Shown here piece after piece: positions 1-64,000 of a stretch of 64,000 bases of DNA. Both the position numbers and the translations under genes were made by a program. A model generated the notes under the pieces. That model was not told the DNA's origin. It searched no databases and saw only the letters and a program-made list of their open reading frames with translations. This stretch comes from Polynucleobacter sp. 31A-FELB (GTDB taxonomy: Bacteria > Pseudomonadota > Gammaproteobacteria > Burkholderiales > Burkholderiaceae), in NCBI RefSeq assembly GCF_018882405.1, contig NZ_JACVOO010000008.1, forward strand, positions 1 through 64,000, given 5' to 3'. Position 1 is the stretch's first letter. Each line of letters opens with the position of its first letter.

Positions 1-96
1 GAATATATCCACTACTACAACCATGATCGGATCAAGCAAAAACTAAAGGGATTGAGCCCGGTGCAATACCGAACTCAATCCCTTCTGGTAACCTAA
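1..96 (+). mobile_element. IS3-family transposase (OrfB), C-terminal end only
   Basis: The window opens inside a reading frame in frame 1 whose 31 visible residues include [19 protein letters not shown]. This is the very conserved C-terminal end of the DDE integrase-type transposase (OrfB) of IS3-family elements, especially the IS3/IS150 branch. The frame ends at a TAA at 94-96. The rest of the gene and the left end of the element lie outside the window, so it cannot be said whether the element is intact. A typical IS3-type right end follows directly, which supports a real insertion sequence rather than a chance match. Confidence 0.88.
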
Positions 97-101
97 TCAA
101 A

Positions 102-127
102 CTGTCCAACTTTTGTGGGTCAGTTCA
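102..127. repeat. Right terminal inverted repeat of the IS3-family element
   Basis: Just after the transposase stop lies CTGTCCAACTTTTGTGGG followed by TCAGTTCA. It resembles the terminal inverted repeat of IS150/IS3-type elements, which on the other strand begins TGA-CTGACCC and carries AAGTTGGACAG. The chromosome should begin at about position 128. The left repeat and target duplication are outside the window. The element ends only about 37 bases from the ilvD stop codon, so it sits just downstream of ilvD. Confidence 0.72.
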
Positions 128-164
128 TTTTACTTAGGGGCTTTTGTTTTTCTTGCTGAGCGCT

Positions 165-1853
165 TTAATCTAAATTCAGATCCGTTACAGCACCTTTGCT
201 TGCAGTGCTTGCAAGGTGAGCATACTTAGCAAGTAAGCCACGGGTATAGCGTGGCTTAGGTTGTACCCAAGCAGCGCGACGCTTCGCAATCTCTTCATCA
301 CTCACATTGAGTTGAATGAGTAGCTTATGAGCATCGATGGTCACCGAGTCACCTTCATGAATAAGGGCAATTACACCGCCCACAAAAGCCTCAGGAGCAA
401 CGTGACCAACTACCATGCCCCAGGTGCCGCCAGAGAAGCGTCCGTCAGTGATGAGACCTACTGTCTCGCCTAAACCTTGACCAACTAGGGCAGAGGTAGG
501 GGCAAGCATTTCACGCATACCAGGACCGCCTTTAGGGCCTTCATAACGAATGACCATGACGTCACCGTCTTTGATCTTTTGCGCCATGATAGCTGCCATT
601 GCATCATCTTCAGAATCAAATACGCGTGCAGGGCCGGTAATGGATGGGTTCTTGAGGCCAGTAATCTTGGCAACGCAACCCTCAGGAGAGATATTGCCCT
701 TCAGAATAGCCAAGTGACCTTGCTTGTACAGTGGGTTGTCTAAAGTGCGAATGACTTTTTGATCAGCGCGCGGTACTGATGGAACATCTTTCAATGTTTC
801 AGCAATAGTCTTACCAGTAATCGTCATGCAATCGCCATGCAAGAGTCCGCCATCTAGCAAGATCTTCATGACTTGCGGAATGCCGCCAGCTTGGTGAAGG
901 TCAGTTGCCAAATATTGTCCGGAAGGCTTCATATCGACGATGACAGGAACACGCTTACGAATGCGCTCAAAGTCATCAATAGTCCAGTCGATCTCAGCGG
1001 CACTAGTGATCGCTAAGTAATGGAGAACGGCATTGGTAGATCCACCAACAGCCATGATCACGCTTACTGCATTCTCAATAGATTTTTTAGTGATGATGTC
1101 ACGTGGACGCAAATTCTTTTTGATTGCCTCAACTAGTACTAATGCTGATTCATGTGCGCTAGCAACTTTCTCGGCATCTTCATTAGCCATAGTGGAGGAG
1201 TAGGGCAGGCTCATACCCAAAGCTTCAAAGGAGGAGCTCATGGTGTTAGCGGTATACATACCACCGCAAGAACCGCTGCCCGGACAAGCATGTTGCTCTA
1301 CGCCCTTGAGGTCTGATTCGCTCATGCGGCCTGAGGTAAATTCACCAACGGCTTCAAATGCAGAAACAATGTTCAGATCTTTGCCTTTGAAGTGACCTGG
1401 CTTAATCGTGCCGCCGTAAACATAAATACTTGGTACGTTAGTGCGCGCCATTGCCATCATGCCGCCTGGCATGTTTTTATCGCAGCCACCGATAACAAGA
1501 ACGCCGTCTTGCCACAAACCATTGACACAAGTTTCAATGCTGTCAGCAATCACTTCGCGAGAGATGAGCGAGTACTTCATGCCTTCAGTGCCCATGCCGA
1601 TACCATCAGAGACGGTAGGGGTGCCAAACATTTGCGCTTTAGCACCGGCCTCTTCAAGCGCGCTTACCGCTGCGTCTGCCAGTTTTTGCAAACCACTATT
1701 GCACGGGGTGATTGTGGAGTGGCCGTTTGCTACGCCAACCATCGGCTTAACAAAATCCTTCTCTTCGTAGCCCATCGCGTAATACATTGAGCGATTGGGT
1801 GCGCGAGCAACCCCTTCGGTGACATTGCGCGAGCGTTCATTGAGGCGTTTCAT
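165..1853 (-). CDS. ilvD: Dihydroxy-acid dehydratase
   Basis: Converts 2,3-dihydroxy-isovalerate and 2,3-dihydroxy-3-methylvalerate to the 2-keto acids in valine, isoleucine, leucine and pantothenate synthesis; cytoplasmic Fe-S enzyme. The expected cluster cysteines are visible: C51 in HSTITPCN, C124 in [10 protein letters not shown] and C196 in [11 protein letters not shown]. The C-terminal half has the GRFSGGTWG motif. The frame is open upstream to 1958, but I chose the ATG at 1853 (protein starting [11 protein letters not shown]) because family members begin there and a GGAG lies 11 bases upstream. This gives 562 aa, usual for the short IlvD form. It is the last gene before the IS end and diverges from the response regulator gene. 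Confidence 0.96.
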
Positions 1854-2004
1854 GCTGATATTGACTCCAGAAAAGAATTTGTCGAAAAGCTCTATTGTGC
1901 CGTGAGATAGGGTGGAATGCAGGGGTTTATATAGCCTTCCTATGCTCCTGTCATGCACTGCAACAAGCAGATTTGTCTATTGTATTTGCTGATTCAGCCT
2001 CATT

Positions 2005-2022
2005 ATTAGCTTGAGAGCTAAT
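2005..2022. promoter_or_regulatory. Inverted repeat in the ilvD / response-regulator intergenic region
   Basis: ATTAGCT, a four-base TGAG spacer and AGCTAAT form a perfect 7-bp dyad in the gap between the divergent ilvD and response-regulator genes. It could be an operator or a short hairpin. Its function is unknown and the length is within reach of chance. Confidence 0.3.
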
Positions 2023-2081
2023 ATCCTTGGTAAAAAAGCTGCGGTACATTGCCTTATCTATTACTTTTCCTTTTAAATTCA

Positions 2082-2708
2082 ATGACTAAAGTTGGCCACA
2101 TCTATCTAATTGACGACGACGAGTCGATGCGCACCTCTTTAAGCAGAATGCTCAAGGATGTGGGTTATATCGTGGAGGATTTCTCTTCTGCGCTGACATT
2201 TTTAGAGCATTCAGTACCTGTAGCGCCGGCCGTCATCTTGCTTGACATGCAAATGCCAGATATGACCGGCTTAGATTTACAGGAAAAATTAGTCCAACTG
2301 GGTCGTAAAACCCCGATTGTGTTTGTTAGCGGCCAGAGTCACCCCCATCAAATCGTCAAAAGCCTCAAGCGCGGCGCCCTTGATTTCCTCTTTAAACCCT
2401 TCAATTTGGAGGATTTATTGAAGGCCGTTGCCGATGCCCTCGAGTTCGATAGGCGCCAGCTCAAACGCGTTTCCAAGGAAGTAGAGAGCAAGAAGGACTA
2501 TGCGACTCTCACGCCTAGAGAAAAGGAAGTCTGCTTTTGGCTGGTTAAAGGATTGCTGAATAAGGATATTGCCGTCAAACTGGGGACGACAGATGCCACG
2601 ATTAAGGTTCATAAGGCTAGAGTCATGGATAAGATGCATGTGGAATCAGTCCAAACATTAGTAGCAAAGTATCTTGAGTCTGATTTAGAAAACATCCAGA
2701 ATAGCTAG
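2082..2708 (+). CDS. Two-component response regulator, FixJ/NarL type (REC + LuxR-type HTH)
   Basis: About 208 aa. An N-terminal receiver domain (about 5-120) has the acidic pocket IDDDES, the likely phosphoacceptor D55 in ILLDMQMPD, the switch-region FVSG and the conserved lysine in LFKPF. A linker leads to a LuxR-type DNA-binding domain beginning LTPREKEV and containing the DATIKVHKARVMDKM recognition region. It is therefore a probable phosphorylation-controlled transcription factor. An upstream TTG at 2049 is in frame; I prefer the ATG at 2082 because the receiver fold starts right after it. No strong ribosome site is seen. No histidine kinase gene is nearby, so the partner and target genes are unknown. 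Confidence 0.9.
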   Translation: MTKVGHIYLIDDDESMRTSLSRMLKDVGYIVEDFSSALTFLEHSVPVAPAVILLDMQMPDMTGLDLQEKLVQLGRKTPIVFVSGQSHPHQIVKSLKRGALDFLFKPFNLEDLLKAVADALEFDRRQLKRVSKEVESKKDYATLTPREKEVCFWLVKGLLNKDIAVKLGTTDATIKVHKARVMDKMHVESVQTLVAKYLESDLENIQNS

Positions 2709-2744
2709 CCCTAAGGCTAATTTCCTTGGTCTTTTGTAGGCACT

Positions 2745-2759
2745 ATGATGGGGCATCAT
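2745..2759. promoter_or_regulatory. Short dyad upstream of the RodZ-like gene
   Basis: ATGATG-GGG-CATCAT is a perfect 6-bp inverted repeat with a 3-base spacer about 30 bases before the GTG start. It overlaps a possible -10 box (TATGAT, 2744-2749). It could be an operator; chance is not excluded. Confidence 0.28.
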
Positions 2760-2789
2760 TTTGATAGATAAAGAACTTAAAACATTTTT

Positions 2790-3851
2790 GTGACTACAAA
2801 CGCCAAGCTCCCAGAGATTCGTAAAGAGGCATTTGCTAAAGCTAGGGAAAAGCTCGCCCTGAGCGCGAAAGATCTCGGTGGGATGGCCTGTCTTTCGCAC
2901 CATCAAATCTCTCAAATTGAAAATGGCGAGTCCAGTTTTTTCTACGGAGCGCAGAACAAATTTACTGCTGCTAAAAAAGTAGCCAAATTACTCAACTTAA
3001 GTGATGAGGAAGCATTCGACTATGGCTCTCAAGCCCCAGTAAAAATTGTTGAAGCGCCAAAAGTAGAGGAGCCTATTAAAGCCCCAGAAAAAAAAGCGCA
3101 GTCAAAAAAAGAAGCTCTAGAAATCAAAGAGTTGGTGGAGGAGACCCAAGTTGCCGCATTGGTAGCCGAAGAACAAAAAAAAGAGTCAGTCAAAAAATCA
3201 GAATCTACAAAAGCAGAGCCTGTAAAAGTTAATCCGAAAGAAGTTCTTTTTTCCGCGACTGCAGCAAACTCAAAGCCTGCCTCATCAAAGAAGTTGTTTC
3301 TTGGGCTCAGCATATTGGCGGCACTGGTGTTCTCAGTAATTAACTTGCGCCCACTCTTTTTTGCTGACAAGCCAGAAGAAATCGTTGTTGTAAAAGAAGA
3401 AATTATTGAACCAGCTCCTGCGGCAACTCCAGCAGAGCCTGCGCCAGTTGCTCCAGTTGCTCCGGCAGCCGTTGCGCCAGCAGTTGCAGTTCCTGCGGTT
3501 AGTGCTGAGGCCTCAACAGCTTGCCCTGCTGAGGAGGGCATTATTAGTTATAAGCCAGATGCGCCCCGTAAGGCTGCAGACATGGTTTATGTGCAAGTTA
3601 AAGCTAAGCAAGTCATTTGTGTGAGTGATGCATCTGGAAAGATACAGAACAAGATGGTTGAGCCTGGTGTAGGCGCATCCTTTTATGGCAAGCCACCCTT
3701 TAAAGTGCTGACTGGCGGCCTTGCTCAGGCAGATGTATTTTTTCAGGGCACAAAAGTTCGCCTGGCAAATTCGAATTACAAAACCTTGGTGTTGGAGGCT
3801 GCTGAAGTGGTGGCCCCACCCGTAGACCGGACGGATTCTCAGCAGCGCTAA
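2790..3851 (+). CDS. RodZ-like membrane protein (XRE-type HTH, one TM segment, DUF4115-like C-terminus)
   Basis: 353 aa from a GTG start. Residues about 8-75 form a helix-turn-helix of the RodZ type (LALSAKDLGGMACLSHHQIS). A long Lys/Glu-rich linker follows, then one membrane segment at about 169-190 (FLGLSILAALVFSVINL). After an Ala/Pro/Val-rich periplasmic stretch there is a C-terminal domain (VYVQVKAKQVICVSDASG...GKPPFKVLTGG) that resembles the DUF4115 domain of RodZ. RodZ links MreB filaments to the envelope, but the usual RodZ gene is near ispG, so this could be a second, divergent member. Its job is inferred from architecture only. It follows the response regulator in the same direction after 81 bases. 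Confidence 0.72.
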   Translation: MTTNAKLPEIRKEAFAKAREKLALSAKDLGGMACLSHHQISQIENGESSFFYGAQNKFTAAKKVAKLLNLSDEEAFDYGSQAPVKIVEAPKVEEPIKAPEKKAQSKKEALEIKELVEETQVAALVAEEQKKESVKKSESTKAEPVKVNPKEVLFSATAANSKPASSKKLFLGLSILAALVFSVINLRPLFFADKPEEIVVVKEEIIEPAPAATPAEPAPVAPVAPAAVAPAVAVPAVSAEASTACPAEEGIISYKPDAPRKAADMVYVQVKAKQVICVSDASGKIQNKMVEPGVGASFYGKPPFKVLTGGLAQADVFFQGTKVRLANSNYKTLVLEAAEVVAPPVDRTDSQQR

Positions 3852-3862
3852 CCCTTTGGGGG

Positions 3863-3883
3863 ATCAGCGCATTGAATGCTGAT
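3863..3883. terminator. Possible hairpin between convergent RodZ-like and PII genes
   Basis: ATCAGC and GCTGAT flank a 9-base loop in the 34-base gap between the two convergent stops. There is no good T-run on either side, so termination is only a weak suggestion. Confidence 0.3.
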
Positions 3884-3885
3884 GC

Positions 3886-4233
<348 letters not shown>

Positions 4234-4275
4234 TTAATACAGTAATCATACCTAGAACTGAAAACGAATGCCCAG

Positions 4276-5907
4276 TTACGCCCTAAATTGAGATGTAATG
4301 GGGTAGCGCCAGTCCCGCCCAAAGGCTCGGGTAGTCACGCGAACGCCTGGAGGTGCTTGGCGGCGTTTGTACTCATTGAGCTTAATCAGGCGAGTAACTT
4401 TTTCCACACTTTCGGGATCAAAGCCGGCGGCAATAATTTGGGCGATGGATTGGTTTTGTTCCATATAGCGCTCTACGATGCCATCCAACACTTCATAAGA
4501 TGGCAAGCTATCCTGATCGGTTTGATCGGGACGTAATTCTGCGGAAGGGGCGCGCGTCAGAATCCGCTCCGGAATGATTGGGGCAATACTATTGCGATAG
4601 GCGCATAAGCGATAGACCAGGGTCTTGGCAATATCTTTGATGACAGCAAAGCCTCCAGCCATATCTCCGTAGAGAGTGCAGTAGCCGACAGCCATTTCAC
4701 TCTTATTGCCAGTTGTTAAAACTAGGCGACCGGTTTTATTGGAGAGCGCCATTAGGAGAGTGCCTCGCACCCGCGCCTGAATGTTCTCTTCGGTAGCGTC
4801 GAGCTTTAAGCCTTTGAATTGCTCAGCTAAGGCATGCTCTAAAGCATCCACCGGTTCGCTAATGGGGATCTCATCGTATTGAACACCTAGATTTTGAGCC
4901 ATCTCTCTAGCATCAATCCAAGAGATATCAGCGGTGTAGCGTGAAGCCATCATGACGGTGCGTACTTTGTCTGCGCCTAAGGCATCTACTGCAATTGCCA
5001 ACACCAATGCCGAATCCACGCCACCCGAGAGGCCAATAATCACCCCTGGAAAACGATTCTTCTGAACATAGTCACGCACACCTAAAACAAGTGCTTGGTA
5101 AGCCTGGGCTTCTACGCTAGATGGAGTCACTAGAGCTCCTGGCGCTAAATCAGCTGCTGCATTGACATCGACATAGCCAAGAGCGGTTTCAAACTGCGGC
5201 ATAGTCATAACTACTCTGCCTGCACTATTTAAGGCAAATGATCCACCATCAAATACCAATTCATCTTGACCGCCTACAGCGTTGACATAGACCAAAGGCA
5301 TCTTACTTACGGCAATCTGTTTGCGTAGTACCTCAATACGTAAAGATTCTTTTTGGAGGTGATAAGGCGATGCATTGAGAACTAGCAGTACTTGGGCGCC
5401 GGCAGCATGAGCTTGCTTAGCGGGATCTGCATGCCAAGCATCTTCACAGAGAATGAGTCCGTAACGAATGCCGGCACTTTCAAAGACACAAGCTTGATTG
5501 CCCGGAGTGAAATAACGTACCTCATCAAACACTTCATGATTGGGTAATTCTTGTTTAGCATAGCCGGCAATGACTTTGCCATCACGAATGACGGAGGCAT
5601 AGTTTTGCAAACCAGTGGCAGTCTTTTTGGGGTGACCAATAATCGCAGTCAACCCTGGAAATTTTTGGAGCTCTAGCATTAAACAACTGAGCTCACGATC
5701 AGCGGCCTCAATAAAAGCAGGGCGCAATAACAAATCTTCTGGAGGGTAGCCAGTGAGCGAGAGCTCTGGCGTGAGAACTACTGAGGCGCCGTGTGCATAT
5801 GCATCAGCAGCGGCTTGAGAGATGAGCTGCGCGTTGCCAGGCAAATCACCCAAAAGAGGGTTGATTTGCGCTAAGGCGATTTTTTGCGAGCTCACTCCCA
5901 ATTTCAA
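4276..5907 (-). CDS. nadE: Glutamine-dependent NAD+ synthetase
   Basis: 543 aa. Converts deamido-NAD to NAD using ATP and ammonia released from glutamine. The N-terminal nitrilase-type amidase domain (about 10-260) shows the Glu-Lys-Cys triad as E48 (TPELSLTGYPPE), K118 (GYAKQELPN) and C154 (LCEDAW). The C-terminal synthetase has the PP-loop SGGVDSA at about 294-300 and the TGNKSEMAVGY motif. Two-domain length is as expected. Its start is 14 bases after the ppa stop, so co-transcription with ppa is likely. Pairing with ppa is sensible because NAD synthesis releases pyrophosphate. Confidence 0.95.
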   Translation of the reverse strand: MKLGVSSQKIALAQINPLLGDLPGNAQLISQAAADAYAHGASVVLTPELSLTGYPPEDLLLRPAFIEAADRELSCLMLELQKFPGLTAIIGHPKKTATGLQNYASVIRDGKVIAGYAKQELPNHEVFDEVRYFTPGNQACVFESAGIRYGLILCEDAWHADPAKQAHAAGAQVLLVLNASPYHLQKESLRIEVLRKQIAVSKMPLVYVNAVGGQDELVFDGGSFALNSAGRVVMTMPQFETALGYVDVNAAADLAPGALVTPSSVEAQAYQALVLGVRDYVQKNRFPGVIIGLSGGVDSALVLAIAVDALGADKVRTVMMASRYTADISWIDAREMAQNLGVQYDEIPISEPVDALEHALAEQFKGLKLDATEENIQARVRGTLLMALSNKTGRLVLTTGNKSEMAVGYCTLYGDMAGGFAVIKDIAKTLVYRLCAYRNSIAPIIPERILTRAPSAELRPDQTDQDSLPSYEVLDGIVERYMEQNQSIAQIIAAGFDPESVEKVTRLIKLNEYKRRQAPPGVRVTTRAFGRDWRYPITSQFRA

Positions 5908-5921
5908 ATACAGTGAAATGA

Positions 5922-6458
5922 TTAATTATTTTCTTTGTTGTAGCGCTCGATGCCTTCAAGAATTTCTTGATGCGCTTCAGCCACGCCGCCCCAACCTCTT
6001 ACTTTTACCCATTTACCTTTTTCAAGGTCTTTGTAGTGCTCAAAGAAGTGTTGAATTTGGTTTAAGCGTAATGGGTTCATATCCTCTGGTTTTTGCCAGT
6101 GAGTATAGATAGGTAGAATCTTATCTTCAGGCACGGCTAATAACTTGGCATCTTGTCCTGCCTCATCTTCCATTTGCAAGATACCGATTGCACGGCAGCT
6201 CACTACAACCCCTGGAATTAAAGGAAATGGAGTAATCACGAGAACATCAACTGGATCGCCATCCCCTGCAATAGTCTTATTGATGTAGCCGTAGTTGCAA
6301 GGATAGTGCATCGCTGTACCCATAAAGCGATCAACAAAAATTGCACCACTCTCTTTATCTACTTCATATTTTATTGGATCCGCATTCATGGGGATTTCAA
6401 TAATGACGTTAAAACTTTCAGGGATTTTCTTGCCTGGTTTGACCTTGTCGAGACTCAT
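5922..6458 (-). CDS. ppa: Soluble inorganic pyrophosphatase, family I
   Basis: 178 aa, typical of bacterial family I enzymes. Hydrolyses pyrophosphate to phosphate in the cytoplasm with Mg2+. The signature [10 protein letters not shown] is visible with D66 and D71, and the N-terminal substrate region [13 protein letters not shown] is intact. A GGAG ribosome site precedes the ATG. The gene is first in the leftward ppa-nadE-glnB run and is divergent from hppA, a membrane pyrophosphatase, so the two pyrophosphate-removing enzymes share one intergenic region. Confidence 0.96.
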
Positions 6459-6487
6459 ACAAACTCCAATTAATGATTAGTAAATAC

Positions 6488-6510
6488 CCTGATCCTATAT
6501 AGGATTCAGG
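6488..6510. promoter_or_regulatory. Dyad between ppa and hppA
   Basis: A perfect 14-bp palindrome, ATCCTATATAGGAT (6492-6505), is flanked by CCTGA (6488-6492) and TCAGG (6506-6510), giving a longer dyad with a one-base offset. It lies about 30 bases before ppa and about 120 bases before hppA. It may be an operator shared by both genes or part of the ppa promoter. No known regulator is recognised. Confidence 0.45.
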
Positions 6511-6629
6511 ATAGTGATTCTGTTACATACTTAATACGATTTATACGCTCTAGTTTATCGCTTTCGGAAAGCAGCTTGATATATGCGCAATACACAAAAG
6601 AATTTAAATCAAATTTAAGGGGTTCAAGC

Positions 6630-8690
6630 ATGAGTAATGTCACTTTAGGCTTGTATTTTGCCTTGGCTTGCGGAGTTTTAGCCGTGTTTTATGGTTTTGT
6701 AATGCGTAGCTGGATTCTGCGGCAAAGCACCGGCAACGTCAGAATGCAAGAAATCGCTGAGGCGATTCAGCTGGGGGCATCAGCATATCTCTCCCGTCAA
6801 TATAAAACGATTGCCGTCGTTGGAGTCGTACTAACAATTCTAATAGCCCTATTTTTGGATTTTGCTACCGCTATAGGTTTTGTTATTGGTTCAGTCCTTT
6901 CTGGTGCTTGTGGCTTTATTGGTATGAATGTTTCTGTGCGGGCTAATGTACGGACCGCTGAAGCAGCTACTAAGGGTATGAACGAAGCCCTCAACGTGGC
7001 ATTTAAGGGTGGGGCAATCACGGGTATGTTGGTGGTGGGTCTTGGCCTCCTAGGGGTTGGTCTCTTCTTTATGTTTTTGGTCTCTACAGGGGCTGGGCAG
7101 GACCTTTCATCGGTCTTGCATCCTCTCATCGGCCTTGCATTTGGTTCTTCGCTCATTTCAATCTTCGCTCGTCTGGGCGGAGGCATATTTACCAAGGGCG
7201 CTGATGTAGGTGCTGACTTGGTGGGTAAGGTGGAAGCGGGTATTCCAGAGGACGATCCGCGCAATCCCGCAGTTATCGCCGATAACGTAGGTGATAACGT
7301 AGGTGACTGCGCCGGTATGGCGGCAGACTTATTTGAAACCTATGCGGTGACATTAATTGCCACGATGGTTTTAGGGGCGCTGATGATCACTAGTGCACCA
7401 GTGTCCGCCATTGTTTACCCTCTAGTGTTAGGCGGGGTGTCAATTATCGCCTCCATTATTGGTTGCTCTTTTGTTAAGGCAACACCTGGTATGAAAAATG
7501 TTATGCCGGCTTTGTATAAAGGCTTAATTGTGGCCGGCGGGATTTCTTTAGTAGCATTTTATTTTGTGACTAATTCCATCATGCCAGATGATGCCTTGGG
7601 CATACCTGGAAGTCAGTGGCGTTTATTTGCATCCACAGTAGTTGGCTTGATTCTTACTGCTGGTTTAGTGTGGATTACGGAGTACTACACTGGAACACAA
7701 TTTAAGCCAGTGCAGCACATTGCTGAAGCATCGACTAAAGGCCATGGCACCAATATTATTGCCGGCTTAGGTGTTTCTATGAGATCGACTGCATACCCAG
7801 TGTTGTTTGTTTGTGCTGCAATTTATGCGGCTTACTGGTTAGCTGGGATTTATGGCATCGCTATTGCGGCTACTGCGATGTTATCGATGGCAGGCATAGT
7901 GGTGGCTCTAGATGCTTATGGGCCTATCACGGATAACGCAGGCGGTATCGCTGAGATGGCAGGTTTGCCACAATCTGTTCGTGATATCACTGATCCACTT
8001 GATGCTGTAGGTAATACGACTAAGGCTGTTACCAAAGGTTACGCTATTGGTTCGGCGGGCCTTGCTGCTTTAGTGCTTTTTGCTGATTACACCCATGCAC
8101 TAGAGTCTATTGGCCAACAAGTGTCTTTTGATTTATCAAATCATATGGTGATCATTGGCCTTTTTATTGGCGGCATGATTCCATATTTGTTTGGAGCTAT
8201 GGCCATGGAGGCGGTTGGTCGTTGTGCTGGCGCAGTAGTTGAAGAAGTGCGTCGCCAGTTCCGCGATATTCCTGGGATTATGGAAGGTACAGCAAAGCCG
8301 GAGTACGGCAAGGCTGTAGATATGCTGACTTCTGCTGCGATTAAGGAGATGATCATTCCTTCGCTGCTACCTGTAGTTGCTCCAATCTTGGTGGGCCTCA
8401 TCTTGGGGCCTGCTGCATTGGGTGGTTTACTTATGGGCACAATCGTGACAGGCCTATTCGTAGCGATCTCTATGTGCACTGGAGGCGGTGCGTGGGATAA
8501 CGCCAAGAAATATATTGAAGAAGGTAACTTTGGTGGCAAGGGATCTGAAGCCCATAAGGCAGCGGTTACAGGCGACACAGTTGGCGACCCCTACAAAGAT
8601 ACTGCTGGTCCCGCAGTGAACCCACTTATCAAAATTATTAATATCGTGGCATTGTTGATAGTGCCACTGTTACCAGTAGTGAGTCGTTAG
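6630..8690 (+). CDS. hppA: K+-independent proton-translocating membrane pyrophosphatase
   Basis: 686 aa with many membrane helices. Couples pyrophosphate hydrolysis to H+ export across the inner membrane. The substrate site [21 protein letters not shown]-type motif and the following [19 protein letters not shown] run are intact. The diagnostic segment reads [16 protein letters not shown]: lysine in place of the alanine of K+-dependent enzymes, which marks the K+-independent, H+-pumping class. An in-frame TTG at 6576 would add 18 residues; I chose the ATG at 6630 because AAGGGG lies about 7 bases upstream. A strong terminator follows. Confidence 0.96.
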
Positions 8691-8716
8691 GCGGAAAAAA
8701 TATTTCAATGCAACAA

Positions 8717-8747
8717 AAAAATGCCTAGCATTGCTAGGCATTTTTTT
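8717..8747. terminator. Bidirectional hairpin terminator after hppA (copy 1)
   Basis: An A-run, ATGCCTAGC, a short loop, GCTAGGCAT and a T-run form a stem of about 15 bp, usable on both strands. The 29 bases 8717-8745 are repeated exactly at 9410-9438 on the far side of the BrnT/XRE pair. Confidence 0.85.
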
Positions 8748-8759
8748 CATCCCCAAGTC

Positions 8760-8788
8760 TTGACAGGGGTAGTTCATTGAACTACTAT
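8760..8788 (+). promoter_or_regulatory. Sigma-70 promoter of the brnT cassette with internal palindrome
   Basis: TTGACA at 8760-8765 and TACTAT at 8783-8788 are separated by 17 bases, a near-ideal sigma-70 promoter. A perfect palindrome GTAGTTCA-T-TGAACTAC at 8769-8785 fills the spacer and overlaps the -10 box. It is well placed as the operator for autorepression by the antitoxin. The -10 box ends 7 bases before the brnT ATG, so the transcript would start at or next to the start codon. Confidence 0.75.
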
Positions 8789-8795
8789 AGGGGTA

Positions 8796-9074
8796 ATGGA
8801 TTTTGAATGGGATAAGGCAAAAAGTGATTTATGCCGTAACTCTCGAAATTTCGATTTTGCATATGTGGTATCAATTTTTATAGATCCATTGCTATTGATA
8901 GAGAAAGATCAGCGTTGGGATTATGGTGAAGAGCGCTATCAAGCTTTAGGAGCCGTGCAAGGAAAGATATTTGTAGTTATTTATACCAAGAGGTCTTCTG
9001 CGATCAGAATTATTTCGGCTAGAAGAGCAAATCGTAGAGAGGTGAGGTGTTATGAAGAAAATAACTCGGGTTAG
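8796..9074 (+). CDS. brnT: BrnT-family toxin (type II toxin-antitoxin)
   Basis: 92 aa, the usual size. BrnT toxins are small RelE-fold ribonucleases that block translation. Family hallmarks are visible: FEWDKAK at the N-terminus, RWDYGEERYQALG in the middle and IRIISARRANRRE at the C-terminus. The N-terminal helix is unusual: the common K-H-G segment is replaced by RNSRNF. The stop overlaps the next gene by 23 bases, typical of toxin-antitoxin pairs. It has its own strong promoter with an internal palindrome. The partner is an XRE-type protein rather than the usual ribbon-helix-helix BrnA. Activity is inferred from family membership. Confidence 0.85.
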   Translation: MDFEWDKAKSDLCRNSRNFDFAYVVSIFIDPLLLIEKDQRWDYGEERYQALGAVQGKIFVVIYTKRSSAIRIISARRANRREVRCYEENNSG

Positions 9075-9393
9075 GGTGGATCTGAATGATCCTAGTAGTT
9101 TCCCAAAAGGGTTTGTAGACAAAAAATTGGTTGATGCGACATCAGAGCGTTTGATTAAATTGCATCAACAGCAAGATGATGCAGATGCGATGTTAGATGC
9201 CGCTAAATATGCAAAAGGCGTACGCGAGAGAATTGGTTTATCCCAGCAAGAATTTTCTAAGCGTATCGAAGTTTCCCTGGAGACCATTCGAAACTGGGAG
9301 CAGGGTAAACGCAGTCCCACTGGTGCGGCTAAAGCTTTATTGAAGATTTTGGACAGAGCGCCTGAGATTGCATTGCTTGCTCTCAGTGTTTGA
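9052..9393 (+). CDS. XRE-type helix-turn-helix antitoxin paired with BrnT
   Basis: 113 aa. The N-terminal half (about 1-60) is charged and probably binds the toxin. The C-terminal half is a Cro/CI-type DNA-binding domain: RERIGLSQQEFSKRI followed by SLETIRNWEQGKRSPTGAA, like HigA/NadS-type antitoxins. It does not look like classic BrnA, which ends in a ribbon-helix-helix domain. The start overlaps brnT by 23 bases and has GAGGTG just upstream. It probably neutralises BrnT and represses the cassette through the palindrome at 8769-8785. A second terminator copy follows the stop. Confidence 0.8.
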   Translation: MKKITRVRVDLNDPSSFPKGFVDKKLVDATSERLIKLHQQQDDADAMLDAAKYAKGVRERIGLSQQEFSKRIEVSLETIRNWEQGKRSPTGAAKALLKILDRAPEIALLALSV

Positions 9394-9405
9394 TTGATTC
9401 CTTAG

Positions 9406-9442
9406 AAATAAAAATGCCTAGCATTGCTAGGCATTTTTATTT
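9406..9442. terminator. Bidirectional hairpin terminator (copy 2), between the antitoxin and trxB
   Basis: A perfect stem of about 16 bp (AAATAAAAATGCCTAG against its complement) with a short loop. It serves the rightward antitoxin gene and the leftward trxB gene. Its core 9410-9438 is identical to 8717-8745. Confidence 0.85.
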
Positions 9443-9462
9443 GACGCTTTAACCTGCTTTTA

Positions 9463-12771
<3,309 letters not shown>

Positions 12772-12781
12772 GGCGATCCCC

Positions 12782-13465
12782 TTGCGCAGATTTTTTTCAG
12801 CAGCAGCTTTTGGGCTCACAGTTCTTTTATCTTCAGGTTTGACATTAGCCGAAGGTGAAAGTGGTGCCGAGCAGTTGCGTCAATTTGTACGTAATTCTAA
12901 AACCGCTGAGGGTGACTTTGTGCAACAGCAGTTACGTGCACCCAAAGCAAGTGAGCCGCAAGACAAAGGTTTAAAAGTGGTTCGTCAAACCCAGGGGCGT
13001 TTTGTGTTTCAGCGTCCAGGCCGATTTATCTGGGATACGCAAAAACCGTACGAGCAAAAACTGATTGCCGATGGCAAGCAACTTATTTTGTGGGATAAGG
13101 ATTTAAATCAAGCAACTTTCAGACCTGCGGGTCAGGCTTTAGCAGCTACCCCTGCTGCAATCCTATTTGGTGAGACCTCTCTAGATCAGCATTTTGATTT
13201 AGTTGAAGGCGAGGATCGCCTGGGTATGAAATGGGTTGCTCTCGTGCCCAAGAAAAATCCTAATGCCAAAAATGGCAACGACTTGCCGTACACCAAGATC
13301 TCCGTGGGAATGGTCAATGGCCTCCCTAAAGCGCTAGAACTCATTGATGGCTTAGGTAGCGTGGTGTTGGTCACCTTGGATAAGATCCAGCTTAATGTGA
13401 ACCTACCTGCCAATCGCTTTACTTTTGTCCCGCCCGCTGGAGCAGAAGTCTTACGCTTAAACTAG
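12782..13465 (+). CDS. lolA: Outer-membrane lipoprotein carrier protein LolA
   Basis: About 227 aa. Periplasmic carrier that takes lipoproteins from LolCDE to LolB. A signal peptide (RRFFSAAAFGLTVLLSSG, cleavage near LTLAEG) is followed by the LolA fold, with RPGRFIWDTQKPYEQKLIADG matching the family core. I chose the TTG at 12782: it gives a normal signal peptide and has AAGG eight bases upstream. An in-frame ATG at 12731 would overlap ftsK by 41 bases and give a long charged N-region, so it is less likely. serS follows after 57 bases. Confidence 0.9.
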   Translation: MRRFFSAAAFGLTVLLSSGLTLAEGESGAEQLRQFVRNSKTAEGDFVQQQLRAPKASEPQDKGLKVVRQTQGRFVFQRPGRFIWDTQKPYEQKLIADGKQLILWDKDLNQATFRPAGQALAATPAAILFGETSLDQHFDLVEGEDRLGMKWVALVPKKNPNAKNGNDLPYTKISVGMVNGLPKALELIDGLGSVVLVTLDKIQLNVNLPANRFTFVPPAGAEVLRLN

Positions 13466-13507
13466 AGCTAAATTAGTAATAAAAAATTCGCACCCACCAT
13501 ACCCTAA

Positions 13508-14833
<1,326 letters not shown>

Positions 14834-14865
14834 TCTTAGAGCAAGTGAAAATTGGTCTCAGTCAA

Positions 14866-15273
14866 ATGAATAGGCGCTCAGTATTTTTCTTCTTGATTGG
14901 CACAGCATTGATGTCTCAAGGTGTTTTCGCTGCTGAAAAATTCTATCGCTGCGAGGTATTAAGTGATGCCTACATTAAAACTAATGGGGAGTTAGTGGTA
15001 GTTAAAGACAGTCCTAGAGTTGGTCTGGAATTTGTGGTTATCAAGAAAACTGGGGAAGTTGTTGGAGATGTAATGGATACTCTAAAAAATCCTAAGGTGC
15101 TGGCTTCCGGAAGTGCAAGCAATTCTTATAAAGTCATTTGGACCCAAAAAGCTGAAGGTAAGAACGGCTTTTTTGTGGAATATCTCAGCATCGAAGAGTT
15201 TGTAAAAGGTAGTAAGAAGCCCTTTGGGTTCTTTTCTGGTGGACTTCTGATGACAGGCGTCTGCGAGCAGTAG
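14866..15273 (+). CDS. Secreted protein of unknown function
   Basis: About 135 aa from the ATG at 14866; a GTG at 14845 would add seven residues. A clear signal peptide (SVFFFLIGTALMSQGVFA, cut after AA) leads to a small domain beginning FYRCEVLSDAYI and ending MTGVCEQ. Two cysteines, one near each end of the mature protein, could form a disulfide in the periplasm. I do not recognise a family. It follows serS after about 30 bases, without a clear ribosome site. Confidence 0.6.
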   Translation: MNRRSVFFFLIGTALMSQGVFAAEKFYRCEVLSDAYIKTNGELVVVKDSPRVGLEFVVIKKTGEVVGDVMDTLKNPKVLASGSASNSYKVIWTQKAEGKNGFFVEYLSIEEFVKGSKKPFGFFSGGLLMTGVCEQ

Positions 15274-15324
15274 ATTGCAGGGCTTCAAGTAGGGATAGCA
15301 TTTAAGTTCTATCCTGTAGTTAAC

Positions 15325-15414
<90 letters not shown>

Positions 15415-15429
15415 ATTAGCTAAACATGA

Positions 15430-15978
15430 CTAAATCTTTAAATTCCCCAAAACTATTTGAAGTACTTGTAGGATGAGCAGTAGCGCGAGTGGGGATAAAT
15501 CTAGGGCTCCAAAGTTGGGTATTGCCTTCCGAATTGGAGCGAGTAGGGGGTCAACTAATAGCGACACTAAGAACTGTATTTGAGTCCCTGCGCCAATCCA
15601 AGAAAGAATGATGCTCGCAAAGACCAGGCCAACTAGACCCGACAAGGTAAGGTCAAGTAGATCAATCAATGCAAGTGCTAACCAAGAGATATCAATTGAG
15701 GTTGCGCCAGAGATCAATAGCAGAATCGAAATCTTGCACAAAATTAAAAGATAAGCTGCAACGCAACTCGCTAGATCAAAGCGGCCAATGCTAGGTATGA
15801 AGCGTCTTAGCGGAAGAACAATCCAATTGCTTAAAGGGAGAATATAAGCGCCAATGGACTTACTTTGTCCTGCACCTAAATTGAAGGCAAGCCACTGTAA
15901 ATAGCAGCGTAAAAGGCAAGCCCCCGCAATAATGCTAACGAGTACCTGAAGAATGAGATTGGCTATTTGTATCAACAT
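15430..15978 (-). CDS. YggT family integral membrane protein
   Basis: 182 aa with two tandem YGGT repeats (about 5-85 and 100-178), each made of two hydrophobic helices around an amphipathic stretch. The repeat signature is seen twice as ILPLSNWIVLPLRRFIPSIG and VDPLLAPIRKAIPNFG. The family is found widely in bacteria and plastids and has been linked to osmotic tolerance and membrane organisation; its exact role is not settled. It is leftward and ends just after tRNA-Ser. Confidence 0.85.
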   Translation of the reverse strand: MLIQIANLILQVLVSIIAGACLLRCYLQWLAFNLGAGQSKSIGAYILPLSNWIVLPLRRFIPSIGRFDLASCVAAYLLILCKISILLLISGATSIDISWLALALIDLLDLTLSGLVGLVFASIILSWIGAGTQIQFLVSLLVDPLLAPIRKAIPNFGALDLSPLALLLILQVLQIVLGNLKI

Positions 15979-16021
15979 CAGGATATTGTAGGCGGTTTAA
16001 ACCGCGGGTGGTGAGTGGTAC

Positions 16022-17092
16022 TTAGTCGCTAAATGTCACCACGTGATCAGCTACTAAGTGGATGCCAATCTTTTCGCCAATCGCGTGATCATGGTGGCTG
16101 GGTACAAAAGCAAAAATCTCAGTACCCGATGCTAGCTTGAGCGTATATAGAAAGTCAGCGCCTCTAAAGGTTTTGCGCACAACCTCTGCTTGCATAGTGC
16201 TGTTGTCATCATGCTGAATATCATCCGCTCGCAAGAGGACGTCGATTTCTTTACCAACTTGCTTACTGCGATCTTCCTCTAAGTCGAGTTCGCCCAACTC
16301 AATTTTGACTTTGTTATTAGATTGCACGGTGCCTTTAACAAATACTCCTCGACCAATAAAGTCAGCAATATAGCGATTGACTGGTTTGTGATACAGCTCG
16401 TACGGGCTATCCCACTGTAGGACTTTTCCGTCTGTCATCACGCCGACTTTATCTGCAATTGCAAAAGCCTCAAATTGATCATGAGTTACCAGTAGGGCAG
16501 TAATGTTGTTTGCCTTGAGGATCTCCCGCATCTCACCCGCAAGACGTTCTCTGAGTTCAATGTCTAAACTAGAGAAGGGCTCATCAAGCAAAATTAAATC
16601 TGGTTCTGGTGCCATTGCTCTGGCCAGTGCAACACGCTGTTGCTGGCCACCACTGAGCTCATGAGGATAAGCATCGGCTTTATCTGCGAGGGAGACTCGC
16701 TTGAGCCAATCCAGCGCCACGGAAGATCTTTGCTTGCTTGGTAAGTGTTGCAAACCAAAGGCAATATTCTCTAAAACGTTGAGATGGGGGAAGAGGGCAA
16801 AGTCCTGAAAGACCATACCTACTTTTCTTTGGTTTGGTGGGAGGTGGATGGTGGCGGAGCTCACGACCTGATCGCGGAGGAGGATTTCCCCTGCTTTAAC
16901 AGGCTCAAACCCACAAATCGCCCTCAAGACGGTAGATTTGCCGCAACCAGAAGAGCCTAGTAGGCATCCAATTTCTCCTTGGGCAAGATTAAGTTTGAGG
17001 TCTTTAACTGCAGTGACGCGACCCTGACCATCTCGACTTGGGTAGTCGATTTCGAGTCCTTTGATCGAAAGCAGTGTGTGAGCGGAGTTCAT
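16022..17092 (-). CDS. fbpC: Ferric-iron ABC transporter ATP-binding protein
   Basis: About 356 aa. Drives iron import with the permease and binding protein encoded just to the right. Walker A GSSGCGKST (46-54), Q-loop VFQDFALFPHLNV, signature LSGGQQQR (146-153) and Walker B LILLDEPFSSLD are intact. The C-terminal regulatory domain resembles the OB/TOBE-type domain of FbpC/PotA ATPases. I prefer the ATG at 17092; a TTG at 17125 is in frame. It is divergent from the permease gene, unlike the usual fbpABC order. Iron is inferred from the binding protein; thiamine or spermidine relatives look similar. Confidence 0.85.
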   Translation of the reverse strand: MNSAHTLLSIKGLEIDYPSRDGQGRVTAVKDLKLNLAQGEIGCLLGSSGCGKSTVLRAICGFEPVKAGEILLRDQVVSSATIHLPPNQRKVGMVFQDFALFPHLNVLENIAFGLQHLPSKQRSSVALDWLKRVSLADKADAYPHELSGGQQQRVALARAMAPEPDLILLDEPFSSLDIELRERLAGEMREILKANNITALLVTHDQFEAFAIADKVGVMTDGKVLQWDSPYELYHKPVNRYIADFIGRGVFVKGTVQSNNKVKIELGELDLEEDRSKQVGKEIDVLLRADDIQHDDNSTMQAEVVRKTFRGADFLYTLKLASGTEIFAFVPSHHDHAIGEKIGIHLVADHVVTFSD

Positions 17093-17110
17093 CCCTATAA
17101 TTTTCTCATT

Positions 17111-17122
17111 AATACTAGTATT
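17111..17122. promoter_or_regulatory. Palindrome between divergent fbpC and fbpB
   Basis: AATACTAGTATT is a perfect 12-bp palindrome in the 81-base gap between the two divergent starts. It could be an operator for both. It does not resemble a Fur box. Confidence 0.35.
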
Positions 17123-17173
17123 CAATGCTGGTGGTTTAATGCATAGCTAGAGTCTAAACGGATTGCCGATTTC

Positions 17174-18730
17174 ATGAATCGTATTGTCGTGCCACTTGCC
17201 CTGCTGTTATTTTTGCCCCTATTTGGCTTGGCGGCACCTTTCCTATTCTCCGGAAGCGATCAATTAGCCACCGGTACGCTCAGCCATCTCTGGAACTTTG
17301 TGCTCGGCGGATACATTGCCTCAACCCTGGTGCTTATTCTTGGTGTTGGAGTAGGGGTATTTATTCTCGGGGTGGGTAATGCTTGGATCATCGCCAGCTA
17401 CGATTTCCCCGGCAAGAAAATATTTGAGTGGGCCCTTATTCTGCCTTTAGCTGTTCCGACTTATGTCATGGCCTACCTGTTTGTAGATCTCTTGCAATTT
17501 TCAGGGCCCATACAGAGCACCCTTCGTGCCTTACTGGGAATGGATTCACTCTGGTTCTTTCCGGATCCGAGATCTCTGAGTGGGGCTATCTGGTCTTTCT
17601 CTTTTTGCCTCTTTCCTTATGTCTATCTGATTACGCGCACTGCATTCTTAGAGCGCAGTGGTCGATTGATTGAGGTTTCAGAAACCCTGGGATACAGCCC
17701 GCTTCAAGGATTTATGAAGTTGGTATTGCCGATGGCTAGGCCAGCAATTTTTGCAGGCATGGCTTTAGCCCTCATGGAAGTCTTAGCGGATTTTGGGGCT
17801 GTGTCTTATTTTGGTGTGCAGACTTTTGCGACGGGCATCTTTAAGGCCTGGCTTTCTTTTGGCGATCGCGTGGCTGCAGTGCAACTTGCTCTTGGTCTTT
17901 TGAGTTTTGTTTTACTCATCTTTTTTATTGAGCAAAGCAGTCGCTCAAAATTGCGTTATGCCTCTTCAGCACGGGGGAGGCCATTAGCTAAGACTCTACT
18001 GGGAAAGAATGCCTTTTTTGCTTTTGCATTTTGTGGCGCCACGCTGCTTTGTGGATTTTTGCTGCCAGCATTTGCGCTCCTGCAATTGCTTTTCAAACAA
18101 GGTCTCACGATCGACATTCGTTATCTTGATTGGTTGAGTAATTCTTTATCTGTTTCGATTCTGACGGCATTAATATCAGTTGCGCTCGCCATATTCTTTG
18201 CTTACTCAGTGCGAATGAATGCGCGCTTAGCTTGGGTTAATCGATTATTAGGCTTTGGATATGCCCTGCCTGGTGCGGTATTGGCCATCGGTATTCTCTC
18301 TTTCCTAGAGATCTTTCAGCTTGCCTGGTGGATGTCTGCCAGCATGTTGGTGCTGATCTACGCTTACTTGGTACGTTTTCTTTCCTCTAGTTTGCAAAGT
18401 GTTGAGGCCGGACTTGCGCGCATCACGCCCTCTATGGATGCATCAGCAGCGTTGCTTGGCCTATCTAAGGCACAGATTCTGAAGCGAGTGCACGTCCCCT
18501 TGCTTAAGCGAAGTCTGCTGACTGCAGGCCTCTTTGTCTTTGTGGATGTGATGAAGGAGTTACCAGCAACACTTCTATTGCGCCCATTTAACTTCGATAC
18601 TTTGGCTGTTGCTACTTATCAGCTGGCTGCGGATGAGCGCCTAGCCGAGCTTGCCCTACCATCCCTAACCATTGTTTTAGTTGGACTTTTCCCAGTTCTG
18701 CTGCTTTCTAGGGTGATCTCTAAATCTTAA
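17174..18730 (+). CDS. fbpB: Ferric-iron ABC transporter permease (fused two-domain)
   Basis: 518 aa with about 12 membrane helices in two homologous halves, as in FbpB/AfuB permeases. Each half has the EAA loop that contacts the ATPase: ETLGYSPLQGFMKLVLPMARPA near residue 173-194 region and the corresponding ASAALLGLSKAQILKRVHVPL in the second half. It forms the channel for Fe3+ across the inner membrane. The binding-protein gene follows after 62 bases in the same direction. Confidence 0.88.
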   Translation: MNRIVVPLALLLFLPLFGLAAPFLFSGSDQLATGTLSHLWNFVLGGYIASTLVLILGVGVGVFILGVGNAWIIASYDFPGKKIFEWALILPLAVPTYVMAYLFVDLLQFSGPIQSTLRALLGMDSLWFFPDPRSLSGAIWSFSFCLFPYVYLITRTAFLERSGRLIEVSETLGYSPLQGFMKLVLPMARPAIFAGMALALMEVLADFGAVSYFGVQTFATGIFKAWLSFGDRVAAVQLALGLLSFVLLIFFIEQSSRSKLRYASSARGRPLAKTLLGKNAFFAFAFCGATLLCGFLLPAFALLQLLFKQGLTIDIRYLDWLSNSLSVSILTALISVALAIFFAYSVRMNARLAWVNRLLGFGYALPGAVLAIGILSFLEIFQLAWWMSASMLVLIYAYLVRFLSSSLQSVEAGLARITPSMDASAALLGLSKAQILKRVHVPLLKRSLLTAGLFVFVDVMKELPATLLLRPFNFDTLAVATYQLAADERLAELALPSLTIVLVGLFPVLLLSRVISKS

Positions 18731-18745
18731 TTGATAATCATTCGT
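18727..18745. promoter_or_regulatory. Fur-box-like site upstream of fbpA
   Basis: Eleven consecutive bases, TGATAATCATT (18732-18742), match the core of the 19-bp Fur consensus. The outer bases match poorly. It lies about 50 bases before the iron-binding-protein gene, where Fur repression would be expected. It suggests an internal iron-controlled promoter for fbpA separate from fbpB. Confidence 0.6.
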
Positions 18746-18792
18746 ATTTGTGATAAATTAGTTTCACTCTAATTCTGATCGTCAATACAGCA

Positions 18793-19848
18793 ATGGCAAC
18801 TCAAGTAATACACAAGCTTCTAGTCGCAACTTCATTGATGCTGTGCGGCTTTATGGCATTGCCCTTACATGCTCAAGAAGCCAAAGAGTTGAATCTCTAT
18901 TCTGCTCGTCACTACCAAACAGATGAGGCACTCTATAGCGATTTCACTAAGAAGACGGGCATCAAGATTAATCGTATTGAAGCCGATGACAACGCGCTGG
19001 CCGAGAGGCTGAAAAGTGAAGGTGCCAATAGTCCGGCAGATGTGATTTTAATGGTTGATGCAGCACGATTGTGGCGCGCGCAAATTGATGGTTTTTTTAA
19101 GCCCATTCACTCAAAGTATTTAGAGAGTCGCATTCCAGCGAACCTACGCTCTAAGTCTGATCCAGAGGGATCAACTTGGTTTGGTTTTTCAACTAGAGCT
19201 CGTCTCGTGGTCTACAACAAGGCAAAAGTAAATCCACAAGACGTCGACACTTATGAGAAATTAGCTGAGCCCATGAACAAGGGTAAGGTATGTACACGCT
19301 CAGGCGCTCATCCATACATGCTGTCCTTGATTGGTGCCATGATTGAGCGTCGCGGTGAAGCCGCTACTGAAGAGTGGGCGAAAGGTATGGTGGCAAATAT
19401 GGCTCGCCCTCCAAGAGGCGGTGATACCGATCAGATCAAGGCGGTTGCTTCAGGCGAATGCGGAGTGGCATTAACAAACTCTTACTACCTACTGAGACTC
19501 TTACGCTCTACTAAGCCGGAAGATCAGGCTATCGTTTCCAAGATTGGGTTTGTTTGGCCTAATCAGCAAACAACTGGCACGCACATCAACATTGCAGGTG
19601 GTGGTGTGGCCAAGAATGCACCGCATTCACAAGCTGCTATTCACTTTCTTGAGTACCTCGCTAGCGATTCGGCACAAGAATATTTTGCCAATGGTAATAA
19701 CGAGTGGCCTGTAGTGAAGTCAGTCAAGATTGAAAATGAAGGACTCAAAATGTTGGGCCCATTCAAGGCTGAAAACATTTCAATTGCGGCGATTGGTAAG
19801 AATCAAATTGCTGCACAACGCTTGCTCGATCGAGTAGGGTACAAGTAA
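18793..19848 (+). CDS. fbpA: Periplasmic ferric-iron-binding protein
   Basis: 351 aa with a signal peptide cut near LPLHAQEA. It belongs to the FbpA/FutA/AfuA group that hands Fe3+ to the FbpBC transporter. The mature protein begins LNLYSARHYQTDEALY, where the family's first iron-ligand Tyr/His lies. The adjacent tyrosines in LTNSYYLLRLL are the typical iron ligands. The PPRGGDTDQIKAVASGECG stretch is also conserved. It has its own likely promoter with a Fur-box-like site. Confidence 0.92.
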   Translation: MATQVIHKLLVATSLMLCGFMALPLHAQEAKELNLYSARHYQTDEALYSDFTKKTGIKINRIEADDNALAERLKSEGANSPADVILMVDAARLWRAQIDGFFKPIHSKYLESRIPANLRSKSDPEGSTWFGFSTRARLVVYNKAKVNPQDVDTYEKLAEPMNKGKVCTRSGAHPYMLSLIGAMIERRGEAATEEWAKGMVANMARPPRGGDTDQIKAVASGECGVALTNSYYLLRLLRSTKPEDQAIVSKIGFVWPNQQTTGTHINIAGGGVAKNAPHSQAAIHFLEYLASDSAQEYFANGNNEWPVVKSVKIENEGLKMLGPFKAENISIAAIGKNQIAAQRLLDRVGYK

Positions 19849-19915
19849 GATCCGTTTGCTAGACTTCAAAGATCGCTAGAATGATCCTATTCTTCAAAAA
19901 GACCTGGATTGCTAT

Positions 19916-20185
19916 ATGAAAATCATCTCGAGTGTTTTGGTGTTTGCCATTTCAATGACCTTGTTGGCTTGTTCAACCCCGACAAGTGAGTTTGGGGTCT
20001 ATCGACAGTCTGATGGAACGGTGGGGGTGCATGCCCCAAAATCTGCTAAAGATACTGAAGCTCAGGCGGCTGCAGCGGAGGAATGTAAAAAACTAGGAAA
20101 GCGAAGCGCCACTATTGTTGAAACTCGTAAAACAGTGAACGACCGCTTTCCTATGACCTACATTTTTGTGTGCAATACCTATTAA
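19916..20185 (+). CDS. Small lipoprotein of unknown function
   Basis: 89 aa. The N-terminus is a lipoprotein signal with lipobox LLAC, so C19 would be lipidated. The mature part is short, with an Ala/Glu-rich stretch (DTEAQAAAAEECKKLGKR) and a C-terminus ending FVCNTY. Two further cysteines could pair. No family is recognised. It follows fbpA after 67 bases, with a possible own -10 box TAGAAT at 19877-19882, and may or may not belong to the iron unit. Confidence 0.65.
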   Translation: MKIISSVLVFAISMTLLACSTPTSEFGVYRQSDGTVGVHAPKSAKDTEAQAAAAEECKKLGKRSATIVETRKTVNDRFPMTYIFVCNTY

Positions 20186-20196
20186 GTTACAAACGC

Positions 20197-21087
20197 TTAG
20201 CTAAGAAGCCATTTCTTAATAGATTTATTTACACACATTGCATCTAAAGCCAGTCCAAAGAACTCTGAGCCATTGGTAACCATACTCTCAATAGCCTCAA
20301 CCTTGCCGGACTTCACGCCACGCAAATAAGTTGCAGCGCGATAGCGAAGGAAGTGTTCATTCTCACCTTCTTCATTATCTGTAGAGCAGATTTCTAAGCT
20401 GCCATAGCGAGTTTCTGGGTTGATATTCAGAATAGAGAGACCTAATGCGCCAATGAGTTTTTCTGGTACGGGAATTGGAACGTAAGAATAGAGGGATACC
20501 AACTGCTCTTGCTCATCGACTTCAATAATGTGGTCTACATCGAACACATCTTTTTCCGTCAACTCAGTTTCACCAGAATCGCCACCACCAAAGGTAGACT
20601 CAAATTGCAACATTGCTGTATTGCTATCTTTAGAGATCTCAATCATGTCAGGGTAGCCAAGCAAGCCTTTCCACCAGTACATCAATGAGAAGGTGCAAGG
20701 TTTAACTTCAACTAAACCCTTATTGGTAGATTTGGCAAAGTACAAGCCGTAGAACTCATCATCTTCCTCGAGTCCGTACTGATCGACTTTCAGTTTCTTT
20801 GGTGCAGCTGCCTTAGGTGATTTCTTAGCAGCTTTCTTTGGAGCAGGTTTTTTGGCTGCCGGCTTTTTTGCCGCTACCTTTTTAACTGCCTTCTTCGCTA
20901 CTGGTTTTTTCGCAGTCGCCTTTTTAGCGACAGGCTTTTTAGTTGCTAGTTTTTTCACTACCTTCTTTACGGCCTTTTTGGCTACCACTTTCTTGGCGGC
21001 AACTTTTTTAACGGCTTTCTTTGCAGGGGCTTTTTTTACCACCTTGGTAGCTACTTTCTTTTTTGCTGGAGACTTCTTTGTAGCCAT
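20197..21087 (-). CDS. Histone-H1-like lysine/alanine-rich tail fused to a domain of unknown function
   Basis: 296 aa. Residues 1 to about 98 are almost only K, A, V, P and T in KKAVKKVAAKK-type repeats, like eukaryotic H1 tails and bacterial AlgP/HC-type proteins; this part should bind DNA or RNA without sequence preference. From about residue 99 the protein changes sharply to an acidic globular domain (DQYGLEEDDEFYGLYF...) with a C-terminal section RYRAATYLRGVKSGKVEAIE that vaguely recalls YbjN-like folds. I cannot name that domain. GGAAGGG is upstream of the ATG. It is convergent with the small lipoprotein gene. Confidence 0.8.
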   Translation of the reverse strand: MATKKSPAKKKVATKVVKKAPAKKAVKKVAAKKVVAKKAVKKVVKKLATKKPVAKKATAKKPVAKKAVKKVAAKKPAAKKPAPKKAAKKSPKAAAPKKLKVDQYGLEEDDEFYGLYFAKSTNKGLVEVKPCTFSLMYWWKGLLGYPDMIEISKDSNTAMLQFESTFGGGDSGETELTEKDVFDVDHIIEVDEQEQLVSLYSYVPIPVPEKLIGALGLSILNINPETRYGSLEICSTDNEEGENEHFLRYRAATYLRGVKSGKVEAIESMVTNGSEFFGLALDAMCVNKSIKKWLLS

Positions 21088-21248
21088 GGTCTATTACCCT
21101 TCCTATTGGTAGTTAATGTGCTTAGCGCACAAGTTGATATTACTTCAGTTCTATCTACTTTTGCTGATACCTATATGGGGATTTACCTTGCAATATCAAG
21201 GGTCAAGATCCAATTGTTTTTTGGCTATATTGGAGAAAGGCGGGGAGC

Positions 21249-21276
21249 TTGAATTTGAGCGCTAACTTGCTACACT
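21249..21276 (+). promoter_or_regulatory. Sigma-70-type promoter of the YdcH gene
   Basis: TTGAAT (21249-21254) and TACACT (21271-21276) with a 16-base spacer lie about 43 bases before the ATG at 21319. The 231-base gap from 21088 otherwise shows no gene. Confidence 0.5.
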
Positions 21277-21318
21277 GGAGCGGTGCAGTTATGAATAACC
21301 TTAACCTAAAGAGAATCT

Positions 21319-21537
21319 ATGTTCCCTGAATATCGTGAGTTAATTACTAAGCTGAAAACATCAGATCGTCACTTTTCACATTTGTTTGATAAGCACAACA
21401 ATCTAGACCAAAAGATTCAGCGAATGGAGGCCCATGCTGAGCCCGGCACTCCTGAGGAGATTGAGGTTTTGAAAAAAGAAAAACTCTTATTGAAAGACCA
21501 GCTGTACGCAGTCTTGAAAAAAGCCAGCGCTACTTAA
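21319..21537 (+). CDS. YdcH family (DUF465) small protein
   Basis: 72 aa, fully in family range. The sequence matches the DUF465 pattern: an N-terminal FPEYRELITKLK, a central HFSHLFDKHNNLDQKI and a C-terminal LKKEKLLLKDQLYAVL. It should form a helical hairpin or short coiled coil. The family is widespread in proteobacteria and its cellular role is not established. Alone in its direction, with its own promoter. Confidence 0.85.
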   Translation: MFPEYRELITKLKTSDRHFSHLFDKHNNLDQKIQRMEAHAEPGTPEEIEVLKKEKLLLKDQLYAVLKKASAT

Positions 21538-21545
21538 TAGTGGCA

Positions 21546-21578
21546 GACCATCGGAGCCCATATATGGGTCTGATGGTC
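21546..21578. terminator. Hairpin between convergent ydcH-type and yjdM-type genes
   Basis: GACCATC (21546-21552) and GATGGTC (21572-21578) pair, with a partly paired interior. No long T-run follows on either strand, so it may be a weak terminator or a transcript-stabilising hairpin. Confidence 0.5.
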
Positions 21579-21590
21579 GTTAATTGAAGG

Positions 21591-21938
21591 TTAGGCTTTC
21601 TTCAAAAAGCAGGCTTTGAGCAACATATTGCCGGCTTCGGTTTTGCAGTCCACCTCATGATCGCCAGAAACCAGGCGAATTCCCTTAATCTTTGTTCCAA
21701 CCTTGAGTGTTGTGGATGACCCTTTAACCTTCAGGTCCTTAATGAGGGTGACCGTATCGCCATCAGCCAGCAAGTTACCGTTGGCATCCTTCACAATTAG
21801 AGCACCTTCATCTTCTTCTGCGCTGGCTGCCATTGGCCACTCATGGCCACATTGAGCGCAAACAAAATTTTCACCGTCAGGGTAGGTCATATCCTCTTGG
21901 CAGGCTGGGCATTTTGGTAGATTGGCTGAAGTATTCAT
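21591..21938 (-). CDS. yjdM: YjdM (PhnA-type) zinc-ribbon protein
   Basis: 115 aa. An N-terminal zinc ribbon has CPAC and CAQCGHEW pairs. The C-terminal half ([20 protein letters not shown]) is the SH3-like domain of the family formerly called PhnA. Despite the old name it is not a phosphonoacetate hydrolase, and its role is uncertain. It stands alone, convergent with the YdcH gene. Confidence 0.9.
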
Positions 21939-22015
21939 GAGGCTTAACTGATAGAAGTAATTTAAGCCTCGATTTTAGTGCACGGCAGCAGGCATAAAGT
22001 TAGAATCGACTGACG

Positions 22016-23812
22016 ATGAATAAAAAAATTAAGATTGTTCTAATTTCTGTTGTAAGCCTATTGTTGCTAGCAGTAGCGGGGGTTTGGTATGCCTCCACGG
22101 CGATAGACCCTGCTCAACTGGTCAAATTGCTAGCGACTTCTGTGAAAAGTGCCACAGGAAGGGATCTCAAAATTTCAGGGCCGGTAACACTAAGTTTCTT
22201 TCCATCGATTACTGTTTCCGCTGAGCAGGTGAGTCTGAGCAATGCTTCCTGGGCAACGGAACCTGACATATTGACTCTTCAACGCATTGAGTTTGATATT
22301 AAAACTTTGCCTCTTCTTAAAAAACAGATTCAGGTTGATAGCATTAGCTTGAGCGGCTTAGGTCTCCACTTAAGAACAAATTTTAGCGGCAAGAAAAATT
22401 GGGATATAGCCACCCCTTCAGATTCCTCATCCTCAGCGATTGCCACGTCTGCACAAGATGATGCTAGTAGCGATAGCTTAATTAGCCTTGAGAATGTGGC
22501 TATACAAAACGCCAATATTCACTACGAAGATGCTAGAGGGGTGAAATCAATCTACCAAGTGCAGCGCCTCTCTTTGCTGAATGGCGGCGATAAAACTTCC
22601 ATCATGTTGAATATGAAATACAACTCGGTAGATGTCAGCTTGACCGGGAAAATAGGCTCGCTGTCTAAAGCGTATAAAGATTGGGGCGATTCAGCAAGTA
22701 AGATCCCGGTCGATCTAGTTTTAGGTTTAAATGGAAAGTTGCTTCAAATTAATGGCGATGTTTCTAAAAACGCTCGATCGATGACTGTAATGAACTTGGC
22801 TTTAAGTGCAAAGACATTCGAGTGGCCCAACTTCGTTGCTACTGCATCTGGCTCTTCAGGCTTGGGGCAAGACGTCTCACGTCGCCCAAGTTCAAACTCA
22901 AGATACTTATTTACTGATGAAAACTTACCTTTTGATTCCTTGCCGCTAGCAGAGGGAGCGATCTCCGTCAATATCGGAGAGCTGTCCTTGCCTGGGCGTA
23001 AACCTTTACAGAACATAGCTGCAAACATTCAATTAAAGGGTGAAGTAATTGAGTTATCTCGGGCTTCATTTCAATTGGGTAGTGGGCAAGCGAATCTTCA
23101 AGGGAGAGTTTCCCAATTTGCCGGCGCAGCCCCCAGCCTTGCTCTAAAGGGCGTAACTCAGAATTTCACACTCGAACAGTTGATGGCTAGTCTCGATCCC
23201 AGCTCGAAGGTGAGTGGTGGAAAAATGAAGTTGGCCTTCGATCTCCAGTCGGTTGGAAAAACTCTTCATCAGTTAGCTGGAAATTCCAGTGGAAAAATTC
23301 AGCTGAGTATCGACCAGGCAACCATGGGGTCTAATTTCTTGAACGACGCTGGTGATTTTGTTGTGACAGTTCTTGATTCCATGAACCCCCTGCGTAAGCA
23401 ATCGAACAATACGGTATTAGAGTGCTCTGTCGCCTATCTGCCTATTAATAATGGGCAGATCAATATTGCTAATACGGTTGGTGTGGAAACCGATCGCTTA
23501 AATGTGGTGATGGCTGGCTCAATTAATCTGAAGACTGAGGCTGTCAATCTCACCATTGATCCCCAAGAAAAATCAGGACTCACTACCGGCTTAGATTTAG
23601 CTGGCTTAGTCAAAGTGGGTGGAACCCTGAGTAACCCACAAGCAGCCCTAAATCAGGCCGGGGTTGTGAGTAGTGCGGTATCTATTGGACTGGGGATACT
23701 AACAGGGGGTGCGACTATTTTGGCTGAAAATGCCAGATCTTTGGCTTCAAAAAGAAGCCCCTGCAAGGATGCTCTCCGCCCATGGGCAGAGATTTACCCG
23801 GGAGCAAATTAA
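22016..23812 (+). CDS. AsmA family protein
   Basis: 598 aa. One N-terminal membrane anchor (IVLISVVSLLLLAVAGVWYA) precedes a long periplasmic part of the AsmA/TamB type, beginning with the usual ATGRDLKISGPVTLSFFPSI. AsmA-like proteins are thought to form hydrophobic bridges that carry phospholipids between membranes. The C-terminal AsmA_2-like part (about 380-540) includes LAGNSSGKIQLSID. A possible -10 box TAGAAT (22001-22006) lies close to the ATG. It converges on the next gene with 3 bases between stops. Confidence 0.88.
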   Translation: MNKKIKIVLISVVSLLLLAVAGVWYASTAIDPAQLVKLLATSVKSATGRDLKISGPVTLSFFPSITVSAEQVSLSNASWATEPDILTLQRIEFDIKTLPLLKKQIQVDSISLSGLGLHLRTNFSGKKNWDIATPSDSSSSAIATSAQDDASSDSLISLENVAIQNANIHYEDARGVKSIYQVQRLSLLNGGDKTSIMLNMKYNSVDVSLTGKIGSLSKAYKDWGDSASKIPVDLVLGLNGKLLQINGDVSKNARSMTVMNLALSAKTFEWPNFVATASGSSGLGQDVSRRPSSNSRYLFTDENLPFDSLPLAEGAISVNIGELSLPGRKPLQNIAANIQLKGEVIELSRASFQLGSGQANLQGRVSQFAGAAPSLALKGVTQNFTLEQLMASLDPSSKVSGGKMKLAFDLQSVGKTLHQLAGNSSGKIQLSIDQATMGSNFLNDAGDFVVTVLDSMNPLRKQSNNTVLECSVAYLPINNGQINIANTVGVETDRLNVVMAGSINLKTEAVNLTIDPQEKSGLTTGLDLAGLVKVGGTLSNPQAALNQAGVVSSAVSIGLGILTGGATILAENARSLASKRSPCKDALRPWAEIYPGAN

Positions 23813-23815
23813 TTC

Positions 23816-24163
23816 TTAGAACAGAATACCGCTGATAAAGAGGCTGAATAGAGAAATAAAGATGCTGGCAAAGAAAGCGGTCCAGAAGCTCGAGATCGTA
23901 AAGCCACTCACAACTGCCGAGACTAGCATTAGCACCAAGGCATTCACTACCAACAGAAATAATCCCATCGTAAGAACGGTTAGTGGCAGCGTAAAGAGAA
24001 TCAATAAAGGCTTCACTACAGCATTGGCAAAACCAAGCAGTAGGGCGGCAATTAATAGGGAGCCACCATCCGCAAAGCGTAAACCGCTAAAAAGATAGCT
24101 GGCGACCCAGAGGGATAAGGAAGTTAAACCCCATTGAACTAAAAACGGTACTAAGTTACCCAT
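23816..24163 (-). CDS. Phage holin 4_2-type small membrane protein
   Basis: 115 aa with four membrane helices and the family pattern LLGFANAVVKPLLILFTLPL-type central segment. The family (Phage_holin_4_2, YvlD-like) is named for weak similarity to holins but is mostly chromosomal and not linked to lysis. No phage gene is nearby. Role unknown. Confidence 0.85.
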   Translation of the reverse strand: MGNLVPFLVQWGLTSLSLWVASYLFSGLRFADGGSLLIAALLLGFANAVVKPLLILFTLPLTVLTMGLFLLVVNALVLMLVSAVVSGFTISSFWTAFFASIFISLFSLFISGILF

Positions 24164-24218
24164 GACAAATGTCCTTTTTTAAAAAGCTGCAATATTTACG
24201 CTAAATGTTATCAGGGCT

Positions 24219-24422
24219 TTAATAGTGGGGAGGAATTTCATCTTTTGGACTACTATTGCCTGCGCCATCACTACTGCTGGCTTGCTCCTTAATGGATTTA
24301 AGCTCGCGATATAGAAATTCAATCTGCTGCTGTTGCTTGTAGATAGTTTGATTCAGTTGATCAATCAGATCTTCAGTAAAACTGAGCTTGATTTCAAGGT
24401 TGGTGATGCGATCTTCCGTCAT
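24219..24422 (-). CDS. slyX: SlyX family protein
   Basis: 67 aa. A coiled-coil protein with the SlyX pattern: RITNLEIKLSFTEDLIDQLN, a Q-rich centre and the diagnostic C-terminal PPHY. Function is not known. It is in a leftward run with the DUF1653-like gene upstream, 21 bases away, so the two are probably co-transcribed. Confidence 0.88.
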   Translation of the reverse strand: MTEDRITNLEIKLSFTEDLIDQLNQTIYKQQQQIEFLYRELKSIKEQASSSDGAGNSSPKDEIPPHY

Positions 24423-24443
24423 TTCAGTTCCTCTGTCTTTATC

Positions 24444-24665
24444 TTAGGCATCAACCAATTCAAATCGACCGTCTTCCATTTCTGCTTTTGGTCTGATCCA
24501 AAAGTCATGTGACTGAAGTGATTCATATACGTAGGCAGGCTCTAGGTTGGCCTCAACATTGGCGAGCAGCACAACCTTATAAAAGCCACCCGTCTTAATG
24601 TGCCTTAGCTTGCTTCCCGGCTTAAATAGGCCGTCATCGGCATCTGCCATTTTTGGTTTGCTCAT
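24444..24665 (-). CDS. DUF1653-like small protein
   Basis: 73 aa. The middle resembles the DUF1653 fold: [34 protein letters not shown] and a final GRFELVDA. Members are small single-domain proteins of unknown role. It diverges from the LLM flavin-enzyme gene, with 33 bases between the starts, and precedes slyX. Confidence 0.7.
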
Positions 24666-24692
24666 GTCAAAAAAGTGCTTTCTCAGTATGAT
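24664..24692 (+). promoter_or_regulatory. Probable promoter of the LLM flavin enzyme
   Basis: ATGTCA (24664-24669) and TATGAT (24687-24692) are spaced 17 bases apart. The -10 box ends 6 bases before the ATG at 24699, so transcription would start at or beside the start codon. Confidence 0.5.
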
Positions 24693-24698
24693 CTACAT

Positions 24699-25715
24699 AT
24701 GACAAATTCTGTCCCGTACTCCATTCTAGATATATCTCCAATCCCACAGGGATTTACCGCTGGGGATGCCTTGCGTAACTCATTGGATGTTGCTCAGCAT
24801 GCGGAGGCTTTAGGCTATACCCGCTATTGGGTGGCAGAACATCACAATATGACGGGTAACGCCAGCTCTGCTACCGCAGTCTTAGTGGGCTATATAGCTG
24901 GAGGCACCAAAACCATTCGGGTTGGGTCTGGCGGTGTGATGTTGCCAAACCATGCCCCACTAGTCATCGCAGAGCAATTTGGTACTTTGGCATCTATTTA
25001 CCCTGGCAGGATTGAGTTGGGCTTAGGGCGTGCGCCAGGAACGGATCAAATGACTGCTAGAGCCTTGCGGCGAGATTTATTGGGAAGTGATGACCGCTTT
25101 CCGCAGGATGTGCGAGAGCTGCAGCATTACTTTGGCCCCATCCAGGAGGGGCAAACAGTAAAGGCTATTCCAGGGGCTGATACAGAAGTGCCGATTTGGA
25201 TCTTGGGGTCGAGTTTGTATGGCGCTCAATTAGCAGCTCACTTTGGCTTGCCTTATGCGTTTGCCTCACACTTTGCACCAGAACAGTTGCTCGATGCAAT
25301 GTCTACTTATCGTGAATTATTCAAGCCATCCGATAAGTTAAGTAAGCCTTATTCTGCATTTCTGATGAATGTAGTAGCCGCCGATACTGATGAAGAGGCC
25401 GCTCATCTTTTCACGACTTTGCAACAGAATGTCATTCGTATGCGTCGGAATACTCGCGGGCAATTACCACCACCAATTGCAAATTTGGATGACTTCTGTG
25501 AGCCACACGAAAAGACTACCGCCGCTCATGCTCTCCGATGCTCAGCTGTTGGGTCTATGGAAACAGTGAGAAAAGAGATGCAGTATTGGCTCGATCAAAC
25601 TGGCGCCAACGAAATTATTATCACAGGCCAAATTTATGATCATCAAGCACGCTTGAGGTCATTTGAGATCGCTGCTGAAGCGGCTAAGGGATTGCGCTTT
25701 AGCTCTAAAGCCTAA
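24699..25715 (+). CDS. LLM class flavin-dependent oxidoreductase (luciferase-like)
   Basis: About 338 aa. A TIM-barrel FMN-dependent monooxygenase-like protein. The conserved pattern [20 protein letters not shown]-type near residue 45 and [14 protein letters not shown] near 115 are typical of the YhbW/MsnO-like group. The substrate is unknown. I took the ATG at 24699; an upstream TTG is possible at 24675. The stop overlaps the end of the convergent PIN gene by 11 bases. Confidence 0.88.
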
Positions 25716-26121
25716 AGGCGTTGTAGTCGTTGGTAATTAGAATCTCTTCTTGAGCGGCTCGACTGGCGATGTGGAGCAGGGCATTATCTTTGCTGATGAG
25801 TATCGCTGGCCTGAATTGATAGGCTAGATCTAAGAAGATTTGATCATCGGGGTCTTGGCATTTCCAAGGCGCGGTCGCTAGGTTTGAGTCGTCATGGTGC
25901 TGTGCTAGGGATTGCCATTGATCCAAAATTGCGGCTTGGGTTGTTTCATCGAGCTTAAAGAGCGGGCGGGAGATGACATCAGCAAACTCGACTAAAGTCT
26001 TTTGACTAGCAAGTGCCTGAATGGTTCCATCCACAATTGCTTGTTTCAGATTGATAGCTCGCTCGTCATTAAAGACAAAAATATCTAGCAAGATATTGGT
26101 GTCTAAAACTACCGGCTTCAT
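25705..26121 (-). CDS. PIN-domain protein, putative toxin-type ribonuclease
   Basis: 138 aa from the ATG at 26121. The N-terminus [12 protein letters not shown] gives the first catalytic aspartate (D7). E45, D93 region ([13 protein letters not shown]) and D112 (ISKDNALL) complete the acidic set of PIN ribonucleases, in the style of the 'putative toxin component, PIN family' group. The start overlaps the yaeQ stop (ATGA, 4 bases), so the two are translated together. No small antitoxin gene is seen beside it. The frame is open further upstream but only within yaeQ. Confidence 0.87.
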
Positions 26122-26666
26122 TGCTGTTGATTGCGCCAGATTTCTGGGGTGATGGTGACTTGACCCATATCCGAAGAAACATAGACCTCCCCATCTTGAA
26201 CATTGACATGTAAAACCATGCTGCGCTCGACTAGCTTGTTGAGTTCTTTGGCCTGTTCTGCTGAAATGGAAATTACCTGAAGATTGCGAGCGCGAGTCAG
26301 CTTGTTTGCAATACCATCCCACCAGATTTTGCTAGTGTGCCCACCATAGCAATAGACGATGACTTGATCGGATCGTCCGCAGGCCTTCAAGATACGTCGT
26401 TCATCGGGCTGGCCGACTTCTATCCAAAGCTTGATGGCATCAGTAAGGTCTTTGATCCAAAGGTCAGGCTCATCGGTATCGCTCAAGCCTTTAGTAAAAG
26501 CTAAATCTTCCTGGGCTTGGAGGGCAAAGGCGATGATACGTATCATCATCCGCTCTTCAGTTTCAGAGGGGTGCTTAGCAATAGTGAGGGAGTGACTGCC
26601 GTAATAGTGGCGGTCAGAGTCTGCGACGTGTAGGTCGGCTTTGTGGATAGTTGCGCGTAGAGCCAT
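26118..26666 (-). CDS. yaeQ: YaeQ family protein
   Basis: 182 aa, normal length. The family signature is clear: MALRATIHKADLHVADSDRH at the start, ETEERMMIRIIAFAL, then DLTDAIKLWIEVGQPDERR. YaeQ has a nuclease-like (PD-(D/E)XK-type) fold and was once reported to affect transcription antitermination, but its role is unsettled. It overlaps the PIN gene downstream by 4 bases. Its neighbour on the right is the divergent FAD protein gene. Confidence 0.93.
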   Translation of the reverse strand: MALRATIHKADLHVADSDRHYYGSHSLTIAKHPSETEERMMIRIIAFALQAQEDLAFTKGLSDTDEPDLWIKDLTDAIKLWIEVGQPDERRILKACGRSDQVIVYCYGGHTSKIWWDGIANKLTRARNLQVISISAEQAKELNKLVERSMVLHVNVQDGEVYVSSDMGQVTITPEIWRNQQQ

Positions 26667-26755
26667 GGCGCATTATCGCCTTTAAAAGGGGGTAAGCCAG
26701 ATCTCCCAGTATTATTTAGAAAATTAGCCTGATTTACTGTGTATCGTAGAGTCCC

Positions 26756-28366
26756 ATGATCCGTATTACCGAACTTCGTCTGCCTATTAGCCATGCCCCT
26801 GAGGCATTGGAAGAGGCAATCTTGAAGCGCTTGAATATTCAGGCTAAAGACCTGATTCGAGTTGACGTTTTTAAGCGCAGCTACGATGCTAGAAAAAATG
26901 TCGCTCTTGCATTTATCTATACCGTTGATTTATCGGTAAAAGACGAAGAAAAATTGCTTAAGCAGTTTGCGAATGACATTCACATAAGACCATCTCCAGA
27001 TACGAGCTACCGCTTCGTCGCCAATGCTTCGCAGGTGAAAAACCCAAGCTTTGAGCGTCCCGTCATTATTGGATTTGGCCCCTGTGGAATTTTTGCTGCC
27101 TTGGTGCTGGCGCAAATGGGTTTTAAACCCATCGTATTGGAGCGTGGCAAGCCAGTGCGAGAGCGTACTCAAGATACTTGGGGTTTATGGCGTAAAAATA
27201 TCCTTAACCCAGAATCCAATGTGCAGTTTGGTGAGGGGGGTGCAGGCACGTTTTCTGATGGCAAGCTCTGGAGTCAAATTAAAGATCCGAAGTTCTACGG
27301 TCGCAAAGTCATTACTGAATTCATAAAAGCGGGTGCCCCCGAAGAAATTCGTTACGTGGCCAAGCCACATATCGGAACCTTTCGACTCGTAGGCGTTGTT
27401 GAAAGAATGCGCCAAGAAATTATTGAGCTTGGTGGAGAGATTCGTTTCTCGCAAAAAGTAGTTGGCTTTGATATCCGAAATGATCGGATTACGGGCGTCA
27501 AAATTGAAGGCCATCCTGATTTGCCTGCTACTCATGTGGTGCTTGCTTTAGGTCATAGCGCTCGGGATACCTTTGAGACCCTTCACGCGGCCGGTGTTTA
27601 TATGGAGGCAAAACCGTTTTCAGTAGGCTTCCGAATCGAACACCCTCAGTCTTTGATTGATAAGGCACGCTTAGGTCCACACGCTGGCAACGAGCTCATC
27701 GGTGCGGCGGACTACAAGTTAGTGCACCATGCCAAGAATGGCCGCGCAGTCTATAGCTTTTGTATGTGCCCAGGCGGAACGGTTGTTGCCGCTACCTCTG
27801 AGCCCAATCGTGTCGTGACGAACGGGATGAGTCAATATTCTCGTAACGAGCGTAATGCTAATGCCGGCATCGTTGTTGGCATTACTCCTGAAGACTATCC
27901 TGGTGGTCCGCTAGCAGGTATTGAGTTCCAAAGGGCTTTAGAGTCTAAAGCCTATGAGTTAGGCGGATCCACCTACGAAGCTCCAGGTCAATTAGTAGGG
28001 GACTTCTTAGCTGGCAAGGCTTCTACAGACTTTGGCTCTGTCATGCCATCCTATAAGCCCGGCGTTCATCTAACAGACCTCGCTGATGCTTTGCCTGCAT
28101 ATGCAATTGAGGCGATTCGAGAGGCGATCCCTGCTTTTGAGAAGCAGATCAAAGGCTTTTCAATGAAGGATGCAGTATTGACTGGTATTGAGACCCGCAC
28201 GTCTTCTCCTTTGCGGATTACTCGAGGCGCTAACTTTCAGAGTCTGAATGTCAAAGGTCTTTATCCCGCAGGTGAGGGCGCTGGTTATGCCGGTGGAATC
28301 TTGTCGGCTGGGGTTGATGGGATTAAAGTAGCAGAAGCAGTCGCGCTCGACTATCTATCCCAATAA
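26756..28366 (+). CDS. FAD-dependent oxidoreductase of unknown substrate
   Basis: 536 aa. The FAD-binding site IIGFGPCGIFAALVLAQMG lies near residue 103, after an N-terminal domain of about 95 residues (ITELRLPISHAPEALEEAI) typical of the COG2509 group. GGAGTFSDGKLWSQI and the C-terminal GLYPAGEGAGYAGGILSAG are also group hallmarks. Members are annotated only as uncharacterised FAD-dependent dehydrogenases. It is followed by hemN after 18 bases, so co-transcription is likely. Confidence 0.88.
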   Translation: MIRITELRLPISHAPEALEEAILKRLNIQAKDLIRVDVFKRSYDARKNVALAFIYTVDLSVKDEEKLLKQFANDIHIRPSPDTSYRFVANASQVKNPSFERPVIIGFGPCGIFAALVLAQMGFKPIVLERGKPVRERTQDTWGLWRKNILNPESNVQFGEGGAGTFSDGKLWSQIKDPKFYGRKVITEFIKAGAPEEIRYVAKPHIGTFRLVGVVERMRQEIIELGGEIRFSQKVVGFDIRNDRITGVKIEGHPDLPATHVVLALGHSARDTFETLHAAGVYMEAKPFSVGFRIEHPQSLIDKARLGPHAGNELIGAADYKLVHHAKNGRAVYSFCMCPGGTVVAATSEPNRVVTNGMSQYSRNERNANAGIVVGITPEDYPGGPLAGIEFQRALESKAYELGGSTYEAPGQLVGDFLAGKASTDFGSVMPSYKPGVHLTDLADALPAYAIEAIREAIPAFEKQIKGFSMKDAVLTGIETRTSSPLRITRGANFQSLNVKGLYPAGEGAGYAGGILSAGVDGIKVAEAVALDYLSQ

Positions 28367-28384
28367 TCCATAAGCTAATTTCTG

Positions 28385-29800
28385 ATGAGCTCTGTAGTGC
28401 CTGTATCTACCCAAACTGAAAAAGAAGTCCTTTTTCATCCAGAGCTATTACAGAAGTTCGACATCAATGGGCCACGCTATACCTCCTACCCTAGCGCCGA
28501 TCGCTTTCATAATGAGTTTTGTGAGTCCGATTATTTGGGGGCTTTACAGCGGGTAGCTAAAGTCAATGAACCGCTATCTCTGTATTTCCATTTACCTTTC
28601 TGCCCCAATATTTGTTACTACTGTGGTTGTAACAAAATCATCACTAAAGACCATGGTCGAAGCGCCAAGTACATCAAGTATTTAGCTAAAGAGATGGGGA
28701 TGGTTTGTGCTGCTATGGGTGCTCAGAAAAAAATACCGGTGACCCAGCTGCATTGGGGTGGTGGCACACCTACATTTTTATCTCACGAAGAGATGATTGA
28801 GTTGATGCACCATACGCGTGAGCATTTTGATCTACTTCCTGACGGAGAGTATTCGATTGAGATTGATCCACGACGGGTGACTGAGGCTGATATTGTCTTG
28901 CTAGCGGAGTTGGACTTTAACCGTATCAGTCTTGGAGTACAAGACTTCAATCTTGAGGTGCAGCAAGCAGTGCATCGCGTGCAGACCATAGAAGAAACTC
29001 AAGCAGTAATGGATTGGTCTAGGAAGTATGGATTTAAATCCAGAAGCGTTGATTTAATCTATGGCTTACCAAAGCAAACGCCTAAGACTTTTAAAGAAAC
29101 CGTCGATGCTGTTCTGAAAATGAACCCTGACCGCCTCTCGGTTTACAACTATGCCCATCTGCCGCACATCTTCAAACCACAGCGCAGAATTGCGGAAGCA
29201 GATTTGCCTGGCCCTGCCGATAAGCTAGATATTCTGTCGAATACGATAGCAAGACTTAGTGAAGCAGGTTATGTATTTATTGGCATGGATCACTTCGCAA
29301 AACCGGATGACGAATTAGCGATTGCGCAAAAAGAAGGCAAGCTTCATCGAAATTTCCAAGGTTATTCAACGCAAGCTGAGTGCGATCTCTTGGCTTTTGG
29401 AATTTCATCAATTGGTAAAGTTGACGATAGCTACTCGCAAAATGTACGAACTCTAGATGAGTACTACGCAGCTATTGATGATGGCCATTTGCCCACCCTC
29501 CGAGGTCTTCAGTTAGACAAGGATGACTTACTACGCCGTGAACTTATTGGCGAGTTGATGTGCCAATTTGCTCTGGATACTGAGCTTTTTGCCAAATCCC
29601 ATCAAATTGAATTTCTAAGCTACTTCAAAACAGAGATTGAGGAGCTAAAGCATCTAGAGGAGGCCGGTCTTCTAGAGTGGCAAGGTGCCAAGATGATCGT
29701 ACCCATCAAGGGTAGGCTCTTGGCTAGACGAGTGGCCATGACTTTTGATCGCCATCTGAGGGAGTCTCAGGCTAAGGGCGCTTACTCCAAGGTTCTTTGA
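28385..29800 (+). CDS. hemN: Oxygen-independent coproporphyrinogen III oxidase
   Basis: 471 aa. A radical-SAM enzyme that decarboxylates coproporphyrinogen III in heme synthesis without oxygen. The Fe-S motif C73-x3-C77-x2-C80 is in FCPNICYYCGC. The N-terminal NGPRYTSYPSADRF and the segment RISLGVQDFNLEVQQAVHR are family hallmarks, and the C-terminal HemN domain is present. Full length separates it from the shorter HemW. Oxygen-limited expression would fit the FNR-type sites just downstream, though those sites face ompW. Confidence 0.94.
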   Translation: MSSVVPVSTQTEKEVLFHPELLQKFDINGPRYTSYPSADRFHNEFCESDYLGALQRVAKVNEPLSLYFHLPFCPNICYYCGCNKIITKDHGRSAKYIKYLAKEMGMVCAAMGAQKKIPVTQLHWGGGTPTFLSHEEMIELMHHTREHFDLLPDGEYSIEIDPRRVTEADIVLLAELDFNRISLGVQDFNLEVQQAVHRVQTIEETQAVMDWSRKYGFKSRSVDLIYGLPKQTPKTFKETVDAVLKMNPDRLSVYNYAHLPHIFKPQRRIAEADLPGPADKLDILSNTIARLSEAGYVFIGMDHFAKPDDELAIAQKEGKLHRNFQGYSTQAECDLLAFGISSIGKVDDSYSQNVRTLDEYYAAIDDGHLPTLRGLQLDKDDLLRRELIGELMCQFALDTELFAKSHQIEFLSYFKTEIEELKHLEEAGLLEWQGAKMIVPIKGRLLARRVAMTFDRHLRESQAKGAYSKVL

Positions 29801-29827
29801 TCAAATAAGCATCAAAAATTGATCGAT

Positions 29828-29841
29828 TTGATATAGATCAA
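29828..29841. promoter_or_regulatory. Perfect FNR/CRP-type site 1
   Basis: TTGAT-ATAG-ATCAA matches the FNR consensus TTGAT-N4-ATCAA exactly. It lies in the 177-base gap between hemN and the ompW-like gene. Further TTGAT and ATCAA half-sites surround it (for example TTGATCAA at 29797-29804 and TTGAT at 29819). Confidence 0.7.
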
Positions 29842-29899
29842 AAATTCATCAAAACAGTGTTGCTTTAAAACCAATAAAAAATTTCAGCTGCCCCTGCAT

Positions 29900-29913
29900 T
29901 TGATTTGTATCAA
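29900..29913. promoter_or_regulatory. Perfect FNR/CRP-type site 2
   Basis: TTGAT-TTGT-ATCAA is a second exact match, centred about 71 bases before the ompW-like ATG. If the centre is at -41.5, as for class II FNR activation, transcription would begin near 29948, with GAAAAT (29936-29941) as a weak -10 box. Confidence 0.7.
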
Positions 29914-29977
29914 ATAGCTACCCCATCTTCAATTTGAAAATAGATTCATCAAATTGATAACAGAAAAGGGGTACATC

Positions 29978-30601
29978 ATGCGCATTAAAACTCTATTAGC
30001 CGCTATGGCAGCAGTAGCTTCATTGGCGCCAATCGCCGCTCAAGCACAATCTTCAAGCGAGAACCCATGGATGGTTCGTGTTCGTGCGGTAGATTTATTG
30101 TTCCAGAACGGTCAAACAGATGTGTTGTCGACAGCCAATGTAAAGGCTAAAAATCAAGTTATTCCAGAATTTGATATTTCTTATTTCTTCACCAAAAATA
30201 TTGCTGCTGAATTGGTTTTAACTTATCCGCAAAACATTCAAATTGATGCCAATGGCGAGAAAATTGGAACAATTAAGGCTCTGCCACCATCACTATTGCT
30301 TCAGTACCACTTTACAGATCTTGGCGCTTTCAAGCCTTACATTGGTGCTGGTGTGAACTACACCATTTTCAGCAGTCGAAATAATATTGCCAATGGCACT
30401 TTAACAGTAGATAACTCTAGTTTTGGTGCGGTTGGTCAAATTGGTATGGACTATATGTTTGATAAAAACTGGGGTTTAAACGTTGACTTGAAGTACGCAA
30501 CCATGAGTACCAATGTAAAAACTGTGGATGGCGGTACCAATATCGGCAAGTTGACATTAAACCCATGGATGCCAGCTGTTGGTGTGACATACAAGTTCTA
30601 A
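29978..30601 (+). CDS. ompW: OmpW family outer-membrane protein
   Basis: 207 aa. A signal peptide ends ...PIAAQAQS. The mature protein fits the 8-stranded OmpW barrel: NPWMVRVRAVDLLF, FDISYFFTKNIAAELVLTYP, LPPSLLLQYHF and KPYIGAGVNYT, with the final F. OmpW transports small hydrophobic molecules and is controlled by FNR in E. coli, matching the two FNR-type sites upstream. AAGGGG lies 7 bases before the ATG. A hairpin follows the stop. Confidence 0.92.
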   Translation: MRIKTLLAAMAAVASLAPIAAQAQSSSENPWMVRVRAVDLLFQNGQTDVLSTANVKAKNQVIPEFDISYFFTKNIAAELVLTYPQNIQIDANGEKIGTIKALPPSLLLQYHFTDLGAFKPYIGAGVNYTIFSSRNNIANGTLTVDNSSFGAVGQIGMDYMFDKNWGLNVDLKYATMSTNVKTVDGGTNIGKLTLNPWMPAVGVTYKF

Positions 30602-30636
30602 GTTCACTTCTTAGTTCAGGTACTTAGGCGCCTAAA

Positions 30637-30664
30637 GCAAAGGCTCTGCATGCAGGGCCTTTGC
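30637..30664. terminator. Hairpin terminator after ompW
   Basis: GCAAAGGC and GCCTTTGC pair around an inner palindrome CTGCATGCAG. The following sequence is AT-rich but lacks a long T-run. It lies between the ompW stop and the convergent kinase stop. Confidence 0.7.
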
Positions 30665-30670
30665 TATTAA

Positions 30671-31267
30671 TTAATTGATTAAGTGATCAATTAATTTCTC
30701 AAACTTAGATTCATTAAATTTTTGGTTATCAAAACGCTGGATTGCGATATGTTCTGGTGGATCAACTCTGCGTTGGATGTATTGATCCCAGTGTTTGAGT
30801 TTGTACTCATCTCTAGGGTCTGCGCGCTTCTCCATGCGGCGCTTGGCTTCATTCTCATCTAGATCGATCCAGGCGATTTTGATGCTTGATACGCTAGGAA
30901 CTCCTAGCTCTTCAGCATTAAACATTCGACCGCTTTGGATTTCACTGGAAAACGGACCCACTAGGATCACATTGACTCCCAGTTGTAGATTTTCTTTGGC
31001 GATGGCGATCAACCCTGCATATTCCCAATCTCTCAGGTTTTGGAGATAGAAGGGGCTATCGCGATCATTAGGATTATTAGTGGTGAGCTCCATGACGTGG
31101 GCGCTATAGGCCCCATAAACCGTATCTTTATCCAAAAAGAAAAAGTCTTCCCCAGTCTTTTCAACAATGAGGGGGAGCGCCTTTTTAGCCAAAGTAGTTT
31201 TGCCTGTGCCTGCATGGCCGGCAAAGAGGATGAGTCGAGGAGCGCTGGGACTAAGCTTACAGGTCAT
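30671..31267 (-). CDS. P-loop kinase-like ATPase, unknown substrate
   Basis: 198 aa. Walker A GHAGTGKTT at 17-25, and a lid-like stretch with arginines (RRMEKRADPRDEYK) near 140-155. The arrangement is that of small-molecule kinases of the AAA_33/zeta-toxin-like group. No antitoxin gene is beside it, so a metabolic kinase is more likely than a toxin. It stands alone, convergent with ompW and divergent from uup. Confidence 0.75.
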   Translation of the reverse strand: MTCKLSPSAPRLILFAGHAGTGKTTLAKKALPLIVEKTGEDFFFLDKDTVYGAYSAHVMELTTNNPNDRDSPFYLQNLRDWEYAGLIAIAKENLQLGVNVILVGPFSSEIQSGRMFNAEELGVPSVSSIKIAWIDLDENEAKRRMEKRADPRDEYKLKHWDQYIQRRVDPPEHIAIQRFDNQKFNESKFEKLIDHLIN

Positions 31268-31368
31268 TTATCGCTTTATTAGGAGGTATTGCTTTAGTAA
31301 ATTCTACTTCTCAATCCCATGTTTATTGGAAATATTCCCAGTTTGGGTGAAGTGACGATAATGTCGCC

Positions 31369-33288
31369 ATGGCTTTAATCGTACTCACTGATGCAAAACT
31401 GGCTTTTGGCCACGTTGACCTCCTCGCAAATACTGCTTTCTCATTGGAATCTGGGGAGCGTGTTGGCTTAATTGGCCGCAATGGCACAGGCAAATCTTCT
31501 TTATTGAAGATTTTGGCCGGTATAGAAAAAATGGATGATGGCTTGCTGCAATATCAGCAAGGCCTCCGCATTGCCTATGTTCCGCAAGAGCCCATATTTG
31601 AGGCTGAGGAGACAGTATTTGATGCTGTATCCAAGGGCGTGGCTCATGCCAAGGCTCTACGAGAAGAATATGAAGCTCTTAGTATCGGGGAGTGGGATGA
31701 TGCAGCTCACCATCGCTTAGACGAAGTCCAATCTCAGTTAGAGGCCTTAAGTGGCTGGAATTGGGAGCAGCGCGTTCATGAAACTTTAGATCGTCTGCAT
31801 TTAGAAGCTGAAGTAAAGATTAATACTTTATCGGGCGGAACTAAGAAGCGTGTTGCATTAGCTCGCGCTCTAGTAGAAATGCCTGACGTATTGTTATTGG
31901 ATGAGCCTACCAACCATTTGGATCTAGATTCGATTTCTTGGTTGGAAGATTTGCTTAAAGAGTACAAGGGCTCTGTAATTCTGATTACCCATGATCGCGC
32001 TTTCTTGGATAACGTCTGTACGCAGATTGTTGAACTTGATCGCGGTATCTTGCGCACCTATCCAGGTAACTTCTCTGCCTATGAGGTATTAAAAGATCAG
32101 GAAATGAATTCCGAGTCTTTAGCTAATGCTCGAGCGGATAAATTGCTTGCTCAAGAAGAGGTCTGGATTCGTAAAGGTGTTGAGGCAAGACGTACGCGCA
32201 GCGTTGCCCGAATAGCCCGTCTCGAAGCACTTCGCACAACACGTTCGCAAAGACGTGATGCTGTTGGGCAGGTCAAGCTTGCAGTTTCAGCTGGAGATCG
32301 AAGCGGCAAGATTGTCGCCGACCTTCAGAATGTCTCTAAGTCTTACGATCGCCCAATTGTGAAGGATTTCACAGCAACGATTTTGCGTGGCGATAAAGTT
32401 GGTCTACTTGGCCCTAACGGCGCAGGTAAGACTACATTACTTAAATTAATCCTGGGAACGATTGCGCCAGACTCCGGTACGGCAACAATGGGTACTCGTA
32501 TTGAGGTGGCTTATTTTGATCAGATGCGCGAAGGCCTCGATCTCAACGCTTCGCTCGAAGATTACATCAGCCCAGGTAGCGAGTGGATTGAAATCAATGG
32601 CAATAAGAAACACGTTAAGAGTTATTTAAGTGATTTCCTATTTGCACCCGAGCGTACCAATTCACCGGTAAGCACTTTATCTGGTGGAGAGCGCAATCGC
32701 TTATTGTTGGCGCGCTTATTTGCACGTCCTGCAAACGTCTTAGTTTTAGATGAGCCAACTAACGACTTAGACATTGATACTCTAGATTTGCTCGAGCAGT
32801 TGCTGCAGGATTACAAGGGCACTGTATTCTTGGTTAGTCATGATCGTTACTTCTTGGATAACGTGGTTACCAGCATCATTGCTAATGAGGGTGATGGATT
32901 CTGGCGTGAGTATGAGGGTGGTTACGAAGACTGGAAGATCCAGAAGGCGCGCTCAGACAAGATTCGCGCAGCTAATGGTGGCGCTAAGGCTGAGCCAAAA
33001 CTAGAGGCAAAGATTGAGCCCAAAATTGAATCTAAGCCTGTGGCTGCAAAGAGTGGAGTGCAAAAACTTAATGGCAAAGAGCGTCAGGAGTTAGAAGTCT
33101 TGCCTTTGCAAATCGAGACTCTTGAAACAGAACAAGCAGATATTGGGATTGCGATGAGCAATCCTGATCTCTATAAAAATGAGCCTGAATTAGCTGCCAG
33201 CATGCAAGCTCGCCTATCTGAAATCACCGCTGATCTCGATATCAAACTACAGCGCTGGGAACTACTCTTAAGTCGCTCAGAATCTTAA
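31369..33288 (+). CDS. uup: ABC-F ATPase Uup
   Basis: 639 aa. Two ATPase domains without membrane segments: Walker A GRNGTGKSS (36-43) and GPNGAGKTT (348-356), with signatures LSGGTKKRVALARAL and LSGGERNRLLLARLF. The linker (QEEVWIRKGVEARRTRSVAR) is the Uup type, and a C-terminal coiled coil (about 560-635) is the DNA/ribosome-binding part. ABC-F proteins act on ribosomes; Uup also affects transposon excision in E. coli. A possible -10 box GATAAT ends 6 bases before the ATG. Its stop overlaps that of the permease gene. Confidence 0.93.
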   Translation: MALIVLTDAKLAFGHVDLLANTAFSLESGERVGLIGRNGTGKSSLLKILAGIEKMDDGLLQYQQGLRIAYVPQEPIFEAEETVFDAVSKGVAHAKALREEYEALSIGEWDDAAHHRLDEVQSQLEALSGWNWEQRVHETLDRLHLEAEVKINTLSGGTKKRVALARALVEMPDVLLLDEPTNHLDLDSISWLEDLLKEYKGSVILITHDRAFLDNVCTQIVELDRGILRTYPGNFSAYEVLKDQEMNSESLANARADKLLAQEEVWIRKGVEARRTRSVARIARLEALRTTRSQRRDAVGQVKLAVSAGDRSGKIVADLQNVSKSYDRPIVKDFTATILRGDKVGLLGPNGAGKTTLLKLILGTIAPDSGTATMGTRIEVAYFDQMREGLDLNASLEDYISPGSEWIEINGNKKHVKSYLSDFLFAPERTNSPVSTLSGGERNRLLLARLFARPANVLVLDEPTNDLDIDTLDLLEQLLQDYKGTVFLVSHDRYFLDNVVTSIIANEGDGFWREYEGGYEDWKIQKARSDKIRAANGGAKAEPKLEAKIEPKIESKPVAAKSGVQKLNGKERQELEVLPLQIETLETEQADIGIAMSNPDLYKNEPELAASMQARLSEITADLDIKLQRWELLLSRSES

Positions 33289-34592
33289 TGTGACTTGAGG
33301 CGCTTGGATTTGAGCCGTGAAAATGCCTCAAGTCCAAAAGATGCGACAAGGGCAATGAGTAGGGCGATAGCGCTTGATGGTGCAGTTTTAATTGTATTTA
33401 TTAGCAGCGCAGTAAATAAGCTTAGATTGATTGCAATTGCACACCACAGAATTTTTGGGTTCGCTCCAGTATGTTTGTGTACTCGAATGTGTCCGTATGT
33501 AATCACTGCGTAAACTAATAGAAAAGCTAGGCTAGCCATTTGACCCACTTCACTCAAGGGAAAAATTAATGCTAAAACAGTTACCCCAATTGATGAGATA
33601 GTCAGTGCGTGAAGATTATTTTTAAGCACGGTATTACCCAGGGCGCTAGAGATTTCTTTCTTTCTTGCTACATCAGCTGCGATATTGGATGCTGCAAAAA
33701 TAGTAGCATTGACGGCTGCGGCACAGGCCAGCAAAGCCGAAATACTGATCACAATAAACCCAGGCTTTCCCGCTATCAATCTTGCTGCATCAGCTAGTAC
33801 GTGGCCATTATCAATTTGCATCACGTTTAAGGGCATGAGCATTACAACAGCCATGCTTACTGCTAAGTAGGCAATCGTCACCAGTATCAGGGCTGAAAAC
33901 ATCGCAAGCGGCAACTCTTTTTGTGGACTCTTCATGGCTGATGAGGAGTTTGTCACTACACCAAACCCTTGGAAATTAATATAAAGAATCCCCGCTGCCA
34001 CTGCAATGCCTTCAATCGATCTACTCCCCATCTGAAGGTTTTTAAAATCAGCTTGTTGAAAGCCCATTGCTGAAAATACTAATAAGCTAATTACAACCAG
34101 GCCAATTGCTAAAGCTTCGGCTCTACCGACAAGGCTTGGGCCCAATAAGTTGAGGAAGGTGCAAATCACAATAATGGCGGCGGTGATGCATTTCAGAGCG
34201 ATCGGTGAGAGGTCTCCGCCAAATAAAGTATTGGTGTACTCAACAAAGCCTGCGGCATAGAGTGCGGCTGCGATTAAGTAAGCGATATATTGAAATAGAT
34301 TAATGCTGCCTGAGATGATGCCTGGACCAAAACTCATGACGGTGAAGGTAGCGGCGCCACCACTACTTGGATAAGCGGCGCCAAGTTTTGCATAAGAATA
34401 GACCGAGAAAGAAGCTGCGATAGCGCCAATCAAAAAGGCCAGTGGCACGTGAGTACCAGCATGAAAACTCGCCAAGCCTAAAAGAGAGAAAAGGCCTGCG
34501 CCCATCATCCCGCCAATGCCTAGGGCGGTGGCGGAAAAGAGGCTAATATTTTTAGCTTGCTTATTGGTGTTTTTAAGTAAATCTGAGTTCAA
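33285..34592 (-). CDS. APC-superfamily amino-acid permease
   Basis: 435 aa with about 12 membrane helices. The first helix has GIGGMMGAGLFSLLG, the family's substrate-binding glycine motif, and VYSYAKLGAAYPSSGGAATF follows, as in amino-acid/polyamine transporters. It moves amino acids or related amines across the inner membrane; the substrate cannot be read from sequence. The stop overlaps the convergent uup stop by 4 bases. It starts only 5 bases after the end of cbpM and may be read with cbpA-cbpM. Confidence 0.85.
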   Translation of the reverse strand: MNSDLLKNTNKQAKNISLFSATALGIGGMMGAGLFSLLGLASFHAGTHVPLAFLIGAIAASFSVYSYAKLGAAYPSSGGAATFTVMSFGPGIISGSINLFQYIAYLIAAALYAAGFVEYTNTLFGGDLSPIALKCITAAIIVICTFLNLLGPSLVGRAEALAIGLVVISLLVFSAMGFQQADFKNLQMGSRSIEGIAVAAGILYINFQGFGVVTNSSSAMKSPQKELPLAMFSALILVTIAYLAVSMAVVMLMPLNVMQIDNGHVLADAARLIAGKPGFIVISISALLACAAAVNATIFAASNIAADVARKKEISSALGNTVLKNNLHALTISSIGVTVLALIFPLSEVGQMASLAFLLVYAVITYGHIRVHKHTGANPKILWCAIAINLSLFTALLINTIKTAPSSAIALLIALVASFGLEAFSRLKSKRLKSH

Positions 34593-34597
34593 CAGGC

Positions 34598-34924
34598 TTA
34601 ACCTAAATTCTCGCGGCGCAGTTGATTGCGTAAACGGGCGATTTCATCTAGAAGATCAATCGCTAAGGCAACCCCAGGGACATTGAGTTCTAAATCATGG
34701 GTTAGGTGAGCAGCAGTTTTTGCGCGCTTTAGTGAATCTCCACTAAAGCGCCAGTCTTCTGGAGATGAGCCGGTGGGACTCAGAACACCTTCTGTTACCC
34801 ATGACATAATGAGATCCTCTGGTGCGCGTGTGGCTTGTGAAATCTCCACAATGCTCATATGCACCTCTTCTTCAACAAGACTACCTTCAATCCAGGTGAT
34901 TTTTGTTTGTGTCATGTTCATCAT
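34598..34924 (-). CDS. cbpM: Chaperone modulator CbpM
   Basis: About 108 aa. MerR-like small protein that binds the J-domain of CbpA and lowers its activity. The pattern VHMSIVEISQATRAPEDLIMSW and the C-terminal LNVPGVALAIDLLDEIARLRNQL are typical. Its ATG at 34924 overlaps the cbpA stop (ATGA), showing translational coupling. Other starts at 34921 and 34915 are possible; the last is best spaced from AAGGG. Confidence 0.9.
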   Translation of the reverse strand: MMNMTQTKITWIEGSLVEEEVHMSIVEISQATRAPEDLIMSWVTEGVLSPTGSSPEDWRFSGDSLKRAKTAAHLTHDLELNVPGVALAIDLLDEIARLRNQLRRENLG

Positions 34925-35901
34925 CCCTTCAGGTGGGTTCTGGGGTTGAAATCAAAAGCTTTCTCTAGTGATTGATAAGCTTCTTTTTGCGCATCAGTAT
35001 CGGCGCTAGGTAAAACAATGTTGGGCACTACATATAGGTCACCAGCTTCTTTGCTGGGGATTCCTTTTTCCTTGAGTCGCATCTTACGGCCCGTTGCTGT
35101 TCCAGCTGGAATCTTTAATTCCAAAGTCGAGCCTGCAGGGGTGGGGATATTAACGGTTGTCCCGAGAGCAGCTTCCCATGGGGCGAGTGGTAGGTCAAGA
35201 TAAACGTCTTTGCCATCCACGCGATAAATTGGATTTGGGTGGAAATCAATCTCAAGATATAGGTCGCCTGCGGCACCAGAGCCCATGCCTGGCCCACCTT
35301 GGCCAGCTAAGCGTAAATTTTGCCCAGCCTTAATGCCTTTAGGGATGCTGACATCGAGTTTGCGCTCTTGAGTGCTGACATGTCCATTGGCATCTTGCGT
35401 TGGCATATGCAGGGCAATAGTTCGTTTTGCACCGTTGTAGGCATCTGCAAGATCAATCAATATTTTGGCGTGATGATCTTGACCCTTGAAGTCCATACCT
35501 TGGCGCGGGTTACCACCGCGACCGCCTTGGCGATGGCGACCTCTGCCAAAGAGTGATTCAAAGAATTCGCTTTGATCACCTTCATAGCCACCACCAAATC
35601 CGCCGTGACCGCCACCAAAGTTGCCATCAGAGTATTCAAACCCTTCATTCCAATTTGGTGGTGGAGTGAAGTCTTGGCCATTTTTCCAATTGGCACCCAT
35701 GCGATCGTAAGCAGCACGCTTTTCAGTATCTTTGAGAACGGAGTAAGCTTCGCCGACCGCTTTAAATTGCTCTTCAGCACCAGCTTCTTTATTCACATCT
35801 GGGTGATATTTGCGAGCTAGCTTGCGGTATGCCGCTTTAATCTCTGCTTCGGTAGCGCCACGCGCCACACCGAGTGTTTCGTAGTAGTCCCTGAATTTCA
35901 T
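34921..35901 (-). CDS. cbpA: Curved DNA-binding protein / DnaJ-type co-chaperone CbpA
   Basis: 326 aa. The J-domain at 1-70 has the HPD motif at 33-35 (KYHPDVNKEA). A Gly/Phe-rich stretch follows (about 85-135), then two C-terminal substrate-binding domains with no zinc-finger repeats, which separates it from DnaJ. It works with DnaK and binds curved DNA. It is translationally coupled to cbpM. AGGA lies before the ATG. Confidence 0.94.
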   Translation of the reverse strand: MKFRDYYETLGVARGATEAEIKAAYRKLARKYHPDVNKEAGAEEQFKAVGEAYSVLKDTEKRAAYDRMGANWKNGQDFTPPPNWNEGFEYSDGNFGGGHGGFGGGYEGDQSEFFESLFGRGRHRQGGRGGNPRQGMDFKGQDHHAKILIDLADAYNGAKRTIALHMPTQDANGHVSTQERKLDVSIPKGIKAGQNLRLAGQGGPGMGSGAAGDLYLEIDFHPNPIYRVDGKDVYLDLPLAPWEAALGTTVNIPTPAGSTLELKIPAGTATGRKMRLKEKGIPSKEAGDLYVVPNIVLPSADTDAQKEAYQSLEKAFDFNPRTHLKG

Positions 35902-35983
35902 AGTCCTAATGAATTCCTGATTAAATCAATAAGCTCAATTCTACAGTCCTTAGCGGCGATTTCTAGCTTCTTTCTGGCAAAGA

Positions 35984-36008
35984 AAAAGCGGGCATTTTGC
36001 CCGCTTTT
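35984..36008. terminator. Terminator between the UxaA/GarD gene and cbpA
   Basis: AAAAGCGGGCA and TGCCCGCTTTT form a perfect 11-bp stem with a 3-base loop. T-rich sequence follows on the minus strand, so it ends the leftward dehydratase transcript before cbpA. Confidence 0.88.
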
Positions 36009-36032
36009 GGCGATCTTCAAGCGAAGCTGGGT

Positions 36033-37580
36033 TTAACTCATCACCCCGATTTGCCAAGGCACAAACTCATAATCCCCCAAGCCCAATAATTCACTTTTAG
36101 AGGCCTCTCCCGAAGCGGTTCTGAGGAACAGTTCAAATATACGTTGCCCCATCTCTTGAACTGAAACAGTCCCATCTAAGATCTCACCACAATTGATATC
36201 CATGTCTTCAGTAAGTCGCTCGTACATCGGTGTATTGGTTGCAAGCTTGATACAAGGTGCTGGCTTTGATCCAAACATGGAGCCACGCCCCGTGGTAAAT
36301 GCAATCAGGTTTGCACCACCAGCAATTTGACCGGTTGCGGAGACAGGATCAAAACCGGGCGTATCCATAAAGACAAAGCCCTTAGCTGTTACTGGCTCTG
36401 CATAGCGATAGACTTCCATCAAAGGTCCCGTGCCACCTTTCATAGAGGAGCCAAGTGACTTTTCAAAAATATTGGCTAGGCCGCCAATTTGATTCCCAGG
36501 ACTCACTTGCCCATTGATTTGGACATCGCGGCCGACAGAGTACTCATCTTTCCACCAACGAATGCGTTGGATTAATTTCTCACCAATGCTCTTGCTCGCT
36601 GCTCGACGGGTGAGTGTATGTTCAACGCCATAGATCTCGGGCGTTTCAGAAAGGATCCCCGTGCCACCATGGCGAGACAAAATATCAATCGCGGCGCCTA
36701 AGGCTGGGTTCGCTGTGATTGAAGAGAACCCATCTGATCCACCGCATTGCAAGCCAACGCAAAGATGGCTTGCGGACACTGTCTGACGCTTTGCCTTGTT
36801 GGCTTCTGGAAGGAGTGCTTTGACCGCTTCAATTCCTGCTTCAATAGTTTTGCGTGTGCCACCAGTCTCTTGCATGATGAAGGTGTGCAAGGTAGAGTTT
36901 TCCTGCAGAGCCTCTTGCTCCATCAATCCTTTGAGTTGATTGCGCTCACAACCTAAGCCAATAATCAGGGCAGCAGCGAGGTTGGGGTGCTGTGCATAGC
37001 CTGCCATCGTTCTGCGAAGTAGTTGCATGGGTTCGCCGCTCATCTCCATGCCGCAACCAATGCCATGACTAAAAGCGACAACACCATCAATATTGGGAAA
37101 GTCTTTTAAGCGTTCAGGCGTAAACCATTCCGCTATTTTGTTGACGACCGTTGCAGAGCAATTGACTGTGGATAGGATACCAATGAAATTACGAGTGCCC
37201 ACTTTTCCATTGGCACGGACGAAGCCTTGGAATGTTGCGCGCTCAGACTCTGGCAGAAGGGTGGTGGGCTTGTATTCGCTGGCATAGGTATAGTCGCGAT
37301 CGAATTCTCGAAACTCGGTATTGTGACTATGAACCATCGTGCCAGCCTCAATATCAGTGTTGGCAAATCCTACAGTCACGTTGTATTTCAGGATGGGTTC
37401 GCCTTTGGCAATTTTTTTGGCTGCAATTTTGTAGCCTGCGGGAACCTGACTGCGACTAGTGAAATTTTCGCTTGGCACAGATTCACCAATTGCCACATCT
37501 ACTCGGGCAACTACGATATTGTCATTAGGATGAAGCCGAATAATGGGCCCAATTAGGCGCTTTTCTGAAATCTCGATCAT
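36033..37580 (-). CDS. UxaA/GarD-family sugar-acid dehydratase
   Basis: 515 aa. An N-terminal SAF-like domain (about 1-95, IVVARVDVAIGESV) is joined to the large dehydratase domain, as in altronate (UxaA) and galactarate (GarD) dehydratases. Seen motifs include SHGIGCGMEMSGEP, LGLQCGGSDGFSSITANPAL-type and the C-terminal EFVPWQIGV. These enzymes remove water from hexonates or hexarates. The exact substrate is not determined by sequence alone. No other uronate-pathway gene is adjacent. A strong terminator follows. Confidence 0.88.
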   Translation of the reverse strand: MIEISEKRLIGPIIRLHPNDNIVVARVDVAIGESVPSENFTSRSQVPAGYKIAAKKIAKGEPILKYNVTVGFANTDIEAGTMVHSHNTEFREFDRDYTYASEYKPTTLLPESERATFQGFVRANGKVGTRNFIGILSTVNCSATVVNKIAEWFTPERLKDFPNIDGVVAFSHGIGCGMEMSGEPMQLLRRTMAGYAQHPNLAAALIIGLGCERNQLKGLMEQEALQENSTLHTFIMQETGGTRKTIEAGIEAVKALLPEANKAKRQTVSASHLCVGLQCGGSDGFSSITANPALGAAIDILSRHGGTGILSETPEIYGVEHTLTRRAASKSIGEKLIQRIRWWKDEYSVGRDVQINGQVSPGNQIGGLANIFEKSLGSSMKGGTGPLMEVYRYAEPVTAKGFVFMDTPGFDPVSATGQIAGGANLIAFTTGRGSMFGSKPAPCIKLATNTPMYERLTEDMDINCGEILDGTVSVQEMGQRIFELFLRTASGEASKSELLGLGDYEFVPWQIGVMS

Positions 37581-37646
37581 GGGGGTGTATTCAAATTGAT
37601 GGGTTCGTCAGTCAGAAGATCATCGTAAGACGCAAACAGCAAATTT

Positions 37647-38348
37647 TTAATGACTCAGGTCAAAGATAATGACTTCAGCATCATTGCCGCCGCTGATGAG
37701 TAGGTCGCTCTCGTTTTCTATTAGCAGGGCATCGCCACCAGACAGAGGGATGCCATTGATCTGTAGCGACCCCTTCACGAGATGGGCATAGGCTTTACGC
37801 CCTGGATCGAGATCTAACTTCTGGGATTGAGATCCATTAAATAGACCTGCGTACACCTTGGCATCCGCATGAATTTTTACCGCATTACCTGATCCATCTG
37901 GCGAGGCAATCAAGCACAGCTTGCCTTGCTTGTCTGCAAGTGGAATAGATTTTTGCTCGTAACTCGGAGGTATTTCCATCACGTTTGGCTCAATCCAAAT
38001 CTGGAGGAAATGGGTGGTTTGATCTTTAGCGTGATTGAACTCGCTATGGGTAACGCCAGTGCCAGCACTCATGCGCTGAACATCCCCAGGCGGAATGCCT
38101 TTGACATTTCCCATGCTGTCTTCGTGAGCTAATTCACCAGATAGAACATAGCTGATGATTTCCATATTGCGGTGACCATGTTTGCCAAATCCCATGCCTG
38201 CAGCTACCCGATCTTCATTGATTACCCTTAAATTGCCCCAGCCCATAAATTGAGGGTCGTGATAGCCGGCAAAAGAGAAGGAATGAAAGCTTTTAAGCCA
38301 TCCATGGTCAGCGTAGCCGCGGTCTTGAGCTTTTCTGAGGGTTAGCAT
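37647..38348 (-). CDS. Pirin family protein
   Basis: 233 aa, bicupin. The N-terminal cupin carries the metal ligands in FGKHGHRNMEIISYVLSGEL and GVTHSEFNH. Bacterial pirins such as YhhW are quercetin dioxygenase-like or regulatory; the role here is unknown. It is divergent from the TAXI gene. A dyad GATAA-N5-TTATC lies in the gap. Confidence 0.92.
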   Translation of the reverse strand: MLTLRKAQDRGYADHGWLKSFHSFSFAGYHDPQFMGWGNLRVINEDRVAAGMGFGKHGHRNMEIISYVLSGELAHEDSMGNVKGIPPGDVQRMSAGTGVTHSEFNHAKDQTTHFLQIWIEPNVMEIPPSYEQKSIPLADKQGKLCLIASPDGSGNAVKIHADAKVYAGLFNGSQSQKLDLDPGRKAYAHLVKGSLQINGIPLSGGDALLIENESDLLISGGNDAEVIIFDLSH

Positions 38349-38371
38349 GATGAAGGTCTTTTCTGGAATAG

Positions 38372-38386
38372 GATAAGCACATTATC
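38372..38386. promoter_or_regulatory. Dyad between pirin and the TAXI gene
   Basis: GATAA-GCACA-TTATC is a perfect 5-bp dyad in the 72-base divergent gap. With ATGATAAT (minus strand) next to it, it loosely resembles a Fur site, but the match is only moderate. Confidence 0.3.
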
Positions 38387-38420
38387 ATTAGCTTTTCACA
38401 TATTTGCTGATTGGCCTTCC

Positions 38421-39827
38421 ATGGGAAGTATCAAACAAGACATAAAAGAAACTTATCTAGGACTGTTTGAGACCGTCCAAGAAAAGTGGAGTGATTTCAC
38501 CCAGTTTTTAGCTGAAGCTTGGCCTTTATTGGCAATCCTCTTCCTGGGTTTAATCGGCGTGTGGTGGTATGCAGACCCTCCGCCCCCAAGACATGTAGTG
38601 ATGGCCACGGGTTCGCCTGGTGGATCCTATGAAGTATTGGGTGAGAAGTACGCCGCCTTTTTTAAGAAAAAAGGAATCACCCTGGAACTACTTCCAACCA
38701 AAGGCGCCCAGGAAAATATCACCCGTTTAGCTGATCGCGCCGATCCAGTGCAGGCCTCATTCGTTCAGGCTGGTCTTGCGAATTCGCATAGTGTGAGCGG
38801 AGTCCAATCCTTAGGCGCAATTGAATACGACCCTATCTGGTTCTTTTATCGTGGGCCCGAAGTAAAAGGACATGATTTTCAAGCAATGAACGCACGTTTT
38901 CGGCATTTTTTAGATGCCAAAATTTCTGTCGGAACGAGGGGTAGCGGCACCTATGAGCAAGCTAGCCATATTCTGAAAGCAAATGGCGTCAAAGATGGCC
39001 CAAATTTTGTTTACTTGCCCGGTGCGCAGGCTGTAGAGGCTTTGAAAAAAGGGCAGATCGAAGGCGCATTTATTGTGGATGCTTATGAGGCTGCTAATGT
39101 CCAGGCCTTACTCGCGGATTCAAATGTGTATTTAGCGGCATTTCCTCGTGCAGAGGCTTATACCCGCCTATTTCCTTATCTTCAGATTCTGAATGTGCCT
39201 ATCGGTGGATTTAGTTTGCAGCGGAACTTTCCTTCTGAAGATATAAAGCTCATGTCTACCACCACTGATTTGCTGATTGATGACAGAATGCATCCTGCTT
39301 TGCAGTTCTTATTTCTAGAGGCGGCTCGAGAGGTTAACGGCAAGGCTTCTTTTTTCTCAGAGCGTGGCGAGTTTCCTAGTTTTAAAAACACAGGCTTTCC
39401 AGAAAGTCCTGTGGCATTACATTATCAGAAAAATGGCTCACCCTTATTAATGGCTTACTTACCATTTTGGCTTGCGGAGCTCATCAATCGATTGGTGTTT
39501 GTGCTGCTGCCATTTTGCGCTGTTGCTTATCCAATTCTTTTAACGTTGCCTGGATACCGCAATAAGCGAATGCGTCGTAAGTTGTCAAAGTTATATGGCG
39601 TCTTGAAATCCTATGAGCAAGAGCTAATAGACAATTTTCAGCCTGAAACGAAAAGACAATATCTTCAAAAATTAGATTTACTGGAGTACGAGGTGCTGCA
39701 GCTCCAAGTGCCCAAGAGTATGGCTGGCGATTATTACGCCTTACGCACCAGCATTGATTATGTCCGCAACTGTTTGAATCGGGGAGTCCATCCATATCAA
39801 TACCAAGAAGATGTTGCGGGCGTATAG
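38421..39827 (+). CDS. Membrane-anchored TAXI-type TRAP solute-binding protein
   Basis: 468 aa. After about 30 cytoplasmic residues there is a membrane helix (WPLLAILFLGLIGVWWYA), then the TAXI-family binding domain starting MATGSPGGSYEVLGEKYA. A second membrane segment (LVFVLLPFCAVAYPILLTL, about 355-375) leads to a helical C-terminal cytosolic part of about 85 residues. A normal TAXI protein is a soluble periplasmic receptor for a TRAP transporter; here both ends are cytosolic, and no DctQM-type genes are nearby. It may sense a ligand or scaffold another complex. Confidence 0.85.
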   Translation: MGSIKQDIKETYLGLFETVQEKWSDFTQFLAEAWPLLAILFLGLIGVWWYADPPPPRHVVMATGSPGGSYEVLGEKYAAFFKKKGITLELLPTKGAQENITRLADRADPVQASFVQAGLANSHSVSGVQSLGAIEYDPIWFFYRGPEVKGHDFQAMNARFRHFLDAKISVGTRGSGTYEQASHILKANGVKDGPNFVYLPGAQAVEALKKGQIEGAFIVDAYEAANVQALLADSNVYLAAFPRAEAYTRLFPYLQILNVPIGGFSLQRNFPSEDIKLMSTTTDLLIDDRMHPALQFLFLEAAREVNGKASFFSERGEFPSFKNTGFPESPVALHYQKNGSPLLMAYLPFWLAELINRLVFVLLPFCAVAYPILLTLPGYRNKRMRRKLSKLYGVLKSYEQELIDNFQPETKRQYLQKLDLLEYEVLQLQVPKSMAGDYYALRTSIDYVRNCLNRGVHPYQYQEDVAGV

Positions 39828-39857
39828 TTCGTTAATATCAATGAATACGCGGCTCTT

Positions 39858-41213
39858 ATGAAACCATACGATCATCCTGCTCGAAAACAGTTGCATGAAG
39901 AAGTGCATGCCCGACCCCCTATTGCGCTTTGGCCAAATGAGAGGGTACTGTCACAATCTTTTTTACTTGATGCAGATTCTCGTCAGGCTCAGATTGGGTG
40001 GATTCAAAAACTCAGTGCTGCATTGGGCATACCCAATGATGGTGAGCAAGATCACTCTTTCAAGATGCTTACTCTGGCGCCTGAGCCGGAGAGGGTGCTG
40101 ATTAAATGGGAGTTACATGGTGAGTTTGCGACCATCGCAGCTATTGTTCATAACCCCGAAAAAATTACTGGACCACTACTTGATTCTCGTCTCGCGCTAG
40201 AGAAAAGTTTGGACAATCTGTTTCGCAGTCTTGGTTGTCCAACCATTGTTGAAGCTGGCGGTGAAAGAATTTCTGCGTTAGATATGGCATTTGAGCATCG
40301 CCCTTTGTTTGCAGAGGCTCAAGAGGTGTCCGCTATTTTTAGTGGAAATACTGTCTTGGGTAGCTATATTCTCTCAAGTAAGAAAGCGCAGTTATGGACG
40401 GATTTGCGCTTGGATGAGGATGGTTATATCTCTTACTTCATTCCGCACGACATTTTGGGTTCACGACAGGCTGGTCGCGTTGCGCGTGCAATCGCTGAAG
40501 CTGAAACTTATCGAATGGCGGCAATGATTGCCTTCCCGGTGGCCAAAAGTCTCTCTATGCCACTCAGAAGTGCGGAGTCGGAATTGGCGGATTTATCTAA
40601 CAATATCTCTCAACTTCAAACTGAGCCAGGCGTCCATACTGAAAAAGATGGACAGTTTTTAGGTGAACTTTCTCAATTAGCCTCAAGAGCGGAGCAATGG
40701 ATATCAGGGTACGGCTTGCGCTTTACTGCTGCTGAAGCCTATAGCCAATTACTAAGTAAAAATTTGTACGAGCTAGCAGAGTCCCCGATTCCGGGCGTGC
40801 AATCTCTTTCTGAGTTTATGGATCGACGTTTTCAGCCTGCTATGGGTACCTGTATTTGGACTCAGCGTAGATTAAAAGAATTGTCTGATCGCATCTCAAG
40901 AACAACACAAACTCTGAGAACTCGTATTGAGTTTGTAAATGAAGAGCAGACGCAAAAATTGCTCGCTAGCATGGACCAGCGCGCACGTCTGCAGTTGCGC
41001 TTGCAGGAAACTGTGGAGAGTCTATCGGTTCTAGTATTGACTTACTATGCTGTGAGCTTATTAGCTTATGTCGCTAAGGGCGGTAAAGAGGCGGGCTTTG
41101 CTATCCATCCAGAAATTATTGCTGCAATTGCCGCTCCTGTAGTGGCGATCATCTTCTTGTTGATTAGCAAGCGACGACGCAAGAGAATTGTTGAGATGGG
41201 TAAATCTATGTAG
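39858..41213 (+). CDS. DUF3422 family membrane-anchored protein
   Basis: 451 aa. The N-terminus HPARKQLHEEVHARPPIALWP is the family hallmark. The protein is cytosolic except for two C-terminal membrane helices (VLVLTYYAVSLLAYVA and AAIAAPVVAIIFLLISK), followed by a basic tail. Function unknown. It starts 30 bases after the TAXI gene in the same direction and a terminator follows it, so the two form a likely unit. Confidence 0.92.
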   Translation: MKPYDHPARKQLHEEVHARPPIALWPNERVLSQSFLLDADSRQAQIGWIQKLSAALGIPNDGEQDHSFKMLTLAPEPERVLIKWELHGEFATIAAIVHNPEKITGPLLDSRLALEKSLDNLFRSLGCPTIVEAGGERISALDMAFEHRPLFAEAQEVSAIFSGNTVLGSYILSSKKAQLWTDLRLDEDGYISYFIPHDILGSRQAGRVARAIAEAETYRMAAMIAFPVAKSLSMPLRSAESELADLSNNISQLQTEPGVHTEKDGQFLGELSQLASRAEQWISGYGLRFTAAEAYSQLLSKNLYELAESPIPGVQSLSEFMDRRFQPAMGTCIWTQRRLKELSDRISRTTQTLRTRIEFVNEEQTQKLLASMDQRARLQLRLQETVESLSVLVLTYYAVSLLAYVAKGGKEAGFAIHPEIIAAIAAPVVAIIFLLISKRRRKRIVEMGKSM

Positions 41214-41218
41214 GCATT

Positions 41219-41244
41219 AAAAAAGAGGCCGAGGCCTCTTTTTT
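41219..41244. terminator. Bidirectional terminator after the DUF3422 gene
   Basis: AAAAGAGG and CCTCTTTT pair around a CCGAGG loop, with A- and T-runs on either side. It serves the rightward DUF3422 and leftward flavoprotein genes. Confidence 0.85.
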
Positions 41245-41262
41245 AATTGATGCAAATACTGC

Positions 41263-42540
41263 TTAACCCAGGCTATCAGCCCAGATGTTGTGCGCCCAGC
41301 CCCAAGCATAAACACCTTCAAGGGTGGATGGTGCAGGTGATAAGCCACCAGAACCTGGAACGGTCTTAAAGGTTTTCTCGGCAGCGTTGTATTGATGAAC
41401 GCTAGCAACGTGAACCACTTCGCGATCATTTACAAAGCTGTAGCAAGTATTGGTCAGCACTGGTGCTGGATTCACTTCCCAGCCACTCAATTCCGCCACG
41501 ATAGCTGCAGCCGCTACTTTGGCATGTTGGTTAGCCATATGTCCAGACTTCGGCATTAATGGCGCAATCTGAATAGAGTCACCCAATACGTGAATATCTT
41601 TGCGTGCAGTCGACTCAAAGTTCAGGAAGTTGACATTCACCCAGCGGCCATTGGAATTAGCCAAGCCAGTTTTGATGGCAATCTCACCAGCGGACATTTG
41701 CGGGAGAACGTTCAGTACATCAGCCTTAACATCATCCTCAACTTCGAGCTTAAGTGTTTTGGTTTTCGCATCAACACCAACTACATTGCTCTTTGGTCGG
41801 TACTCAATGATTCCAGCATACTGTTCAGCCCATACCTTCTTGAATAAGGCGCCCTTGGATGTCACATCTTGATTGGCATCCAAAATGACGACCTTACCTT
41901 TAGGGTTGTGAGTCTTGAGGTAGTTGGCAACCTGGCAGGCGCGCTCATAAGGTCCAGGAGGGCAGCGATATGGAGCTTCTGGGATCGTGATGGCAAAGGT
42001 GCCACCTTCACGCATGGCTGCAATCTGCTTATGCAAGGCAACTGTTTCTGGACCTGCTTTCCAAGCTTGGAGGGTCACACCATCTTTATTGGCTTGCGCT
42101 AAGCCCTCAATGCTTTTGAAGTTCAGTGAAACTCCGGGAGATACGATCGCTTTGTCGTAACGCAAAGTCTTGCCTGAGGCGAGCGTAACCGTTTTCTTAT
42201 CTGGATCAATGCTGCTGACGCTGTCTTGAATAATCTTGATGCCATGACGCTTGCTGAGAGTGTCATACGGAGATGTGATTTCAGCTAAAGTGCGTGAGCC
42301 ACCAATAACCAAATTGGACATTGGGCAGGAAATAAATGAGGTGTTAGGCTCAATCAAAGTTACTCGCGCAGTGTTATTGGAGAACAAGCGCAAATATTTA
42401 GCAGCAGTAGCGCCACCATATCCACCGCCGATAACTAGAATTTCTGCTTTTTGTAAAGTAGCTGCTTTTGTTTGGCTAGAGAGTCCTGCAAGTAGACCTA
42501 CTGCTGCAGCGCTCTGACCTATAAAATGTCGACGATCCAT
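41263..42540 (-). CDS. Flavocytochrome c sulfide dehydrogenase-like flavoprotein (FccB/SoxF)
   Basis: 425 aa. A twin-arginine-type signal (DRRHFIGQSAAAVGLLAG) sends it to the periplasm folded with FAD. The FAD site ILVIGGGYGGATAAKYL follows at about 34-50. Two cysteine segments (SFISCPMSN and APYRCPPGPYERAC) and the C-terminal domain fit the FccB/SoxF group, which oxidises sulfide and passes electrons to cytochrome c. The cytochrome c gene is 9 bases upstream. Sulfide as substrate is inferred; only the flavoprotein/cytochrome pairing is seen. Confidence 0.85.
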   Translation of the reverse strand: MDRRHFIGQSAAAVGLLAGLSSQTKAATLQKAEILVIGGGYGGATAAKYLRLFSNNTARVTLIEPNTSFISCPMSNLVIGGSRTLAEITSPYDTLSKRHGIKIIQDSVSSIDPDKKTVTLASGKTLRYDKAIVSPGVSLNFKSIEGLAQANKDGVTLQAWKAGPETVALHKQIAAMREGGTFAITIPEAPYRCPPGPYERACQVANYLKTHNPKGKVVILDANQDVTSKGALFKKVWAEQYAGIIEYRPKSNVVGVDAKTKTLKLEVEDDVKADVLNVLPQMSAGEIAIKTGLANSNGRWVNVNFLNFESTARKDIHVLGDSIQIAPLMPKSGHMANQHAKVAAAAIVAELSGWEVNPAPVLTNTCYSFVNDREVVHVASVHQYNAAEKTFKTVPGSGGLSPAPSTLEGVYAWGWAHNIWADSLG

Positions 42541-42549
42541 GGCGCCTCC

Positions 42550-42879
42550 TTATTGTTTCTTGCCAAGTTGATTGGCAATAGTGGTGAGTTGTTCGTCTGT
42601 ATAGCCTTTAGCAAGTTGCGGCATGATGGTGCCTTCGCGTGCGCCAGACTTAAATGCTTTTAATTGGGTCAGCATTTGTTCGCTAGTTAAGGTGTTGATC
42701 AGTGGCATACCGCCATCAACTACGCCTTTACCATCCGTGCCATGGCAATTGGCACAGGTTGCGGCGAGGCTACGTTTATATAGTTGGTCGGCGCTTTGTG
42801 CGAAGCTGAGTCCGCTCCACTGACTTAAGCCAATGAGAGCGCTAGTCACCAAAATGGGTTTTAAATACTTCACTTGCAT
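42550..42879 (-). CDS. Class I cytochrome c, partner of the FccB-like protein
   Basis: 109 aa. A signal peptide is followed by one heme site, C42-A-N-C45-H46, and the probable axial Met in GTIMPQLAKG (M86). A single heme domain and the gene order cytochrome-then-flavoprotein fit an FccA/SoxE-like electron acceptor. The stop is 9 bases before the flavoprotein start. It is the first gene of a leftward two-gene unit. Confidence 0.9.
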   Translation of the reverse strand: MQVKYLKPILVTSALIGLSQWSGLSFAQSADQLYKRSLAATCANCHGTDGKGVVDGGMPLINTLTSEQMLTQLKAFKSGAREGTIMPQLAKGYTDEQLTTIANQLGKKQ

Positions 42880-43060
42880 AGGGATTATCTCCGTCTTACA
42901 TACAGCTGTTCTTAGGATGATGCTGATTGACTCTATCTTAATCAGATGGGGATGGGATTGGTGGTTTTACTTAGATTGATTTTCAATAAGCTCAGAACCA
43001 AAAATGAGGGTGCCACTGATAGTTTTTAGTCTTCAGCTCTAAGACCTATAAACTAACGGT

Positions 43061-44782
43061 ATGCGTGGCTCTTTTACTTACCGAAATTCAATATTTATCC
43101 TACTTCTAGGTGTATTTACCTACTTGTATGGTTTGGATAGTCGCTTTGCTCCAAAGAATGGGGATGAGTATCCCTATATGCATATCGTCCGTATGACTGC
43201 TGATGCTGGAGCGTGGCTACCCCTTCAATCTGAAATGGATGGCATTAAAAATACCAAGCCGCCTTTGGTGTTTTGGGAGGGCATTGCTAGTACTGGGTGG
43301 GGTAGTGACTGGACGCTACTGGCACTGCGTTGGCCTAGTGTTTTATATACCGGCCTAACAGCCTTGTTCTTATTTCTGGCGGTAGCTCGGTATAGCGGCA
43401 AAAAGCAAACTGGCGTATTGGCAGCTTTGGTATGGCTTTCTTTTTTTGCGACCTATCGCTATGGCCGACCATTTTTGACGGATCCCCCCGAAGTGTTTTG
43501 GCTGAGCTTGCCATTCTTTGCATTGTTGTATTGGGGTAAAGCTGCTTTTGAATCCAAACTGCTATTTCCAGTATTGGCGGGAGCCTGCTTTGGTATGGCT
43601 TTACTGTCAAAGTCGTTTGCTTATATTGTTCCAGGCTCATTTGCCTTGGGTCTGTTTTACTGGCGCTGGCGTGAGTGGAGCATTCCGAAAGTCTTATTGC
43701 AAGACTTATACAAAGTGATATTAATTACTGTTCTGGCATTAGGTGTATTTGCACTCTGGTTTTTGCTAGACCCCTTCCCAGAGGCAGTCTGGAAAGAATT
43801 TGTTTTGGGGGAGAATGCCGGCAAGTTTGATGCGCGGAGCTCTAACTACCTTTTAGATCTAGTGCGTGGCGGTGACAGTATTTGGATGTTGGCTTTAACC
43901 ACCTTGGCGAATGCTGGGCTTTTTACCTTCGTATTGATTTCTGCTTTGATGCAATGTTGGAAGCAGCGGCGCTTTATATCGCTTGAAGAAGGCTTGTTGC
44001 TACTTTTGGTATTGGCATTCTTCATCGTATTTAGTTTGCCAAGCCAGCGCTCTGGCCGCTATCTATTGCCTGTGATGCCAGTCTTTGCTGCTTTGATTGC
44101 AATGTACTGGGATCGATTGCCTTTATGGGGATTCCGAATCGCATTGCTATTGCAGTTGATATTACTTTCTGCTCTTGCTTGGGTCGGCGGAAATTTGCAG
44201 CTCTCGAATTTCTTAGGTCAGCCTGGTATCTGGAATTACTCCCCAGGGCACTGGGTCTTTATGGGGCTTGCAATCGCTCTGGTACTAGTGGGTATATTCA
44301 ACCGTGAACGCTGCAAGACTATTGCTTTGGCAGCTTGCTTTTTTTGCTACTGTGCGCTCACTAGTAGCTTGGCTCCGCTGGAAGGTGCATTGGGCCGATA
44401 CTCACAATCCACCATTCAGGGAGTTGTTGGGCAAGATGTTTGGGTGCCCTGCGACTATCGCGCCAAGGATGAGGAGTATCGACTCTTATTGCCAGGTGCA
44501 ACATTGCATGGCTATTTGGCCAAAGATGCTAACCAAATCGATTTATTAAGCAGCACTTATCCATTGGTAGCACTTCAATCCCCGATCGGCGTAGAGCCTG
44601 AACTTTGTGACTCTTGCAAGATCGTGGGCAAGCGCATGGAGATGCGAGCCCGTCATTCTGATGCGGAGATTCGGGCGATACTTAAAGGTCATATTGGAGA
44701 GCACCTGTTTGTGAATGAATATTTAGTTTCTACACCTGCAACAATTACGTTGCCAGTAGTGGGTAAGGACGCCTGTAGATGA
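43061..44782 (+). CDS. ArnT-like (PMT/GT83-type) membrane glycosyltransferase
   Basis: 573 aa with about 11-12 membrane helices. The first periplasmic loop has the acidic motif KNGDEYPYMH, and PFLTDPPEVFWL follows, as in ArnT and related polyprenyl-phosphate-sugar transferases. Such enzymes move a sugar from undecaprenyl phosphate to lipid A or another acceptor in the periplasm. Donor and acceptor are unknown. The next gene overlaps its stop by 4 bases. A possible -10 box TATAAA (43047-43052) lies 8 bases before the ATG. Confidence 0.85.
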   Translation: MRGSFTYRNSIFILLLGVFTYLYGLDSRFAPKNGDEYPYMHIVRMTADAGAWLPLQSEMDGIKNTKPPLVFWEGIASTGWGSDWTLLALRWPSVLYTGLTALFLFLAVARYSGKKQTGVLAALVWLSFFATYRYGRPFLTDPPEVFWLSLPFFALLYWGKAAFESKLLFPVLAGACFGMALLSKSFAYIVPGSFALGLFYWRWREWSIPKVLLQDLYKVILITVLALGVFALWFLLDPFPEAVWKEFVLGENAGKFDARSSNYLLDLVRGGDSIWMLALTTLANAGLFTFVLISALMQCWKQRRFISLEEGLLLLLVLAFFIVFSLPSQRSGRYLLPVMPVFAALIAMYWDRLPLWGFRIALLLQLILLSALAWVGGNLQLSNFLGQPGIWNYSPGHWVFMGLAIALVLVGIFNRERCKTIALAACFFCYCALTSSLAPLEGALGRYSQSTIQGVVGQDVWVPCDYRAKDEEYRLLLPGATLHGYLAKDANQIDLLSSTYPLVALQSPIGVEPELCDSCKIVGKRMEMRARHSDAEIRAILKGHIGEHLFVNEYLVSTPATITLPVVGKDACR

Positions 44783-46026
44783 GCCGTGTAATTGCCTTTT
44801 GTTTCTTATTACTTGCCTCGGTACTGGGCTACATCCACATTGATAGTCGTCCTGCATGGGCACCTTTTGCTAGTATCTACCCAGTTGATATTGCAAATCC
44901 AGTCGAGGATTCTCCTGAGTCGCCTGAAAGTAATAAACCTGCAAAGAATTTAAAAAATGCTGCACCAGTAAAACAGGCGCAACCCAGCTTGAGGACGGAT
45001 TGGTTGCCCGATACGGGAGCCCCCTCGGTGCATGCGGCCTCTTTAATTACGCTAAAGGATGGTGCGGTGAGGGCCTTCTGGTTTGCGGGAAGTCGAGAGG
45101 GTGCACTAGATGTGGCTATTTATACAGCCGTCTTTGATCCACAGGCATCCAGGTGGAGTGCTCCAACTGTTGTAATGGATAGAGTCAGCGCAGAAAAAGG
45201 TTTGTCCCGCTACATTGCTAAATTAGGCAACCCCGTTCCAGCCAGAATGGCTGATGGTCGTATGCAGTTATTTTTTGTCACTGTCTCTATTGGGGGTTGG
45301 GCAGGCAGTTCCATTTCATCAGTAATTTCAGATGATGAAGGTTTAACTTGGGGTCAGCCCCAGCGCTTAATTAGCTCTCCACTAATCAATCTCAGCACCT
45401 TGGTAAAGTCGCCAGCTATGTTATTTACGGATGGGCGACTAGGCTTGCCGGCATATCACGAGTGGATTGGCCGCTTTGGGGAGTTCCTCAGAATTGATGC
45501 GAATCGGGTGATTGATAAGCGACGCATGAGTTCAGGTAGGGGCGCGATTCAGCCTGTAGTCTTTGCTGATGGACCGCAAGATGCAAGTGCTTTTTTCCGT
45601 CAAACTCGGTCCAGCTCTCAACTAAAACAAATTCCCGTTAGCGAAACCAAGGATGCTGGGCAGTCTTGGGTAGCAACAAAAGATCTCGAGATTCCAAATC
45701 CCAATTCAGCTATTGCCGCGCTGACTTTGGTTAATGGCACGAGATTGATGGTCCTCAATAATATTGAGGCAGGTCGCTATCGTTTGGTAATGGTTATGCA
45801 TGAATCCAATTCTGCCCAATGGCAGGTAATACAAGTGCTTGAAGATGATGAATCTTTAGCTAATGATCAGCGTCGAGAGTTTTCGTATCCATACTTAATT
45901 TCTGCCAATGGTGAAGACGCGCATCTTGCTTATACCTGGGATAGAAAAAAGATTAGGCATGTTTACTTTCCGGCTGCCTGGTTTAAGCAGGCCGTAAGTA
46001 GTCTTAAAGAAAAGGAAGCGCAATGA
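44779..46026 (+). CDS. BNR/sialidase-like beta-propeller protein
   Basis: 415 aa. An N-terminal membrane anchor or uncleaved signal (VIAFCFLLLASVLGYIHID) is followed by a Pro/Lys linker (about 35-70) and a six-bladed propeller. Asp-box motifs are seen as SDDEGLTWG (near 184) and ETKDAGQSW (near 289), with FAGSREGALDVAIY near the start. It resembles exo-alpha-sialidase family proteins, but real sialidase activity is not shown and the arginine triad cannot be placed with confidence. It overlaps both neighbours by 4 bases. Confidence 0.82.
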   Translation: MSRVIAFCFLLLASVLGYIHIDSRPAWAPFASIYPVDIANPVEDSPESPESNKPAKNLKNAAPVKQAQPSLRTDWLPDTGAPSVHAASLITLKDGAVRAFWFAGSREGALDVAIYTAVFDPQASRWSAPTVVMDRVSAEKGLSRYIAKLGNPVPARMADGRMQLFFVTVSIGGWAGSSISSVISDDEGLTWGQPQRLISSPLINLSTLVKSPAMLFTDGRLGLPAYHEWIGRFGEFLRIDANRVIDKRRMSSGRGAIQPVVFADGPQDASAFFRQTRSSSQLKQIPVSETKDAGQSWVATKDLEIPNPNSAIAALTLVNGTRLMVLNNIEAGRYRLVMVMHESNSAQWQVIQVLEDDESLANDQRREFSYPYLISANGEDAHLAYTWDRKKIRHVYFPAAWFKQAVSSLKEKEAQ

Positions 46027-46646
46027 TCGCCTCATATTTACAGCCCATTGCCTTGTTGGAGATGTCGCTTACTTGCGTGGTAGTACTCATTGCGCTTTTG
46101 CAAAAGCTGAGTTCAAAAGAGATTCCATTTGCAGTACGCATTGTCTTGGCCCTACTATTGACCAACTTGTTTTTCTGGCCGCTAGGAATGTCACTGGAAT
46201 TGCCTTTATCTGCCTATGTACGGGGCGTCACTGGTGATCTCAGTATCGTAACCTTGCTCTTGTTGTGGAGCTCGATGCTTCCCTCTGCTAAAAAGACACC
46301 GCTTGGATTTAAGGTGCCGCTGGCACTGATTGCTATTGCGTTTTACCCGTTGGCGCTTGGCTTTGGCATGATGGATCCTTACGCATGGGGTTATGGCTCC
46401 ATTGGTTTCTTGGTGGCTGTCGTCCTCTTCGCCATTGTTTGCGGTCTCGCTGGTTGGACTAAGGGTGTTTGGATTTTTTCTTTTGCGATCATTGCCTGGG
46501 CAGCGCATTGGCACGAATCAGCAAACCTTTGGGACTATCTCCTGGATCCTTTCTTGGCTATATGGGCTCTGTTTGCTATCCCCAATGCAATCTATCGCAA
46601 GCGTCGTGAGAAGATGCAGTCGGGCTACCTCTTCAGGGCGGGCTGA
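46023..46646 (+). CDS. Membrane protein of unknown function (third gene of the glycosyltransferase unit)
   Basis: 207 aa with six or so hydrophobic helices and little soluble sequence, ending in a basic tail (IYRKRREKMQ). No family is recognised. Its ATG overlaps the propeller-protein stop by 4 bases, so it is surely translated with the two genes before it and probably works with them. A terminator follows. Confidence 0.75.
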   Translation: MIASYLQPIALLEMSLTCVVVLIALLQKLSSKEIPFAVRIVLALLLTNLFFWPLGMSLELPLSAYVRGVTGDLSIVTLLLLWSSMLPSAKKTPLGFKVPLALIAIAFYPLALGFGMMDPYAWGYGSIGFLVAVVLFAIVCGLAGWTKGVWIFSFAIIAWAAHWHESANLWDYLLDPFLAIWALFAIPNAIYRKRREKMQSGYLFRAG

Positions 46647-46684
46647 TTATTTCCATCCAATTTACTCAGTGAATTTTAGGTAAG

Positions 46685-46713
46685 AAAAAAGCCAGCAGAT
46701 CGCTGGCTTTTTT
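46685..46713. terminator. Bidirectional terminator between the membrane-protein and Bug genes
   Basis: An A-run, GCCAGC, loop AGATC, GCTGGC and a T-run form a clean intrinsic terminator that works for both convergent genes. Confidence 0.9.
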
Positions 46714-46732
46714 GTTTAATGCTATTCCGGAA

Positions 46733-47725
46733 TTAATCTGGAATATTTGCTTTACGAATGACTGGACCCCAGACGTTGATTTCTTTCTCAAGGTGATCCT
46801 TGAGACCCTTGGAGGATACTTTCTCCATTGGCACGATATCGATGTTGGCATCGTTCAAACGTTTTTGAACGTCAGGAGAATTCAATGCTTTCTTCAGAGC
46901 AGCATTGATTTTGTCCTGGATTGGCTGTGGAACGCCTTTTGGAACATACACACCATGCCAAACTTTCACCTCAAAGCCTTTGAGGCCTTGTTCGTTCAAG
47001 GTTGGTACGTTTGGAATTGCTGGCAAACGTTTCATAGTTGTTGTACCGAACGCTTTTACACGGCCATCCTTGATGTAAGGAATAGTTTGTGTAGTTTGGT
47101 CGCACAAGAGGTCAACCTGTCCACCCAAGAGGTCGGTCAAAGCAGGGCCGGTACCTTTGTATGGAATGTTGGTCAGTTTGATGCCCATACGGCTTTGGAA
47201 CAATAGACCGCACAACTGAGATACTGCGCCAGGACCGGCGTTAGCCATTGTTACTTTTGAGCCATTAGCCTTGATATAGGCTTCGAGCTCTTTAAAGTTA
47301 TTTGCAGGCAAATCTTTTTTACCTAGCAAAACCATTGGCACATCAGCAACTTGGCCGATGTAATCAAAGCTAGTCATTGGGTCATAGGGGAGTTTGTCAT
47401 ACAGCGCATTTGCTGTAGCCATACCCATGTGGTGAATGTACATTGTGTATCCATCGGGAGCTGCGCGAGCTACCTTAGTGGAGGCAATCGTGCCACCAGC
47501 ACCAGGAACGTTCTCAACCACCACTGTTTGACCTAAAGCTTGACCCATTGGCACTGCAATTAAGCGTGCGATAGAGTCAGTTGGGCCACCAGCAGCAAAT
47601 GGAACAATTAATTGAATGGATTTTGTAGGCCAATCCTTTTGGGCGGATGCAATATTGCTACCCAATAAAGTGCTGGCGCTAACAACCGCAGCAATACCAG
47701 CGAAAAGGGTTTTCTTTAATTTCAT
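46733..47725 (-). CDS. Bug-family (TctC-type) periplasmic solute-binding protein
   Basis: 330 aa. A signal peptide (cut after NIASA) precedes the fold of tripartite tricarboxylate receptors: WPTKSIQLIVPFAAGGPTD, VVENVPGAGGTIAS and DLLGGQVDLLCD. Bug proteins bind carboxylates. It is the last gene of the leftward hydratase/lyase run, 59 bases after the lyase gene. TctAB membrane genes are absent here, as is common for Bug proteins. The neighbours suggest a C5 or C4 dicarboxylate ligand. Confidence 0.92.
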   Translation of the reverse strand: MKLKKTLFAGIAAVVSASTLLGSNIASAQKDWPTKSIQLIVPFAAGGPTDSIARLIAVPMGQALGQTVVVENVPGAGGTIASTKVARAAPDGYTMYIHHMGMATANALYDKLPYDPMTSFDYIGQVADVPMVLLGKKDLPANNFKELEAYIKANGSKVTMANAGPGAVSQLCGLLFQSRMGIKLTNIPYKGTGPALTDLLGGQVDLLCDQTTQTIPYIKDGRVKAFGTTTMKRLPAIPNVPTLNEQGLKGFEVKVWHGVYVPKGVPQPIQDKINAALKKALNSPDVQKRLNDANIDIVPMEKVSSKGLKDHLEKEINVWGPVIRKANIPD

Positions 47726-47784
47726 TTATGTCTCCGTTAATGTGTAATGCATGCTAATTTTGCCACTTTTAAACACTATCGGCT

Positions 47785-48630
47785 TTAGGGTTTACCAGCA
47801 AGTGCAAGTGTTCTTTGGGCTAATAAAACTACTGGCCGATCAATCATGCGGCCATCTAATTTGACTGCGCCACCTTTGGATGCCTTGTCAGCTTCAATCA
47901 CGCGATGCGCCCAAGAGATCTCTGCGGCTGTAGGCATAAAGGAATCCTTAACCAAGGAAACCTGTTTTGGATGAATACACAGCTTGCCTCCGAACCCCAT
48001 TCGTTTAGCGCGCTCTGCATCTTCAGTAATGCGCTCAATATTGTCTGTAGAAGGAGTAACCCCATCAATTGGAGGGGCAATCTGAGCTAAGCGCGAGGCC
48101 AACACAATCTGAAAGCGGGCAGTTTGCAATTCAGTTTCTTGTGCATCACACACCATTCCTAAGTCAGCCTGCAAATCAATATTGCCCAATGCCAGACGCA
48201 ACACCTGTTCAGAGTTTGCGATCTCATTAAGGCGATCAAGGCCGATGGCGGTTTCAATCATCGGAATGATTGCTGTATTTGGCAGGATTTGTGCTGCACC
48301 ATTAATTTGGTCGAGAGATTCACTTTTCGGAATGAGTAAGCAGGCAGCATCTAATTCTTGGACCAAGATGAGGTCAGCAGCATAAAAGCGACTACCAGGA
48401 GAATTTGAGCGAATGATTAGGCGCTTTTTTTGTTCTGCAGTAAATGTAGGCCAAGCAGTACGTATAGCTGCGCGGGCAGATTCTTTGTCTTCCTCGGCTA
48501 CGGCATCTTCTAAATCGATGATGACGCCATCGGCACCACTATCCAAAGCTTTTATAAAACGTTCTGGGCGCGTGCCCGGAACAAATAAGAAGGTGCTGCT
48601 AAAGCCGATGGGTGTATCAAGTGGATTCAT
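47785..48630 (-). CDS. CitE-like CoA-ester lyase (HpcH/HpaI aldolase family)
   Basis: 281 aa. FLFVPGTRPERFIKALDSGA and VIIDLEDAVAEEDK are the hallmarks of the citrate-lyase-beta group; IPMIETAIGL and LGNIDLQADLG carry the metal-binding residues. Stand-alone members cleave malyl-CoA or (S)-citramalyl-CoA. Next to a mesaconyl-CoA-hydratase-like gene, citramalyl-CoA lyase (to acetyl-CoA and pyruvate) is the most likely role, but this is inference. Confidence 0.85.
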   Translation of the reverse strand: MNPLDTPIGFSSTFLFVPGTRPERFIKALDSGADGVIIDLEDAVAEEDKESARAAIRTAWPTFTAEQKKRLIIRSNSPGSRFYAADLILVQELDAACLLIPKSESLDQINGAAQILPNTAIIPMIETAIGLDRLNEIANSEQVLRLALGNIDLQADLGMVCDAQETELQTARFQIVLASRLAQIAPPIDGVTPSTDNIERITEDAERAKRMGFGGKLCIHPKQVSLVKDSFMPTAAEISWAHRVIEADKASKGGAVKLDGRMIDRPVVLLAQRTLALAGKP

Positions 48631-48681
48631 ATGTGTGGCTTTGTTAAGTGTGAAACAAAAAAGAAAATATGCAATTGAGAA

Positions 48682-50052
48682 TTACGAGACCAATCTTCCA
48701 ATCTTGGACTGCTTACGAATATTCCACAAGCGTTCAATGGCAACACTCATCTCGCTTGGCGTTGCACCACCGCTAAATGCGGCAAGGCGCATGGCTTTAT
48801 CCGTAATTTCAGCGCGACTGAGGGTATTACCAGGGTCGCCCTTAGGCTCATCAATGCGACCTTCTAATACTTCGCCATTATTTAAATAGACTTTGACTTT
48901 GCCAATCCAGCGTTGAGGATAGGCACCATCCACTTCTGGATCTAAAGTCATGGTGACGCGATCTCGAAACGCGCAAATTGCTTGATCATGAAAATGTTGA
49001 TCGAATTCTTGCAGACCGGCAAATTGATAATGGGCAATCAATGCGAGTACCGTCCCCATTGAGAATTTGGATTGATGCACCGTTGCGGGCTCTGTAACTG
49101 GGCCAAGTACATCGATTGCACCTTGGTGAACCAGCGTTTCTACTTTAGCGATATCACTGGGTTGGAGTTGGTGCGCTAGCATGACTTGTAATAAAGCATC
49201 TGCAGCGGGGTGGGTATGACGACATGAGGCGTGATATTTAAAGCTGGTCTCCGCAATAGTCCAGCGACTACCTAATCGATCAATCAACTTGCTAGGGTCT
49301 GCATCGCTCGACATGCCGGCAGCTAAACCTTGCTTTCCTTCTAGGATATGTTCCGCACCAGTAAAACCAGATTGCGCTAAGTATGCAGACATCAAGCCAG
49401 TAGAGGCGGCGTGCGCGGTATGTAATTGCTTGGAGTCAGCGGCATCACGTAGAAATTCCCAAAGACCAGCGGATTGCGTTCCCGCAGAACCAAAAGCGTG
49501 CAACATTTGGGTAGGATTCAATTTAAGTAAATGACCCACAGCTGCCGCCGCCGCCAAGGTACCCGCAGTACCCGTCGTGTGAAATATCTTGTAATGCGAG
49601 CGACCTAGAAATTCACCAACCCGAATACCGACTTCATAACCAGCAACAGCCGCAACCAACAGATCTTCACCTGAGGCGCCAATCGTTTGCGCTGTCGCTA
49701 ATGCTGCAGGAAATACCACGGTGGCTGGATGAAATACAGAACCATTGTGGACATCATCTTGCTCAGCAACGTGTGATGCTGCTGCATTAGCAAGCGCGGC
49801 CAAGAAGGGGCTTGAGTTGGCTCGCTTAATCAGAATTTCTGCAGAGCCAGGATTGGCAGCATTAAAGCCGCCCATGTTTTGCGCAAACTGCGTAATCGTT
49901 TCTACTGGACGCGATCCTTTGCCAGCAATTGCTGAGCCAAACCAATCGACTAATAAATCTTCCGTGCGGGCAATCACCTCTTCAGGAATATCGCCAATCT
50001 TTAATTCTGAAGCAAATGTAGCTAAGGCCTTGGATGCGTGCGGGGTCGTCAT
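48682..50052 (-). CDS. MmgE/PrpD family protein
   Basis: 456 aa. The all-helical N-terminal domain has DWFGSAIAGKGSRP and the long motif AGYEVGIRVGEFLG; KYHASCRHTHPAADA is the substrate-site region. The family includes 2-methylcitrate dehydratase, cis-aconitate decarboxylase and iminodisuccinate epimerase. Full propionate genes (prpB, prpC) are absent here. With a hydratase and lyase on either side, a role on itaconate-, citramalate- or aconitate-type acids is plausible. It lies 13 bases after the hydratase gene. Confidence 0.85.
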   Translation of the reverse strand: MTTPHASKALATFASELKIGDIPEEVIARTEDLLVDWFGSAIAGKGSRPVETITQFAQNMGGFNAANPGSAEILIKRANSSPFLAALANAAASHVAEQDDVHNGSVFHPATVVFPAALATAQTIGASGEDLLVAAVAGYEVGIRVGEFLGRSHYKIFHTTGTAGTLAAAAAVGHLLKLNPTQMLHAFGSAGTQSAGLWEFLRDAADSKQLHTAHAASTGLMSAYLAQSGFTGAEHILEGKQGLAAGMSSDADPSKLIDRLGSRWTIAETSFKYHASCRHTHPAADALLQVMLAHQLQPSDIAKVETLVHQGAIDVLGPVTEPATVHQSKFSMGTVLALIAHYQFAGLQEFDQHFHDQAICAFRDRVTMTLDPEVDGAYPQRWIGKVKVYLNNGEVLEGRIDEPKGDPGNTLSRAEITDKAMRLAAFSGGATPSEMSVAIERLWNIRKQSKIGRLVS

Positions 50053-50065
50053 GACTAAATAAGCC

Positions 50066-50950
50066 CTAAGCTAAAACTGCAGTGGCTTGCATGGTGAGCC
50101 AGCCTTCGTGATCTTCCGCCCAAATGGAAATGGTTTTTCCAGAAGGATCTTTCTCTAGATCAGGCTTGGCACTCACCTTAAATACGTTGATATCAAAAGT
50201 AGGGCGTATAGCGCGGAACTCAAAACTCTTTAGTCTGCAACCTGGAATACTTTGACGTACCAGGTCTACTAACAGGGTGGCGATTAAGGGGCCATGAACA
50301 ATTAAGCCGGGGTAGCCTTCTACTTCAGTAACGTATTTGCGATCGTAATGAATACGATGACCGTTAAATGTCAGGGCCGAGTAGCGAAATAGCAAAACAT
50401 CATCCGGGGTAATTGTTTTGGACCAAGTGGCTCCAGTAGGTGCCGGCGTTGGCGCAACCGGCTTATCGTCTAGACCGGGAGCATCGCGATACACGATGTC
50501 ATGCTCTTCAATTAAAGCCAAACCATTTTGATTGGAGATCGTATGCTTAACTAGTACAAAAATGAGATCACCAGTGCGACCAGCTTTGTGTGTAACAGAT
50601 TCAATTCTGGAGACGCGTTCGATCTCATCACCAACTGAGAGAGGCGCTAGCCATTGAACTCGACTACCTGCCCACATTCGACGTGGCAGTGGAACGGGCG
50701 GTAAAAATCCGCCACGCTTAGGGTGGCCATCAGGACCGATTTCAGATTGAAGGGCGCACGGCAAGAAGTAAAGCCAATGCCACAACTCTGGAAGAAAGGT
50801 TCCATCATTTGGAGCAGGGTCAGGCCGATCAAGTGTTGCTGATAAAGCCCTGACAGATGCTGCGGTGACGATGTCTTGAAGGGTTTCGGTTTTGCCGAGC
50901 CATTCTTGGAGATGGGTGATGGTTTGAGGTTCGATTCGCATAAGTTCCAT
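50066..50950 (-). CDS. MaoC-like double-hotdog hydratase (mesaconyl-C4-CoA hydratase-like)
   Basis: 294 aa. The first half resembles the FAS1-like dehydratase domain (LPPVPLPRRMWAGSRVQWL), and the second half has the hydratase active-site stretch FNGHRIHYDRKYV. This layout matches mesaconyl-C4-CoA hydratase (Meh) and itaconyl-CoA hydratase, which both yield (S)-citramalyl-CoA. It is the first gene of the hydratase-PrpD-lyase-Bug run and starts 31 bases after the chrA stop. Substrate assignment is inferred from family and neighbours. Confidence 0.83.
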   Translation of the reverse strand: MELMRIEPQTITHLQEWLGKTETLQDIVTAASVRALSATLDRPDPAPNDGTFLPELWHWLYFLPCALQSEIGPDGHPKRGGFLPPVPLPRRMWAGSRVQWLAPLSVGDEIERVSRIESVTHKAGRTGDLIFVLVKHTISNQNGLALIEEHDIVYRDAPGLDDKPVAPTPAPTGATWSKTITPDDVLLFRYSALTFNGHRIHYDRKYVTEVEGYPGLIVHGPLIATLLVDLVRQSIPGCRLKSFEFRAIRPTFDINVFKVSAKPDLEKDPSGKTISIWAEDHEGWLTMQATAVLA

Positions 50951-50981
50951 TATGCCAATTCCAGCCTGAAATGCGACGGAG

Positions 50982-52307
50982 CTAGATCAATAAACTCGCT
51001 AGCAAATAACTAAGTAAGCCGGCCAGCGCTGAGCCAGTTAGTACGCTAATCACACCTTTTTGAAACCGAAAGAGCGCTAAACCTGCAAGCGCGGTGATAG
51101 CAATTGAGATCCAAGAGATTGAGCCACCAAGACCATGGGGAAAAAAGACGTGATAAGCAAAGAAGAGGCCCAGGTTAGCGATAACGCCAACTACTGCGGC
51201 AGAGATTGCGGTTAGGGGCGCAGTAAAGCTGATCTTGCCATGAGTGGATTCAATCAGTGGGCCACCAACGAGCACTAGGAAAAATGAAGGCAGAAAAGTA
51301 AACCAGGTTGCCACACAGGCCCCAATCACCCCAAACCAAAATGGATTGCTGTAGCCGATCAAATGCTGAATGTGGCCAGCCAGGTAGCCAACAAAAGCCA
51401 CCACCATGATGAGCGGTCCCGGAGTGGTTTCACCAAGGGCCAAGCCATCCATCATTTGGCCGGCGCTAAGCCAATGGAATTGATCCACAGCACCCTGGTA
51501 GACGTAGGGCAGAACAGCATAAGCACCGCCAAAGGTCAGGAAGGCGGCTTTAGTAAAGAACCAGGCAATTTGTGGATAGAGTGTTTTCCAGCCAAACGCA
51601 AGTGTTAAGGCAAAAAACGGAATCAACCAGAGTGCTGTAACGGTTGAAATCTGCAATACCAATTTCCTCTTAGAGAATTTGGCATGCTCTGGAGTTGGGG
51701 TGTGATCATCGATCAGTGCAGCAGCATGAGTTCCACTCGCATTACTGTGAGAAGTAACTTGCTGGAAATATTCTGGGTAACGTTTGCCACCCCAAATACC
51801 TATTAAGGCGGCAACGATGACAATAATCGGGAAAGCAAGGTTAAAAATAAAGATCGCCAGAAAGGATCCGAGCGCAATCCAACGTAGTGCTTGATTGTGA
51901 ATCGTGCGCTTACCAATACGGACTGCAGCGTGGAGGACGATGGCAGTAACTGCAGGTTTAATGCCAAAGAAAATCGCGGCAATCCAAGGCACTTGGCCAA
52001 AGGTGAGGTAGACCCAAGATAGGCCAATCAAAATAAAGAGAGATGGGAGAACAAAGAGGGTGCCTGCTAAGACGCCACCCCAGGTGCGGTGCATGAGCCA
52101 GCCAATATAAGTCACCAACTGTTGGGCTTCAGGACCGGGCAAAAGCATGCAATAGTTCAGTGCATGTAAAAAGCGCCGCTCGGAAATCCAGCGACGCTTC
52201 TCAACAAGCTCTTGGTGGAGGACTGCGATTTGTCCTGCAGGTCCACCAAAGCTAATAAAGCCTAGCTTGGCCCAAAACATCAGGGCCTCGCGCAGTGGAA
52301 CGCTCAA
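50982..52307 (-). CDS. chrA: Chromate transporter, long two-domain form
   Basis: 441 aa, two homologous halves of about six helices. Family motifs are seen: FISFGGPAGQIAVLHQELV in the first half and LTFGGAYAVLPYV in the second, with GLALGETTPGPLIMV. CHR proteins export chromate. The start is a TTG that overlaps the fabI stop (TTGA), with GGAAGAAG upstream; the LREAL motif needs this upstream start. It is therefore translationally coupled to fabI, an odd partner. Confidence 0.92.
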   Translation of the reverse strand: MSVPLREALMFWAKLGFISFGGPAGQIAVLHQELVEKRRWISERRFLHALNYCMLLPGPEAQQLVTYIGWLMHRTWGGVLAGTLFVLPSLFILIGLSWVYLTFGQVPWIAAIFFGIKPAVTAIVLHAAVRIGKRTIHNQALRWIALGSFLAIFIFNLAFPIIVIVAALIGIWGGKRYPEYFQQVTSHSNASGTHAAALIDDHTPTPEHAKFSKRKLVLQISTVTALWLIPFFALTLAFGWKTLYPQIAWFFTKAAFLTFGGAYAVLPYVYQGAVDQFHWLSAGQMMDGLALGETTPGPLIMVVAFVGYLAGHIQHLIGYSNPFWFGVIGACVATWFTFLPSFFLVLVGGPLIESTHGKISFTAPLTAISAAVVGVIANLGLFFAYHVFFPHGLGGSISWISIAITALAGLALFRFQKGVISVLTGSALAGLLSYLLASLLI

Positions 52308-53089
52308 ACTTCTTCCATTCCACCAACAACTTGGCTAAAGCCGTTATCTACATAAATGATTTCAGCGGTGATACCGTTTGCCAAATCAGATAATAAGAAT
52401 GCAGCTGTATTGCCAACATCATCAATAGTCACATTGCGACGCATTGGTGCAGTTTGCTCAACGGCCTCCAAAATCTTGCCAAAGCCTTTAATACCGGCAG
52501 CAGCCAAGGTTTTGATTGGGCCAGCAGAGATGCCGTTAGCACGAATACCTTTAGGTCCGACTGAGCCGGCGATATAACGTACCGAGGCTTCTAGTGAGGC
52601 TTTAGCAAGACCCATAGTGTTGTAGTTAGGGACATTCTTCATTGAACCCAAGTAAGTGAGGGTCAGCAATGAAGACTTATCGCGCAACATTGGGAGAGCT
52701 TCTTTTGCCATTGCTGGGAAGCTATATGCAGAAATGTCATGAGCGATTTTGAAGCCTTCACGAGAAAGGCCTTCTAAAAAGTCGCCAGCAATCGCTTCGC
52801 GCGGTGCAAAGCCAATTGCGTGAACAAAGCCATCAAACTGAGGCCAAGTTTTTGCCAAATCCTTAAACAGGGCAGAAATCTGCTCATCGCTGCCAACATC
52901 GCAGTCAAAAATCAAGTCGGTATTGAATTCTTTGGCGAAATCGACAATGCGGTCTTTGAAGCGCTCACCAACGTAGGTAAAGGCCAGTTCAGCCCCTTCG
53001 CGGTGACATGCCTTGGCTATGCCATAGGCAATCGAGCGGTTAGAAAGAAGGCCGGTAATCAGAATTTTTTTGCCAGCGAGAAAGCCCAT
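52304..53089 (-). CDS. fabI: Enoyl-[acyl-carrier-protein] reductase (NADH)
   Basis: 261 aa. Last reduction in each fatty-acid elongation cycle. The N-terminus GKKILITGLLSNRSIAYGIA is the cofactor site. Catalytic Y146, Y156 and K163 fall exactly at E. coli FabI numbering (TYLGSM and YNTMGLAKASLE). It diverges from yejA. It is coupled to chrA by a 4-base overlap. Confidence 0.96.
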   Translation of the reverse strand: MGFLAGKKILITGLLSNRSIAYGIAKACHREGAELAFTYVGERFKDRIVDFAKEFNTDLIFDCDVGSDEQISALFKDLAKTWPQFDGFVHAIGFAPREAIAGDFLEGLSREGFKIAHDISAYSFPAMAKEALPMLRDKSSLLTLTYLGSMKNVPNYNTMGLAKASLEASVRYIAGSVGPKGIRANGISAGPIKTLAAAGIKGFGKILEAVEQTAPMRRNVTIDDVGNTAAFLLSDLANGITAEIIYVDNGFSQVVGGMEEV

Positions 53090-53139
53090 ATCGTGTCCTT
53101 TGCTTCAAATGTGGTTTGCTATCTACAATTGTTGCATAT

Positions 53140-55011
53140 ATGCCCATGCTCCCCGCCATCCGCCAAATCCCTGCTTTCCTGCTCTTAGCCTTTCTGGCTG
53201 GGCTGGCAGTCAATTCGGCCCAGGGTGCCCAGGGGGTTGCTCAGTACGGCAAACCCAAATACGCCGATGGATTTAGCCATTTTGACTATGTGAATCCCAA
53301 TGCTCCTAGGGGTGGCACGCTCATATTGCCTAATCCTGATCGGCGGACAAGCTTTGATAAGTTCAATCCATTCACGCTACGCGGTGTGGCTGCCCCTGGC
53401 GTAGCCCAGTTGATGTTTGAATCTTTGGCGGTGGGTAGTGCGGATGAGGTCTCTAGCGCCTATGGTCTGATTGCGGAAGATATCCAAGTGGCATCCGACA
53501 AGATGTCGGTCGTGTTTCGGATTCGTCCTGAGGCGAAGTTTTCAGATGGCAGTGCGATCTTGGCTGGCGATGTAAAGCATAGCTTTGACACTTTAATGAG
53601 TTCACTCGCTAATCCGCAATTCAAAACGGTGTATGCCGACGTGAAGCAGGCGGTGGTCCTCTCTGATCGCGTAATCCGTTTTGATTTTAAGAATCGCAAT
53701 CCTGAGTTGCCAGTCATGGTGGGTACTCTGCCGGTATTCTCTCGCAACTGGGGTAAGAAACCTGATGGCACGATCACGCCGTTTGATAAGTTGACCTTTG
53801 AGTTGCCAATAGCAAGTGGCCCTTATGTGATCGAGTCTTACAAAGCCGGCAAGACCATGATCTTTAAGCGCAACCCAAATTACTGGGCTGATCAAGGTGG
53901 TAAGACACTCAATGTCCGAGTCGGTTTTTATAACTTCGATCGCGTGAACTACAAGCTCTATAGTGATGATGCCGTTCGCCTAGAAGCCTTTAAGGCTGGG
54001 GAGTTTGATGCTCTAGTGGAATACCGCGCAAAGAATTGGGCAAAGAGCTATGTTGGACCAAGATTTAATGACGGTACTTTAGAAAAGAAAGCCTTTCTCA
54101 ATCACAACGGCGCAGGCATGCAAGGTTTTGCAATGAATATGCGTAGGCCGATTTTTCAAGATCCACGTGTTCGTCAAGCTTTGGGCTATGCGCTCGACTT
54201 TGAGTGGTTGAACCGTCAACTCTTCTTTGAGCAATACAGTCGTATTAATAGTTACTTTACGAACAGCGATCTCAGCGCCAATTTTGATGGCCCTCGTAAA
54301 CCCACCGAAGCGGAATTGAAATTACTCAAGCCTCTCAAAGCGCAATACCCTAAGTGGGTGCCTGATGCAGTCTTTGGTCCGATGCCTGCGGCTCCTTCAA
54401 CTGCCTCACCCGATAGCTTGCGTCAGAATTTGCGCAAGGCGCGTGACTTATTGGCTCAGGCTGGATGGCAATATCGTGACGGTGCTTTGCGCAATATGCA
54501 GGGCGAGCCTTTCCGTTTTGAGATGGTCGAGGACGGCCCATTTTTCTTGAGGGTGATTTCATCCTATGTACGCAATTTAGAGAAGCTGGGTATTCAGGTA
54601 GATATTCGGACAAGTGACTTTGCGTTGCATCAGAAGCGCATGGATGAATACGACTTCGACATGACGACTATTCGTTTCCCTGATTCACAAAGTCCTGGCA
54701 ATGAGTTGTGGGATCGGTTTGGTAGTCAAGCTGCTAAAGAAAAAGGATCTGACAATGTGATCGGGATTCAGTCTCCCGTGGTCGATGCCTTGGTGGATGC
54801 GGTTGTCAAAGCCCAGACACGTGAAGAGTTGCGTGCAGCCACTAGAGCTTTAGATCGTGTTCTTTGGAATAGTTATTACGTGATTCCGCAGTGGTACAAC
54901 CCGACACACCGAATCGCGTATCGTAAAGAGATGCGCTATCCAGAACCTCCTTTGTATTACACCGCTGAATCTTGGATTCTGCTCAATTGGTGGAAAGAGG
55001 GGGCGCGCTAA
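53140..55011 (+). CDS. yejA: ABC transporter periplasmic binding protein, YejA type
   Basis: About 623 aa. A signal peptide (AFLLLAFLAGLAVNSAQGAQ) precedes a family 5 solute-binding protein of the YejA branch; FSHFDYVNPNAPRGGTL and the domain ending IPQWYNPTHRIAYRKEM are typical. It binds oligopeptides for YejBEF. I prefer the ATG at 53140 over the open frame from 53116; 53146 is also possible. The stop TAA overlaps the yejB ATG (TAATG). Confidence 0.92.
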   Translation: MPMLPAIRQIPAFLLLAFLAGLAVNSAQGAQGVAQYGKPKYADGFSHFDYVNPNAPRGGTLILPNPDRRTSFDKFNPFTLRGVAAPGVAQLMFESLAVGSADEVSSAYGLIAEDIQVASDKMSVVFRIRPEAKFSDGSAILAGDVKHSFDTLMSSLANPQFKTVYADVKQAVVLSDRVIRFDFKNRNPELPVMVGTLPVFSRNWGKKPDGTITPFDKLTFELPIASGPYVIESYKAGKTMIFKRNPNYWADQGGKTLNVRVGFYNFDRVNYKLYSDDAVRLEAFKAGEFDALVEYRAKNWAKSYVGPRFNDGTLEKKAFLNHNGAGMQGFAMNMRRPIFQDPRVRQALGYALDFEWLNRQLFFEQYSRINSYFTNSDLSANFDGPRKPTEAELKLLKPLKAQYPKWVPDAVFGPMPAAPSTASPDSLRQNLRKARDLLAQAGWQYRDGALRNMQGEPFRFEMVEDGPFFLRVISSYVRNLEKLGIQVDIRTSDFALHQKRMDEYDFDMTTIRFPDSQSPGNELWDRFGSQAAKEKGSDNVIGIQSPVVDALVDAVVKAQTREELRAATRALDRVLWNSYYVIPQWYNPTHRIAYRKEMRYPEPPLYYTAESWILLNWWKEGAR

Positions 55012-56087
55012 TGCAGGGGCAAATGTGGTCTTACATTTTCAAGCGTGTGCTCTTGATGATTCCTACTTTGCTGGGTGTACTAACGCTCACGTTTGCTGTG
55101 GTGCAATTTGTGCCTGGCGGTCCAGTCGAGCAGTTGATGCTCGAGCTCAAAGGTAAGGGCGATGCCGCAGTGAGTGGGGCAGAGTCTTCTGGCGGCGGCA
55201 GTAACTATCGTGGCCGTCAAGGTGTAGATGCTGAGCGTTTGGCTGAGGTCAAGGCTTTATATGGTTTTGATAAGCCGCCAGTAGAGCGTTATTTCATGAT
55301 GCTGAAGCGTTTTGCGCAATTTGATTTGGGCGAGAGTTACTACCAACATCAAAGTGTTTGGCAATTGGTGGTTTCTAAATTACCAGTATCTATCAGCATT
55401 GGTTTATGGACCTTCTTCTTAACCTACTTAGTATCGATACCCTTGGGTATTGCTAAAGCGGTTAGAGACGGCTCTCGTTTTGATGCCATCACTAGCACGA
55501 TGATTCTGGTGGGTTATGCCATTCCAGGATTTGTATTGGGTGTTCTGTTGCTGGTTATCTTTGGCGGTGGTAGTTTCTTGCAAATTTTTCCACTACGCGG
55601 ACTAACTTCAGATAACTGGAGTGAGTTGAGCATGATGGGCAAGGTGATGGATTATTTATGGCATTTAGTTTTACCAATCACCGCTTCAGTCTTAGGAAGT
55701 TTTGCGGTCATCACCATGTTGACGAAGAATTCCTTTTTAGAAGAGATTCGCAAACAGTATGTATTAACTGCGAGAGCTAAAGGTCTAACCGAGAAACAAG
55801 TGCTCTGGAAGCATGTGTTCCGCAATGCGCTCCTGCCTTTGGTAACTGGTTTCCCGGCAGCGTTCATTGGGGCCTTCTTTACTGGTTCGCTGCTGATCGA
55901 AACCCTGTTTTCTTTAGATGGCTTGGGTTTGCTGTCTTATGAGTCCGTGATGCGACGTGACTACCCAGTAGTTTTTGGAACGCTCTATCTGTTCACACTG
56001 ATTGGCTTGTTTACTAAATTGATCTCCGATCTTTGTTATGTCTATATTGATCCACGCATTCAGTTTGGTGCAGGAGGTGGATCATGA
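55011..56087 (+). CDS. yejB: Peptide ABC transporter permease, YejB type
   Basis: 358 aa. Begins YIFKRVLLMIPTLLGVLTLT, the usual first helix, and has the long N-terminal insertion of the YejB group. The EAA loop is seen as TARAKGLTEKQVLWKHVFRN. Its ATG shares one base with the yejA stop and its own stop overlaps yejE by 4 bases, so all four yej genes are coupled. Confidence 0.94.
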   Translation: MQGQMWSYIFKRVLLMIPTLLGVLTLTFAVVQFVPGGPVEQLMLELKGKGDAAVSGAESSGGGSNYRGRQGVDAERLAEVKALYGFDKPPVERYFMMLKRFAQFDLGESYYQHQSVWQLVVSKLPVSISIGLWTFFLTYLVSIPLGIAKAVRDGSRFDAITSTMILVGYAIPGFVLGVLLLVIFGGGSFLQIFPLRGLTSDNWSELSMMGKVMDYLWHLVLPITASVLGSFAVITMLTKNSFLEEIRKQYVLTARAKGLTEKQVLWKHVFRNALLPLVTGFPAAFIGAFFTGSLLIETLFSLDGLGLLSYESVMRRDYPVVFGTLYLFTLIGLFTKLISDLCYVYIDPRIQFGAGGGS

Positions 56088-57109
56088 GTCGCTGGCATCG
56101 TTTTAAAAACAGCCGCTTGGGTTATGCCAGCCTCTGGATTTTTATGATTCTGTTTGGTCTATCGATGTGCGCCGAGCTCATTGCGAATGACAAGCCCTTG
56201 ATCGTGCGCTATCAAGGTAAGTTTTATTTTCCGATTGTGAAATCTCAACCTGAAAAAGTATTTGGTGGTGATTTTGCAACTCCAACTGATTTCTTGGATC
56301 CAGATATTCGTCACAATATTACGAGCAATGGTAACTGGGCGATTTACCCGCCTATTCCTTATAGCTATGAGACGCTGAACTACTTTTCAAAAGTACCCAA
56401 TCCTGCACCGCCATCATTTGATAACTGGTTAGGCACAGATGATCGTGGGCGCGATGTCCTGTCCCGTTTGATTTATGGATTTCGCCTGTCGATCTTGTTT
56501 GGCTTGGCGCTCACTATTGTGGGGGTTAGCGTAGGCATCATCACCGGCTCTTTAATGGGTTTCTTTGGCGGTAAGTTTGATCTGGTTTCTCAGCGCTTGA
56601 TTGAGATTTGGTCGGCGATGCCGGAGTTATATCTACTCATCATTTTTGCCTCTATCTTTAACCCAAGCATTTGGCTCCTGATTATTTTGTTAGCTGCTTT
56701 TGGATGGATGGGTTTGTCCGACTATGTGCGTGCAGAGTTTTTCCGCAATCGCGCTTTAGAGTACGTTCGTGCTGCTAGGGCATTGGGCCTAACGAATTTG
56801 CAAATCATGCGCCGTCATATCTTGCCGAATAGCTTGACCCCAGTAATTACCTTCCTTCCTTTCAGAATGAGTGCAGCCATTTTGTCGCTCACGAGTTTGG
56901 ATTTCTTGGGTTTGGGTGTTCCGCCGGGCACGCCGAGCCTTGGCGAGTTACTCTCTCAAGGTAAGAGTAATTTAGATGCGTGGTGGATTTCACTATCGAC
57001 TTTTGTGGTCTTGGTTGCCACCTTGCTCTTGCTCACCTTTATGGGTGAGGCCTTGCGCGATGCGTTTGATTCTCGTAAGTCGGGCGCGATGAATGGAGGG
57101 CGCTCATGA
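56084..57109 (+). CDS. yejE: Peptide ABC transporter permease, YejE type
   Basis: 341 aa. Second permease of the transporter. LIANDKPLIVRYQGKFYFP near the N-terminus is characteristic of YejE, and NWLGTDDRGRDVLSRLIYG is the common OppC-type motif. The EAA loop is AARALGLTNLQIMRRHIL. It overlaps yejB and yejF by 4 bases each. Confidence 0.94.
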   Translation: MSRWHRFKNSRLGYASLWIFMILFGLSMCAELIANDKPLIVRYQGKFYFPIVKSQPEKVFGGDFATPTDFLDPDIRHNITSNGNWAIYPPIPYSYETLNYFSKVPNPAPPSFDNWLGTDDRGRDVLSRLIYGFRLSILFGLALTIVGVSVGIITGSLMGFFGGKFDLVSQRLIEIWSAMPELYLLIIFASIFNPSIWLLIILLAAFGWMGLSDYVRAEFFRNRALEYVRAARALGLTNLQIMRRHILPNSLTPVITFLPFRMSAAILSLTSLDFLGLGVPPGTPSLGELLSQGKSNLDAWWISLSTFVVLVATLLLLTFMGEALRDAFDSRKSGAMNGGRS

Positions 57110-58785
57110 GCGAAGTGAATAACTCTAGCAAGCCGGCAGCCCCTTTACTTCGTTATGAAGATTTCTCAATCTCTTTTGGTTCGGGCCGGCGTGAGAAATT
57201 TGCCGTTAGTCACCTTGATCTTGAGATTGGCGTGGGAGAGCGTGTTGCTTTGGTGGGGGAGTCTGGCTCAGGCAAGACGCTGACTGCCTTGGCGCCATTA
57301 CGCCTTGAGTCTGAGGGTGCAAAAACATCTGGTCGAATTCTGTGGAGTAGCAAGAATGCGCACGCCGGCAATTCACCAGTCAATTTACTAGATTTGCCAA
57401 TACAAGATATTCGTGAGATTCGCGGCCGTGAGATTGCAATGGTCTTCCAAGAGCCCATGACTGCGCTCAATCCCTTGTTTACCATTGGCAATCAAATTGT
57501 TGAAGCAGTACAGATATATCAGCCTTTAATCTCCAAGGCTGATTGCATGTCTGCAGCAATTGATCTTCTCAAGAAGACGGGCATCCCAGAGCCAGAGAAG
57601 CGCTTCCATTCTTATCCCCACCAATTGTCCGGTGGACAGCGTCAACGCGCCATGATTGCAATGGCGTTGGCGTGCAAACCCAGGTTGTTGATTGCGGATG
57701 AACCAACTACTGCTTTAGACGTTAGTCTGCGTTTGCAAATTTTGGATTTACTTAAAGAGCTGCAGGAAGAGTCCAAGGATCATGGTGGCATGGCGATTCT
57801 GTTGATTACCCATGATCTCAATTTGGTAAAACATTTTGCACAAAGGGTTGCTGTATTAAACCAAGGCAATCTGATGGAGGTCGGGCCAACAAAGCAAGTA
57901 TTCGAGCATCCAGATAATCCTTATACAAAAGCTTTGGTAAATAGCGCGCCTGTACGTGATCTAGCTCCAGTAATGCCACTCGCACCAGTGTTATTAAAGA
58001 CGGACAACTTATCTGTTTCTTATCCAGGCGCTGAATCTACTTCTTGGTTTAAAAAGTCTCCACGTCATCAAGTCTTGCGTAAGGTTGGTTTTGAGCTTAA
58101 GCAAGGGCAAACCATTGGTGTTATTGGGGAGTCTGGCTCCGGCAAGACAACTTTAGGTATGGCGGTCTTAGGTTTATTGGGTGACTCTGCCGCAGAAATT
58201 ACTGGTGATGTGGACGTGCTTGGTAATGATTGGCAAAAGTTAAAGCCAGTAGAGCGCCGAGCTATGCGATCTAGTTTGCAGGTTATTTTTCAGGATCCAT
58301 TTGGCTCTCTCTCGCCGCGTATGAATGTGATGCAAATTGTTTCGGAGGGTTTGGATGTGCACTTTCCCAATTTATCTGCAGCGGAGCGTGAGACTCGCGT
58401 ATTGGATATTTTGCGAGAAGTTGGAATTGATCGCTCGGCTCTGACGCGATATCCCCATGAATTTTCTGGTGGCCAAAGGCAACGCATTGCGATTGCGCGC
58501 GCTTTGATTCTCAAGCCGCAGATCTTAGTCTTGGATGAACCTACCTCAGCCTTGGATGTGTCGATTCAGAAACAAGTGCTCGCCTTGCTGACTGAGTTGC
58601 AGAAAAAATATAACTTGGCTTACCTGATGATTAGTCATGATTTGGCAGTGATTCGGGCGATGTCCCATGAAGTCATGGTGCTTAAGGCGGGCAGGGTGGT
58701 GGAGTTTGGTGATACTGAGACCCTGATTAAGCATCCTCGCCAGATCTATACAAAAGAGCTTTTTGCTGCTGCTGAGTTGACCTAA
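57106..58785 (+). CDS. yejF: Peptide ABC transporter ATP-binding protein, YejF type (two ATPase domains)
   Basis: 559 aa. Two ATPase domains in one chain, the equivalent of OppD and OppF. Walker A GESGSGKT occurs twice (near 45 and 342), with signatures LSGGQRQRAMIAMAL and FSGGQRQRIAIARAL. Powers YejAB/E peptide import. Last gene of the coupled unit. Confidence 0.95.
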   Translation: MSEVNNSSKPAAPLLRYEDFSISFGSGRREKFAVSHLDLEIGVGERVALVGESGSGKTLTALAPLRLESEGAKTSGRILWSSKNAHAGNSPVNLLDLPIQDIREIRGREIAMVFQEPMTALNPLFTIGNQIVEAVQIYQPLISKADCMSAAIDLLKKTGIPEPEKRFHSYPHQLSGGQRQRAMIAMALACKPRLLIADEPTTALDVSLRLQILDLLKELQEESKDHGGMAILLITHDLNLVKHFAQRVAVLNQGNLMEVGPTKQVFEHPDNPYTKALVNSAPVRDLAPVMPLAPVLLKTDNLSVSYPGAESTSWFKKSPRHQVLRKVGFELKQGQTIGVIGESGSGKTTLGMAVLGLLGDSAAEITGDVDVLGNDWQKLKPVERRAMRSSLQVIFQDPFGSLSPRMNVMQIVSEGLDVHFPNLSAAERETRVLDILREVGIDRSALTRYPHEFSGGQRQRIAIARALILKPQILVLDEPTSALDVSIQKQVLALLTELQKKYNLAYLMISHDLAVIRAMSHEVMVLKAGRVVEFGDTETLIKHPRQIYTKELFAAAELT

Positions 58786-58870
58786 AGGCCAATCGAAGTA
58801 GGTTCAGCAGGGCGCTAAATTGGTGCATTCATGCACCGCAATACGAAATATCCTATTCAAAACAATGAGT

Positions 58871-58884
58871 TAGCCCTTGGGCTA
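58871..58884. repeat. TAGCCC/GGGCTA dyad upstream of the NlpC-type gene
   Basis: TAGCCC-TT-GGGCTA is a perfect 6-bp dyad. A near-identical dyad lies at 60613-60626 and a weaker one at 2706-2719. It is 85 bases after the yejF stop and just before the probable promoter of the next gene. Role unknown. Confidence 0.4.
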
Positions 58885-58888
58885 GCAC

Positions 58889-58917
58889 TTGGTGAAATAG
58901 ACCTTCTTTGTTAGAAT
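58889..58917 (+). promoter_or_regulatory. Probable promoter of the NlpC/P60-fold gene
   Basis: TTGGTG (58889-58894) and TAGAAT (58912-58917) are spaced 17 bases. The -10 box ends 3 bases before the first ATG and 6 before the second, so a leaderless transcript is likely. Confidence 0.45.
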
Positions 58918-58920
58918 GAA

Positions 58921-59607
58921 ATGATGTCCTTTCAAAAAGACCTTCTATCTCGCTTAGTAAAGCAAATGCCATTGGCTTTGCTGACTGCATTGATGCTTGC
59001 CGCCAATCCGGTAATGGCGGTGGACGCTACTCCTGACGCTGCAAAGGATGCTTCAGTTGAGGTGGCTAAAGAAACGCCTAAAGAAAGCATGTTCCAGGCG
59101 GGCAAGTCTTACTTTGCTCGCGTATCAGATCGCCTGGCGGATTCGGTTACTGGCAAATCGGATGAATTGATTAACCGCGCTATGGAAGTGATTGGTGTGC
59201 GTTATCGCTGGGATGCGGAGTTGCCCCAATCTGGTTTAGACGGCAGTAGTTTTGTTGGCTATGTCTTCAAAGACAAATTAGGTTTTTTATTGCCGCGCAA
59301 GTCCACTCAAATGAGTCGTGTCGGCAAAGCTATTACTCGCGAAGAATTGCAGCCTGGTGACTTAGTGTTCTTCAACACCATGCGCTTAACCTTCTCTCAT
59401 GTCGGCATTTATGTTGGCGACAATAAATTTATTCACTCCCCATCTAAAGGTACTAGCGTACGCGTTGATGATCTTGGTAGTCTCTACTGGGATAAACGTT
59501 TCGATGGTGCTCGCCGATTAGATGGCAGCGACAACTTGGGTGATGCAGAGCGTCAAGAGTTGTTAAACGAAGTGAATAAGCTCAAGCGAAAATCTCGCAA
59601 CCTCTAA
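58921..59607 (+). CDS. NlpC/P60-fold protein lacking the catalytic cysteine
   Basis: 228 aa. A signal peptide (cut near NPVMAVDA) leads to an acidic linker and an NlpC/P60 domain (about 83-205). Active members cut cell-wall peptides with a Cys-His-polar triad, the Cys in a DCSG motif. Here the motif reads GLDGSSFVGYVF: G108 (codon 59242-59244) replaces the cysteine, and the whole protein has no cysteine at all. Both histidines remain (SHVGIYVGDNKFIHSPS). It is thus probably a non-enzymatic peptidoglycan-binding or regulatory protein. A second ATG at 58924 may be the true start. Confidence 0.85.
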   Translation: MMSFQKDLLSRLVKQMPLALLTALMLAANPVMAVDATPDAAKDASVEVAKETPKESMFQAGKSYFARVSDRLADSVTGKSDELINRAMEVIGVRYRWDAELPQSGLDGSSFVGYVFKDKLGFLLPRKSTQMSRVGKAITREELQPGDLVFFNTMRLTFSHVGIYVGDNKFIHSPSKGTSVRVDDLGSLYWDKRFDGARRLDGSDNLGDAERQELLNEVNKLKRKSRNL

Positions 59608-59608
59608 T

Positions 59609-60565
59609 CTAGAAGCTTGCTGCTAGACCAATAGAAGTGCCTCGGACGTTCTGTCCAAACTGATACCGAAAAACTAATCTCACCCTACTAAACATGGGGT
59701 CTGAAGCGCTACGATCAATCTCTACTCCAGTACCCACGGAGGAAAGCGAGTCAAATCCAAGGGCGCCACGGAGCTGACCTAAAAACTCAGTATGCGCCAC
59801 CTCAAAGACGGCTCGCAAAGGTCTCTCTAATACCGTTAGAGGGGTAGGGTATCTGGCACGAGCCCACAATCCTAAGCTCTGAGAGTCTGCAGAGCCTTGA
59901 ACCGCAGCAGAGCTGTCAAAAGTATTGATGGCGATATTGGTGTAGCGCAATTCGGCGTCGTATTCACGTTCAGGTTTGTAGTCCTCATAGTCCAGCATCA
60001 ATGAACCACCAGCACCATACGCATTCATGCGCCCTTTGTTGAGAAACTGTAAATCTGCCCCAGTATTGTTTTGAATATAGCGACCCGCAATGGAGAGATC
60101 GCTCTCGACATGACCGAGCATGAAATTGGCAATTGGACGAATGCGTAAGTTATCAGTCAGCGGAAAGTCCCAGCCAATCCCGCCTGTGCCTGTAATGCCA
60201 TTCCAATGAACGGGCACTGTGACACTGGTGCTGCCAATGCCATCGGTAAACGTCGGGTTATAGCGATTAACAGCAATTGTGCCTTCAAGGTAGAGCGGGA
60301 AGTTGGCGCTAATGCGATCGCCTCCCCCAAGAGAAATCATTTGTAAATTTTGATTGTCTCCACCTTTGTCAGTGATAGATAGCGAACCAGTAGTGACGTC
60401 TGGGGTAAGTGAATAACCCGTGATGGTCATGAAGGCGTCGGTACGCTTTTTAAGGTAGTTATTTGCCCCCGCAGAGAATTGGCCACTTTGCGCATAAATT
60501 TGCTGTGCTTGCATTGTTATTGCCAATGCAACTAAGACTTTAAAGAGGGTGGGAATGGTTTTCAT
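59609..60565 (-). CDS. Putative outer-membrane beta-barrel protein
   Basis: About 318 aa from the ATG at 60565 (a GTG at 60571 is in frame). A signal peptide ends QQIYAQS. The rest has alternating strands and ends with RVRLVFRYQFG...GLAASF, with the terminal Phe typical of outer-membrane barrels. Aromatic-flanked strands recur, such as PLYLEGTIAVNRY and RPLRAVFEVAHTEF. No named family is recognised. It ends one base after the convergent NlpC-type stop. It lies downstream of the patatin gene, 58 bases away. Confidence 0.72.
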   Translation of the reverse strand: MKTIPTLFKVLVALAITMQAQQIYAQSGQFSAGANNYLKKRTDAFMTITGYSLTPDVTTGSLSITDKGGDNQNLQMISLGGGDRISANFPLYLEGTIAVNRYNPTFTDGIGSTSVTVPVHWNGITGTGGIGWDFPLTDNLRIRPIANFMLGHVESDLSIAGRYIQNNTGADLQFLNKGRMNAYGAGGSLMLDYEDYKPEREYDAELRYTNIAINTFDSSAAVQGSADSQSLGLWARARYPTPLTVLERPLRAVFEVAHTEFLGQLRGALGFDSLSSVGTGVEIDRSASDPMFSRVRLVFRYQFGQNVRGTSIGLAASF

Positions 60566-60612
60566 AAACACGTTGCACCGAATCCTAAATCAATCACCCT
60601 CACTTGGGAAGT

Positions 60613-60626
60613 TAGCCCTAGGGCTA
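60613..60626. repeat. TAGCCCTAGGGCTA palindrome after the patatin gene
   Basis: A perfect 14-bp palindrome that includes the patatin stop codon (60624-60626, minus strand). Closely similar to the dyad at 58871-58884. There is no T-run, so termination is uncertain. Confidence 0.4.
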
Positions 60627-61538
60627 GGATCGCAGTTTTTCTTTCAGGGCAGCCATCTGTTCTTGGGCGGCCACTTCCCCAGCTAGGATTGCCGCATTTC
60701 TGGATTTGAAATCACCACTACTCATTTGTTTGAGGTGAGGTGTGATCACAATATCCGCACCCTTGAGTTCAAACTGATTAATACTTCGCTGCATGATCGA
60801 TATGGTCTGCTGCAGGACGCCAAAGGTTCCGCTAGCATCTTGATGAACTGGCTCCGAAGAGATGTTGACTGCAATTACTAGGGTTGCACCCATCTGCCTT
60901 GCATAGCTTGCTGGAACTGGTGCAACTAAGCCGCCATCGACATATTCTTTGCCGCTAATGACGGCTGGCTGAAATACGCCGGGGACACTGCAGGAGGCGC
61001 GCACTGCCAAACCAGTGCTGCCCGAGCGGAACAGAACACCTTTACCCGATTGCAATTCAGTTGCCACAATTCCCAGGGGAATGCGCATTTGCTCGATCGA
61101 TTTATTTTGCACTTCACGATTGACCATGTTTTGCAGGGCATCCCCTTTGATGAGGCCACCAAATCTTCCTGCAAAAGGAAGTCCCCAGTCGGCAATAGTG
61201 GCTTCATCGAGATTTAAGGCAAGTCGGTTCAGGTCATTGCCGGTAGCGCCAGATGCAAGTAATGCGGCGATAACACTACCAGCACTGCTACCCACCACGA
61301 TATCGGGTCGAATACCTTGAGCCTCAAGTGCTTTGATGACACCTACGTGGGCAAAGCCTCTGGCTGCTCCTGCCCCCAAGGCTAGGCCAATAATGGGCTT
61401 GCGACTACTCATCAGGCTGCACCCAGTTAGGTTTGAACCTCCAATTAGGGCTCCCAAACCAAGACCTAAGCCCAGAAAGCGGCGTCTTGAGTCTGTCTCA
61501 GGGGATAAATCTAGGAATGGGGCTGTTTTTTCGTGCAT
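60624..61538 (-). CDS. Patatin-like phospholipase, putative Tat-exported lipoprotein
   Basis: 304 aa. The catalytic Ser-Asp dyad of patatins is seen: S85 in VVGSSAGSV and D201 in YVDGGLVAP, with the oxyanion loop LGAGAARGFAHVGV near 54-67. The closest known group is RssA/YlbK-like. The N-terminus is unusual: a twin-arginine motif (SRRRFLGLGLG) and a lipobox-like LTGC (C40), suggesting a folded, lipid-anchored periplasmic enzyme. Substrate unknown. The barrel gene follows in the same direction. Confidence 0.9.
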   Translation of the reverse strand: MHEKTAPFLDLSPETDSRRRFLGLGLGLGALIGGSNLTGCSLMSSRKPIIGLALGAGAARGFAHVGVIKALEAQGIRPDIVVGSSAGSVIAALLASGATGNDLNRLALNLDEATIADWGLPFAGRFGGLIKGDALQNMVNREVQNKSIEQMRIPLGIVATELQSGKGVLFRSGSTGLAVRASCSVPGVFQPAVISGKEYVDGGLVAPVPASYARQMGATLVIAVNISSEPVHQDASGTFGVLQQTISIMQRSINQFELKGADIVITPHLKQMSSGDFKSRNAAILAGEVAAQEQMAALKEKLRS

Positions 61539-61740
61539 GTGGCTATTGTATTGAGCCTCCCTTATAATGGCTAAACGGTGGGCGAAAAAGACTTCGTTTC
61601 AGCATGGGTAGCTCTCCCAAGTGGATTTTCGGAGATGAATTGCCCGTAGTAGCTAAATAGCGCCACCAAAACACCACCAACCCATTACTGAAATACATTT
61701 TTATAGCCTCATCAGGTCATAGCCTGATAGCCAGAATTTT

Positions 61741-62529
61741 ATGGATGATCACAATAAACGCGTAATTGAAACAGCCCTCTTGTGCGCGCAAGAACCACTA
61801 ACCGTTGCTGATCTGACGCGCTTATTTGCCGAAGACATTGCCGCTGGCGAAATTGATGATGCTCTATTAGAGCTTCAAAAAGCCTGGGAAGACAAAGGCA
61901 TGGAGTTGGTGCACATTGCAACTGGCTGGCGTTTCCAAAGCCGTTTAGCGATGCGCGAGTATCTCGATCGTTTGACTCCAGAAAAGCCGCCAAAGTATTC
62001 TCGTGCAGTGATGGAAACCTTGGCGATTATTGCTTACCGTCAACCAGTGACTCGCGGTGAAATCGAAGAGATTCGCGGTGTTGCAGTCAGTAGTAATGTA
62101 ATGAAGCAGTTGGAGGATCGCGGTTGGGTTGAGGTCATTGGCCATAAAGAGACTATTGGTCGCCCTGGTCTGTACGCCACTACCAAGCAATTTTTAGATG
62201 ACTTGAGTCTCACGAATTTACAAAGCTTGCCGATGTTGGAAGATGCTGCGCCGATGGCTGCGGCAGAGCAATTAGGTCAAGCGGTAATGGAGTTTGATCC
62301 AAGCGCGACGGTTGAAACAGTTATTGAGTTGGACGAAAACGACCAGCCAATTATTCAGCCGACGAACGAAGAATTAACAAGTGAAGAACTAACAAGCGAA
62401 GAATCCATCGGCGAAGAAGTTGTTGCCGAGATTGCTGATGATGTAATCAGCGAAGAGACAAGTGAAGAAGTGGAAGAGGTAGAAGAAGTTTCCCCAGAGT
62501 CTGAAGACAAACCAGACGAACAAAAATAA
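61741..62529 (+). CDS. scpB: Segregation and condensation protein B
   Basis: 262 aa. Partner of ScpA in the SMC condensin complex that compacts and separates chromosomes. Two winged-helix domains (about 5-165) are clear: [40 protein letters not shown] and [14 protein letters not shown]. The C-terminal 80 residues are very acidic with tandem ELTSEE-type repeats (15-base DNA repeats near 62371-62400). The 202-base region upstream (61539-61740) shows no gene, only a TATAAT at 61563-61568 and an ATCAGG/CCTGAT dyad at 61711-61728. scpA is not in view. rluB follows after 6 bases. Confidence 0.94.
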
Positions 62530-62535
62530 TTATTA

Positions 62536-64000
62536 ATGACAAGTCATAACGAAAACGATTCATCTCCGATTAAACCTAAATCGGATAATTCCCCCAGCTC
62601 TGAGTCTGCATCTAATCCTGCAGAGGGTAATAGGGGTGAGGGGCGCGAAGGCGGCCAGCGTCGCCCACGCCGCCAGGGCGCGGGTGCTAGCAAGCATCCT
62701 TTCAATAAGAAACGCCCATTCAATAAAGACCGGCCTCGTCGCGAGGGCGGTGAGTCTGGTGGTCAGCGCGAAGGTGGCAATAATGCATCCGCTAAGCTCG
62801 CACCAAATCCAGCTGAGAGCGAAGCTTTATTTGCTTCAGTAGTTTCTGGTGAGTTCGATGCGGCATTAGATGCGCCTGAAGTCCTTGAAGTTAAAAATCC
62901 TGACGGTCTAAATGAGAGTGAGATTTCTCATCAGACCGGTGCAGAGCGCCGTGCACAACGTGTGCGTCATGACGAAGATGCTGATACACCGACTGATGAT
63001 GAGATGAGTAGTTTGCAATTTGCAAACATCGATGATTTACCGCTCAGCTTGCGTGATGAAGTTTGGTCAGACCTAGATGGTTTAGATGACGACGCTGACG
63101 ACGAAGATACTGTGAAGTTGCATAAGGTATTGGCTGATGTCGGCATGGGTTCACGTCGCGATATGGAAGACTTGATTATTCAAGGGCGCGTATCCGTGAA
63201 TGGCCTACCGGCTCACATTGGTCAACGTATTGGGCCGACTGATCAGGTGCGCATTAACGGCAAGCCAGTTCATCGCAAGATTCAGACTAAGCCACCGCGC
63301 GTGATCATGTATCACAAGCCTGCTGGAGAGATCGTGAGTCAATCTGATCCTGAAGGTCGTCCAACTGTATTTGATCGTTTGCCAAAGCCGCGTCAAGGAC
63401 GTTGGATTGCGGTAGGGCGTTTGGACTTTAATACTGAAGGTCTTTTGTTGTTCACCACTTCTGGTGAGTTGGCTAATCGCTTGATGCATCCGCGTTACGG
63501 TGTTGAGCGTGAGTACGCTGTCCGTATTCTGGGCGATTTGAGTCAAGAAAATATGACTCAATTAAAGAGCGGCATTACTTTGGATGACGGCCGAGCGAAA
63601 TTCTTACGTCTTTCTATGGGTGGTGGGGAAGGTGCAAACCGTTGGTACCACGTTGCTTTGACTGAGGGTCGTAACCGTGAGGTGCGCCGTATGTTTGAAG
63701 CGGTCGGGCATGTCGTCTCTCGCTTGATTCGTACGCGTTACGGCATTTTCTTATTGCCTCCACGTTTGAGACGCGGTAAATGGGAGGAGATTGAAGCCGG
63801 CGGTATCTATAACCTGATGAAGTTTGCGGGCTTAAAAATGCCTCAGCCACAAGATAAGGGCCGCAATCCGAATGCACAAGGTCGCGATAGCCGTTCTCCT
63901 GCTAGCGAGGACTTTCAGCCTGACCCAATGCAAACCTCAGTTTCTTATTGGGGTTCGCGGGACGCTTTAACCCAGGCCAGTGGCCATGGTGCCCTAACCC
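62536..64000 (+). CDS. rluB: 23S rRNA pseudouridine synthase, RluB type (3' end cut by the window)
   Basis: At least 488 codons, still open at the right edge. Makes pseudouridine in 23S rRNA. The first 190 or so residues are a low-complexity extension: Gly/Arg-rich and basic ([11 protein letters not shown]...), then acidic ([13 protein letters not shown]). An S4 RNA-binding domain follows ([20 protein letters not shown]), then the catalytic domain with D297 in [33 protein letters not shown] is also typical. scpB-rluB is a common bacterial neighbourhood. The stop codon lies beyond the window. Confidence 0.93.

Follow-up and report, generated by a model that had tools for sequence, protein, structure and literature searches.

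NlpC/P60 peptidases require the catalytic cysteine. One of the closest described systems is MepS (Spr), the murein DD-endopeptidase/LD-carboxypeptidase of Escherichia coli (NCBIfam NF008096; PDB 2k1g, 7v6s, 7v6t, 7v6u, 8xud and 8xup), whose gene presumably lies near yejABEF in that species. NlpC/P60 proteins without catalytic activity are already known. RipD (Rv1566c) of Mycobacterium (PDB 4jxb and 4lj1; NCBIfam NF033743) is non-catalytic and binds peptidoglycan, binding having been kept after catalysis was lost, according to the accessible part of one report (PMC12067865), and the accessible part of another (PMC6628586) likewise gives it as a precedent for binding by a dead NlpC/P60 protein. 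Both the cysteine and the catalytic histidine are lost in RipD (Ala83 and Ser132), and the third residue is Glu144; the Cys-His-Glu triad of RipA and RipB also contains a glutamate (PMC12067865, same part). Inactive peptidoglycan hydrolase pseudoenzymes also appear, in the portions of the open-access literature consulted, in Clostridioides spore germination. In addition, overproduced E. coli MepS(C68A) promoted growth on mecillinam, though not without native mepS, and the authors proposed that Prc was overwhelmed or saturated (PMC5549755, accessible part).

We analyzed a stretch of 64,000 nucleotides (the window) that encodes a MepS-like protein without the cysteine. In the open-access literature, we found no dead MepS-type ortholog that has become fixed in most members of a genus, with a single mapped loss and its histidine pair intact, and no mention of Polynucleobacter NlpC proteins. 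The part of the main text available from a P. asymbioticus proteome paper contained nothing on a MepS-like protein (PMC7522526).

A MepS-like gene next to a peptide importer

The features of the locus are listed in Table 1. Translation of the open reading frame gave the motif D107-G108-S109-S110, no cysteine in the whole protein, and His160 and His172 as the only histidines. Pfam PF00877 was covered over its full profile with 91.5 bits against a cut-off of 23, which places the protein in the domain family. In the PDB sequence alignment with E. coli MepS (8xud), LDGSSFV was paired with IDCSGFV, and H160 and H172 were paired with histidines of MepS. Compared with a competent C40 peptidase, the catalytic histidine and the third polar residue are present as His160 and His172, and Gly108 replaces the nucleophilic cysteine of DCSG. 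The lipobox cysteine of MepS-type proteins is also missing, the protein having no cysteine at all.

Table 1. Features of the pseudo-endopeptidase locus in the window
Feature	Positions	Strand	Remarks
yejABEF-like peptide ABC importer (SBP_bac_5, two permeases, double ATPase)	53116–58785	+	Directly upstream; yej names by resemblance, no curated model
Promoter-like TTGGTG-17-TAGAAT	58889–58917	+	Ends 6 nt before ATG 58924; close-relative alignment and crude scan
Cys-less MepS-like NlpC/P60 pseudo-endopeptidase	58921–59607	+	228 aa when read from ATG 58921; probably translated from 58924 (M2)
Probable Sec signal peptide	58924–59019	+	By eye from translation: end near ...NPVMA (residue 33); lipobox Cys absent
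Variable periplasmic linker, about residues 34–76	59020–59148	+	dN/dS high compared with the domain
NlpC/P60 domain, residues 92–199	59194–59517	+	Pfam PF00877; AF2 fold matches those of MepS and RipD
Codon 108, GGC (Gly), at the catalytic-Cys position	59242–59244	+	Translation, ortholog and PDB alignments
His160, catalytic-type His kept	59398–59400	+	In 149/149 genus orthologs and 43/43 other-genus loci
His172, third-position His kept	59434–59436	+	In 149/149 genus orthologs and 43/43 other-genus loci
C-terminal helix, residues 208–227	59542–59601	+	AF2 helix, pLDDT about 80

An AF2 model of the protein was built from an alignment of 62 of the best 80 named-record loci listed. The mean pLDDT was 78, with values of 89–97 per ten-residue block over residues 81–200; the signal-peptide region was modeled with low confidence as helices at 6–14 and 16–25. 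Tied within 1 Z, an autolysin domain of Clostridioides difficile (7cfl; Z 20.2, 1.6 Å across 121 residues) and MepS of E. coli (7v6u; Z 19.6, 2.3 Å across 127 residues) matched the modeled domain, and the top Foldseek rows were MepS. The non-catalytic RipD (4lj1) followed with Z 16.9 and 1.6 Å over 116 residues. The AF2 model alone cannot demonstrate a loss of activity. The earlier note had described the motif, the length of 228 residues, the absence of cysteine, and the retention of both histidine regions and the rest of the fold; translation, PF00877, and the PDB alignment confirmed the former points, and the predicted match to MepS (7v6u) agrees with the last.

In 144 of the 147 genus loci (143 by a stricter rule), the gene is preceded on its own strand by yejF, and in the three loci without yejF the match starts at the first bases of the contig. 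The same arrangement was found in 42 of 55 loci from other genera. Judged by this synteny, the window gene and that of the active-looking enzyme of related genera are orthologs, and the window gene is not a spare paralog. The earlier note had called it a paralog that might control an active C40 peptidase elsewhere in the genome; the first part does not hold, but a paralog with intact DCSG does exist. This paralog, the only other NlpC/P60 match in the window genome, is a probable lipoprotein (lipobox identified by eye) with intact FDCSG, and it adjoins a gene that we take to be phoH-like. FDCSG was intact in all 13 paralog loci read, all of them from genomes of the Cys-less clades.

Two further observations concern the surroundings of the gene. 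The intergenic region at 58822–58884 contains two short inverted repeats, GGTGCATTCATGCACC and TAGCCCTTGGGCTA, partly kept in close relatives, the second of which, TAGCCCTTGGGCTA, has a terminator-like score on the minus strand. Between the pseudoenzyme and patatin genes lies an outer-membrane beta-barrel-like gene (59609–60571, minus strand) with a weak Autotransporter match below the cut-off, a relative of which occurs only in the loci of some of the closest relatives.

The start codon is probably that at 58924 rather than that at 58921, because for most of the closest relatives the alignment begins at the second methionine, and the promoter-like box stands at a constant distance from it. 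Close relatives carry TTGGTG-17-TAGAAT or near variants 6 nt before the ATG corresponding to 58924 (GTG in locus L017). A standard promoter scan with a threshold of 9 of 12 did not detect the box. We used a crude rule, which demanded 8 of 12 matches and a box end 5–7 nt before an in-frame start. Sorted by the residue at position 108, this rule was positive in 46 of 107 Gly loci, 14 of 16 loci of the main Ala clade (where the first hexamer was poor), 2 of 15 Cys loci, none of the 11 loci of a second Ala clade with large genomes, and 1 of 43 loci from other genera. It is possible that a leaderless transcript is made from a promoter of the gene itself.

Distribution and timing of the cysteine loss

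NlpC/P60 matches were present in 151 of 151 Polynucleobacter genomes, and 147 orthologs were readable. Three genomes with a single weak match in the score range of the paralog were excluded, and in a fourth genome the locus read was the paralog; removal of this locus, of one further paralog locus, and of one duplicate reduced 150 loci (106 Gly, 27 Ala, and 17 Cys) to 147. Position 108 was Gly in 105, Ala in 27, and Cys in 15 of these orthologs, so that 132 of 147 lacked the cysteine, and close orthologs aligned at the codon of Gly108 lacked it too. For the counts of invariance, selection, and site changes, two genus loci were added to give a set of 149. The total lack of cysteine, first noticed in the window protein, is true of that protein but not a rule of the lineage: among the 132 that lack the cysteine at position 108, 87 had none anywhere in the open frame, and 45 had one to three at other places in it. 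The large-genome Ala clade (11 loci, genomes of 2.3–3.1 Mb, placed in the genus by the genome grouping used) mostly reads FDASAFVK and has a deletion at Pro102.

In other genera of the family, 178 genomes were searched, of which nine very small ones had no match. Of the 169 with a match, 54 contributed the 55 loci read (two loci from one genome), and every one of these carried the cysteine (52 TGC and 3 TGT). Twelve of the 55, all with the cysteine, were of doubtful orthology and did not enter the analyses of selection and phylogeny. One Cys-bearing ortholog from a genome of 1.9 Mb had an in-frame TAG within the matched stretch, and the gene may be decaying there. Among the best 80 named-record homologs listed, 73 had the cysteine; the seven without it were four Polynucleobacter records and three MAGs assigned to Burkholderiaceae or Betaproteobacteria, whose proteins were 77–90% identical to that of the window. 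Among the sequences compared, the loss is, as far as these alignments go, confined to Polynucleobacter.

A tree was built from rpoB and the start of rpoC of 24 genomes, after six of 30 genomes without an rpoB match had been left out. Within the genus, the Cys-bearing clade was basal, and the large-genome Ala clade was joined to the main Ala/Gly clade with an SH-aLRT of 99.6 and an ultrafast bootstrap of 100. Since the Cys clade is basal in this tree, parsimony requires one Cys to Ala loss and one Ala to Gly change, which supports a single loss followed by the change to Gly within the main clade. The gene's own tree also united the main clade and the large-genome Ala clade (0.96), and the position of the Cys clade was not fixed by it. 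In a tree of the flanking genes, the large-genome Ala clade was placed with the Cys clade, a grouping that would imply two losses, with a support of 0.15. Two independent losses were rejected as a candidate: the flanking-gene tree was undecided, and the AU test on rpoB and rpoC rejected both alternative arrangements (p 0.002 and 0.004). Two bases must change to turn a Cys codon into an Ala codon, and the intermediate was absent from the sequences read.

Selection on the domain after the loss

We estimated dN/dS pairwise by the Nei-Gojobori method over residues 76–200, using pairs with dS of 0.2–1.5. The median values, which are rough because the pairs share common history and a dS near 1 is partly saturated, were 0.015 in the Gly clade (984 pairs), 0.016 in the main Ala clade (26 pairs), 0.039 in the large-genome Ala clade (9 pairs), 0.028 in the Cys clade (39 pairs), and 0.138 in other genera (700 pairs). 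In the Gly clade, the domain value was lower than those of the neighboring genes yejF (0.028) and patatin (0.041), and linker residues 35–75 reached 0.20 compared with 0.015 for residues 76–200. These values strongly support very strong purifying selection on the domain since the loss.

Codon changes were counted by parsimony on the 106 Gly-clade leaves of the gene tree. Codon 108 had changed 20 times, His160 23 times, His172 23 times, and Tyr95 11 times, with no replacement at any of them. As all changes at these codons were silent, the old active site is still under selection. This continued selection on a dead site separates the gene both from a decaying gene and from RipD.

The conservation was not uniform along the domain. 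Of 68 sites near-invariant in 58 Cys-bearing sequences, 41 were unchanged in all 134 Cys-less sequences, and the conserved core that has been kept includes Tyr95, Asp107, Ser109, His160, and His172. Ten of the sites were widely changed in the Cys-less sequences, and seven of the ten (G98, G99, P102, C108, G110, R113, and T119) fell within residues 97–119 (Fisher p 0.002, descriptive only, as this stretch was picked post hoc and the sequences are non-independent). The stretch beside the lost nucleophile, from about 97 to 119, has been remodeled and the core retained. The ancestral motif with the cysteine alone replaced, DASGFVR, is still present in 11 of the 16 members of the main Ala clade. 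The C-terminal tail was alike in the aligned sequences of the Cys clade and the main clade and was shorter in four sequences of the large-genome Ala clade.

The earlier note had proposed a lineage of pseudo-hydrolases and had allowed for a recent mutation or a sequencing error instead. A single base change from TGC to GGC would indeed suffice for the latter, but Cys-less orthologs in 132 of 147 cases, from separate genomes, refute an error or a private mutation, and the domain dN/dS of 0.015, together with 20 changes and no replacement at codon 108, rules out a degenerating gene. We therefore give a private mutation, an error, or a decaying pseudogene practically no weight, and the same counts strongly support a real lineage of pseudo-hydrolases.

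Candidate roles and comparison with known systems

The genomes contain other wall enzymes. M23 peptidases were found in 30 of 30 genomes searched, with two to three matches per genome in the Cys-bearing clade and two to eight in the Cys-less clades at E 0.001, some of the weak ones lying in rpoC-sized frames. An S41 protease gave one match in 29 of the 30 genomes and two in the remaining one. Within these two families and 30 genomes, we saw no gain or loss that tracked the loss of the cysteine; a compensating gain of an endopeptidase or loss of a protease was rejected as a candidate, as M23 and S41 were present in all 30 genomes with no clear contrast between clades. With a DCSG paralog and M23 enzymes present, cutting by the MepS-like protein could be lost and the cell would still have endopeptidases.

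We regard it as somewhat more probable than not that the protein is a fixed pseudoenzyme that binds the stem peptides of peptidoglycan without cutting them, perhaps regulating active endopeptidases. In the ancestor of most Polynucleobacter, the MepS-type endopeptidase encoded beside yejABEF lost its nucleophilic cysteine, a single time according to the rpoB/rpoC tree, and the gene was retained. Given the absent nucleophile, catalysis would be gone, and given the signal peptide, the protein would be exported to the periplasm. There, stem peptides or muropeptides may be held uncleaved in the old groove, by which cross-links would be protected or marked, or active endopeptidases (the DCSG lipoprotein paralog and M23 enzymes) would be tuned. 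The higher dN/dS of the large-genome Ala clade relative to the Cys clade counts against this explanation, as do the lack of an M23 or S41 change that follows the cysteine loss and the flanking-gene grouping (support 0.15) with its two losses, and the kept histidines could serve stability instead of binding.

A rather unlikely alternative, though the strongest of the others, is that the dead MepS acts as a natural decoy: by occupying a periplasmic S41 protease of the Prc/CtpA type, or the adaptor of that protease, it would stabilize active endopeptidases. The mecillinam effect of E. coli MepS(C68A) (PMC5549755, accessible part) speaks for it, as do the Cys to Ala replacement that appears to have been the first step in Polynucleobacter, just as in C68A, the S41 match in every one of the 30 genomes, and the promoter-like box, which suggests expression independent of yej. 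A decoy, however, leaves the invariance of both histidines and the conserved core unexplained, and the C-terminal tail varies between clades. The histidines would be dispensable for a pure decoy, which is why we ranked ligand binding above it. We also considered a periplasmic capture protein that passes murein peptides to the adjoining YejABEF-like importer, which seems improbable. The near-constant position of yejF and the import of muropeptides by Agrobacterium YejBEF with the binding protein YepA (PMC9790009, accessible part) would fit such a role, but the synteny is shared by 42 of 55 Cys-bearing loci of other genera; it predates the loss and is no mark of a new role. Moreover, the muropeptide receptor of Agrobacterium is not YejA, YepA is reported only from Alphaproteobacteria in the part of that source available (PMC9790009), and a promoter of its own may serve the gene.

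Least probable among the functional readings, and quite unlikely, is that the protein is still catalytic through Ser109 or Ser110, or through a water or metal bound by the histidine pair. The invariance of His160, His172, and Ser109 speaks for it, yet Ser109 is just as invariant in the Cys-bearing enzymes, and Ser110 is missing in 8 of 107 Gly sequences, 12 of 16 of the main Ala clade, and 11 of 11 of the large-genome Ala clade. A new nucleophile at 109 or 110 was rejected, as neither residue is both common to all Cys-less members and new to them. Returning to the non-cutting, stem-peptide-binding pseudoenzyme, a bolder form of it may be entertained speculatively, with a small chance of being right: a dedicated non-cutting regulator, in effect a natural and fixed decoy like MepS(C68A), would have kept the stem-peptide groove as a sensor, and competition between dead and living NlpC/P60 proteins would set wall growth in very small cells.

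The loss of the nucleophile of a wall hydrolase can here be placed, by the rpoB/rpoC tree, on one branch within a genus that has cultured members. With basal Cys-bearing orthologs, a later change from Ala to Gly, and an active site under selection, the role of a dead endopeptidase becomes testable by ortholog swaps, which bears on the regulation of cell-wall opening.

Among the known systems, MepS is the nearest by family: NF008096 was the top curated-family match (97.6 bits), MepS was also the top PDB sequence match, and the two share the fold and a histidine pair at equivalent places. In contrast to MepS, the window protein lacks both the catalytic and the lipoprotein cysteine, and its 97.6 bits lie below the equivalog cut-off of 186, so that it falls outside the equivalog. 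With RipD it shares the fold, and the Cys to Ala replacement of RipD is matched in the Ala clades of Polynucleobacter. Unlike RipD, with its double loss, the Polynucleobacter protein has lost only the cysteine and kept both histidines invariant; it is an ortholog of an active-looking enzyme whose cysteine went missing inside a single genus, and it scored 38.5 bits against the NF033743 cut-off of 215, which places it outside that family. The laboratory mutant MepS(C68A) carries the identical first substitution and is a dead MepS with an effect in vivo (PMC5549755, accessible part), but the mutant was engineered and overproduced, whereas the Polynucleobacter form is natural, fixed, and long conserved. 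The Cys-bearing orthologs of other Burkholderiaceae (Cupriavidus, Paraburkholderia, Pandoraea, and others) mostly occupy the same locus, with yejF upstream and patatin on the opposite strand; they read LDCSGFVR, whereas the Cys-less Polynucleobacter orthologs read LDGSSFVG, LDASGFVR, or FDASAFVK.
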